Assembly (NCBI GenBank): GCA_027067855.1
Contig: JAMOUX010000018.1
Span: forward strand, 1-37,766
DNA from: Candidatus Fermentibacteraceae bacterium
GTDB lineage: Bacteria; Fermentibacterota; Fermentibacteria; Fermentibacterales; JCC-6
Reading direction: 5' to 3'
DNA length: 37,766 nucleotides
Positions 1-37,766 of the stretch are shown here, piece by piece (positions within the stretch are counted from its first letter, which is position 1; every line of letters begins with the position of its first letter). A model generated the notes under the pieces. The model was not told the origin of the DNA and did not search any database. It saw only the letters and a list, made by a program, of their open reading frames with translations. Position numbers and translations under genes: made by a program.

Positions 1-839
1 ACAATTCTCCAAAGGGCGGGGGTTTCGGTTGTTTCAACGCCAGGTACGGTTGGGGAACACCCAGCAATCCCGGTTACGGGGAAAGCGAGATACTCTGCAG
101 GCATTTCTACGACGTGATGTGGAACGACGGTCTGTATGTCCTGGGCGTTGTACATGCCATGGGAGTGGATGAGATGTGCCCCCCCGGCAGCGAAATAACA
201 GATTGGTGCGTAAAGGAATACAACCTCTTCGGTGATCCGGAGCTTCCCCTATGGTCGGTTGTGCCCGGCGCATTATCCGCCGATCATCCTTCTTCAATAG
301 ACGGTGTTTCCACCGTGGAGGTAACGGTGACCTCCGACGGTTCACCGGTGCATGGAGCCAGGGTATGCCTTCAGAAGGGTGATTGGAAGACCGGGGACGT
401 GTACGAGGTGGAAAATACCGACACCGCCGGTAAATGCAGCTTTTTCATCAGTCCCACGAGTACCGGAACCATATCGCTGGTGGCCTGGGCGAGGGATCAC
501 GTGAGTTACACGGGAAGCATCACGGTCGCTTCCACCGGAACCGGGGAAAGCGGTGTCCGGGAACGAAACGTGTTGCTGGCTCCAAGACCGTGTCCCGCAA
601 GAGGCAGCGTAACGATTCCATGTGCTGTGGTCGAGCCCGGAGAGGTGAGACTGGAGGTTTTCGATTCTACCGGCAGGTTGATCTACTCCGGAGTCGAAAC
701 GGTTTCGGAACCGGGATTTCACGATTTGAGCTGGGAATTGGAGAGTGCCTGCGGCGATCCGGTACCACCGGGGATCTATCACATCAAGGTGTCCGCCGGA
801 AGATGGTGGGACGTGGCTGAGGTGCCGGTTCTGCGCTGA
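1..839 (+). CDS. C25 (gingipain-type) peptidase, C-terminal part, with FlgD-like Ig domain
   Basis: The gene is cut at its 5' end; the reading frame is open from base 3 to a TGA at 837-839, about 278 residues. The first ~75 residues match the end of a C25 caspase-fold peptidase: a G-Y-G-E-S segment, a 'LYVLGVVHAM' helix, then N-L-F-G-D-P-E-L-P-L-W, the usual last strand of that domain. The catalytic His and Cys lie upstream of the window. An Ig-like domain follows (about residues 95-180), then a C-terminal FlgD-like Ig module with 'LEVFDSTGRLI' and 'PPGIYHIKV'. In FCB-type bacteria such tails are common on secreted surface proteins, often as sorting signals. A secreted or surface-anchored protease is therefore likely. 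It ends 2 bases before the convergent lipoprotein gene. Confidence 0.72.
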   Translation, partial: NSPKGGGFGCFNARYGWGTPSNPGYGESEILCRHFYDVMWNDGLYVLGVVHAMGVDEMCPPGSEITDWCVKEYNLFGDPELPLWSVVPGALSADHPSSIDGVSTVEVTVTSDGSPVHGARVCLQKGDWKTGDVYEVENTDTAGKCSFFISPTSTGTISLVAWARDHVSYTGSITVASTGTGESGVRERNVLLAPRPCPARGSVTIPCAVVEPGEVRLEVFDSTGRLIYSGVETVSEPGFHDLSWELESACGDPVPPGIYHIKVSAGRWWDVAEVPVLR

Positions 840-841
840 AT

Positions 842-1700
842 CTACCTGAGAACCGAAACCGTTCCCTCTCCGTAGTTCACGACGTAAGAAGCGGTGCCGT
901 CGGCGGTGATGCACACGCCGGCGGGCGAATTTCCGACTTTAGGCAGGGCCATTACCTTGTTGTCGGAAGTCCTGAGAATGGAAACGGTGTTTTCCATGCT
1001 GTTGACCACGTAGACATAGTCACCGGTGGGATGTACGCACACTCCCCATGGACCGTTACCCACACCGGCGGTTCCTTCCAACTCGCATTCCGCCGTTCGT
1101 ACCACGGCCAGCGCGTCTTGGTTGAATATCGAGACGTAAACGTAATCTCCCGAGGGTAAGATACATACTCCGGCGGGATGGGTGAGCAGGGAGACGGTGT
1201 CGAACACCGTGTTGTCCGAGGTACGTATCACCGACAGATCGTCGGAAGCGAAGTTGGAAACGTATACGTAATCACCGGAAGGCGAAGAACAGATTCCGTC
1301 GGGATTTATTCCGACTTCCACGGTGTCCGTGACGGTGTAGTCGGAGGTCCTTATGACGGACACGGTGTTGTCGCTCCTGTTGGTTACGTAAAGAAAATCC
1401 CCCGAAGGCAGGGTACATGCATTCACCGGCCTGTTTCCTACGGGAACGGTGGCGATCACGGTATTGTCGGCGGTGCGTATCACCGAAATGTCGCCGGATC
1501 CCCAGTTGGTGATGTACACGTATTTTCCGTCGGGTCCCGAGCATATCCCGTAGGGGGAATCGCCCACCGGCACCATAGCCGTCAGCTGGTCATTATCGTC
1601 TATAACCGCAACGGCGTCATCACCCCTGCAGGTAACGTAGACCAGGTTGCAAAAGGGTGGAGCCACCGCGTCCCACGGTTTTGCCCCTACCTGTATCACG
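842..1700 (-). repeat. In-frame tandem repeats encoding YVTN propeller blades
   Basis: Seven diverged units of about 126 bp, each encoding a 42-residue blade with a conserved 'GDYVYV' strand and 'SVIRTSDN' turn. They are protein-level repeats within the lipoprotein gene, not a CRISPR or a mobile element. The right edge is approximate. Confidence 0.7.
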
Positions 1701-2473
1701 GCCTCGACATGATAGGGTACCGGATCGGAGGAGCGGATTTCCACTTCGTTGCTCCAAACGGATATCCCCTCGGTGTTGGTGGTGAGCACGGCGTAGTAGT
1801 AGAGGGTTGAAGGCGCTATCGTATTGTCCGTGAAACAGGTGTCCAGTCTCCAGTCGTTGACGGTCACGAGGACGGCCGAGGATGTATCGGAGGCTATGCC
1901 CGGCGAGAGGGAGCGGTAGAGACGGTAATAGCGGAAGTTATGGTTCGGACAGACCGTCCAGGAAAGCTTGGAATAGAACCAGCTGAATTCTTCCACTGAA
2001 AGCCGGGAGGGCTTCGGCGCCTCCGCCTGGGGAATTGTAATGGAAACCTCGTTGCTCCATGCTCCGCTTCCCCGGATGTCCGCCGTTAACAGCGCATAGT
2101 AATACGATGTATTCCACGTCACTTCTTTGTCAGAATAGGTATTGGAATTGTAGGAATCTATATCAGCTACGAGGACGGCCGAGGATGTATCGGAGGCTAT
2201 GTCCGGCGAAAGGGAGCGGTAGAGACGGTAAGAGTCGAAACCCCGGTCGGTGCACATAGTCCAGGATGCGGTCACCATGCACGCGCTCAATATTCCGATG
2301 TCCGGGTCTCCGTTGCGGCGTAACTCTTTCCGGGAACCTGGTCCCGAATTGGTGGATCCCGTGAATATTACCGTGAGTGTGGAAGGCGAAACACTTGTGC
2401 CGGATGGTCCGGTGCCGTTACTGCAGGAGGCGAGGAGGAGCAGGCAGAGCATCACCACGAAAGAGTATTTCAT
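842..2473 (-). CDS. Surface lipoprotein with two fibronectin-III repeats and a seven-bladed YVTN propeller
   Basis: A 543-residue protein. The start is set at the ATG at 2473 because it gives a lipoprotein signal peptide, MKYSFVVMLCLLLLASC, with the lipidated Cys at residue 17; the open frame further upstream is not signal-like. Two fibronectin-III-like repeats follow (roughly residues 60-250), each with 'YRLYRSLSP' and 'YYYA(L/V)LT'. The rest is seven ~42-residue blades with the pattern 'VPVG..P.G.C..PSGDYVYV.N...D..SVIRTSDN.V', a YVTN/NHL-type beta-propeller. Such propellers bind proteins or glycans at the cell surface or act as scaffolds; no enzyme motif is visible. The two fibronectin repeats share an almost identical 63-bp stretch. 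A surface binding or adhesion role is inferred. Confidence 0.8.
   Translation of the reverse strand: MKYSFVVMLCLLLLASCSNGTGPSGTSVSPSTLTVIFTGSTNSGPGSRKELRRNGDPDIGILSACMVTASWTMCTDRGFDSYRLYRSLSPDIASDTSSAVLVADIDSYNSNTYSDKEVTWNTSYYYALLTADIRGSGAWSNEVSITIPQAEAPKPSRLSVEEFSWFYSKLSWTVCPNHNFRYYRLYRSLSPGIASDTSSAVLVTVNDWRLDTCFTDNTIAPSTLYYYAVLTTNTEGISVWSNEVEIRSSDPVPYHVEAVIQVGAKPWDAVAPPFCNLVYVTCRGDDAVAVIDDNDQLTAMVPVGDSPYGICSGPDGKYVYITNWGSGDISVIRTADNTVIATVPVGNRPVNACTLPSGDFLYVTNRSDNTVSVIRTSDYTVTDTVEVGINPDGICSSPSGDYVYVSNFASDDLSVIRTSDNTVFDTVSLLTHPAGVCILPSGDYVYVSIFNQDALAVVRTAECELEGTAGVGNGPWGVCVHPTGDYVYVVNSMENTVSILRTSDNKVMALPKVGNSPAGVCITADGTASYVVNYGEGTVSVLR
1866..1928 (-). repeat. 63-bp direct repeat, copy 1 (fibronectin-III repeat 2)
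   Basis: Matches 2169-2231 with two mismatches by eye. It lies exactly 303 bp (101 codons) away in the same frame and encodes the YRLYRSLSP(G/D)IASDTSSAVLV segment. This indicates recent duplication of the domain or gene conversion within the gene. Confidence 0.85.
2169..2231 (-). repeat. 63-bp direct repeat, copy 2 (fibronectin-III repeat 1)
   Basis: Partner of 1866-1928. The near-identity is confined to this block, while the flanking parts of the two fibronectin repeats have diverged clearly at both DNA and protein level. Confidence 0.85.
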
Positions 2474-2530
2474 AGTCGTCGGCTTCCGTTTCCGAGTATG
2501 GTCCCGCTTCAGTACATTCATACCTGCCAA

Positions 2531-2559
2531 TACATAGCAACGATGAATATATTTGTCAC
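2531..2559 (-). promoter_or_regulatory. Possible promoter of the lipoprotein gene
   Basis: Read on the minus strand, GTGACA (2559-2554) is followed after 17 bases by TATGTA (2536-2531), preceded by TGC as in an extended -10. It would start transcription about 50 bases upstream of the ATG at 2473. The -35 match is good and the -10 match is weak. Confidence 0.3.
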
Positions 2560-2633
2560 CACGGCGGGAAGAGGCGCTATAGATTTCCCGAAACCGGGAG
2601 AAATGGAGGCGCCCCCTAAACGTCGAATGACTC

Positions 2634-2664
2634 TTGACAATTGAAATAACTATGCTATTGTAAT
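2634..2664 (+). promoter_or_regulatory. Likely sigma-70 promoter of the RRM gene
   Basis: A perfect TTGACA at 2634-2639 lies in an AT-rich patch. Candidate -10 hexamers are TATTGT (2656-2661, spacer 16) and TGTAAT (2659-2664, spacer 19). The transcript would carry a leader of roughly 190 bases before the RRM start. With the divergent lipoprotein gene, this accounts for the 390-bp intergenic region 2474-2863. Confidence 0.5.
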
Positions 2665-2752
2665 CACCGATACGGTCTTCTAGAGAATAGGCAGGTTCAC
2701 ATCTCGTTTTCATCGGTGTTCTCCTTTCATCAGGAATGATTTGTATCGCTGG

Positions 2753-2837
2753 GCGGTCATTCGGACCGCGAAGGCCGGCGGTGATTCGCCGGAAGCAGAA
2801 GCTTCGGCAATGACCGAAGCGCCGGTTTGAAACCGGT
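2753..2837 (+). promoter_or_regulatory. Structured leader: four perfect hairpins in series
   Basis: Four inverted repeats with perfect stems follow one another in the leader of the RRM gene: 2753-2758/2764-2769 (6 bp, 5-nt loop), 2775-2780/2787-2792 (6 bp, 6-nt loop), 2801-2807/2814-2820 (7 bp, 6-nt loop) and 2822-2827/2831-2836 (6 bp, 3-nt loop). Loops two to four each contain TGA. None is followed by a T-run, so they are not terminators. The array ends about 28 bases before the ATG at 2864. It could be an autoregulatory binding site for the RRM protein, a temperature- or ligand-responsive leader, or a separate small RNA. No known riboswitch class was recognised. Confidence 0.55.
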
Positions 2838-2863
2838 TGGAGAGGGGCGGAAGTCCCTCGGGA

Positions 2864-3127
2864 ATGGAGTCATCTTTGAGTAAGAAGTTGTTTGTAGGCG
2901 GTCTGTCGTGGGATACTACCGACAGGGAACTGAGAGAGGCCTTCGAGCCGTACGGTGACGTTACCGAGGCCAGGGTCATAATGGAACGCGATTCCGGCAG
3001 GTCCAGGGGTTTCGGTTTCGTGACCTTCGAGAGTGAAGCGTCGGCGACCGCGGCCATGGAAGCCATGAACGAGACGGAACTCGACGGACGTAACATCAGG
3101 GTCGACTTCGCTCACGACAAACGCTGA
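2864..3127 (+). CDS. RRM-domain RNA-binding protein
   Basis: About 87 residues forming a single RNA-recognition motif: RNP2 is 'LFVGGL' near the N-terminus and RNP1 is 'RGFGFVTF' in the middle, with the usual 'T.RELREAFEPYG.V' helix and a final 'GR.IRVDFA' strand. Bacterial proteins of this class are small single-stranded RNA binders, in cyanobacteria often cold-induced. Two starts are plausible: ATG at 2864, or TTG at 2876 with a well-spaced GGAG at 2866-2869, which would give the family-typical MSKKLFVGG start. An in-frame TTG at 2837 is less likely because it abuts hairpin four. The gene is monocistronic, with its own promoter, long leader and strong terminator. Confidence 0.88.
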   Translation: MESSLSKKLFVGGLSWDTTDRELREAFEPYGDVTEARVIMERDSGRSRGFGFVTFESEASATAAMEAMNETELDGRNIRVDFAHDKR

Positions 3128-3143
3128 GCAAACCTCAAGCGGA

Positions 3144-3175
3144 AAGCAGCCTCCCTCGGGGGGCTGCTTTTTTTT
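3144..3175 (+). terminator. Rho-independent terminator after the RRM gene
   Basis: GCAGCC (3146-3151) pairs with GGCTGC (3162-3167), extended inward by C-G and G-U pairs around a small CTCG loop, and is followed directly by eight T residues. It lies 17 bases after the RRM stop codon. Confidence 0.9.
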
Positions 3176-3232
3176 AGCCTCGCGGGGCTGCATATTCGAA
3201 ATTGAAAAAATCGCCGGTAAAGGAGGATGGAC

Positions 3233-3652
3233 GTGAAAGTGTACGGAAAAACCCTTGATGTGGCCACGAGGGGTTTCTCGGATATAGTGGACATCAGTGA
3301 TGAGGTACGGTCGGCGGTTTCCGACTCGGGTGTCGGGAACGGCATGGTCTCGGTCACAGTGACAGGTTCCACGGCATCCATCTCCACCATCGAGTACGAA
3401 CCCGCGCTGGTAGAGGACATGAAGGAATTGCTGGAAAAACTGGTTCCATCGGACGGAATGTCCAGGCATTCCCGTACATGGGGAGACGACAACGGTTTTT
3501 CCCATATGAGGGCTACCCTCATGGGCTGTAGCATCGTGCTTCCGGTGGTGAACGGAATGATCATGACCGGTACCTGGCAGCAGGTGGTTCTCATAGATCA
3601 TGACAACAGGAAGAGAAACAGGAAAATCAGGATACAGGTCCTGGGAGAATGA
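3233..3652 (+). CDS. YjbQ/UPF0047-family protein
   Basis: 139 residues from a GTG at 3233. That start is preferred because a perfect AGGAGG (3221-3226) sits 6 bases upstream; the ATG at 3227 would touch the Shine-Dalgarno sequence. Family signatures are all visible: 'TRGFSDIVDI' near the N-terminus, 'STIEYEPAL..D' in the middle, 'NGFSHMRATLMG', 'TGTWQQVVLIDHDNR' and a final 'IQVLGE'. Family members form trimers with a conserved His/Asp/Glu metal-like site, and weak thiamine-phosphate synthase activity is reported for some. The true role is not settled. The gene stands alone between the RRM terminator and the convergent sigma operon. Confidence 0.85.
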   Translation: MKVYGKTLDVATRGFSDIVDISDEVRSAVSDSGVGNGMVSVTVTGSTASISTIEYEPALVEDMKELLEKLVPSDGMSRHSRTWGDDNGFSHMRATLMGCSIVLPVVNGMIMTGTWQQVVLIDHDNRKRNRKIRIQVLGE

Positions 3653-3692
3653 TTCCCCGGAACGGGGACGGCGGCAGCGCCGCCGGAATCAT
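3649..3692. repeat. Nested inverted repeats at a convergent gene junction
   Basis: ATGATTCC (3649-3656) pairs with GGAATCAT (3685-3692). Between them sit CCG/CGG around GAA (3657-3665) and a GC-rich hairpin CGGCGG/CCGCCG (3669-3674/3680-3685; its last base competes with the outer stem). The fold resembles a three-way junction. There is no T-run on either strand, so it is at best a Rho-assisted or bidirectional stop between the YjbQ gene (whose last codons it includes) and the sigma operon. The remaining bases to 3819 show nothing recognisable. Confidence 0.45.
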
Positions 3693-3819
3693 GGTTTAGA
3701 AATGTATCGGAATGCGTGAATCCCGGTGGGATTTCATTAAGCGTCATTCTGAACGGAGAGAGGGTTTTGTCGTACTATTCCGGGTACGAAGCCCGTTTCA
3801 ACATTCCAGGCGGATGGTC

Positions 3820-4701
3820 CTACCATCCGCTCATCGGTGGAATCACGATTTCGAACCGCAGACCGTCCCTGCTTACCAAGGCTTCCAGGGTGTCCTCAGA
3901 AAGCAGCAGCAGCCCCCGCAGGGTTTCCGGATGGTAAACCGGAGTACCATCAACATGGGTGATGAGATCCCCGGGACGCAGACCGCACAACCAGGCCGGG
4001 CTGCCGTACGCAACGGAAACTATCTGTATTCCCGATCGCATGGTCGGACTCAGGGATATGCCGGAGAGTGCGGTCACTCCGAAGCGATGGGGAGGTGTTT
4101 GCTGTTCAAGCATGGTGAGCTTGGCCCACATGTACCATACCTGGCTCGGATACAGTACCAGGTAATCCCTGTCTTCGACTGTCGGAAATCTGTGCCCGGG
4201 TCTTATCAGGCCGGAAATCATTCCCCAGTAGTCGCCGCCGGCGCTGAACACGGCCGCCCCCATGAGACCGTTCATGGGGGGGGCCGATACGAGGAAAGAA
4301 CCATCGGGAAATCTTTCTATAGCTTTGCCCTTCACGGTAATGACGCCTTCCAGTCCCTGGCCGACGATGACCATATCTTCTCCTATGGCAGGTACGGAGA
4401 TCGATGGTTCCGAGAATTTATCGAAAACGTCTTCCGTGAATTTCATGAGGACCGTTCCGAGATCCGGAGAGATGAAAAGAGAGTCGGGGGGCATGAATCC
4501 ACGGGATGTCTCCACCGAAATGCTGTCTTCCGGGGAGAAAGTGCAGATGGCCAACGCATGCCTGGGGGATATCGGGACCGCGGTCCCCAATTCTATCCGC
4601 CCCGCGGTGTTGCAGACCCGTATGGTGCTCACCGGGCCCGGGAGTGACGAAGCTCCGCCCGCCGGCAAGGATACCAGCAAGGCGAGAATGATTCCAATCA
4701 T
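3820..4701 (-). CDS. HtrA-like pseudo-protease with C-terminal PDZ domain
   Basis: 293 residues. An N-terminal hydrophobic segment (residues 1-19) suggests export or membrane anchoring. Residues ~25-190 follow the trypsin-like HtrA pattern, but the catalytic sites are lost. Where HtrA has 'TNAHV' this protein has 'AICTF' (residues 51-55, no His; the nearest is H48). Where HtrA has 'GNSGGP' it has 'GLMGAA' (145-150, Ser replaced by Met147). The Asp position, 'DLGTVLMKF' (D80), is kept. A PDZ domain follows (~215-290) with 'AYGSPAWLCGLRPGDLITHVDG'. It lies 6 bases after the anti-sigma gene in the same operon. In E. coli the sigma-E/RseA system works with PDZ proteases, so a non-catalytic envelope sensor is a reasonable inference. 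Confidence 0.72.
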   Translation of the reverse strand: MIGIILALLVSLPAGGASSLPGPVSTIRVCNTAGRIELGTAVPISPRHALAICTFSPEDSISVETSRGFMPPDSLFISPDLGTVLMKFTEDVFDKFSEPSISVPAIGEDMVIVGQGLEGVITVKGKAIERFPDGSFLVSAPPMNGLMGAAVFSAGGDYWGMISGLIRPGHRFPTVEDRDYLVLYPSQVWYMWAKLTMLEQQTPPHRFGVTALSGISLSPTMRSGIQIVSVAYGSPAWLCGLRPGDLITHVDGTPVYHPETLRGLLLLSEDTLEALVSRDGLRFEIVIPPMSGW

Positions 4702-4707
4702 CTCAGG

Positions 4708-5181
4708 TCAGAACGATATCAGGCTTGATCGCCTGGAGTACCCGGCCAGAGGCGCCGTGGTCAGGCGGGACTTGGAAGTGAGTTCGACACTTGCGGTCTT
4801 GGGCTCGTTTCGCATCGAACCGGCCAGGATAGTGGTTCCGCAGGCTACGTACTCGTCGTCGTGGGAACGCGGTATGATAAAAATGGCGACTAACATGGCG
4901 GCTACCGCCGGCAATGCCAGAAGTGCACTGCGCTTTGTTCGGGGAACAGTCGTTTCGATGTCTTCCCGCGCCAGCATTTCACGGACCCTTGTCTCCAGGT
5001 CGGAAGGAGGTGGAGGAGCCTGTAGCGATCTTGTGATGGTGGCGATGTCCCTGGAGAACTCCAGGGCCTTCCTGCAGGATGGACACCCAAGGAGGTGGAA
5101 CCTCAGCATGATCTCCTGTTCCCTGGTGGCTTCGTCGTCGAGAACCAGGGTTATGATTTCCAGGGCTTTCCTGCAGTTCAT
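4708..5181 (-). CDS. Membrane-bound zinc-binding anti-sigma factor
   Basis: 157 residues. The N-terminus has the anti-sigma zinc-binding pattern: C3, then H29-x3-C33-x2-C36 in 'RFHLLGCPSC'. One transmembrane helix follows ('LLALPAVAAMLVAIFIIP', about residues 86-103), then a ~50-residue extracytoplasmic tail. The ATG start forms a 4-base ATGA overlap with the sigma stop codon, which suggests translational coupling; an in-frame GTG at 5187 is an alternative. It is expected to hold the ECF sigma factor encoded just upstream at the membrane until an envelope signal triggers release. The extracytoplasmic tail has no recognised domain. Confidence 0.87.
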   Translation of the reverse strand: MNCRKALEIITLVLDDEATREQEIMLRFHLLGCPSCRKALEFSRDIATITRSLQAPPPPSDLETRVREMLAREDIETTVPRTKRSALLALPAVAAMLVAIFIIPRSHDDEYVACGTTILAGSMRNEPKTASVELTSKSRLTTAPLAGYSRRSSLISF

Positions 5182-5771
5182 TTCCACTCTTCCCAGACGT
5201 CGTTCAGCATTTCGCGCAACTTGGCCCTCGCCCGGTTTATCCTGGACTTCACCGTACCCAGCCTGACGCCCAGTATCTCTGCTATGTCTTCGTAGGACAT
5301 CTGTTCCATCTCCCGCAACAGGAAAGGTTCCCTGTAGTGGGAAGGCAGCCTGTCTATGGCTTCTTCGATCGAGGCCCGCAACTGTACCCTCCCGGCATCG
5401 TAATGGGGCGCGGTACTGACGGGACTTGAGAGGTGAACGTGTTCAAGGGGCACGCTCATCCACCTGGATTTCCGCTTCCATTCCTTTTTGGCGAGATTGC
5501 TGGCTATGGTGAATATCCAGTTGACGAACTTCTTCTCGGGATCGTAGTTCCTGCGGTACTTGTAAACCCTGAAAAACGTTAGTTGGAGAAGCTCCTTGGC
5601 GTCCTCCTCGTTTCCCGTCATCCTTATGAGCAAGGAATAGATGGGAGATTGGAAGCGCCGCACTATCTCCGAAAATGCATCTTCGTCACCGTCGCAGAGA
5701 TCCACCATCAATTGCGAATCGGACCTTGAATCCTTTTCCGCCGGTTTGGAAACTATGATCCTGCCGCTCAA
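5178..5771 (-). CDS. ECF-type RNA polymerase sigma factor
   Basis: 197 residues with region 2 ('DAFSEIVRRFQSPIYSLLIRMTGNEEDAKELLQLTFFRVYK') and region 4 ('IDRLPSHYREPFLLREMEQMSYEDIAEILGVRLGTVKSRINRAR'), and no region 1 or 3, the layout of sigma-E-like ECF factors. The start is a TTG at 5769-5771 with AAGGGG at good spacing upstream. It heads the operon with the anti-sigma factor and the pseudo-protease, which points to control of an envelope or secretion stress response. Exact target genes cannot be read from the window. Confidence 0.92.
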   Translation of the reverse strand: MSGRIIVSKPAEKDSRSDSQLMVDLCDGDEDAFSEIVRRFQSPIYSLLIRMTGNEEDAKELLQLTFFRVYKYRRNYDPEKKFVNWIFTIASNLAKKEWKRKSRWMSVPLEHVHLSSPVSTAPHYDAGRVQLRASIEEAIDRLPSHYREPFLLREMEQMSYEDIAEILGVRLGTVKSRINRARAKLREMLNDVWEEWK

Positions 5772-5802
5772 ACGTAGCCCCTTTCAGTTCACGTTTAATC
5801 AA

Positions 5803-5830
5803 ATATACCCCCCGGAGCCAGCGAGGTTCC
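5803..5830 (-). promoter_or_regulatory. Possible autoregulatory ECF promoter of the sigma operon
   Basis: On the minus strand, GGAAC (5830-5826), the usual -35 core of ECF promoters, is followed after 17 bases by GTATAT (5808-5803). Self-activation is common for ECF operons. The -10 element does not match a standard ECF sequence, so this is tentative. The 110-bp gap to the divergent transporter gene must also hold that gene's promoter. Confidence 0.3.
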
Positions 5831-5881
5831 CGGTTGCCGTTCTTGACCCGGGTTGGCTTTGTCGCAAAGATACTTGCTGCC

Positions 5882-7801
5882 ATGAAGAAGACAAGAGCGC
5901 CCATTAGGCATGGTACGGCAGTCAGGATCCTGGGGTTCGTGAAGCCCTACTGGAAATGGATGGCCGCAGCCTTTTTCTGCATGCTGCTGTTCGCTCTGTT
6001 CAGCGGAGCGTCCCTGGGCATGATACTTCCCCTGTTCGACGATGTCCTGAACAGGAGCGGGGACTCCGCCGCCGGAAAGGATTTTTCGGATCTTCTGGCC
6101 GATAACGTGTCGAAACCCCTGGAAAAAATGATTTCGGACGTATTTGTCCTGGATATTCAGGAAGCCGTCACCGCCGCTTCCGAAGTTGTTGCCGGATTGA
6201 AACGATCGTTGAGGGAGGCGCCCCCGGACCAGGTACTCTTGGGAGTGATAGCGGCACTGGTGTTCATACTGATCCTGAAAAACATCCTGGGTTTCATGCA
6301 GATATTTTTTCTGTCCAGGGCGGAGCAGGGGGTGGTCAAGGACATCAGGAAGAAACTTTACGATCATCTCCTTAACCTCGACATGGCCTTTTTCACCAAG
6401 GCGCGTTCCGGTGACATCATGGCCAGGTTCACCTCGGATGTCGGGAACATGAACTGGGCGATGACGGAGATGCTCATGAGCATTCCCAGGCAGGTTGTAC
6501 TCCTGCTGGTTTACCTGGCCCTCGCTCTTTGGGCGTCATGGAGGCTTGCGCTGATCACCCTGCTGGTATTTCCGCCGGCGATGCTGTTCATCGTGATGCT
6601 GAGCAGACGGCTCAGGAGAAAAACCCATGAATCCCAGGAAAGGTTGTCGGATTTTTCCGCCGTGCTCCAGGAAACGATTTTCGGAATAAGGATCATAAAG
6701 GCGTTTTGCATGGAGAAGTTCGAGTCCGCCAGGTTCGAAAGGATACTGGAATCCCACAGGATGACGGAGACTTCCCTGCAGCGGGCCAGGGCGCTGGCAA
6801 GCCCGGTTACCGAGGTGATGGGCGCCTTGGCCAGTACATTCATAATGTGGTACGGAGGTCGGGAAATCCTCGCAGGAGGCGAACTTACCACCGGGAGATT
6901 TTTCGTATTCCTGGCGGCGGCCCTTTCCATGATGAATCCCATAAAGGTCATAAGTCATGCCAACAGCAGGATACAGACCGGCATGGCCTCGGCTCAAAGG
7001 GTGTTCCGGCTGATGGATCAGGAGCCGACGGTCTTGCCTCCCCGGAATCCGGTGCCGTTCCGTGGATTCAAACGATCTCTGGAGTTCAGGAACGTGTCTT
7101 TCGGTTACGACGGAAAGACCAGGGTGCTGGAGGGAATCTCCTTCACCATGGAGAAGGGTGGGATGGTGGCCCTGGTTGGTCCCAGCGGTGCCGGGAAGAG
7201 CACCATCGCGGACCTGATACCCAGGTTTTACGATCCTGACTCCGGCGAGATCCTGATAGACGGAGTGGATTTGAGGAAAGTGGACTTGGGCGAACTCAGG
7301 GCATGCATGGGAATCGTCACTCAGGAGACGGTCCTTTTCAACGATACCGTACGCAACAACATTGCGTACGGCATGGAGGACATTCCCCTGGAGAGGATAG
7401 AGAGGGCTGCGGAGGTTGCCAACGCGCTGGACTTCATCAGGGAACTTCCCGAGGGATTCGACACGGTGATAGGAGAACGGGGAGCCAGGCTGTCCGGCGG
7501 ACAGAAACAGAGAATCGCGATAGCCAGGGCGATACTCAAGAATCCCGACATCCTGATATTCGACGAAGCTACCTCCGCGCTGGACACTCATTCCGAGAGG
7601 ATGGTCCAGAAAGCCATAGACGGCTTGATCCGGGGAAGGACTTCGCTGGTGATAGCCCATAGGTTGAGTACCATAACGAAAGCCGTGATGGTACTCTACG
7701 TGGAGGATGGAAAGATAGTGGAGCGGGGAACCCACGAGGAACTCCTGGCCCGTAACGGGAAGTACAGGAGACTGTACGATCTTCAATTCTCCGGTGGCTA
7801 G
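5882..7801 (+). CDS. MsbA-type ABC exporter (fused membrane and ATPase domains)
   Basis: 639 residues from the ATG at 5882; an in-frame TTG at 5834 with a nearby GAGG would add 16 residues. The N-terminal half has about six membrane helices, with the first beginning near 'PYWKWMAAAFFCMLLF'. The loop between helices one and two is unusually long, about 70 residues. The C-terminal ATPase has Walker A GPSGAGKST (433-441), the signature LSGGQ (537-541), Walker B 'ILIFDEATSALD' (D561, E562) and the switch His in 'VIAHRLST'. The family exports lipids or lipid-linked glycans. The adjacent overlapping GT9 gene supports a lipid A or lipooligosaccharide-like substrate. It is transcribed divergently from the ECF operon. 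Confidence 0.88.
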   Translation: MKKTRAPIRHGTAVRILGFVKPYWKWMAAAFFCMLLFALFSGASLGMILPLFDDVLNRSGDSAAGKDFSDLLADNVSKPLEKMISDVFVLDIQEAVTAASEVVAGLKRSLREAPPDQVLLGVIAALVFILILKNILGFMQIFFLSRAEQGVVKDIRKKLYDHLLNLDMAFFTKARSGDIMARFTSDVGNMNWAMTEMLMSIPRQVVLLLVYLALALWASWRLALITLLVFPPAMLFIVMLSRRLRRKTHESQERLSDFSAVLQETIFGIRIIKAFCMEKFESARFERILESHRMTETSLQRARALASPVTEVMGALASTFIMWYGGREILAGGELTTGRFFVFLAAALSMMNPIKVISHANSRIQTGMASAQRVFRLMDQEPTVLPPRNPVPFRGFKRSLEFRNVSFGYDGKTRVLEGISFTMEKGGMVALVGPSGAGKSTIADLIPRFYDPDSGEILIDGVDLRKVDLGELRACMGIVTQETVLFNDTVRNNIAYGMEDIPLERIERAAEVANALDFIRELPEGFDTVIGERGARLSGGQKQRIAIARAILKNPDILIFDEATSALDTHSERMVQKAIDGLIRGRTSLVIAHRLSTITKAVMVLYVEDGKIVERGTHEELLARNGKYRRLYDLQFSGG

Positions 7802-7808
7802 AATTAGA

Positions 7809-8792
7809 ATGACCCGCATGGATGAACCCACGTTTCCGGACGCGTATGCGAGAGGAAGAAGGATACTGATAAGGTTGCATTCCCTGGGAGACGTGGTTTT
7901 GGCTCAGCCTGCGGCAAAAGCCCTTGCCGGAGGAGGAAATGTTCACTTCGTGACGTCGCTGGAGTACCTGCCCGTGGTGGAACGAATGGAAGACGTGGTA
8001 CCGGTACCCCACCTGCGGAAAACGGGTTGGAGAGGTCTGAGAAGCATTCTGCGGGAGTTTTCCGCGACCGCGGACGTGGTGGTGGATCTTCAGAACAATC
8101 TTACCACGCGTCTTGCGACCTCGGGAATGAACGTGACCGGCAGGTTCCGGATGAACAGGAAACTGCGCAGAAAGGTGATGGCGGGGGGAAGTGGAACCAT
8201 GAATCCCAGGCGGCTGGATTTCCTTCGGGCCGTGGGGGCCGTGGAAGGCGGGATGCCTGTCCTGGCGAGACATGGAGGACCATCGGCTGAGAAGATGGTG
8301 GGACTGGTGGCCGGCGGTCGCTGGAAGATGAAATCGATTCCCGTCGGAGTTCTTGCCGAAACGGCCAGAATATTGCTGGATGTCTATGGCGTCGGAGTAG
8401 TGTTTGTAGGTGGTCCCGACGACGAAGAAGATGTTATGCGTGCGGCGGAGGAGACCAGGCGGGAAGGCGTATCCACGTATTCCGGAGAGGCTGGGTTGGG
8501 AGGGCTCTTCGAAGTAATGGAACGGTTGAGCCTACTGGTGTCCCCGGATTCCGGACCGGCGCACCTGGCGGCTGCGATGGGTATTCCGGTAGTGGTGGTT
8601 TTTACCTCCACTTCACCCGGGCTCGGTTTTTGGGAGGAAGGCTCGGCGGATTTCTTCTTCTCCGGTGATCTGAAATGCAGGCCTTGTCATCCTCACGGCG
8701 GTTCCCGGTGTCCCGAAGGCGGAGAATCATGCAGGCTGTCCATCGTGCCGATGAAACTGGCGCGGAGAGCCATGAGGCTGATCGAATCGTGA
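7809..8792 (+). CDS. GT9-family glycosyltransferase (ADP-heptose:LPS heptosyltransferase-like)
   Basis: About 327 residues. The N-terminus 'RRILIRLHSLGDVVLAQPAAKAL' is the GT9 signature; 'VVDLQNNLTTRL' and the C-terminal 'VSPDSGPAHLAAAMGIPVVVVF' are the conserved sugar-nucleotide-side segments. Family members add heptose or similar sugars to the LPS core. The start is uncertain: GTG at 7794 (overlapping the exporter stop), ATG at 7809 or ATG at 7818. The C-terminus has a Cys-rich stretch ('CRPCHPHGGSRC') seen in some GT9 proteins. The gene follows the MsbA-like exporter without a gap, so both probably act in one outer-membrane glycolipid pathway. Confidence 0.85.
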   Translation: MTRMDEPTFPDAYARGRRILIRLHSLGDVVLAQPAAKALAGGGNVHFVTSLEYLPVVERMEDVVPVPHLRKTGWRGLRSILREFSATADVVVDLQNNLTTRLATSGMNVTGRFRMNRKLRRKVMAGGSGTMNPRRLDFLRAVGAVEGGMPVLARHGGPSAEKMVGLVAGGRWKMKSIPVGVLAETARILLDVYGVGVVFVGGPDDEEDVMRAAEETRREGVSTYSGEAGLGGLFEVMERLSLLVSPDSGPAHLAAAMGIPVVVVFTSTSPGLGFWEEGSADFFFSGDLKCRPCHPHGGSRCPEGGESCRLSIVPMKLARRAMRLIES

Positions 8793-11344
8793 GTACTCCT
8801 ATGATGAAGCAGTTCCTGGAGATCAAGTCCGGACATCCGGACGAGATACTCCTTTTCAGAATGGGTGATTTTTACGAGACGTTTTTCGAGGATGCCAGGA
8901 CCGTTTCCAGGGTTCTGGGCATCGCCCTCACGTCCAGGAGCAAGGGAGAAAAGGGGAAGATCCCATTGGCGGGTTTTCCATACCATGCTCTCGATGTGTA
9001 TCTCGCTAAGTTGGTCAAGGCCGGGTTAAGGGTGGCCGTGTGCGAGCAGACGGAGGATCCGTCCAAGGCTAAAGGGCTCGTGAAACGCGAGGTGGTCGAG
9101 GTCATAACCCCGGGAACGTTGCTTGGAGAAACCGTTCTTGACGAAAGAAAGACGGTTCTGCTTTGTGCGGCCCACGTGGAAAAGGGAAAATCAGGATTGG
9201 CGTTTTGCGATCTTTCCACGGGAGAGGTAGATGCTACGGAGATGGAGGCGTCTCTCCTGGGCCAGGAGATAGCGCGGCGGAATCCGTCCGAATTGCTTCT
9301 GCCCGAGGGTTTTCAACTTCAGCCTCCGGCCGGATGCGGACTCACGTTCCTGGAGAGGTGGAAATTCGATGTAGACAGCGCATCCGGGGCCGTGGAATCG
9401 ATGCTGGGTTTCACCACCATCGAGGGTCTGGGAGCCGGTAAGGACGGTATGGCGCTCGGAGCGGTTGGAGCGATTCTCTCCTACGTGAGAGACACCAAGG
9501 GAAGCGGGGTCGCTCACTTGGTTTTCACCGGGATCTACAGGCGGGAAAAGAACCTGATAATCGACAGAGGCAGTTCCAGAGCCCTGGCGTTGACGGAGGA
9601 GACCGGTGATGACGGGGATGCTTCCCTGGCCCGGGCGACCGACTGTACGGTTACGCCGGCTGGAACCAGGGAGTGGAAGAAATGGCTCCTGGCCCCGCCC
9701 AGGAATCCGGATACGATAACCGACAGGTACGACGCCGTTTCGTGGTTTGTGGAGAATCCCGGAGCACTGGGTCGGGTGAGGGAGGCTTTGGACAAGGTGA
9801 CGGATCTCCAGAGGCACGCCGGCAAGCTGGGAACCTCCAAATCCTCGCCAAGGGATCTGAGGGCGATAGCCGATACCCTCGGGCTTCTTCCCTCCCTTAC
9901 GGAAATGCTCCGGGGAGCGGAGAGCGGACTGTTGCGAAACATGGCGTCGGTGGATCTGCTGAAGGAAACCCGCGGGAAGATAGATTCAATGTTGCTGGAA
10001 GAACCCTCGATGCGGGCCGGTGACGGCGGAGTGATCATGAAAGGGGTTTCGCCCGAACTCGATGAATACAGGGATGTGAGAGCGGGAGGCCGGGAGTGGA
10101 TAAAATCCAGGGTGGACGCCGAGAGGAAAAGGACCGGGATACCCAACCTGACCATCGGCCACAATAAGGTTTTCGGCTATTACATAGAGGTTTCCAAGAG
10201 CCATCTGGACAAAGTGCCGGAAGATTATACCAGGAAACAGACCCTGGTGGGTGCCGAGAGATTCATCACACCGCAACTGAAGGAGATGGAGGCCCGTATA
10301 TATAGGGCCGGGGAGGAAATAGAGAGGCTGGAAAAGGAGATTTTCGTTCGCCTTCGGGAGGAAGTGGCCGAGAAGATAGACGGGATAAGGGCGGCGGGGA
10401 AGATGCTGGCCGGGCTGGACGTCCTGGCATCCCTGGCGACCATGGCCCTGGAACGCGGCTACGTTAGGCCGCGCCTGGAAAGCACACCCGGAATAATCAT
10501 AGAGGACGGAAGGCATCCGGTCCTCGACAAGCTGCTCCCCCCGGGTGAGTGCGTGCCCAACAGCCTTACGCTGGACCAGGGAAGACGGATCCTCCTGGTA
10601 ACCGGTCCCAATATGGCCGGAAAATCCACGTACCTGCGCCAGGCGGCGCTCCTGGTGATAATGGCCCAGGCCGGTTCCTTCGTTCCGGCTTCTTCCATGA
10701 GATACCATCCCGTAGACAGGATTTTCACGAGAATAGGTTCCTCGGACAGGATAACCAGGGGACAATCCACTTTTCTGCTGGAGATGGCCGAGGCCGCCGC
10801 GCTCCTCAACTCCGGCACCGCGGAAAGCCTGGCCATACTCGACGAGGTGGGACGGGGAACGAGTACCTATGACGGCCTGTCCCTGGCATGGGCCATGGTG
10901 GAGTATCTTCACGACGATCCGAGGCACAGACCACTGGTGCTGTTCGCCACACATTATCACGAGCTGACCGCACTGGGCTCCTTACTGCCCGCGGTCGGGA
11001 ATGTTAACGTGAAAGTCGAGAAGAACGGGGGCAAGGTGGTATTCCTTTACAGGGTGGAAGACGGAAGCACGGACGAGTCCTACGGAATACACGTGGCTTC
11101 CATGGCGGGAGTTCCCCCGAAGGTGGTGAGACGGGCCAGGAAAGTCCTGGCCGACCTGGAGGCCGGCAGGCACCTGATGCCCGGCGGAATGGCGGATGAC
11201 CAGTTGGAACTTCCATTCCAGGACGGTTCGGGAAGCGGGGAAAACGATTTCCTGAGGGAAAAGCTGCGTAAGATTGACCCCGATGAACTGACACCCAGGA
11301 AGGCACTTGAGGTTCTGTACGAACTCCGGGATTCGCTGGAATGA
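8789..11344 (+). CDS. mutS: DNA mismatch repair protein MutS
   Basis: 851 residues, the usual length for MutS1. The GTG start overlaps the GT9 stop by 4 bases (GTGA), with GAGG 11 bases upstream. The mismatch-reading Phe-x-Glu motif is present in 'FRMGDFYETF' (F28, E30). The C-terminal ATPase has Walker A GPNMAGKST (from residue 606), 'SSDRITRGQSTFLLEM', 'ILDEVGRGTSTYDGLSLAWA' and 'FATHYHEL'. It recognises mismatched DNA and starts repair with MutL, which is not in this window. All key residues look intact, so it should be active. Its position within an envelope-gene run is probably incidental co-transcription. Confidence 0.97.
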   Translation: MSTPMMKQFLEIKSGHPDEILLFRMGDFYETFFEDARTVSRVLGIALTSRSKGEKGKIPLAGFPYHALDVYLAKLVKAGLRVAVCEQTEDPSKAKGLVKREVVEVITPGTLLGETVLDERKTVLLCAAHVEKGKSGLAFCDLSTGEVDATEMEASLLGQEIARRNPSELLLPEGFQLQPPAGCGLTFLERWKFDVDSASGAVESMLGFTTIEGLGAGKDGMALGAVGAILSYVRDTKGSGVAHLVFTGIYRREKNLIIDRGSSRALALTEETGDDGDASLARATDCTVTPAGTREWKKWLLAPPRNPDTITDRYDAVSWFVENPGALGRVREALDKVTDLQRHAGKLGTSKSSPRDLRAIADTLGLLPSLTEMLRGAESGLLRNMASVDLLKETRGKIDSMLLEEPSMRAGDGGVIMKGVSPELDEYRDVRAGGREWIKSRVDAERKRTGIPNLTIGHNKVFGYYIEVSKSHLDKVPEDYTRKQTLVGAERFITPQLKEMEARIYRAGEEIERLEKEIFVRLREEVAEKIDGIRAAGKMLAGLDVLASLATMALERGYVRPRLESTPGIIIEDGRHPVLDKLLPPGECVPNSLTLDQGRRILLVTGPNMAGKSTYLRQAALLVIMAQAGSFVPASSMRYHPVDRIFTRIGSSDRITRGQSTFLLEMAEAAALLNSGTAESLAILDEVGRGTSTYDGLSLAWAMVEYLHDDPRHRPLVLFATHYHELTALGSLLPAVGNVNVKVEKNGGKVVFLYRVEDGSTDESYGIHVASMAGVPPKVVRRARKVLADLEAGRHLMPGGMADDQLELPFQDGSGSGENDFLREKLRKIDPDELTPRKALEVLYELRDSLE

Positions 11345-11445
11345 ACAGCCGGAACATAGACTTCGCAATCGGTTCGGGATATTTATTTTCTTCATGAACA
11401 ACGTTCACAACGATCAGGGGGCGTGTCATTACCAGCGATGAGGGA

Positions 11446-12177
11446 TTGTCGGTAATCTTCCCCGCTTACAACGAGGAAGAGAACGTGGTTTTCATGGTCG
11501 AATCGATCATGGAAACCCTCGCCGGCATGGGCATAACCGGTGAAGTGATAGTGGTAGATGACGGCTCGACGGACGGTACGGCTGAAGTGGCGGAGGAGAT
11601 AGCTGCGGGAAATCCGTCGGTGAAACTGGTGAGGCACCCGGTGAACATGGGTATCGGAAGGGCGGTCAGGAGCGGTATCGAGAACGCTACCATGCCCTGG
11701 ATATTCTATACGGACTGCGACGGCCAGTTCGATTTGGGCGAACTGGAACTGCTCTGGAACCTCAGGAACGACGCAGACGTCATATCAGGGTTCCGCAGGC
11801 ATCGGAGGGATCCACTGATGAGACTTCTGTATTCCTTTGCCTACAATACCCTGGCCTACGTGTTCTTTTGGGGAGGGTTCAAGGACGTGGACGCTTCGTT
11901 CAAACTTTTCAGAAGGGATATACTCGGCGACTTCGAGATAAGGTCCAACTCCAGCGTGGCGGACCTGGAACTTTTGTTATTTCCTAAACGTTTGGGTTAC
12001 AGAGTGATCCAGGTTCCGGTGTCCCATTATCCCAGGAGGGCCGGAACCGTTTCCTGTGAAAGTTACCGTAACGGGATATTCGCATGGGTGAGAATCGGGC
12101 CGGTGGTGGAGATGTTTGTTCAGCTCCTTCGACTGAGGGCCAGGGTATGGAGAGGTGATGTCGTCGCAAAGGACTGA
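11446..12177 (+). CDS. GT2-family glycosyltransferase, DPM1/dolichol-phosphate-mannose-synthase-like
   Basis: 243 residues. It begins with 'SVIFPAYNEEENV', then 'VIVVDDGSTDGT' and 'YTDCDGQFDLGEL' (the DxD-type metal site), and 'FKDVDASFKLFRR', as in DPM1-like enzymes that move a sugar from a nucleotide to a polyprenyl phosphate. The start is uncertain: TTG at 11446 is the only usual start codon after an in-frame stop at 11395, and the GAGG just upstream is very close to it. The 100-bp gap after mutS shows no clear promoter or terminator. As first gene of the glycan block, it may make the lipid-linked sugar used by the GT-C-like proteins downstream. Confidence 0.85.
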   Translation: MSVIFPAYNEEENVVFMVESIMETLAGMGITGEVIVVDDGSTDGTAEVAEEIAAGNPSVKLVRHPVNMGIGRAVRSGIENATMPWIFYTDCDGQFDLGELELLWNLRNDADVISGFRRHRRDPLMRLLYSFAYNTLAYVFFWGGFKDVDASFKLFRRDILGDFEIRSNSSVADLELLLFPKRLGYRVIQVPVSHYPRRAGTVSCESYRNGIFAWVRIGPVVEMFVQLLRLRARVWRGDVVAKD

Positions 12178-13588
12178 AGTCCTGCTGGTTACCCCCCTGC
12201 CGCCCATGAAAACGGGGCTGGCCACGTACGCTGTCAGGGTGCTGGAGAACACGGTGGATTTCATCGACTGGGTGGTGGCCTGTCCCCAACGCCCGGACAT
12301 GAGCTTACTTCCGGAAGGTCCGCAATACCTGCGACTGGATGAGCTGGAAAGCCGCCGGCCGCCCGATGCCAGGATATTCCAGTTGGGCAACTCGCTCCAT
12401 TGTTTTCCGGTGCTGCGCGCGCTGTACCGGATGCGGGGGACCACCGTGTTTCACGAGACCGTTCTTCATCACATGATAAGGCAGTCTTGCATCGAGCGAG
12501 ACATGATGGATGAGTATGCCGGGGAACTCAGGTTCTGTTACGGACCCGGAGCGGAGAAGATCGGAAAACTTCTCTCGAAGAGAGTTTCCGAAAAAGAATA
12601 CGACGATCTCCAGAAACGCTATCCACTCCTGGGAAGAGCGCTTAATGCCTCGACCAGCGCCGCCTGCCTGAACGAGTACGCCGCCGATCAGATAAGGAAT
12701 GCATTCGCTCCGGAAACCTTCGCGGTTATCGGGCATCCCTTGAGTCCCCTACCGGTGTTCGAAAAGGTGCACGCTCCTTTTTCGCCCTGCCTGGGAATGG
12801 TTGGAAGTTACCATCCCGGAAGAAACCTCGATAAAACGATGGCCGCGGTCAGGATCCTTCGCGACAAAGGAATGAGCGGTGCCGGCCTGCTTCTTCTGGG
12901 CGAAGGTTACCCGGAGGATACACCCGAATGGGTCATGCGTGCCGGGAGGCTGCCGGAACCCGAGTATCAGGCCATGATACGCACTATGGACGTGGTGACG
13001 GACCTTCGTCATCCGACATGCGGAGAGACTTCGGGAAGCCTCCTGGAAGTGATGAGGGCTGGTATACCCTCAGTGGTAAGCGCTTCGGGGGCATTTCTCC
13101 ATATCCCTTCCGATGCGGTGATGCGCGTACCCGTCGAGAGTACCGAGGAGGCGGTGGCGGAGGCCTGCAGGATGTTGATCCTGGATGATGACCTGCGCCT
13201 GTCGATGAGCCGGGCCGCCGAGATGTATGCGTTATCCAGGGGTTCGGTGGAAAGACTCAGGAAAGACTGGAGAAAACTTACGGTTATGGCATCGGCATTT
13301 TCCCCTGTGAGACCGACCTCCCCGAAGTTACGTTCTCTTTCTCCGGCATGGATGGATCCTCCCGATGGATTCGAGAGATGCCTGGATACTGCTCCGGTGA
13401 CATGGAAGTTCCGGGGTGAAGTGAGATTGAAGGGTCCCGACGGTTCGATGGGGGGATACGTGACCGTTTGGGGAGAAGGTACCGTAAACGGCATGCCCAT
13501 GTCCCGGAACCCGGAGGTCATGGACTTTCGGGGGAATGAACTCGTCATGAATGGAAGAGGCCATGTTTCCAACGTCTACTGGAATTGA
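12158..13588 (+). CDS. GT4-like glycosyltransferase with C-terminal beta-rich extension
   Basis: 476 residues from the ATG at 12158, preceded by GGAG at 5 bases. The N-terminus 'VLLVTPLPPMKTGLATYAVRVL' is a typical GT-B opening. The donor-side helix is 'CGETSGSLLEVMRAGIPSVV' with an E-x7-E-like pair. Residues ~390-476 extend beyond the GT fold as a beta-rich tail ('TWKFRGEVRLKGPDG', 'GYVTVWGEGTVNG') with no named family seen. Such a tail could bind glycan or a partner. It overlaps the GT2 gene upstream by 20 bases and the next gene by 38, so translation is probably coupled. Donor and acceptor are unknown. Confidence 0.78.
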   Translation: MSSQRTEVLLVTPLPPMKTGLATYAVRVLENTVDFIDWVVACPQRPDMSLLPEGPQYLRLDELESRRPPDARIFQLGNSLHCFPVLRALYRMRGTTVFHETVLHHMIRQSCIERDMMDEYAGELRFCYGPGAEKIGKLLSKRVSEKEYDDLQKRYPLLGRALNASTSAACLNEYAADQIRNAFAPETFAVIGHPLSPLPVFEKVHAPFSPCLGMVGSYHPGRNLDKTMAAVRILRDKGMSGAGLLLLGEGYPEDTPEWVMRAGRLPEPEYQAMIRTMDVVTDLRHPTCGETSGSLLEVMRAGIPSVVSASGAFLHIPSDAVMRVPVESTEEAVAEACRMLILDDDLRLSMSRAAEMYALSRGSVERLRKDWRKLTVMASAFSPVRPTSPKLRSLSPAWMDPPDGFERCLDTAPVTWKFRGEVRLKGPDGSMGGYVTVWGEGTVNGMPMSRNPEVMDFRGNELVMNGRGHVSNVYWN

Positions 13589-15149
13589 AGAGGGTACCCG
13601 GCTACTCGCCTTTTCCCTTGCCGTGATTGCGGCGCTTGTCGCGGTGACGTTTCCATGGATCCCGGTGCTTGCAAGTGGAGGAGAGTACCTGGTGGGTTCG
13701 GTTCCTTCGGATCCGGCCGTAAAGGGGGACGCCGATCCTTACGAGCATGCATGGCAATTCTGGTGGGTGGGTAAGGCCCTGCGGGAAGGAACGGATCCGA
13801 GGTATTGCCGAAAGGTGTTCTGGCCCGGAGGGGCTTCCCTGGCGTTCGATCATGTAGGCTGGTTCGATACCCTGATCCTGGGAGCGCTGAGGACCGGATA
13901 CGCTGATCCCGCACTGGCTCACGGGATTTCCCTGTTCGCGGGAACTATACTCACCGCTGTTTTCGGATGGCTCCTGGCCAGGTCCTGGGGAAGCGGGAGG
14001 TACGGAGCGCTTTTCACCGCCCTGGCCCTTGCATGGCTGCCTTCCAGGACGGCTCACGTGCTACAGCATTACCAGGTGGCTAACGTTTGGGCGTTCCCGG
14101 CTGCGATGTGGGCTGCGAGAAGTTATCTGCGCGACGGAAGACGCATGATGCCCTGGGTGTTCGCGGCGGCTTCCCTTGCGGGGGCCTTGGAGACGCCGTT
14201 CATATCTGTTTTCATTTTCCCCGGGGTATTGCTCACCGCGATGGTGGGTGGAGGAGGTTGGAAAAGAACCGTCGTACTCCTGGGAGCATGGGCCGTTGCG
14301 AGCGCTGCGGCGGGCATGTACCTTTTAACCTCTCCGGGAAGAAAGGGGGATGCCGGCGGATATTGGAGAGAAGCGGTGTACTGGGCCGGAGAACCCCAAT
14401 CATTCCTGCTCCCCTCGCCGTTCGGAGCGGCTGCGAAAATCCTGCGTCTTCCCGTGAAGTTCTCATGGATGCCCAACACCTACGAGGGGGTGGTGACGCC
14501 GGGTCTGGCGGTATTGCTGCCTTTTCTGGCATTCATATGGAGAGGGAAGCGATGGAAGATCGCGACGGCTTTTCTTGTTTTCGCTGTGCTGGCCCTGGGG
14601 CCCGAACTCAAATTGATGGGCAGGCCACTCGGGATTCCCCTTCCATTCAGGGTGTTGCAATGCCTGCCCGTACTGAACGGTATCAGGGCTCCTTCGAGAT
14701 TTGCGATACCCGCCGGAACGATTGTCGCGTTAGGAGCCGGATTATTGGTGAGCGCTTCCGGAAAGCGGTGGAGGACGATGCTTTTCGCTTTCCTTGTTCT
14801 GGAATCCGCGCCTCTTTCACTTCCCGCCCTGGGTACCTTCGTTCCCGGCGCCTGTTCGGAGTTATCCGAGGATGATGTTGTCCTGGAGGTTCCACCGGAC
14901 CCGGGGGTCAGGATTTATTCCTGGTTCCAGACGGCGGGTGGTTACGCCAGGCTCTACGCATTCATGGCGAGACCGCCGGAAGAGATCGATCCCGAAAAAT
15001 TGCTGGAAACGGCGCTGGAAAACGGGTACGTGATAATCTATCATCGATGGCTGTTTCCGGATTCCACGAGGCGCAGGCTTGACGGGGAATTGGCTCCGTT
15101 GTTCCCGGAACATCCTTCCGGCGATGGTATATGGATGAGGGGAAAGTGA
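13551..15149 (+). CDS. Polytopic membrane protein, probable GT-C-fold glycosyltransferase
   Basis: 532 residues with about ten membrane helices. After the first helix comes 'GDADPYEHAWQFWW' (D60, D62), placed like the acidic catalytic pair in the first extracytoplasmic loop of GT-C enzymes. A later loop has 'RAPSRFAIPAGTIVALGAG', common in bacterial GT-C-like proteins that use polyprenyl-phosphate sugars. The C-terminal ~110 residues are soluble and extracytoplasmic. The start is ATG 13551 or ATG 13563. It lies between cytoplasmic GT4 genes, which fits addition of sugars on the outer face of the inner membrane. Specificity is unknown. Confidence 0.65.
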   Translation: MEEAMFPTSTGIEEGTRLLAFSLAVIAALVAVTFPWIPVLASGGEYLVGSVPSDPAVKGDADPYEHAWQFWWVGKALREGTDPRYCRKVFWPGGASLAFDHVGWFDTLILGALRTGYADPALAHGISLFAGTILTAVFGWLLARSWGSGRYGALFTALALAWLPSRTAHVLQHYQVANVWAFPAAMWAARSYLRDGRRMMPWVFAAASLAGALETPFISVFIFPGVLLTAMVGGGGWKRTVVLLGAWAVASAAAGMYLLTSPGRKGDAGGYWREAVYWAGEPQSFLLPSPFGAAAKILRLPVKFSWMPNTYEGVVTPGLAVLLPFLAFIWRGKRWKIATAFLVFAVLALGPELKLMGRPLGIPLPFRVLQCLPVLNGIRAPSRFAIPAGTIVALGAGLLVSASGKRWRTMLFAFLVLESAPLSLPALGTFVPGACSELSEDDVVLEVPPDPGVRIYSWFQTAGGYARLYAFMARPPEEIDPEKLLETALENGYVIIYHRWLFPDSTRRRLDGELAPLFPEHPSGDGIWMRGK

Positions 15150-16285
15150 CTGAGTTGCAACCTTCCCGGACGTATGCCATGGATCTCAGCATCATTCCCC
15201 ATGCTGTCGGAGGTGTGGCCAGGTACCTTCTGGATCTGGCCCGGGCCCTGAACCGCGTGGCGGCCGGGAATTCCGACAGGTTCATAACCGTGGATGTGCC
15301 GGATGCTCACCCTGGAGTATCCCATCCGGAACCGGTGAACGTAGTGGTTCCCAGTCCTGTGTACACGAAGATTCCCTTTGCAAGGAGGATTCCAAGAAAG
15401 TTTCACTGGGAAGAAAAGTCCAGAGGAAGGCGGATAGCCCTGGCCGCCGGTGAAATCTCGGTATATCATCACAGCGGGGTGCAACCGGTTTTTCCTCCCG
15501 GCGCCTCGTCGGTAGTGACCATCTTCGACCTCATTCCCCTGGAACACCCGGAATGGCTGACCGACCATACCCTGGAGTACTTCCGCAGGGAAATGGATCT
15601 CATCGCGTCGGGTTCGTACGCCTGCGTCATATCGAGATGGACGGCCGAGCGGTTGATGGAATTGTCCGGTATCCCGGAAGAGCGGATATTTGTTGCCGGC
15701 GGAGCCGCTTCGGAAGATTTTGTTCCCGGGAAACCATCGGTCGGGGTCATGGAGCGATACGGCCTGGAGCCCGGGCGCTACCTGCTTCACGTCGGGAACA
15801 TGGTTCCCAGGAAAATGATTCCATTTCTGGTGGAGGCATATCGAAAAAGCGGGAGGAGAGGTCTCGGAATCGATCTGGTACTGGTTGCGGCCGGCGGTTG
15901 GGGTGGAATAAGGGTGAAGGAGGGAGAGGGCGTCAGGGTGCTGAAGAGGGTGCCGGACGAGGACATGCCTCATATTTACAGAGGGGCGCGCGTGCTTCTT
16001 CTTCCCAGCAGGTGCGAAGGCCTGGGACTCCCCGTGATGGAAGCCCTGGCATGCGGCATACCGGTGGTGGCGGCGGATGCCGCGGCGATTCCGGAAACCC
16101 TGGGGAGTCACGGGTTGCTGCTCCCGGCGGGTGACATGAACGCGTGGGTGGAAGCGATTTCCATGATGTCGGACGAAACCTGGATGCGGGAATTGTCGGG
16201 AAGGCTTCGGGGATATGTTAGACCCACATGGGAGGACGTGGCCGGGGGTGTCCTGGAATTCTACGGAAAAACGGCTGGAAGATGA
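15146..16285 (+). CDS. GT4-family glycosyltransferase
   Basis: 379 residues from a GTG that overlaps the previous stop by 4 bases (GTGA), with GAGG just upstream. The N-terminal acceptor domain has 'GGVARYLLDLARAL'. The middle has 'TIFDLIPLEHPEW' and 'VISRWTAERLMELSGIPEERIFV', typical of mannosyltransferase-like GT4 proteins. The donor domain has 'LLHVGNMVPRKM' and 'CEGLGLPVMEALACGIPVVAAD' with the E-x7-E motif. It probably extends a lipid-linked surface glycan in the cytoplasm. The sugar cannot be assigned. Confidence 0.86.
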   Translation: MTELQPSRTYAMDLSIIPHAVGGVARYLLDLARALNRVAAGNSDRFITVDVPDAHPGVSHPEPVNVVVPSPVYTKIPFARRIPRKFHWEEKSRGRRIALAAGEISVYHHSGVQPVFPPGASSVVTIFDLIPLEHPEWLTDHTLEYFRREMDLIASGSYACVISRWTAERLMELSGIPEERIFVAGGAASEDFVPGKPSVGVMERYGLEPGRYLLHVGNMVPRKMIPFLVEAYRKSGRRGLGIDLVLVAAGGWGGIRVKEGEGVRVLKRVPDEDMPHIYRGARVLLLPSRCEGLGLPVMEALACGIPVVAADAAAIPETLGSHGLLLPAGDMNAWVEAISMMSDETWMRELSGRLRGYVRPTWEDVAGGVLEFYGKTAGR

Positions 16286-17526
16286 AGATACTTTTCCTGG
16301 TGCACCGGTCATGGCCTTATCACGGCGGTTCCGAACGATACGTGCTGGAACACGCGGTTGCTGCGTCCGAATGGGGACATGATGCTACGATATGTACCAC
16401 GGACGCATGGGACATGTCCGTTTTCGCGGGGCGGAGGGGAAAACGCATATCGAAAAGATCGGACGTGTACAAAGGTGTCGGAATAATCAGGTTCCCGGTT
16501 GTGAATCCTCCGGGAGCGCGGATCGCCAGGGCGGTGCTCAGACGCCTCTTGCCCTGCGGCAAGGACAGATTCTACTACCCTAATCCCTTCGTTCCGTCCC
16601 TCGAAAGATGGTTGACCCGGGACCGGGGTTTCCACGTGGTACACGCCAATGCCATGCCCTTCATGCTTTACAATGGCTGGATGCATGCGAGGCGCTTCGG
16701 AAGAATGCTGGTGACGGTTCCGCATACCAACGTGGGAGAAAGGTACAGACGGGTGGATGCCCTGAGGTATTTTGACGGATGCCAGCCCGGAATATTCCGC
16801 AAGAGTAATTTCGTGGTGGTTCAGAATTCCCACGAAAGAGAAATCTACGAAGGGTTGGGAGTTCCGGGGGAAAGAATACACCTTTCGGGAAGCGGAGTGG
16901 ATCCCGGGGAGTTCCAAGAGGCGGATGCGTCCGCGGCCAGGCGGAGACACGGCCTCGAAGGTCCGGTGGTCCTCTGTATGACCGCCCATAGCGCAGACAG
17001 AGGAGTAGTATACATACTCGATGCTTTCAAGTCGTTGATCCGACGAGGGATGAACGCCACCCTGGTACTGGCCGGACCCATTCTTCCCGATGCCCGTAAA
17101 GTGCTGGATTCCAGGGCCGGGGAGGATGAAGAACTGGCGGGCAGACTGGTGGTTACGGGATACGTGACCAATGAAGAGAGAGTGGATTTGCTTGCCGCTT
17201 CCGACGTTGTTCTTCTGCCATCCAGACTTGACGCTTTTGGAATAGTGGTGATAGAAGCCTGGATTTCGGGCAAACCGGTGGTGGGGTGTTGGTCCGGAGC
17301 GATGCCGGACCTGGTGCGGGACGGCGAGAACGGTTTCCTGGTGTCATTCGGGGACGCGGCGACCCTGGCGCACCGGATCGGTCTGCTGCTGGGTAACAGG
17401 GAACTGGCGTCCGAAATGGGTGAAAGGGGCAGGAAGACCGTCCTTGCGAACTGGACGTGGAATAAGGTGACCGACAGGTTCTACAGGAGGCTGGCCCAAT
17501 GTTCTCTCGGAAGGCTTGAGCCGTGA
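16282..17526 (+). CDS. GT4-family glycosyltransferase
   Basis: 414 residues. The start is set at the ATG at 16282, which gives the classic GT-B opening 'MKILFLVHRSWPYHGGSERYV' and a 4-base ATGA overlap with the previous gene; GGAAG sits just upstream. The donor half includes 'LPSRLDAFGIVVIEAWISGKPVVG', where the first Glu of the E-x7-E motif is Asp, and 'GENGFLVSFGD'. It is one of three GT4 enzymes in this block. The opening resembles glycosyltransferases of capsule or LPS side-chain loci. Its partner sugars are not known. Confidence 0.88.
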   Translation: MKILFLVHRSWPYHGGSERYVLEHAVAASEWGHDATICTTDAWDMSVFAGRRGKRISKRSDVYKGVGIIRFPVVNPPGARIARAVLRRLLPCGKDRFYYPNPFVPSLERWLTRDRGFHVVHANAMPFMLYNGWMHARRFGRMLVTVPHTNVGERYRRVDALRYFDGCQPGIFRKSNFVVVQNSHEREIYEGLGVPGERIHLSGSGVDPGEFQEADASAARRRHGLEGPVVLCMTAHSADRGVVYILDAFKSLIRRGMNATLVLAGPILPDARKVLDSRAGEDEELAGRLVVTGYVTNEERVDLLAASDVVLLPSRLDAFGIVVIEAWISGKPVVGCWSGAMPDLVRDGENGFLVSFGDAATLAHRIGLLLGNRELASEMGERGRKTVLANWTWNKVTDRFYRRLAQCSLGRLEP

Positions 17527-18770
17527 AGACCACGGTGGGAGTCGTAACCTGGAATGCATCCGGATTGCTGGATACGATAACCGAGACCCTGCGCGGACTG
17601 ATGGAGCATTGCCGGGTTTGCATTTCGGACAACGCATCCACCGACGGCACCGCCGACTTGCTTGAAGAGAGACTGCCGGAGGCCCTGGTTCTGAGAAACC
17701 CTGTGAACGGCGGATTCGGATACGGGTGCAACAGGATCATAGAAACCTGTAGCACCGATTACCTGTTGTTTCTCAACGCGGATGCTTCCATGACTCCGGA
17801 CGACTTATCCGTCCTGGAGGAGCATCTTTGCGATTCCGAAACAGCCGGAGTTCAACCCGTGTTACGCCTTTGGGGCTGGCCGATGGTGACTCTCAGCGCC
17901 GGGTGTTCCATGAACGAGTTCGGTTATGGTTACGACATGGATTTCATGCATTTCCAGCCGGAACCGGGAAAAGCTACCACCGAGGTGCCGTGCATAACCG
18001 CCGCCGCATCCCTGTGGAAGACCGGGGTCCTGAAGAAAGTGGGCGGTTTCGACGAGGCGATCTTCATGTATTTCGAGGACGTCGACCTGAGCCTGCGGGT
18101 TCTCGCTACGGGCATGAAATTGAAGCTGGTTGCCGATGCGCGGGGGATGCATATGGTGGGGGTCTCGAGCAGTCGTTCCAGGGCCGAACTGTGGGAGCTG
18201 AGATCCGCCGCCTACCTGGTAAGAAAGTACCTGGACGGAGAATCCCGCAGGTTACCCTGGTACTGGATTCGCAAGGAGCTCGGAAGCATGCTCGTGGGGG
18301 CTATCGCGGGAAAGAACCCCCTGGGAAGACTCGGTGCCTTATTAACCGCCCCCGTGCCGGTGGAGCACGTAAAGATACCGGAAGAAACCCTCGCCTGGGT
18401 CACCTCGCCGAGGCCCATGAGAATGCCACGCCCCAGGCCCCCGGTGCCGGTTTCCCTGCCGGGCTGTACCGACCCCGTCCTGCCGGGACCGGGCTGGACC
18501 TCTTCAGGAAGTACCGGTCCGTGGGGATTCGGTTGCCTGAAAGTTCCGGGAGAAGGCGGAGAACTGAAGTTGAGAATACGGCAAGGCGGATCTTCGGGTT
18601 CATTGGCCCTTTGGAGTAATGGAGGAATCGTGGGAAGACGTTTCGTCGGCCCCGGGAAGGAAGTAACTTTCGAAGCTGAAATTCCTCCCGGCGACGGCAG
18701 ATTGTACGTCGTACCGGACAGGGCTTCGCAGGTGGTGAAGTTGGAACATGCGGATTTCGAAACTCCTTAG
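17523..18770 (+). CDS. GT2-family (rhamnosyltransferase-like) glycosyltransferase with C-terminal beta-domain
   Basis: 415 residues from a GTG overlapping the previous stop by 4 bases (GTGA). The GT2 part (1-~270) has 'VGVVTWNASGLL', 'CISDNASTDGTADLL', 'FLNADASM' (metal-binding DxD-type site) and 'FDEAIFMYFEDVDLSLRV', the pattern of rhamnosyl- or galactofuranosyl-like enzymes. After a Pro-rich linker ('RPMRMPRPRPPVPVSLPG'), the last ~95 residues form a Gly-rich beta-domain ('GELKLRIRQGGSSGSLALWS', 'RLYVVPDRASQVVKLEHADF') resembling a carbohydrate-binding jelly roll. The combination is unusual. It may let the enzyme hold its growing glycan product. Confidence 0.82.
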   Translation: MKTTVGVVTWNASGLLDTITETLRGLMEHCRVCISDNASTDGTADLLEERLPEALVLRNPVNGGFGYGCNRIIETCSTDYLLFLNADASMTPDDLSVLEEHLCDSETAGVQPVLRLWGWPMVTLSAGCSMNEFGYGYDMDFMHFQPEPGKATTEVPCITAAASLWKTGVLKKVGGFDEAIFMYFEDVDLSLRVLATGMKLKLVADARGMHMVGVSSSRSRAELWELRSAAYLVRKYLDGESRRLPWYWIRKELGSMLVGAIAGKNPLGRLGALLTAPVPVEHVKIPEETLAWVTSPRPMRMPRPRPPVPVSLPGCTDPVLPGPGWTSSGSTGPWGFGCLKVPGEGGELKLRIRQGGSSGSLALWSNGGIVGRRFVGPGKEVTFEAEIPPGDGRLYVVPDRASQVVKLEHADFETP

Positions 18771-19539
18771 GGTGATTCCGGGAATCCCGGTTTTGCTGTT
18801 TCTTCTGCACTGGAACGGCGCGGGCATGGATACCTTTGCCCTGGCTTTCCTGTTTTTCGCCGCCGCCTGCTACGAAGGAGACCGGGTTTCAGGGGTTTCC
18901 ATGGCGGCGTTGTTGGTACTCGCGGTACTCCAGCCTTCTCCGTCCCAGCGGGTCGCTGTCGTGACGGCGGCCGCTTCGTGGAACGTATGGGCTTCTTCCT
19001 CGTTGCTCTCCAGGGTGTTTTCTCTGGCTGCCCTTGCGTTCTGCATAGCATCCGGAGGGGTAACCTCGCTGGAATTCATGACCTTGGCCGCCCTGGCGTC
19101 GCTTCCGTTCCGGGAGAGGAAATGGAGAACCCTGGCGCTGGGTCTGGGAATGACGGCTACCGTCGCGATTCTCGGATTGCCGCAGCCGGTATGCCGCTCC
19201 AGGCTGTACGCCGCCGAGAGGATGGAAGATGACGGAACGGTATGGCGTTGTGATTCGCCGCTGACCCTGGCGACTCCTGAATTGTTATTGGATGCCTCTC
19301 CGCCGGAATATGGAAAATTGACCATGTGGTGCGATGCGGGAGGAACCAGGACGGATGCCCCGGTGGCCCTCGTCATTTCGGGACGGGACACGGCGTACGT
19401 GTACCCCGGATCAAATACCGTGGAGATATCCGATCCGGCATTTCCGGTGTTTCTCCGCCTGGCGGACTCCTGGAAACCGATGAATCACCAGGTTGTGCAT
19501 TTCCTGGGAGCGAAGGTGATCGATGGACGACATCCGTAA
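18748..19539 (+). CDS. Membrane protein of unknown function with extracytoplasmic beta-rich domain
   Basis: 263 residues. The first ~150 residues hold about five membrane helices ('IPGIPVLLFLLHW', 'FALAFLFFAAACYE', 'MAALLVLAVL'). The remaining ~110 residues are soluble, with alternating strands ('LTMWCDAGG', 'APVALVISGRDTAYVYPG', 'FLGAKVIDG'). No family is recognised and no catalytic motif stands out. It overlaps the GT2 gene by 23 bases and the following GT-C-like gene by 17, so it is probably made together with them. The domain resembles the tails on neighbouring proteins; a partner or accessory to the GT-C-like protein is an inference. Confidence 0.6.
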   Translation: MRISKLLRVIPGIPVLLFLLHWNGAGMDTFALAFLFFAAACYEGDRVSGVSMAALLVLAVLQPSPSQRVAVVTAAASWNVWASSSLLSRVFSLAALAFCIASGGVTSLEFMTLAALASLPFRERKWRTLALGLGMTATVAILGLPQPVCRSRLYAAERMEDDGTVWRCDSPLTLATPELLLDASPPEYGKLTMWCDAGGTRTDAPVALVISGRDTAYVYPGSNTVEISDPAFPVFLRLADSWKPMNHQVVHFLGAKVIDGRHP

Positions 19540-21586
19540 GTCGGCGGCCCGGTACCGCGGGGCTTTCTTCCACGTTATTGGAGGGCTGGTGATATTCCTT
19601 ACCTGGAGGATCGCCGGAATGCCTTCGCCGGGAATCCTGGGCCGGCTGCTGCCCGCCACGTGGCTCATGACCGCTCTCTTTTACGGGAAAGGGCGTGAAA
19701 ACGCAGCATCCGTTTCCGGACTGGTCGGATTCGTGTTGCTCGCCTCAATCTGGACTACTTCTCCGATGCTGTTCACGGTTGCCGCCGCCTGCGCCCTGGG
19801 GGCCCTGGTTCCCTCATGGCTGAGGATTTCCGGGAGAAGAATGGGACTGCCCGGGGCCGTGCTTCCCCTGGCGCTCCTGGCCACGATCCTGGTTCCTTTC
19901 ACCGGTGACGAACCTCACTATGCCAGGATAACGGAGGAACTCTTTCCCCTGGGAGGTGAGAGATACCAACGGTACGATTCCCAGGCCGGAGATCCGGAAG
20001 AAGGAGTCAGGCACCATCAGAGCATCTTTCCCGCATTGATGGTTCCTTTCTATCCATTGGGTATTCCCGGGTTGAGACTTTTTAACGCCGCCGCGGCCGT
20101 CGCGGCCGCATGGTTGCTGGGACGGGTCGCCCGTAGGGAGAAGATTCCCGGTGCCTCCGCGCTGGCATTTTTTTCGATATTTCTGGTACCGGGCATATCG
20201 ACTTTCGCGCTGGTCTATCCCGGGTGGCTGGTACTCCTGCTGTTCATGGCGGGTCTTTCCGCCTGGTTCGCTCGAAGAAACACCGTCGTCGTCCTGGCCG
20301 TGGCCGCCGCGATGATCCTGATCAAGGTGAGATTCGTAGGCTTATCCTTCGGGATGTTGGCCGCCCTGATCCTGGAAGGGGAAAAGAGATCGAGATGGAA
20401 AATTCCGGCGATACTGGCGGTTACGGCGCTGGCCGCCCTTCTTTTCGATCTCGTTTTCCTGGGAGGCCGGATCTTCTGGGTCAGGTACGGTAACGCGGCT
20501 TTTCTGAAGACCCTGGTGGTCCGGCCCCTCTACAGAATCCCCGAACTCATCACGGCCGCGGTTTCCACTCTTCTCGACACGGAAGCGGGGCTTTTATGGA
20601 AGGCTCCATGGGTACTGGCGGCAATCGCCGGGATTCCCAGGCTCAGGAAGGAAAATCCCGCTCTCTTCCGGTGGCTTGGCATACCGTCGATTTCTTACCT
20701 GGCGGTGTTGCTGTACTGGACGGGAATAAACTGGAACGGGATGCCCACTCCGGTGGGAAGAATGTTGCTTCCAATGGTTCCTCTTCTCGTGCTTTCGCTC
20801 GGAAAGGTCATGGAAAACAGGGGGACCGCTCTCCTATTGATTATTTCCCTGGCGGTCTCATCCATACTGGTGGCGGAACCGGTTTTTCGCTTCAATTTCG
20901 CCGACGGCACGGACGAGTTGCTCCTTGCAGCCGCAGGCCCGGATTCGGGGATATGGGAACTGGTGCCCAGCTACGTAAGGCCCGCGATGCTTCCCTTTAT
21001 TCTCTGGGGAGTGTCGGCCGTCATCGTAATACGGCTCATTTCACGGAACAGCAGATACGCTACGGGTGCGATAGCACTTTCCGCGGCTCTCCTGTTCGTT
21101 GAGGGAAGCGCGCCCAGAACCACGTGGGAGGCCGAAGACCTTCCCGAACAATACCGCGACTTCTGCGGTTTTCACCCTCCCCGGAAAGATCCGGAATACC
21201 GGAAGTACTGGATGTTTACTCAGGAACGCATGCTTGTCATGAACCATGGAGAATCCAGAGTGAGGATTCCGATAGTGGACCCGGAAGACACCGTGGTAGT
21301 GGAAATTACGTGCAGGATCCCCCCAGGGGAGATTCTTGGGGGGATGATCCTTTCAGACGGAAAGTGGTCCGATACCCTGCGGGGTTGCTCCGGTCTTCCG
21401 GATCCTCCCGCCTGGGCCACGTCGATACGCGAAGTCAGAGTCGAGGCGAAACCTGAGAATTTGTCTCCTCTGTCGTTCACGGCGGCAGTCCCCCCGGAGG
21501 AAGACTTCCTCACGATTTCGCCGTACGTTTTTGCGGACGGAAAAGTATCGGAGGTTTACCTCGACAGGATAAAAATCCGCCGGTGA
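19523..21586 (+). CDS. Large polytopic membrane protein, probable GT-C (PMT/ArnT-like) glycosyltransferase
   Basis: 687 residues with roughly twelve membrane helices. 'VPFTGDEPHYARI' (D129, E130) sits in an extracytoplasmic loop and matches the acidic 'GDE.HY' motif of PMT/ArnT-like GT-C enzymes, which transfer sugars from polyprenyl phosphate. 'GVRHHQSIFPALMVPFYPLG' follows, as often in that family. The last ~170 residues are soluble and beta-rich, ending 'SEVYLDRIKIRR'. It closes the glycan operon. Together with the DPM1-like GT2 at the start of the block, it suggests lipid-linked sugar transfer outside the inner membrane. Substrate is unknown. Confidence 0.72.
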   Translation: MDDIRKSAARYRGAFFHVIGGLVIFLTWRIAGMPSPGILGRLLPATWLMTALFYGKGRENAASVSGLVGFVLLASIWTTSPMLFTVAAACALGALVPSWLRISGRRMGLPGAVLPLALLATILVPFTGDEPHYARITEELFPLGGERYQRYDSQAGDPEEGVRHHQSIFPALMVPFYPLGIPGLRLFNAAAAVAAAWLLGRVARREKIPGASALAFFSIFLVPGISTFALVYPGWLVLLLFMAGLSAWFARRNTVVVLAVAAAMILIKVRFVGLSFGMLAALILEGEKRSRWKIPAILAVTALAALLFDLVFLGGRIFWVRYGNAAFLKTLVVRPLYRIPELITAAVSTLLDTEAGLLWKAPWVLAAIAGIPRLRKENPALFRWLGIPSISYLAVLLYWTGINWNGMPTPVGRMLLPMVPLLVLSLGKVMENRGTALLLIISLAVSSILVAEPVFRFNFADGTDELLLAAAGPDSGIWELVPSYVRPAMLPFILWGVSAVIVIRLISRNSRYATGAIALSAALLFVEGSAPRTTWEAEDLPEQYRDFCGFHPPRKDPEYRKYWMFTQERMLVMNHGESRVRIPIVDPEDTVVVEITCRIPPGEILGGMILSDGKWSDTLRGCSGLPDPPAWATSIREVRVEAKPENLSPLSFTAAVPPEEDFLTISPYVFADGKVSEVYLDRIKIRR

Positions 21587-21664
21587 GGTTCCGCTCTCTT
21601 GCGTGGATAACGTTACTTGTGCAGAATTGTTCCGGTAGGGCGCCGAAGGAACGAAGGGGATGAT

Positions 21665-23347
21665 TTGGCGAAGAGATTCATAATCGGGGTCGAGCTTCTC
21701 ACCGGTTTGGCTATAGGAGCCGCCGCCGCGGCTGCGGCCGTGTCCTTCATGACCGCCTTACTGGTGAAGAGGGACCTGGATGCCGGATCCACACGAATGG
21801 CTGCGGCGACGGCATTCGCATTTGCATCATCCATGGAGGATCGGGCCCCTGAAGACCTGCTTGAGATGGTACGGCCCCTGGTGGCGGGAGGCGAACTCGG
21901 CGCGGTGGTTCTCATGGACTCCTCGGGGAACAGACTGGCCGGGTACGGTGATCCGGACGTGGAAGACATCCGGCCCGGCAAAACTCCGGGATGGTATTTC
22001 GCGCAGGTTCCGGGCACCGGTAACCTTGTGGGAGTCAAGCCGGCCTCATCCAGAACTTCGAATTTGTATGGCGGACTCATGACCGGTCTTGCCGTGCTGA
22101 CCCTAAGCCTGGCCCTTCTCGCCTTCCTCACTCCCGGGTACCTGGCCGGGAATGTCATATCGCCTCTCAGGGAGATCCTGGAGGAGGCTGACAGGTTTAC
22201 CATGGGAGGAGGGGTCAACCCGGAAACGGCCGGAGCCTCCTTTCACAGGCTGGTGGAACTTCTCCAGGAGCGGGAACGCGAACTGAACGAAATGAAGGAA
22301 CGGGCCGAAAAGAGGGCGGACAGGCTTGAGAAAAGGTCGGCTGCCATCCTCAAGGTACTTGGATCGGCCGTGATGGCGCTGGATGAAAAGGGAACGCTTA
22401 TGTTTTTCAACAGGCAGTCCGGTGAATTGTTCTCCCTCGATTCCTCCGATACGGGCAAGGCATTTCCATGGAGCAGGAGCAGGGCCGGACTGAACCTGGT
22501 TCCCATAGTGGAATCCTGGAAGAAAGGAAAAGCTTCCGGCGGCGAGTTTCAGCTCAGGGATGACGGAACCGGGGGATCACGCATATACAATGTCGAGATA
22601 TCCAGGTCCAGCGGTGAAGAGACGGTGATCATGGTGACCGACGTTACCAGGATAGGCGAACTGGAACGAAAACTCGCGGACCAGGAAGCCATGGCTGATC
22701 TCGGGGCTGCGTCGGCAGGCATCTCCCACGAGATGGGAAATACCCTATGCGCCCTTTCGGGGTTCGTAGATCTCCTTGCCAGGGGGCACAACGATTCGAG
22801 AACCAACAAAATACTATCCGAGGTCAGGAGGGAAGTGGAATCGGCGCAGGATCTCATAAGATCGTTCGTCACCTTCACTCATTCACCGGAGCCCGAGGAA
22901 TCCACCATCGACAGCAAGAAGCTCCGTCAAATGGTCGAGGGAGTATGCGACTCCTTCGGCGAGCGGTGCCGGCTGAAGTTCGAGGGATGCGGCGAAGCCT
23001 GTATCCAGGCGGACGGCAAGTTGCTGGAGTCGTGTATCCGTAACCTGGTCAAGAACGCAGTGGAAGCCGATCCCCGCTCCGGTGCGCTGATCACCGTTTC
23101 CTGCACCGGAGGAAACCTTTTCATAACCGTCGAAGACGACGGTCCGGGGTTGTCGATGGATCCGGAAGAGGTATTCAGACCCTTTCGCTCCACGAAGGGA
23201 GGAAAAGGCGGGGGAAACCTCGGATTGGGCCTTTCGGTGAGCAGGAGGATAGTAAGGGCGATGGGAGGGGAATTGAGCGGCGGAAACAGGAAGGGCGGGG
23301 GCGCAGTGTTCCGTATAGTCCTTCCCCTCTTCGAGGAACGGAGGTGA
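21665..23347 (+). CDS. NtrB-like membrane sensor histidine kinase
   Basis: 560 residues from a TTG at 21665 (MAKRFIIGVELL), with AAGGGG upstream. Two membrane helices (about 8-32 and 137-160) flank an extracytoplasmic sensor domain of ~105 residues. A HAMP-like segment, a coiled-coil stretch ('LQERERELNEMKERAEKRAD') and a PAS domain follow ('GSAVMALDEKGTLMFFNRQS'). The phospho-acceptor His is H355 in 'GISHEMGNTLCALSG'. The ATPase part has the N-box 'NLVKNAVEAD', 'EDDGPGL' and 'GGGNLGLGLSVSRRIV'. It lies 6 bases before the NtrC-like gene, so the two form a cognate pair. The signal is unknown; the neighbouring glycan operon is a possible target. Confidence 0.92.
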   Translation: MAKRFIIGVELLTGLAIGAAAAAAAVSFMTALLVKRDLDAGSTRMAAATAFAFASSMEDRAPEDLLEMVRPLVAGGELGAVVLMDSSGNRLAGYGDPDVEDIRPGKTPGWYFAQVPGTGNLVGVKPASSRTSNLYGGLMTGLAVLTLSLALLAFLTPGYLAGNVISPLREILEEADRFTMGGGVNPETAGASFHRLVELLQERERELNEMKERAEKRADRLEKRSAAILKVLGSAVMALDEKGTLMFFNRQSGELFSLDSSDTGKAFPWSRSRAGLNLVPIVESWKKGKASGGEFQLRDDGTGGSRIYNVEISRSSGEETVIMVTDVTRIGELERKLADQEAMADLGAASAGISHEMGNTLCALSGFVDLLARGHNDSRTNKILSEVRREVESAQDLIRSFVTFTHSPEPEESTIDSKKLRQMVEGVCDSFGERCRLKFEGCGEACIQADGKLLESCIRNLVKNAVEADPRSGALITVSCTGGNLFITVEDDGPGLSMDPEEVFRPFRSTKGGKGGGNLGLGLSVSRRIVRAMGGELSGGNRKGGGAVFRIVLPLFEERR

Positions 23348-23353
23348 TCGTCT

Positions 23354-24628
23354 TTGGACACCATCCTGCTTGTTGAAGACAAGCGAGCCATGCGGGAGAT
23401 GCTGACCACGGCGCTGGAAGAGGACGGTTGGAGGGTTTGCGCGTTAAAAAACGGCGCAGAGGCCCTGAAGGCTCTGGAGGATTCCAAACCTTCACTGGTA
23501 TTGAGCGATATCTGTCTTCCCGGAGAAGTCAGCGGCATGGATGTACTCAGGAAGTCCAGGGAACTGAACCACTGGGTACCGGTGGTGCTCATGACGGCTT
23601 TCGGAACGGTGAACCTGGCGGTGGAGGCCATGAAGGAAGGAGCCAGGGACTTCATTACCAAGCCCTTCGACCTGGATGAATTGCTGGCGATGTTAAGAAG
23701 GTACTCACCGTTTTCGGAAACAAAACTGGTGGGGAAATCCCCTCTGCTTAAGGCTACTTTGAAAAGAGCCTGCAAGGGGGCTGCTACGGACATGAACATT
23801 CTGCTCCTGGGGGAGAGCGGTACCGGCAAGGAATTGCTTGCTAAGATGATATACAGGGAAAGTACCAGGTCGGACGGTCCCTTCGTGCCGGTGAATTGCG
23901 CGGCCATTCCCCCGAATCTCATGGAGAGCGAGTTGTTCGGAACGGAGAAAGGGGCGTACACCGGGGCTGACCGCACCAGACCGGGGAGGTTCGAATACGC
24001 AAAAGGGGGTACGATATTTCTGGACGAGGTGGGGGACCTGGATGTGTCGCTGCAGGGCAAACTCCTCAGGGTACTCCAGGAAAAGGAATATACCCGCGTG
24101 GGCGGCAACGAGATATTTCATACCGACGCCAGGATCATCTCGGCCAGCAACAAGGATCTGGAACGGGAGACGCAGGAGGGAAGATTCAGGGAGGATCTCT
24201 ATTTCAGGATCGGCGAGTTTCCCATCCGTATTCCTCCCCTGAGAGACAGGAAGGAAGATATACCGCTTCTTGCACGCCATTTTCTTGATGGGGCGGGTTA
24301 CAGGCACCTGGAGTTTTCGGATGCCGCCCTGGAAAAATTACTCTCCTACCACTGGCCCGGAAACGTTCGGCAACTCAGGAGCATAGTACTCAGGGCCGCG
24401 GCGCTGGAGGAAAGTGACACCCTGAAACCCGGGAATCTCGAGATAGAAAAGGCTGCACCCGGGGGTTCCGGATTGCTGGAGGAATCGGCAAGGGCTGCCA
24501 GGAGCAGGGAGATATCCCTGATAAGGGATGCCCTCGGGAAAACCGATGGTAACAAGAAAAAAGCCGCCGAGATACTGAAAGTCAGCTACCGGACGCTTCT
24601 TTCGAGGATAAAAGAACTCGGTATATAA
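23354..24628 (+). CDS. NtrC-family sigma-54-dependent response regulator
   Basis: 424 residues from a TTG preceded by GGAGG at 9 bases. Receiver domain with phospho-acceptor D52 and 'KPF' switch; AAA+ domain with Walker A GESGTGKE (153-160), 'GTIFLDEVGDL' (Walker B) and 'GRFREDLYFRI'. The sigma-54 contact loop is GAYTGA (200-205), a Tyr variant of GAFTGA also found in other activators. The C-terminus is a Fis-type helix-turn-helix ('GNKKKAAEILKVSYRTLLSRI'). It should activate sigma-54 promoters when phosphorylated by the kinase upstream. No -24/-12 promoter was recognised with confidence in the window. Confidence 0.95.
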   Translation: MDTILLVEDKRAMREMLTTALEEDGWRVCALKNGAEALKALEDSKPSLVLSDICLPGEVSGMDVLRKSRELNHWVPVVLMTAFGTVNLAVEAMKEGARDFITKPFDLDELLAMLRRYSPFSETKLVGKSPLLKATLKRACKGAATDMNILLLGESGTGKELLAKMIYRESTRSDGPFVPVNCAAIPPNLMESELFGTEKGAYTGADRTRPGRFEYAKGGTIFLDEVGDLDVSLQGKLLRVLQEKEYTRVGGNEIFHTDARIISASNKDLERETQEGRFREDLYFRIGEFPIRIPPLRDRKEDIPLLARHFLDGAGYRHLEFSDAALEKLLSYHWPGNVRQLRSIVLRAAALEESDTLKPGNLEIEKAAPGGSGLLEESARAARSREISLIRDALGKTDGNKKKAAEILKVSYRTLLSRIKELGI

Positions 24629-24650
24629 CCCCGGCGAGGACTTTCACGTG

Positions 24651-24679
24651 TTGTGTTCCGGGACTCCGCCAAGTATAAT
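24651..24679 (+). promoter_or_regulatory. Likely promoter upstream of gatE
   Basis: TTGTGT (24651-24656), a spacer of exactly 17 bases, and a perfect TATAAT (24674-24679). Transcription would begin near 24686, about 75 bases before the gatE start. The -35 box is weak and the -10 box is ideal. Confidence 0.55.
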
Positions 24680-24707
24680 CCAACCTAATTTGCGGCTCTG
24701 CCAAAGC

Positions 24708-24726
24708 GCCCGTTCCCGGGCTTTTT
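24708..24726 (+). terminator. Terminator-like hairpin in the gatE leader
   Basis: GCCCG (24708-24712) pairs with CGGGC (24717-24721) around TTCC and is followed by TTTTT. It may end the ntrBC transcript. However, it lies downstream of the TATAAT box at 24674, so transcripts from that promoter would meet it within ~40 bases, which makes attenuation of gatED possible. Confidence 0.6.
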
Positions 24727-24759
24727 CATGGATTCGTTCCGAAAGGAGTCCCATCGACC

Positions 24760-26694
24760 GTGATAAGGAAAATGGGTGACGTAACGCCGGAAGATTACCT
24801 CGAAATAGGCTTGAAGAGCGGGCTGGAAATACACCAGCAGCTGGACACGGAACGGAAGCTGTTCTGCAGGTGTCCGGTCCTTCCATACTCGGACGAGTAC
24901 GACGGAACCATCCTTCGCCACATGAGGCCTACGCTTTCGGAGCTGGGCGAGTACGACGGTACGGCCCTGATGGAATTCAAGACCAGGAAAAACATAATCT
25001 ACAGGATCAACAGGAAGACGATCTGCACATACGAAATAGATGATACGCCGCCCTTCGAACTAAACAGGCAGGCATTGGAAATAGCGCTGGAGATAACGAT
25101 GCTCCTGAATTGTAAACTGGTAAGCGAAATACACATCCAGCGCAAGCAGTACCTGGACGGTTCCATTCCTGCGGGGTTCCAGAGAACGACGATACTGGGT
25201 GTGGATGGGTGGATTCCTTTCCGGGGAAGAAAGATAGACATAGTTCAGTTGGGCCTGGAAGAGGACGCCTGCAGAGAAGTGAGCGACCGGGGGCATGAAA
25301 GAGTGTATCTTACCGACAGGTTGGGCATGCCGCTGATAGAAACGGTGACGGCACCCCAGATGAGAACCCCGCAGGAAGTTGCGGCGGTGGCGAATACCCT
25401 GAGGAATCTGGCGAGAGCCTCGGGCAAAGTAAGAACAGGTATAGGTGCGGCCCGCCAGGACGTAAACGTATCCGTAAAAGGCGGCAGGAGAGTGGAAATC
25501 AAGGGGGTATCCAGGATCCACGATATCCCGATGCTTGTTCATAATGAAGCTTTCAGGCAGGTTTCGCTTCTGGAAATAAGAGACGAACTGCTTGCAAGGG
25601 GAATGGGGCCGGAAGATTTCGAATACACGGTGAAAGATATCACGGAACTCCTTCGGAATGCATCCTTCGAACCCTTGGCATCTGCTCCGGGAAAAGATTT
25701 CCAGGTCCGGGCGGTGCTTTTGAGGGGATATGCCGGCATACTTTCCGTGCCCCTTCAACCCGGCAGAACTTTCGCCGACGAGATTTCCGACAGAGTCAGG
25801 GTCATCGCCTGCCTCGACGTTCTGCCGAACATCCTGTACGACGATATGACCGGCGGAGAAGGTCTTTCCGCCGGGAAATGGAGCGAGGTGCGAAAAGCGG
25901 TTGCGGCGGGTGACGGCGATGCCGTGGTGTTGGTATGGGGACCGATGGAGGATCTGGAAACCGCCGTGGAGGAAATAGCGATAAGAGCCGGAGAAGCGAT
26001 GGATGGTGTTCCTCACGAGACCCGCCAGGCTTTTCCCGATGGAACCACCGGTTTCGAAAGAATACTTCCGGGACCCGACAGGATGTATCCCGATACCGAC
26101 CTGCCCCCCCTGGCGATAAGTGACGCACTGATAAAGAAGATACGTTCCGGTTTACCGGAGAGGCCGTGGGAAAGGGAGAAACGGTACCTGGAGGCCGGAG
26201 TTCCCGAAGAATCGGCGCACAATCTGAGCATTTCGCCCGGGAGGTTCGCTTTCGATTCCGCCATGAAGGATACGGATTATCCGCCCAGGCGGCTGGCCCA
26301 TTTCTTCCTGAGTGTCCTGGGGCACTTAAAGGCCAAGTACCCGGAAGCTTCGCCCGGGTACGATACCGTCCTGAAAGTACTGAAATCCTGTTCCGAAAAC
26401 GGTCTGCCTCTGGAAGCCGCGGAAGCGGTGCTGGTCGGGGCGGCAATCGGAGACGTGCGGAATCCGGAAGAATTCATCTCCGGCTTCAGGCTGCCCGGTA
26501 AAACCGATGTCGAGGAAACGGCGGAAAAGATAATGAAGGAAGTCGACCTCGACGGCATGATGCCGGACCGGGCCGTGCGTTACGTCACGGGGCTGGTCAG
26601 GAAAAGACTGGGTGGAATACCCGGAGGGATCCAGGTGATGGAGACGGTTGCCGCTATCATTGAATCGCCGGGACGCGGAGAAGAGGAGAACTGA
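24760..26694 (+). CDS. gatE: Archaeal-type Glu-tRNA(Gln) amidotransferase subunit E
   Basis: 644 residues from a GTG with AAAGGAG 11 bases upstream; ATG 24772 is an alternative. The N-terminus 'DYLEIGLKSGLEIHQQLDT' followed by 'KLFCRCP' is characteristic of GatE and differs from bacterial GatB. 'EIHIQRKQYLDGSIPAGFQRT' continues the kinase-like cradle. The middle part ('AVLLRGYAGILSVPL', 'GRTFADEISDRVRV') matches the AspRS-like insertion that GatB lacks. The C-terminus is helical like the YqeY tail. With GatD it amidates Glu-tRNA(Gln) to Gln-tRNA(Gln) using ammonia from Gln or Asn. The system is regarded as archaeal. Only 2 bases separate it from gatD. Confidence 0.93.
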   Translation: MIRKMGDVTPEDYLEIGLKSGLEIHQQLDTERKLFCRCPVLPYSDEYDGTILRHMRPTLSELGEYDGTALMEFKTRKNIIYRINRKTICTYEIDDTPPFELNRQALEIALEITMLLNCKLVSEIHIQRKQYLDGSIPAGFQRTTILGVDGWIPFRGRKIDIVQLGLEEDACREVSDRGHERVYLTDRLGMPLIETVTAPQMRTPQEVAAVANTLRNLARASGKVRTGIGAARQDVNVSVKGGRRVEIKGVSRIHDIPMLVHNEAFRQVSLLEIRDELLARGMGPEDFEYTVKDITELLRNASFEPLASAPGKDFQVRAVLLRGYAGILSVPLQPGRTFADEISDRVRVIACLDVLPNILYDDMTGGEGLSAGKWSEVRKAVAAGDGDAVVLVWGPMEDLETAVEEIAIRAGEAMDGVPHETRQAFPDGTTGFERILPGPDRMYPDTDLPPLAISDALIKKIRSGLPERPWEREKRYLEAGVPEESAHNLSISPGRFAFDSAMKDTDYPPRRLAHFFLSVLGHLKAKYPEASPGYDTVLKVLKSCSENGLPLEAAEAVLVGAAIGDVRNPEEFISGFRLPGKTDVEETAEKIMKEVDLDGMMPDRAVRYVTGLVRKRLGGIPGGIQVMETVAAIIESPGRGEEEN

Positions 26695-26696
26695 TC

Positions 26697-28088
26697 ATGT
26701 CCGCAACGGAAGAGAAATACAAGGGATACCGCGGCAAGAGTCTCGACTGCCTCAAAAGGTTCGATGTAGGCGTATGGTCGGATGTCACCATAGAATCCAC
26801 CAGGGGTACCTTCAGCGGTGTGATACTGCCGAGGTCGGAAACGGCGGATGACCAGCACGTGGTAATAAAGATCCATAACGGCTATAACGTGGGAATAGAC
26901 GTTGATACCATTAAATCCATGAAAGAACTCGGTAGAATAGAAGCTCATTATAAAATACCCGAGAAGGAATTTCCCTACGATCCGGCAAAACCCAACGTCA
27001 AGCTCTTCGGTACCGGCGGCACGATAGCATCCAGGTTGGATTACCGTACCGGTGCGGTGATTCCGGCTTTCTCTCCCGGGGAACTCTACGGTTCCGTGCC
27101 GGAACTTGCTGACATATGCAATCTCAAGACGGAGAAACTCTACGGGGTATTCAGCGAGAACATGGGGCCGGAGCAGTGGAAGGGAACCGCCGAGGCCATA
27201 GGCAGGGAAATAGAGAAAGGTGTCGATGGAATAGTCATAGGACACGGAACCGACACGATGCACCATACTGCGGCGATACTCTCCTTCATGGTTCAGAATT
27301 CCCCGGTACCCATAGTGATGGTGGGTTCCCAGCGCTCCAGCGACAGACCTTCCAGCGATGCGGCCCTGAACCTGATGAACGCCGTCTACACTGCGGCCGA
27401 GAGTGATATGGCAGAAGTCATGGTATGCATGTTCGGTCCCACCAGCGATGAGTACGGCCTGCTTCACAGGGGTACCAGGGTACGGAAGATGCATTCCTCT
27501 TACAGGTCGACTTTCAGAACCATAGGCGACATACCCCTTGCAATGGTGAGCAGGAGCGGGATAAGGATACTCAAGGAAGACTACAGTAAGCGTAGAAATG
27601 ACAAGAACGTAAAGATAAACACGGCATTCGATCCGCGGGTATCCATAGTGTACTACTATCCCAATATGCAGCCGGACATAATCGATTCGCTGGTGGACAA
27701 CGGCTACAAAGGAATAGTGATAGCCGGAACGGGTCTGGGGCACGTCAATAAACCCTTGTATCCCGCTCTCAGGCGGGCTTTCGAACACGGTGTCCATATC
27801 TACATGACGGTACAGACCTTGTGGGGCTACGTGCAGATGTTCGTGTACGACACGGGCAGGGATATTATGGACCTCGGAGTGGTGCCTGCCGCCAACATGT
27901 TGCCGGAAGTGGCCTACATGAAGTTATGCTGGGCTCTGGGTCAAACCCATGACCGGGAGGAGGTCAGGGAGATAATGTGCACTCCGATAGCTGGGGAAAT
28001 CACGGAGCGCGAGCCTCATAACGGCTACATAATCCTGCAGGGCGGCATCCCGGAAGTCGAAGAGTTCCTAAGTAAATACAACCGTTGA
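26697..28088 (+). CDS. gatD: Archaeal-type Glu-tRNA(Gln) amidotransferase subunit D
   Basis: 463 residues, longer than a plain asparaginase (~330) because of an N-terminal ~95-residue GatD domain ('VGVWSDVTIESTRGTFSGVI'). The asparaginase-like domain has the catalytic elements GTGGTIAS (T109) and GHGTDTM (T185, D186), and 'MVGSQRSSDRPSSDAALNL', the GatD version of this helix. It releases ammonia from Gln or Asn for GatE. All expected catalytic residues are present, so the pair should work. It is separated from gatE by 2 bases and followed by a strong terminator, so gatE-gatD is a self-contained unit with its own promoter candidate. Confidence 0.94.
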   Translation: MSATEEKYKGYRGKSLDCLKRFDVGVWSDVTIESTRGTFSGVILPRSETADDQHVVIKIHNGYNVGIDVDTIKSMKELGRIEAHYKIPEKEFPYDPAKPNVKLFGTGGTIASRLDYRTGAVIPAFSPGELYGSVPELADICNLKTEKLYGVFSENMGPEQWKGTAEAIGREIEKGVDGIVIGHGTDTMHHTAAILSFMVQNSPVPIVMVGSQRSSDRPSSDAALNLMNAVYTAAESDMAEVMVCMFGPTSDEYGLLHRGTRVRKMHSSYRSTFRTIGDIPLAMVSRSGIRILKEDYSKRRNDKNVKINTAFDPRVSIVYYYPNMQPDIIDSLVDNGYKGIVIAGTGLGHVNKPLYPALRRAFEHGVHIYMTVQTLWGYVQMFVYDTGRDIMDLGVVPAANMLPEVAYMKLCWALGQTHDREEVREIMCTPIAGEITEREPHNGYIILQGGIPEVEEFLSKYNR

Positions 28089-28146
28089 CCGAATGCGGTT
28101 GGAACCTTATTATTCGATCGTGATAAAATATACCGGTACCGGAAAG

Positions 28147-28193
28147 ACTGCTCGTGATATGCTATGCAAGCATGCTGAGAGCAGTGTTTTTTT
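28147..28193 (+). terminator. Rho-independent terminator after gatD
   Basis: ACTGCTC (28147-28153) pairs with GAGCAGT (28179-28185). An inner ATGCT/AGCAT stem closes the long loop, and seven T residues follow at 28187-28193. It lies 58 bases after the gatD stop. A possible weak promoter (TTGGAA near 28100 with TAAAAT about 19 bases on) sits between gatD and this hairpin. Confidence 0.82.
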
Positions 28194-28244
28194 CTTCGTG
28201 TTCATTAATTTGTCAAGAAACCGGATTCCCGGAAGGAGTGCCCG

Positions 28245-28787
28245 ATGAACATAGAGATCAGTGCAAGACATTTCGACCTCACCGACGCATTGGAGAACCA
28301 CGTAAAAAAGAAACTTAAAACCCTGAAAAAATTCTACGACGGTATCATGGACGTACACGTCATACTGGAGGTGAACGCGGGAATCGACAGGGTTCACATA
28401 CAGGTGCGCGGAAAACATGTGAAACTTGATGCTAAGGCCGAGGCCCACGACATATACCTCGCTTTCGACGACGCCTACGACAACATAGAGCACCAGGTGA
28501 GAAAGTTTAAAGACAAGAAACACAACCACAGAAAATCGCATTCTCAGGTCGACGACACGTTGAGTCTCTACGTACCGGCGGAAGAATCCGAATACGACAA
28601 GCCGGTTTTCATAGACGATACCCAGGTTTTTCCGAAACTCGGAACCGAGGAAGCGATAATGAAGTTCGAGATGGAGCCCTCCAACGATTTCATTTTTCAG
28701 AACGAGGAGACCGGCAGGCTCAGCGTGGTTTACGTCTCGGTGACCGGCAAAACCCAAGTAGTGGAACTCGTCAGGAAACAGAAATAG
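28245..28787 (+). CDS. hpf: Ribosome hibernation promoting factor, long form
   Basis: 180 residues with a strong AGGAG before the ATG. The N-terminal ~100 residues are the S30AE/YfiA fold ('MNIEISARHFDLTDALENHVKKKLKTL', 'DRVHIQVRGKHVKLDAKAEAHDIYLAFDDA'). After a linker, the C-terminal ~58 residues ('GTEEAIMKFEM.PSNDFIFQN', 'GRLSVVYVSVTG') are the dimerisation domain of long HPF proteins. Such proteins pair 70S ribosomes into inactive 100S dimers in slow growth. The gene starts a block with hprK, ptsH and ptsI; hpf next to PTS-regulatory genes is also known in Proteobacteria. Confidence 0.93.
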   Translation: MNIEISARHFDLTDALENHVKKKLKTLKKFYDGIMDVHVILEVNAGIDRVHIQVRGKHVKLDAKAEAHDIYLAFDDAYDNIEHQVRKFKDKKHNHRKSHSQVDDTLSLYVPAEESEYDKPVFIDDTQVFPKLGTEEAIMKFEMEPSNDFIFQNEETGRLSVVYVSVTGKTQVVELVRKQK

Positions 28788-28803
28788 CGGATCGGCTGAA
28801 AGA

Positions 28804-29814
28804 ATGGAGATTCCGTCCGGGGAAAACTTGACCGTAGGCATGCTCTATGAGTTAATGTGGGATAAACTGTGTCTGGAGTCAGTCAACGGATCTACCGGAC
28901 ACGACCGGAAAGTTCTTTCCCCCGACATAAGCAGGCCGGGCATGGCTCTCACGGGCTACCTGCACAAGTTTCTTCATGAGAGGATACAGATATTCGGAGA
29001 AACGGAGATATCGTACCTGCAATCCCTCTCGGAGCGGGAACGTGAAGAAGCGCTCCGAAATATTTTCAGATTTCCAGTATACTGTTGCATAGTCACTAAG
29101 GGCCTGGCTCCTCCCGGGCAGTTGGTGGAACTGTGCACCTCGAAATCGGCGGCCCTCTTTCGCTCCAGAAGAGATACCACGCCCCTGATTCACGACCTCT
29201 GCGGTTTCCTGGAAACGGTTTTCGCACCTTCCACCAACCTGTACGGAACCCTTGTGGAAGTTTACGGCGCCGGGTTGCTGTGTACGGGGAAGAGCGCCAT
29301 AGGTAAAAGCGAGGCGGTGCTGGGACTCATAGAGAGAGGTCACCATCTCATTGCCGACGACAGGGTTCACGTGAAAAAGATCGGTAACTCCCTCGTAGGT
29401 TCCGGGGATCCCGGCATGGCGCACCGAATGGAGATAAGGGGACTCGGCCTTGTTGACGTGTCCGCCTTCTACGGGATAAGGGCGGTCAAGTCCAGGCAAC
29501 AGATTCACCTGGAGGTGAATCTCAAGGAATGGTCCAGGGAAAACCAGGAATTCGATCGCACCGGGCTGTTCCAAAAAGTCAGCACGATATTGGATATACC
29601 GATACCGAAAATAGTCATCCCGGTTCTTCCCGGAAGGAACCTGACGCTTCTGCTGGAAGTGGCGGTCATGAATTACCTTTTGCTCCAGAACGGCAGGAAT
29701 GTCCCCGAGGAGGTCGAGAGGGAACTCATCGGAAGGATCCTTGCCAAGGAAAGCGGAACCGGTAACCCCAGGCACAGGCACACCGGAGGCGGAATTGAAG
29801 ACCGAAAGCACTAA
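28804..29814 (+). CDS. hprK: HPr kinase/phosphorylase
   Basis: 336 residues. The N-terminal half is the variable HprK domain ('DISRPGMALTGYLHKFLHERIQIFGETEISYL'). The kinase half has a P-loop GKSAIGKSE (162-170), where the common form is G.SGIGKSE, so Ala165 replaces Gly. 'HHLIADDRV' and the signature 'MEIRGLGLVDVSAFYGIRAV' follow. It phosphorylates HPr on Ser46 and can reverse this depending on metabolite levels. Its substrate gene ptsH overlaps its 3' end. The C-terminal ~20 residues are polar and probably disordered; they overlap the ptsH start. Confidence 0.94.
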   Translation: MEIPSGENLTVGMLYELMWDKLCLESVNGSTGHDRKVLSPDISRPGMALTGYLHKFLHERIQIFGETEISYLQSLSEREREEALRNIFRFPVYCCIVTKGLAPPGQLVELCTSKSAALFRSRRDTTPLIHDLCGFLETVFAPSTNLYGTLVEVYGAGLLCTGKSAIGKSEAVLGLIERGHHLIADDRVHVKKIGNSLVGSGDPGMAHRMEIRGLGLVDVSAFYGIRAVKSRQQIHLEVNLKEWSRENQEFDRTGLFQKVSTILDIPIPKIVIPVLPGRNLTLLLEVAVMNYLLLQNGRNVPEEVERELIGRILAKESGTGNPRHRHTGGGIEDRKH

Positions 29815-30061
29815 AGTAGTCAATAAGCTGGGGATACACGCAAGGCCGGCGGCCCAGATAGTGAAAACGGCTTCGAAATTCGATAGCGACATAGAGCTTA
29901 CCGTAGACGGAATCACAGTCAATGCGAAGAGCATCATGGGAGTCATGACTCTGGCGGCCTGCAGGGGAACCGAAGTAAGGGTGACCGCCAGGGGAAAAGA
30001 CGAGGATGAGGCCGTGGATGCCTTGATAAAACTCCTCGAAAGCGGTTTCGGAGAGGACTAG
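29795..30061 (+). CDS. ptsH: Phosphocarrier protein HPr
   Basis: 88 residues from a TTG at 29795 with GGAGG 6 bases upstream. This start places the active-site His exactly at residue 15 ('GIHARPA') and the HprK target Ser at residue 46 ('KSIMGVMTLA'), the canonical HPr numbering, which supports the choice over a longer frame. It takes phosphate from EI on His15 and can be phosphorylated on Ser46 by HprK. It overlaps the end of hprK by 20 bases and lies 3 bases before ptsI. Confidence 0.96.
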   Translation: MKTESTKVVNKLGIHARPAAQIVKTASKFDSDIELTVDGITVNAKSIMGVMTLAACRGTEVRVTARGKDEDEAVDALIKLLESGFGED

Positions 30062-30064
30062 GCT

Positions 30065-31834
30065 TTGAGTATAAGGTTGAATGGAGCTCCTGCTTCTCCG
30101 GGCGTGGCCATCGGCCCGGCGTTCCTTCTCGACGTCGAAGAAATACGTGTCGCGAAGAAGGAGATCCACAGCGAGGAAGAAGTAGAACGGGAACTCAAAA
30201 GATTTCACGATGCGCTGAACAAAACCAGGCGTGAACTCGAGACCATAGCCCGACGGGTGAGCGATGTCATAGAAGGCCGGCAACTCATAGAGGTGCACAT
30301 GCTTCTTCTCAATGATCCGTCGATGATAGCGGAGGTGGAGAGAAGGATAAGAACGGAGAAAGTATCCGCCGAGTACGCGGTAAGCCGCACACTGTATGAC
30401 GTCCTCGAGAGATTCGAGGACATGGAGGATCCTTATCTCAGGAGCAGATCGGCGGACATACGCGACGTGGGGCGAAGGGTGATAGCGAATCTTCTCGGTA
30501 CCGAGCGCGAAGCTTTGCTCAATATGAAGACTCCCGTGATACTGGTTTCCAACGATCTGGATCCGTCCCAGACCGCCGGACTATCCAGGAAGCAACTGCT
30601 TGGGATAGTGACTGATCTGGGAGGGGTGACTTCCCATACCGCCATACTTGCCAGGAGCCTGGGTATCCCGGCCGTCGTGGGACTGAAAAACGTGGCCGAA
30701 ATAGTGGTCCCCGGACAGACGGTAATAATAGACGGGATACACGGTAACGTAATCCTGGATCCCGATCCGGAAGAATTGGACTATTACACGAAACTCATGG
30801 AGCGGTACCAATCGGCGGAGAGGGAGATAGCCAGAAACGCGGACAAGGAAGCAGTGACTTCCGACGGCAGACCGGTGGAACTTTCGGCCAACATAGAATT
30901 CTCCCAGGAGGCCGACCAGGTCAGGAAATTCGGCGGCAGGGGCGTCGGTCTTTTCAGAACGGAATTTATAAAACTTATCGCTCCCGGGATGCATGATGAC
31001 GAGGAGATGCATTTCAGGGCTTATCGCCATGTCCTGGAGGTACTCGACCCTGATCCGGTCATAATAAGAACCCTGGATCTTGGAGGCGACAAGTTTCTTG
31101 AGGAGGTTCCCACCAGAGAGCGGAATCCCTTCCTGGGCTGGAGGGCCATAAGAATCTGCCTGGATAGGCCGCAGAATTTCATGATGCAGTTACGGGCGCT
31201 TCTCCGGGCGGCGAGGTTCGGCAACGCCAGGATAATGCTGCCGTTGATAACACACAGGGAACAGGTGCTACAGGTCGAACGTATGTTGAATACTCTTGCG
31301 GAAGAGCTGGATTCCTCCGGAATCGAGAGGGGTGAAATACCGCCCCTGGGAATAATGGTCGAAACTCCGGCGGCCGCGCTGGCGATAGACACACTCCTGC
31401 CGGTGACGGATTTCGTTTCCATAGGAACCAATGATCTCACTCAGTACACCCTTGCCGTGGACCGCGGAAGCCCATACGTATCCAAATTGTTCGATTCCTT
31501 CCATCCCGCGGTTGTGAGGCAACTGGAGTTGGTGATACGAAAGTGCAGGGAAGCGGGAACCTGGGTGGGAGTCTGCGGTCAAATGGCCGCGGAGCCCCTT
31601 GCCATACCATTATTGATAGGTTTCGGAGTCGATGAACTGAGTGTTGCGACTACGATGATTCCCGACGTGAAGGAGATGGTGCGGTCGTTGGATTCCAGGC
31701 GAGCCGAGGAACTGGCCGTAAAATCCCTGGAACTGGCTTCCGCCGAGGAGATACGCAGCCTGGTACTGAAATACGTGGAAAAAAGGTATCCCGAGATCAT
31801 ATTGGATGAGATTATCAGGAGCGGAGAGGAGTAG
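30065..31834 (+). CDS. ptsI: Phosphoenolpyruvate-protein phosphotransferase (PTS enzyme I)
   Basis: 589 residues from a TTG, close to the usual length of EI. The swivelling His domain has 'GGVTSHTAILARSLGIPAV' with H191. The PEP-binding barrel has 'GVGLFRTEFIKL', 'RTLDLGGDK', 'VSIGTNDLTQYTLAVDRG' and the active Cys C504 in 'GVCGQMAAEP'. It transfers phosphate from PEP to HPr. No sugar-specific EII genes are in the window, so the EI-HPr-HprK set may be mainly regulatory. It is co-directional with ptsH and runs to within 8 bases of the next gene. Confidence 0.96.
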   Translation: MSIRLNGAPASPGVAIGPAFLLDVEEIRVAKKEIHSEEEVERELKRFHDALNKTRRELETIARRVSDVIEGRQLIEVHMLLLNDPSMIAEVERRIRTEKVSAEYAVSRTLYDVLERFEDMEDPYLRSRSADIRDVGRRVIANLLGTEREALLNMKTPVILVSNDLDPSQTAGLSRKQLLGIVTDLGGVTSHTAILARSLGIPAVVGLKNVAEIVVPGQTVIIDGIHGNVILDPDPEELDYYTKLMERYQSAEREIARNADKEAVTSDGRPVELSANIEFSQEADQVRKFGGRGVGLFRTEFIKLIAPGMHDDEEMHFRAYRHVLEVLDPDPVIIRTLDLGGDKFLEEVPTRERNPFLGWRAIRICLDRPQNFMMQLRALLRAARFGNARIMLPLITHREQVLQVERMLNTLAEELDSSGIERGEIPPLGIMVETPAAALAIDTLLPVTDFVSIGTNDLTQYTLAVDRGSPYVSKLFDSFHPAVVRQLELVIRKCREAGTWVGVCGQMAAEPLAIPLLIGFGVDELSVATTMIPDVKEMVRSLDSRRAEELAVKSLELASAEEIRSLVLKYVEKRYPEIILDEIIRSGEE

Positions 31835-31841
31835 TACCGGC

Positions 31842-32822
31842 ATGCATGCCATAATACCCGCAGCGGGCAAGGGTACCAGGATGCGTCCCATGACGTGGTC
31901 GACTCCGAAACCCCTCCTCGATGTGGCGGGGAACACGATACTCGGGCACATAATGGACTCGCTGGTCGAAGCCGGGATAGATCACGTGACCCTCATCGTC
32001 GGATACCTGGGAGAGCTTGTGGTGGAGTGGGCCAGGAAAAACTATCCCTCCGTTTCAGTAGATTACTTTATCCAGGAAAAGATGGACGGCCTCGCCTCCG
32101 CCGTGGCCCTGGCGGAACCCGCTACCGGTGACGGTCCCACCCTTGTCGTTCTGGGGGACACTCTCATCGAAGGCGACTTCACCCGCTTTCTGAGAGGAGA
32201 CGCCAACGTCCTGGCGGTAAGTCAAGTGGACGATCCGTCCGGGTTCGGCGTAGTGGTCATGAAAGACGGAAAGGTCGAGAAACTGGTGGAAAAACCGGCG
32301 GAATTCCTAAGCGACATGGCTATAGTCGGAGTTTATGGTTTCGCATCGGGACTGAAGCTGATGAAGGCCGTACGAATGCTGGTCGAATCCGGCAGGAAGA
32401 CCGGGGGTGAATTCCAACTCACCGATGCCATGCAGCTGATGTTGGATCAAGGGGAGGAATTCAAGGTGGTCGAGGTGGATGCGTGGTACGATTGCGGGAA
32501 ACCGGAAACGCTCCTGGCCACCAACCGGGCACTGCTTGAAAAGAGAGCCGGCGCCGGGAATCATGAACTCCTTGATTCCTTGATCATAGAACCAGTCAGC
32601 ATTCATCCGGAAGCGGAGGTAACAGCCTCCGTAATCGGTCCATACGTCTCTCTCGCCCGTGGAAGCAAGTTGAAGAGAAGCGTGGTTTCCAATTCCATAG
32701 TGGGACGAAATACGGTTCTTTCCCACGTTGTGCTGACCGACTCCATTATCGGCGCCGATGCGAAACTGACCGGAAGACCATCCGGCCTGATACTGGGCGA
32801 CGACTGTAAAGTTGAATGCTAG
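31842..32822 (+). CDS. Sugar-1-phosphate nucleotidyltransferase (NDP-sugar pyrophosphorylase)
   Basis: 326 residues from the ATG at 31842, giving the family opening 'IIPAAGKGTRMRPMTWSTPKPLLD' with its nucleotide-binding loop and catalytic Arg/Lys. 'VVLGDTLIEGDF', 'VEKP' and 'GGEFQLTDAMQLML' are the sugar-phosphate side. The C-terminal ~70 residues have left-handed beta-helix hexads ('SVIGPYVSLARGSKLKRSVV'). This is the long form, like archaeal and some bacterial glucose-1-phosphate thymidylyltransferases or UTP-dependent enzymes; nucleotide and sugar cannot be fixed from sequence alone. It probably feeds the two GT4 genes that follow, with which it overlaps. Confidence 0.87.
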   Translation: MHAIIPAAGKGTRMRPMTWSTPKPLLDVAGNTILGHIMDSLVEAGIDHVTLIVGYLGELVVEWARKNYPSVSVDYFIQEKMDGLASAVALAEPATGDGPTLVVLGDTLIEGDFTRFLRGDANVLAVSQVDDPSGFGVVVMKDGKVEKLVEKPAEFLSDMAIVGVYGFASGLKLMKAVRMLVESGRKTGGEFQLTDAMQLMLDQGEEFKVVEVDAWYDCGKPETLLATNRALLEKRAGAGNHELLDSLIIEPVSIHPEAEVTASVIGPYVSLARGSKLKRSVVSNSIVGRNTVLSHVVLTDSIIGADAKLTGRPSGLILGDDCKVEC

Positions 32823-33888
32823 GTATCCTCAGGGATTCCCCCTCGTATATGCCGATTCCATCGGAAACAGGGGAGGAACCGGCGTTTACACCCGCAGACT
32901 CCTGGCGGGTTTCCGGGACATGGGAACGGATGTCCTGGCCGTTGTGGGGGGACGGGTGATGTCTCCTGGCGAGGCATTGCAGTCCAGACCGTTCACCGGC
33001 ACCACCAAGGTACTCTGGGAAAACGTGTTGCTGCCTGTTAAATCAGCGGAATTCAGACCATCCCTGGTACATCTTCCCGCTTTTTCGGGAAGAGGTTGTT
33101 CCGGGGCGCCCGTAGCCGTGACGCTTCATGACCTGGCTTTCATTAGGAATCCGAGATGGTTTTCACCGTTGAAGTCCATGTATTACAGGCTCCGTTTCGG
33201 AAAGGTCGCCGGAACTGCAGATGTCATCATGGCGGACAGCAGGTTTACCGCAAAAGAAGCCGAATCCCTGCTTTCCCTGGATCCCTCGAAAATACGTGTC
33301 GTCTACCTGTGTACCGAAAGATTCGAGGCGGACGGCGGAGAGAAATTCAGGAAATGGGCGGAAATGAAAGGGGAATACTGTGTGCACGTAGGCACGATAG
33401 AACCCAGGAAAAACGTCTCCGCTCTACTGGATGCCTGGAAGAAAGTCAGGAAAGTACACGGCGACATGGCCCTGGTACTTGCGGGCAGATGGGGCCGGGG
33501 TCCTTCTTCCCTTAAGAACAGGTTGTCCCGCGAACCCGGAGTTTTCCATGTGGGCGAGCTGGAGGGGGGGATGTTGAAATCCTGCGTTTCCGGCGCGAAA
33601 CTGCTGATATGCTCTTCTTTTTACGAGGGCTTCGGCCTCCCGCCCATGGAGGCGGCGTCAGCCGGCGTACCCTCCGTGGTTACTCCGGCGGATGCCCTGG
33701 TGGAGATATACGGCGAAATCGCCACGATAGCCGACGACTTCGGTGCGGACGGTATTTCCGGAGCTATTCTGAGTGCCCTGGATACACCCGGTAAAGTCGA
33801 CCGACTCAAAGAATTCGCCGACGAATTCACGGTTGAAAGAATGGTATCTGAAGTAATCCGGGTTTACGGAGAGTTTGCCCGAGAATGA
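32812..33888 (+). CDS. GT4-family glycosyltransferase
   Basis: 358 residues. The start appears to be a TTG at 32812, overlapping the upstream stop by 11 bases. The N-terminus has 'GNRGGTGVYTRRLLAGF', the middle 'VTLHDLAFIRNPRWF' and 'ADSRFTAKEAESLL', the donor half 'CVHVGTIEPRKNVSALLDAW' and 'YEGFGLPPMEAASAGVPSVV' with an intact E-x7-E motif. The pattern is that of mannosyltransferase-like GT4 enzymes (WbaZ/MtfB type), closest in layout to the GT4 at 15146. It is part of the second, smaller glycan block. Confidence 0.87.
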   Translation: MNARYPQGFPLVYADSIGNRGGTGVYTRRLLAGFRDMGTDVLAVVGGRVMSPGEALQSRPFTGTTKVLWENVLLPVKSAEFRPSLVHLPAFSGRGCSGAPVAVTLHDLAFIRNPRWFSPLKSMYYRLRFGKVAGTADVIMADSRFTAKEAESLLSLDPSKIRVVYLCTERFEADGGEKFRKWAEMKGEYCVHVGTIEPRKNVSALLDAWKKVRKVHGDMALVLAGRWGRGPSSLKNRLSREPGVFHVGELEGGMLKSCVSGAKLLICSSFYEGFGLPPMEAASAGVPSVVTPADALVEIYGEIATIADDFGADGISGAILSALDTPGKVDRLKEFADEFTVERMVSEVIRVYGEFARE

Positions 33889-34955
33889 AAATCCTGCAGG
33901 TGTACAAAGACGTTCATCCTTTTGTAAGAGGAGGCATCGAACGTTACGTTCACGACCTGTCGGCCTTCCTGGCATCCGGGAGGCACGAGGTGACGGTTAT
34001 GGTGGCGGGCGTGAAAGGCTCCTCGCACGAGGTATCGGGATTTGAAGTCCTGGAATATCCCTGCCTCGCCAGGATCCTCTCGAATCCGGTATCGCCGGGC
34101 CTCGGGAAAATGATGGCTTCTTTCGGAGCGGACGTTATTCATTTGCACGTTCCCCTGCCGTCGGCGGTCATATCGAAACTCGCCTCCGGGGATGACACTC
34201 CTTACGTGGTGACGTACCACAGCGACATCGTCAGACAGTGGTTCCTGATGCCGCTGTACGGTCCGTTTCTCAGAAGATTCCTCGGTAAGGCGGAGAAAGT
34301 TCTGGCTACCTCGCCGGTCTACAGGGACACGTCGAAATACCTGTCCGGCCTGAAAAACGTAGAAGTCCTTCCCATAGGTGTGGACCTGGAGCGGTTCTCT
34401 CCGGGAAATAATCCTTCAAGGGATTATTTCCTTTTTGTCGGCAGGTTCAGAGGATACAAGGGTATCGATGTGCTGCTGCGGGCATGGAGAAGACTTCCCG
34501 CAAGAAAACTGGTCATGGTGGGAGGGGGAAGCATGACGGACGAAATAAGGAGATTCGCAGTTGCGGAGAACCTGGAAATCAGGATTTTCGAAAATATCGA
34601 TGACGAGGAACTGGTAAACCTGTACAGGAATGCAAGGGCATTGATACTTCCTTCGGTGAAGCGCAGCGAGGCCTATGGCATGGTGCAGCTGGAGGCCATG
34701 GCCTGCGGAACCCCGGTGGTAAGTACCGGCTTGCCCACCGGGGTCCCGTGGGTGAACAGGGATGGAGCCAGCGGGCTGATAGTACCCCCGGGTGATGTCG
34801 ATGCGCTTGTGGATGCGGTGATTCGCATGGAAGACGACGAAATCCATGGCGAACTTTCCCGAGGAGCGCTGTCAAGGGCCAGGAATTCCTTCGATTCCGG
34901 GGTTCTGTTCCGGAAAGTGGAGGAGATACTAGAGAGAGTGGCGATGCATGGCTGA
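33885..34955 (+). CDS. GT4-family glycosyltransferase
   Basis: 356 residues; the ATG overlaps the previous stop by 4 bases (ATGA). It opens 'MKILQVYKDVHPFVRGGIERY', a standard GT-B start. 'ADVIHLHVPLPSAV' and 'VVTYHSDIVRQWFLMPLY' are typical of the family, and the donor domain has 'LFVGRFRGYKGIDVLLRAW' and 'SEAYGMVQLEAMACGTPVVS' with E-x7-E. Such proteins add hexoses to polyprenyl-linked or lipid-core glycans. It ends 8 bases inside the next gene. Confidence 0.89.
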   Translation: MKILQVYKDVHPFVRGGIERYVHDLSAFLASGRHEVTVMVAGVKGSSHEVSGFEVLEYPCLARILSNPVSPGLGKMMASFGADVIHLHVPLPSAVISKLASGDDTPYVVTYHSDIVRQWFLMPLYGPFLRRFLGKAEKVLATSPVYRDTSKYLSGLKNVEVLPIGVDLERFSPGNNPSRDYFLFVGRFRGYKGIDVLLRAWRRLPARKLVMVGGGSMTDEIRRFAVAENLEIRIFENIDDEELVNLYRNARALILPSVKRSEAYGMVQLEAMACGTPVVSTGLPTGVPWVNRDGASGLIVPPGDVDALVDAVIRMEDDEIHGELSRGALSRARNSFDSGVLFRKVEEILERVAMHG

Positions 34956-35484
34956 AAATCCCGGAGGGGGAATCGCACTGAGAAGGGAAGTCATGCTCGT
35001 CGTGATTGCCGCAGCCCTTTCGGTCATGGAAACGATGTTTCCGAAACCTTTCCCTTTTATGAAACCCGGACTGGCCAACGTGGTGACCGTGGCGGTAGTG
35101 GTAAAGTACGGCACTGTGAGCGGGTTGAGACTTAACGTGCTGAGGGCCGTCGGTGCGGCTCTTTTCACCGGAACCATCGCGACTCCGGCGTTTCTGCTCT
35201 CCATTTCCGGGGGAGTGATGTCGGCGCTGGTCATGGGCCCGGCGAGGAGAATCCTGTCGATAACCGGTACGTCGGTAACCGGAAGCATGTTCAATATGTG
35301 GACTCAACTGGCGATGATCTCGTTACTATTTCCGGGTCTTCCCGTGCGGGCGATGCTCCCCATGGTGACGGTCTGGGGGATTCTGGCGGGAGTTGTAACC
35401 GGTATGGTCGCCGCTATACTCTTGAGAAGGGGATTTCCATGGATCGAGGAACCACGCCTTGATAGGCTGTCGACTCACTCATAA
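34948..35484 (+). CDS. Gx-transporter-type (heptaprenyl diphosphate synthase component I-like) membrane protein
   Basis: 178 residues with about five membrane helices. The opening after helix one, 'ETMFPKPFPFMKPGLANVVT', is the hallmark of this family, once annotated as component I of heptaprenyl diphosphate synthase and now often as a Gx transporter. 'GTIATPAFLLSISGGVMSALVM' follows. Family members resemble small-substrate ECF-transporter S components. The actual substrate is unknown. It overlaps the GT4 gene by 8 bases. Confidence 0.82.
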   Translation: MAENPGGGIALRREVMLVVIAAALSVMETMFPKPFPFMKPGLANVVTVAVVVKYGTVSGLRLNVLRAVGAALFTGTIATPAFLLSISGGVMSALVMGPARRILSITGTSVTGSMFNMWTQLAMISLLFPGLPVRAMLPMVTVWGILAGVVTGMVAAILLRRGFPWIEEPRLDRLSTHS

Positions 35485-35501
35485 ATTACTATATAAGGAA
35501 C

Positions 35502-35777
35502 ATGTTGCTTCATGAACGTTCGACGCGTTTCTGGATCATCGTTTCCATATTGGGAATGATGACCGGAACGGTATTAGGCGAGGCTATAGCCGGATTGCTG
35601 CCGGAATCTTCGGCGGCTTTGCGGTCCTTTTTCGGCGGAACCCTGGAGTTCTCCATCGGGCCCTTCAGGCTGGACCTGGTGGTATTCAGGTTCGCGTTGG
35701 AAGAGATAGCCTTCAGGCTCAACCTGATGAGCTTTGCGGGATTGATGATGGTGGGTTATCTTTACCGCTGGTTTTAA
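35502..35777 (+). CDS. Small membrane protein, DUF4321-like
   Basis: 91 residues. AAGGA lies just upstream of the ATG. Two hydrophobic helices ('FWIIVSILGMMTGTVLGEAI' and 'LNLMSFAGLMMVGYLYRW') flank a segment with 'GGTLEFSIGPFRLDLVVFRFA'. This resembles DUF4321, a short membrane family of unknown role. It sits 18 bases before tatA, consistent with co-transcription. Confidence 0.68.
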   Translation: MLLHERSTRFWIIVSILGMMTGTVLGEAIAGLLPESSAALRSFFGGTLEFSIGPFRLDLVVFRFALEEIAFRLNLMSFAGLMMVGYLYRWF

Positions 35778-35795
35778 GTTGAACAGGGAGAAAGA

Positions 35796-35999
35796 ATGAT
35801 GTTCCGTCCCGGTACCGGTGAGTTAATACTGATCCTTGTAGTGTTGCTCCTGCTTTTCGGGGCGAAGAGAATACCGGACCTGGCGCGATCTCTGGGGCAG
35901 GCGCTTCACATGTTCAGAAAGGGTATGAAGGAAGGCCTGCCGGATGAGGACGACGCGGGAGAAAAAGAGAACGGGGACAAATCTGATGGCAACGATTAG
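35796..35999 (+). CDS. tatA: Twin-arginine translocase subunit TatA/TatE
   Basis: 67 residues with GGGAGA upstream of two adjacent ATG codons. A short N-terminal helix ('ELILILVVLLLLFGAKRIPDL') contains the FG hinge, followed by the amphipathic helix 'ARSLGQALHMFRKGMKEG' and an acidic, charged tail. TatA forms the pore that carries folded proteins across the inner membrane. tatC is not in this window. Its last 14 bases overlap the start of the MglA gene. Confidence 0.93.
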   Translation: MMFRPGTGELILILVVLLLLFGAKRIPDLARSLGQALHMFRKGMKEGLPDEDDAGEKENGDKSDGND

Positions 36000-36594
36000 C
36001 TACAGTTCCAGGGAGATCGATTGCAAACTTGTATACGCGGGCCCCGGGCTTTCCGGCAAAACCACGAATGTGAAGTATATTCACAGCCAGATTCCCGCTA
36101 CCGACAGGGGCAAGTTGATATCCCTCGCCACCGGTAACGAGAGGACCCTTTTCTTCGATTTTCTACCCATCAACACCGGTACGATCTACGGTTTCAAGGT
36201 GCGACTGCATCTCTACAGCGTGCCGGGGCAGGCGATGTACACCGACAGCCGCCAGCTCATCCTGCAGGGGGTTGACGGAATAATTTTCGTCGCCGATTCC
36301 CAGAGAGCCCGGATGGATGCCAATATAGCCAGCCTGAGGGATCTCAAGGAAAACCTCCGGAACACTAAGCGCAAGGGGGTGAGCCTGGTGCTCCAGGCCA
36401 ACAAGCGTGACCTACCTGACATATACCCCACTGATTTCATAATGAAGGAATTGGGACTGGAGAGGGTTCCGTGTATAGAAGCGGTGGCGGTGGAAGGCAC
36501 CGGAGTGTTCGAGACCCTTCGCAAGGCCAGCAGAATAGTGATGAGAAGACTACACAGGCAGTTCTCCTTTGCACTTAACGAGAAGAGAGGTTGA
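35986..36594 (+). CDS. mglA: MglA-type small Ras-like GTPase
   Basis: 202 residues from the ATG at 35986, giving 'MATISYSSREIDCKLVYAG'. The P-loop is GPGLSGKT (19-26), the MglA form. 'TLFFDFLP' is switch I, 'YSVPGQ' is switch II (MglA usually has 'YTVPGQ'), and 'QANKRDL' is the guanine-recognition motif. MglA proteins set polarity of motility or surface machines in Myxococcus and Thermus, with the GAP MglB, which is not seen here. The gene overlaps tatA by 14 bases and the next gene starts 1 base after its stop, suggesting a functional link with that zinc-module protein. Confidence 0.92.
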   Translation: MATISYSSREIDCKLVYAGPGLSGKTTNVKYIHSQIPATDRGKLISLATGNERTLFFDFLPINTGTIYGFKVRLHLYSVPGQAMYTDSRQLILQGVDGIIFVADSQRARMDANIASLRDLKENLRNTKRKGVSLVLQANKRDLPDIYPTDFIMKELGLERVPCIEAVAVEGTGVFETLRKASRIVMRRLHRQFSFALNEKRG

Positions 36595-36595
36595 T

Positions 36596-37766
36596 TTGGG
36601 CGATAAAAGATTGGTTGACCTCCTACTGGTAAGACTTAACGGAGAAGATGAGAAGACCAAGGTAATCGATCTCCTGGTGTCCGAACTCGGCATGACCGAG
36701 GAGGAGGCCAGGGAAAAGGCTGAAAATTCACCCTGCATCATCGGCGAAAATGTTGAGATGGAGCAAGGAAGAATACTCCAGGACAGGATGTATCCTTTCG
36801 TGGATCTGCTGCCGAAGTACCAGGGCGATAAACTGCGGAATCCTCCGCAGCGGGCGCATGATTCCCTCGACGTCGGGATATCTGAAGACGTGATTCCGGG
36901 ATGGAGCGTGAATGCTGCGGAACCTGCGGCGGAAAGTACGGTGTCCGGAAACGCGGACATTGAGACGGAAACCCCGGAAAAAACCGGGGAAGAGGAGAAT
37001 GAAGAAGACGAATCCCTCATCATAACCACTGCTGCGGACGAAGTGATCTCGGTAAGCAGGTGTCATATATGCGGACGGACGCCTACCGGGGGCGAAAAGC
37101 TCGTTCCGTGCACTTCGTGCGGGAAGCTGACCTGCGCAGACTGCTATGACAGGAGAAACCACGTCTGCGAAAGATGCGCCGCGGACGGCAAGACCATCGA
37201 TAAACCCCTGGACGCTCCCAGGGAAGAGATTCGGGCACCGCAGTACGAGGTACCCCAGGCTCCGGACCCGGACCCGGTGCTTGTCAGGAGGCGATCCCCG
37301 AAAAGAACTTATGCTTCCGTTCTCGGTATGCCACCCGGCATTCTGGCGATAATAGTGGTACTCGTGGTGCTGGGAGTGGTCTTCTACCTGGCCGATCCCC
37401 TGGGGATATTTTCCGGAAAAGAAAACGAAGTCACCCAGGCTCCGGCGCTCCGGGACGCCGCTTCCGCCACGACGGAGGTTCCGGCTGGAGGCGTCACGGG
37501 AGGACAGCCCGGAAACAATTCTCAGGAGGCTTCGGAACCGGTATCCCTGGCCCTGTTGAGTGTGCCGGATTCACTGAAAGCCTTGTCGGGCGAATATCAC
37601 CTTCCTCCCATGATCACCCGTAACGCTCCGCGTGGCGTGGATATCGAGGTCGATTCGATGGAGGCCATAGCCGACGAAATAGGCATCCTTGCGTCGCTCA
37701 ACTCGGTAGAGCTGGATGGTTTTGCATTGGTGAGAACCGGCAGTGGTCATGATATCCTGATCATGA
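36596..37766 (+). CDS. Single-pass membrane protein with eight-Cys cross-brace-like zinc module (3' partial)
   Basis: 390 residues are visible from a TTG at 36596 (AGAGG 5 bases upstream); the gene runs off the window. Residues 1-80 are a compact domain ('KVIDLLVSELGMTEEEAREK', 'IIGENVEMEQGRI') vaguely like an L7/L12 C-terminal fold. A highly acidic linker follows. Eight cysteines, C156-x2-C-x12-C-x2-C-x4-C-x2-C-x7-C-x2-C194, have the paired spacing of cross-brace zinc fingers (FYVE/RING-like). One membrane helix spans ~247-270 ('ILAIIVVLVVLGVVFYLAD'), then a Ser/Thr/Gly/Pro-rich linker and the start of an outside domain. No known family was recognised. It may connect MglA in the cytoplasm to the periplasm. 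Confidence 0.75.
   Translation, partial: MGDKRLVDLLLVRLNGEDEKTKVIDLLVSELGMTEEEAREKAENSPCIIGENVEMEQGRILQDRMYPFVDLLPKYQGDKLRNPPQRAHDSLDVGISEDVIPGWSVNAAEPAAESTVSGNADIETETPEKTGEEENEEDESLIITTAADEVISVSRCHICGRTPTGGEKLVPCTSCGKLTCADCYDRRNHVCERCAADGKTIDKPLDAPREEIRAPQYEVPQAPDPDPVLVRRRSPKRTYASVLGMPPGILAIIVVLVVLGVVFYLADPLGIFSGKENEVTQAPALRDAASATTEVPAGGVTGGQPGNNSQEASEPVSLALLSVPDSLKALSGEYHLPPMITRNAPRGVDIEVDSMEAIADEIGILASLNSVELDGFALVRTGSGHDILIM

Follow-up and report, generated by a model that had tools for sequence, protein, structure and literature searches.

The adjoining gatE and gatD genes of a Candidatus Fermentibacteraceae bacterium encode a variant of a known enzyme, the GatDE amidotransferase, and belong to a deep clade for which we coined the label GatDE2. 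We judge the case to be about evenly balanced for GatDE2 being a working two-subunit tRNA-dependent amidotransferase of an old, mostly bacterial clade, which acts as an accessory to GlnRS and most likely repairs Glu-tRNA(Gln). A reading made from the sequence alone had singled out the pair as an archaeal-type GatDE in a bacterium; the observation was confirmed, and its interpretation was partly supported.

The gatE-gatD pair and its sequence marks

The window, the whole stretch of 37,766 nucleotides that was analysed, is the complete contig C18 of a 1.86 Mb MAG with a completeness of 98.9% and a contamination of 0.19%. The gatE gene (24760..26694, + strand) encodes the kinase/transamidase subunit of 644 residues from a GTG start, ahead of which the sequence contains a Shine-Dalgarno-like AAAGGAG (24742..24748, + strand). 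The gatD gene (26697..28088, + strand) begins two bases past the gatE stop on the same strand and encodes the asparaginase-type, ammonia-producing subunit of 463 residues. A scan for promoters and terminators yielded nothing exceeding shuffled sequences. As claimed beforehand, the flanking genes are bacterial and comprise an ntrB-type kinase, an ntrC-type regulator, hpf, hprK, HPr and ptsI.

The assignment of GatE to the GatDE2 clade draws on an NCBIfam equivalog model, the PDB entries 1zq1 and 2d6f, trees, and AlphaFold/Foldseek. GatE scored 509.6 bits against the GatE equivalog NF003107 (cut-off 456) and 459.5 bits against TIGR00134 (cut-off 319.6); GatB models gave at most 154 bits, each under its own cut-off. 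GatD scored 520.5 bits against NF003217 (cut-off 310), carries the Pfam GatD_N domain at its N-terminus and has the asparaginase catalytic residues T109, T185, D186 and K264 all in place, of which only K264 was new relative to the sequence-only reading. It shares its fold and the T/T-D/K residues with type I L-asparaginase (AnsA), from which it is set apart by GatD_N, its GatE partner and its score as a GatD. The model scores therefore rule out an AnsA plus a GatB mistaken for GatDE, and together with the coordinates and the catalytic residues they bear out an intact, adjoining GatE and GatD pair.

The closest solved structures for both subunits are the archaeal GatDE complexes 1zq1 and 2d6f. 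An AlphaFold model of GatE (mean pLDDT 83) matched 1zq1_C and 2d6f in Foldseek at E values of about 1e-42, with 37-39% identity in the structural alignments. Like GatDE2, archaeal GatDE consists of two subunits, with GatD_N, the asparaginase fold and its catalytic residues in one, and the GatE catalytic domain, an AspRS-like insertion, and helical and tail domains in the other. Twelve kinase/transamidase residues of GatE (H25, R128, K129, E167, E168, R187, E194, R232, D234, N236, E246 and K248) are invariant across GatDE2 and common to archaeal GatE and, nearly always, GatB. GatB is homologous to GatE but lacks the insertion, and in bacterial and archaeal GatCAB the ammonia comes from GatA, which bears the amidase signature and acts with GatC. 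The AspRS-like insertion that had been proposed for the window GatE is indeed present at residues 286-415 (25615..26004, + strand; borders approximate), as seen in the alignment with 1zq1 and in the matches of the structural model, but the archaeal FHxDELPxYG motif is absent from it.

Unlike archaeal GatDE, GatDE2 forms a separate deep clade with three invariant marks: the loop RKQYLDGSIPxGFQRT, the loss of FHxDELPxYG and the gain of a GatD C-terminal extension. The active-site loop of the window GatE (residues 126-143, IQRKQYLDGSIPAGFQRT; 25135..25188, + strand) has Y131, I136 and P137 in place of archaeal V, N and T; GatB has Y, L and P at these positions, which makes the GatE2 loop GatB-like. 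Further positions fixed in each group (GatDE2/archaeal) are D95/E, T185/L and D445/E in GatE, and F246/H, T272/A, T275/S, T374/C and N400/D in GatD. The extension of GatD (residues 436-463, TEREPHNGYIILQGGIPEVEEFLSKYNR; 28002..28085, + strand) contains positions that do not vary within GatDE2 and have no counterpart in archaeal GatD, with the consensus REPxNGYxxxQGGxPEVExF. It was poorly predicted in a model of GatD alone and may thus fold only within the complex. GatD is otherwise highly conserved, with 65-87% identity between the window protein and GatDE2 GatD of other phyla and a mean column identity of 74% across phyla.

Phylogeny and distribution of GatDE2

GatDE2 is an old clade and a lineage trait, and for the archaea sampled a recent acquisition from them is excluded. 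The archaeal side of the trees comprised Thermoplasmatota, P. abyssi and M. thermautotrophicus. The window GatE sits in a clade of bacteria plus eight Thermoplasmatota sequences (SH-aLRT 100, stem 1.31). In a GatB-rooted tree of 362 shared columns, GatE2 and classical archaeal GatE were each monophyletic (98/98 each). The GatD tree agrees with the GatE tree and repeats the split (support 100, stem 1.15), with some archaeal rows flagged as long. Both window proteins accordingly fall outside the sampled archaeal clade, as its sister. The designation 'archaeal-type' therefore holds in that this is a true GatD-GatE pair, but the pair belongs to a reciprocally monophyletic sister clade that is widespread in bacteria. 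Since TACK, Asgard and DPANN archaea lie outside the tree sample, an origin of GatDE2 among them is possible.

Within the Fermentibacterota, a GatB_N match was found in 35 of 42 genomes and in 22 of the 24 good ones; the two good genomes without GatE had no GatD over cut-off either, as expected of one complex. The nearest named matches of the window GatE are likewise from Candidatus Fermentibacterota. In the genus of the window gatE adjoins gatD. Two other genera of the family and a second family of the order carry a GatE that forms a separate subclade; there, no adjoining gatD was present within the stretches fetched, and GatD is encoded elsewhere. GatD thus co-occurs with GatE even in genomes where the two genes are unlinked. 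Because all but two of the good genomes have GatE and the MAG is near-complete, the option of a lineage trait raised by the sequence-only reading is borne out. Contamination or misbinning, which that reading had considered improbable, is ruled out by the bacterial flanks, the quality of the MAG, the presence throughout the phylum and the cultured isolates described below.

A pattern-based scan with the window GatE listed 80 loci of 235 relatives, 79 of which carry bacterial (or plain 'bacterium') titles. Among the matches listed were Bacteroidota, including five cultured Marinifilum isolates, as well as Acidobacteriota, Zixibacteria, Krumholzibacteria, Latescibacteria, Gemmatimonadota, Planctomycetota, Calditrichota, Cloacimonadota, Aminicenantes, Ignavibacteria, Edwardsbacteria and others. 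Among these matches GatDE2 reaches about 14 bacterial phyla, and it also occurs in a few Thermoplasmatota. At most listed loci gatD directly follows gatE. No other neighbour was widely shared among them, and operon context was rejected as a clue to function because only gatD and gatE recur as neighbours.

The sole archaeal title among the 80 loci belongs to a match that looked mislabelled and through which the Thermoplasmatota genomes were reached; on our own reading its genome has archaeal-looking ORFs, and these genomes were used after archaeal genes had been confirmed. In the Thermoplasmatota MAG G112 the GatE2 gene shares a contig with an archaeal glycerol-1-phosphate dehydrogenase, which argues against contamination in that genome. 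A Natrinema GatE from a plasmid collection, present as two frames over an unannotated stretch, was left out of the trees.

GatDE2 in the company of GlnRS

From the gene pair the sequence-only reading had predicted a non-discriminating GluRS and either no GlnRS or a redundant route. Absence of GlnRS from the host is ruled out by a match of 735 bits (cut-off 426), and nearly all GatDE2 genomes searched also encode it; it is the redundant route, with GlnRS beside GatDE, that holds. The host GluRS is bacterial, and in an alignment its R408 falls on Arg358 of Thermus GluRS, a mark of discriminating enzymes, which leaves the predicted non-discriminating enzyme unsupported. The discriminating Arg was found in 18 of 20 GluRS from other GatDE2 genomes, as a signature that is imperfect and fails in H. 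pylori (PMC3927822). The host genome further encodes AsnRS, has no amidase/GatA and contains no GatB besides GatE; GatCAB is thus absent. AsnB (TIGR01536) gave no match over cut-off in the host genome.

The first base pair of tRNA(Gln), which had been suggested as a check for GatDE recognition, did not show the archaeal state: both host tRNA-Gln have U1-A72 in place of archaeal A1-U72, and tRNA-Asn, -Asp and -Glu have G1-C72. Because U1-A72 is also usual in tRNA(Gln) charged by GlnRS, it is weak evidence for Glu-tRNA(Gln) as the acceptor.

We searched 67 genomes, nearly all of them with GatDE2 and a few of them Fermentibacterota without it. GlnRS was over cut-off in 60, with fragments in several others, and GatB in 14. 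In Thermoplasmatota, GlnRS was over cut-off in 8 of 11 genomes with GatDE2 vs 0 of 19 with classical GatE only (Fisher p = 3e-5, uncorrected for relatedness); it was also found in six of nine Thermoplasmatota genomes without a GatE over cut-off. Two MAGs, G103 and G112, hold GlnRS, GatDE2 and a fast-evolving classical GatDE together, whereas classical GatDE alone was never met with GlnRS in the Thermoplasmatota sample. GatDE2 accompanies GlnRS and archaeal GatDE is found in its absence, and this co-occurrence shows GatDE2 to be an accessory to GlnRS and no substitute for it.

These results bear on the proposal that a recent transfer brought an archaeal GatDE into the host to feed Gln-tRNA(Gln) via a non-discriminating GluRS, as in archaea. 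The family identity of the proteins and the description of GatDE as archaeal speak in its favour; against it stand GlnRS in the same genome, a GluRS with the discriminating Arg, the reciprocal monophyly of GatE2 and archaeal GatE, and the presence of GatE throughout the phylum. We regard it as very improbable, and for the sampled archaea recent transfer is ruled out.

Candidate acceptors and significance

Based on the conserved catalytic residues and the chemistry of the family, GatD would free ammonia from Gln or Asn, and GatE would phosphorylate the side chain of a tRNA-esterified acidic amino acid and then transfer the ammonia onto the activated side chain. Most likely the acceptor is Glu-tRNA(Gln), which we favour because the family acts on it and because, of four candidates, only tRNA-Gln has a weak first pair. 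Glu-tRNA(Gln) might arise through charging errors of GluRS or GlnRS, or when Gln runs short, and GatDE2 would turn such stray molecules into Gln-tRNA(Gln) as repair and backup. Several results sit uneasily with this function. The apparently discriminating GluRS may leave little Glu-tRNA(Gln); the GatB-like loop, the loss of the motif from the insertion and the additional tail of GatD suggest that the acceptor has changed; and the joint presence of GatDE2, classical GatDE and GlnRS in two Thermoplasmatota MAGs is hard to explain by one reaction.

A serious rival, although one that we consider unlikely, is tRNA-dependent Asn synthesis, in which an archaeal-type AspRS would aspartylate tRNA(Asn) and GatDE2 would amidate the product to Asn-tRNA(Asn), like ND-AspRS and GatCAB in Deinococcus/Thermus. 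The only host AspRS, which is of the archaeal type, exceeds the cut-offs of the 'aspartate--tRNA(Asn) ligase' models and is closest, among solved structures, to Thermus ND-AspRS2. Its residue equivalent to K85 is Pro, but a Gln at the His/Trp specificity site obscures the specificity of the enzyme. Lack of an AsnB over cut-off and of GatCAB in the host fits this route, as do the three GatB-like loop residues of GatE2, given that GatB accepts both Asp and Glu. GatCAB, like GatDE2, can coexist with GlnRS and AsnRS, and in Deinococcus/Thermus and Bdellovibrio (AsnRS, GlnRS, AspRS and GatCAB) an amidotransferase stands beside both direct synthetases as in the host; an archaeal-type AspRS is common to Thermus and the host. 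The host differs from these dual-route organisms in using GatDE as amidotransferase, in a tRNA-Asn without U1-A72 and in having a single AspRS. GlnRS and AsnRS together with an amidotransferase but without AsnA/AsnB is a pattern that has been explained by tRNA-dependent Asn synthesis (PMC4206432). The rival is weakened by the G1-C72 pair of host tRNA-Asn, since bacterial GatCAB needs U1-A72, and by AsnB over cut-off in 44 of 73 genomes searched, nearly all of them with GatDE2, which also rules out AsnB absence as a general correlate of GatDE2. Classical GatDE, moreover, is specific for Glu-tRNA(Gln).

It is also conceivable, if improbable in our view, that GatDE2 acts outside the pathway for Gln and Asn, with a different aminoacyl-tRNA, or an acid that is free or bound to protein, as its acceptor. 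This would agree with the fixed changes, several of which lie near active sites (V131Y, N136I, T137P, E95D and L185T in GatE; H246F, C374T and D400N in GatD), with the lost insertion motif and the conserved GatD tail, with the long stems of both trees, and with the strong conservation of GatD; the marked association with GlnRS genomes and the two archaea that have both GatDE2 and classical GatDE point the same way. On the other hand, the overall GatE architecture, helical and tail regions included, and the pairing of GatE with GatD are kept, and no conserved neighbour hints at another pathway.

Somewhat doubtful, but a real contender, is the view that GatDE2 constitutes a bacterial amidotransferase family of its own, whose acceptor has changed to a different charged tRNA, such as Asp-tRNA(Asn), or to some other acid; on this view it never makes the bulk of the Gln-tRNA and has moved between bacteria and those Thermoplasmatota that bear GlnRS.

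According to two reviews from 2022, GatDE is a signature protein of archaea that 'exists exclusively in archaea' (PMC8762117), and it is today confined to archaea, from all of which GlnRS is absent (PMC9499178). Our data contradict both an archaea-only GatDE and GlnRS-free archaea, because members of one GatDE clade occur in about 14 bacterial phyla among the matches listed and GlnRS-type genes are present in Thermoplasmatota genomes. As to whether such pairs were already widespread and described, they are widespread in bacteria, and a description of bacterial GatDE was not found in the open literature, a scope that leaves out most subscription papers. NCBIfam models already name such proteins GatD and GatE; the sequences are thus catalogued, even if undiscussed.

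Taken as a whole, the occurrence of a bacterial GatDE clade beside GlnRS raises the question of what role a tRNA amidotransferase plays when the direct synthetase is present, and cultured hosts such as Marinifilum make the function of GatDE2 testable. The deep split within GatDE is also relevant to the argument that bacteria lost this enzyme after LUCA.

PTS cluster of the window and tRNA genes

The hpf-hprK-ptsH-ptsI cluster lies at positions 28245-31834 of the window. No PTS sugar permease was recognised among the annotated window genes, a pattern resembling that of regulatory PTS systems. In the same genome, a tRNA-Glu(CTC) gene directly follows gltX, the GluRS gene (L003:1348-3114). A degenerate tRNA (L130, G000:C29:7413-7683) scored 27.7 bits, below the Rfam cut-off; it closely resembles tRNA-Gln(CTG), but carries a CCG anticodon and lacks CCA. 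It is likely to be a tRNA-Gln pseudogene or an attachment-site relic.

Divergent GatE genes

The GatE genes of other Fermentibacterota (L145-L160) are not linked to gatD. They encode proteins of about 575-600 residues, in which the insertion is a little shorter, at a median of 118 versus 129 residues; these proteins form their own subclade on a long stem in the tree. An unannotated gatE copy on the Natrinema thermotolerans plasmid CP031304.1 (L201) matches in two halves in different frames, possibly reflecting a pseudogene or a sequencing frameshift.

GlnRS and GatDE in Thermoplasmatota

Two Thermoplasmatota MAGs, G103 and G112, each encode GlnRS, GatDE2 (GatE2: L254 and L253) and a classical GatDE (L238/L280 and L245/L281). 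The GatD end branches of the latter (3.4-4.0) indicate very fast evolution; it looks as if classical GatDE were decaying or changing after GlnRS gain. The curated GlnRS cut-off was passed in 14 of 39 Thermoplasmatota genomes (for example, L267-L276). These matches contradict the statement that GlnRS is absent from all archaea (PMC9499178).
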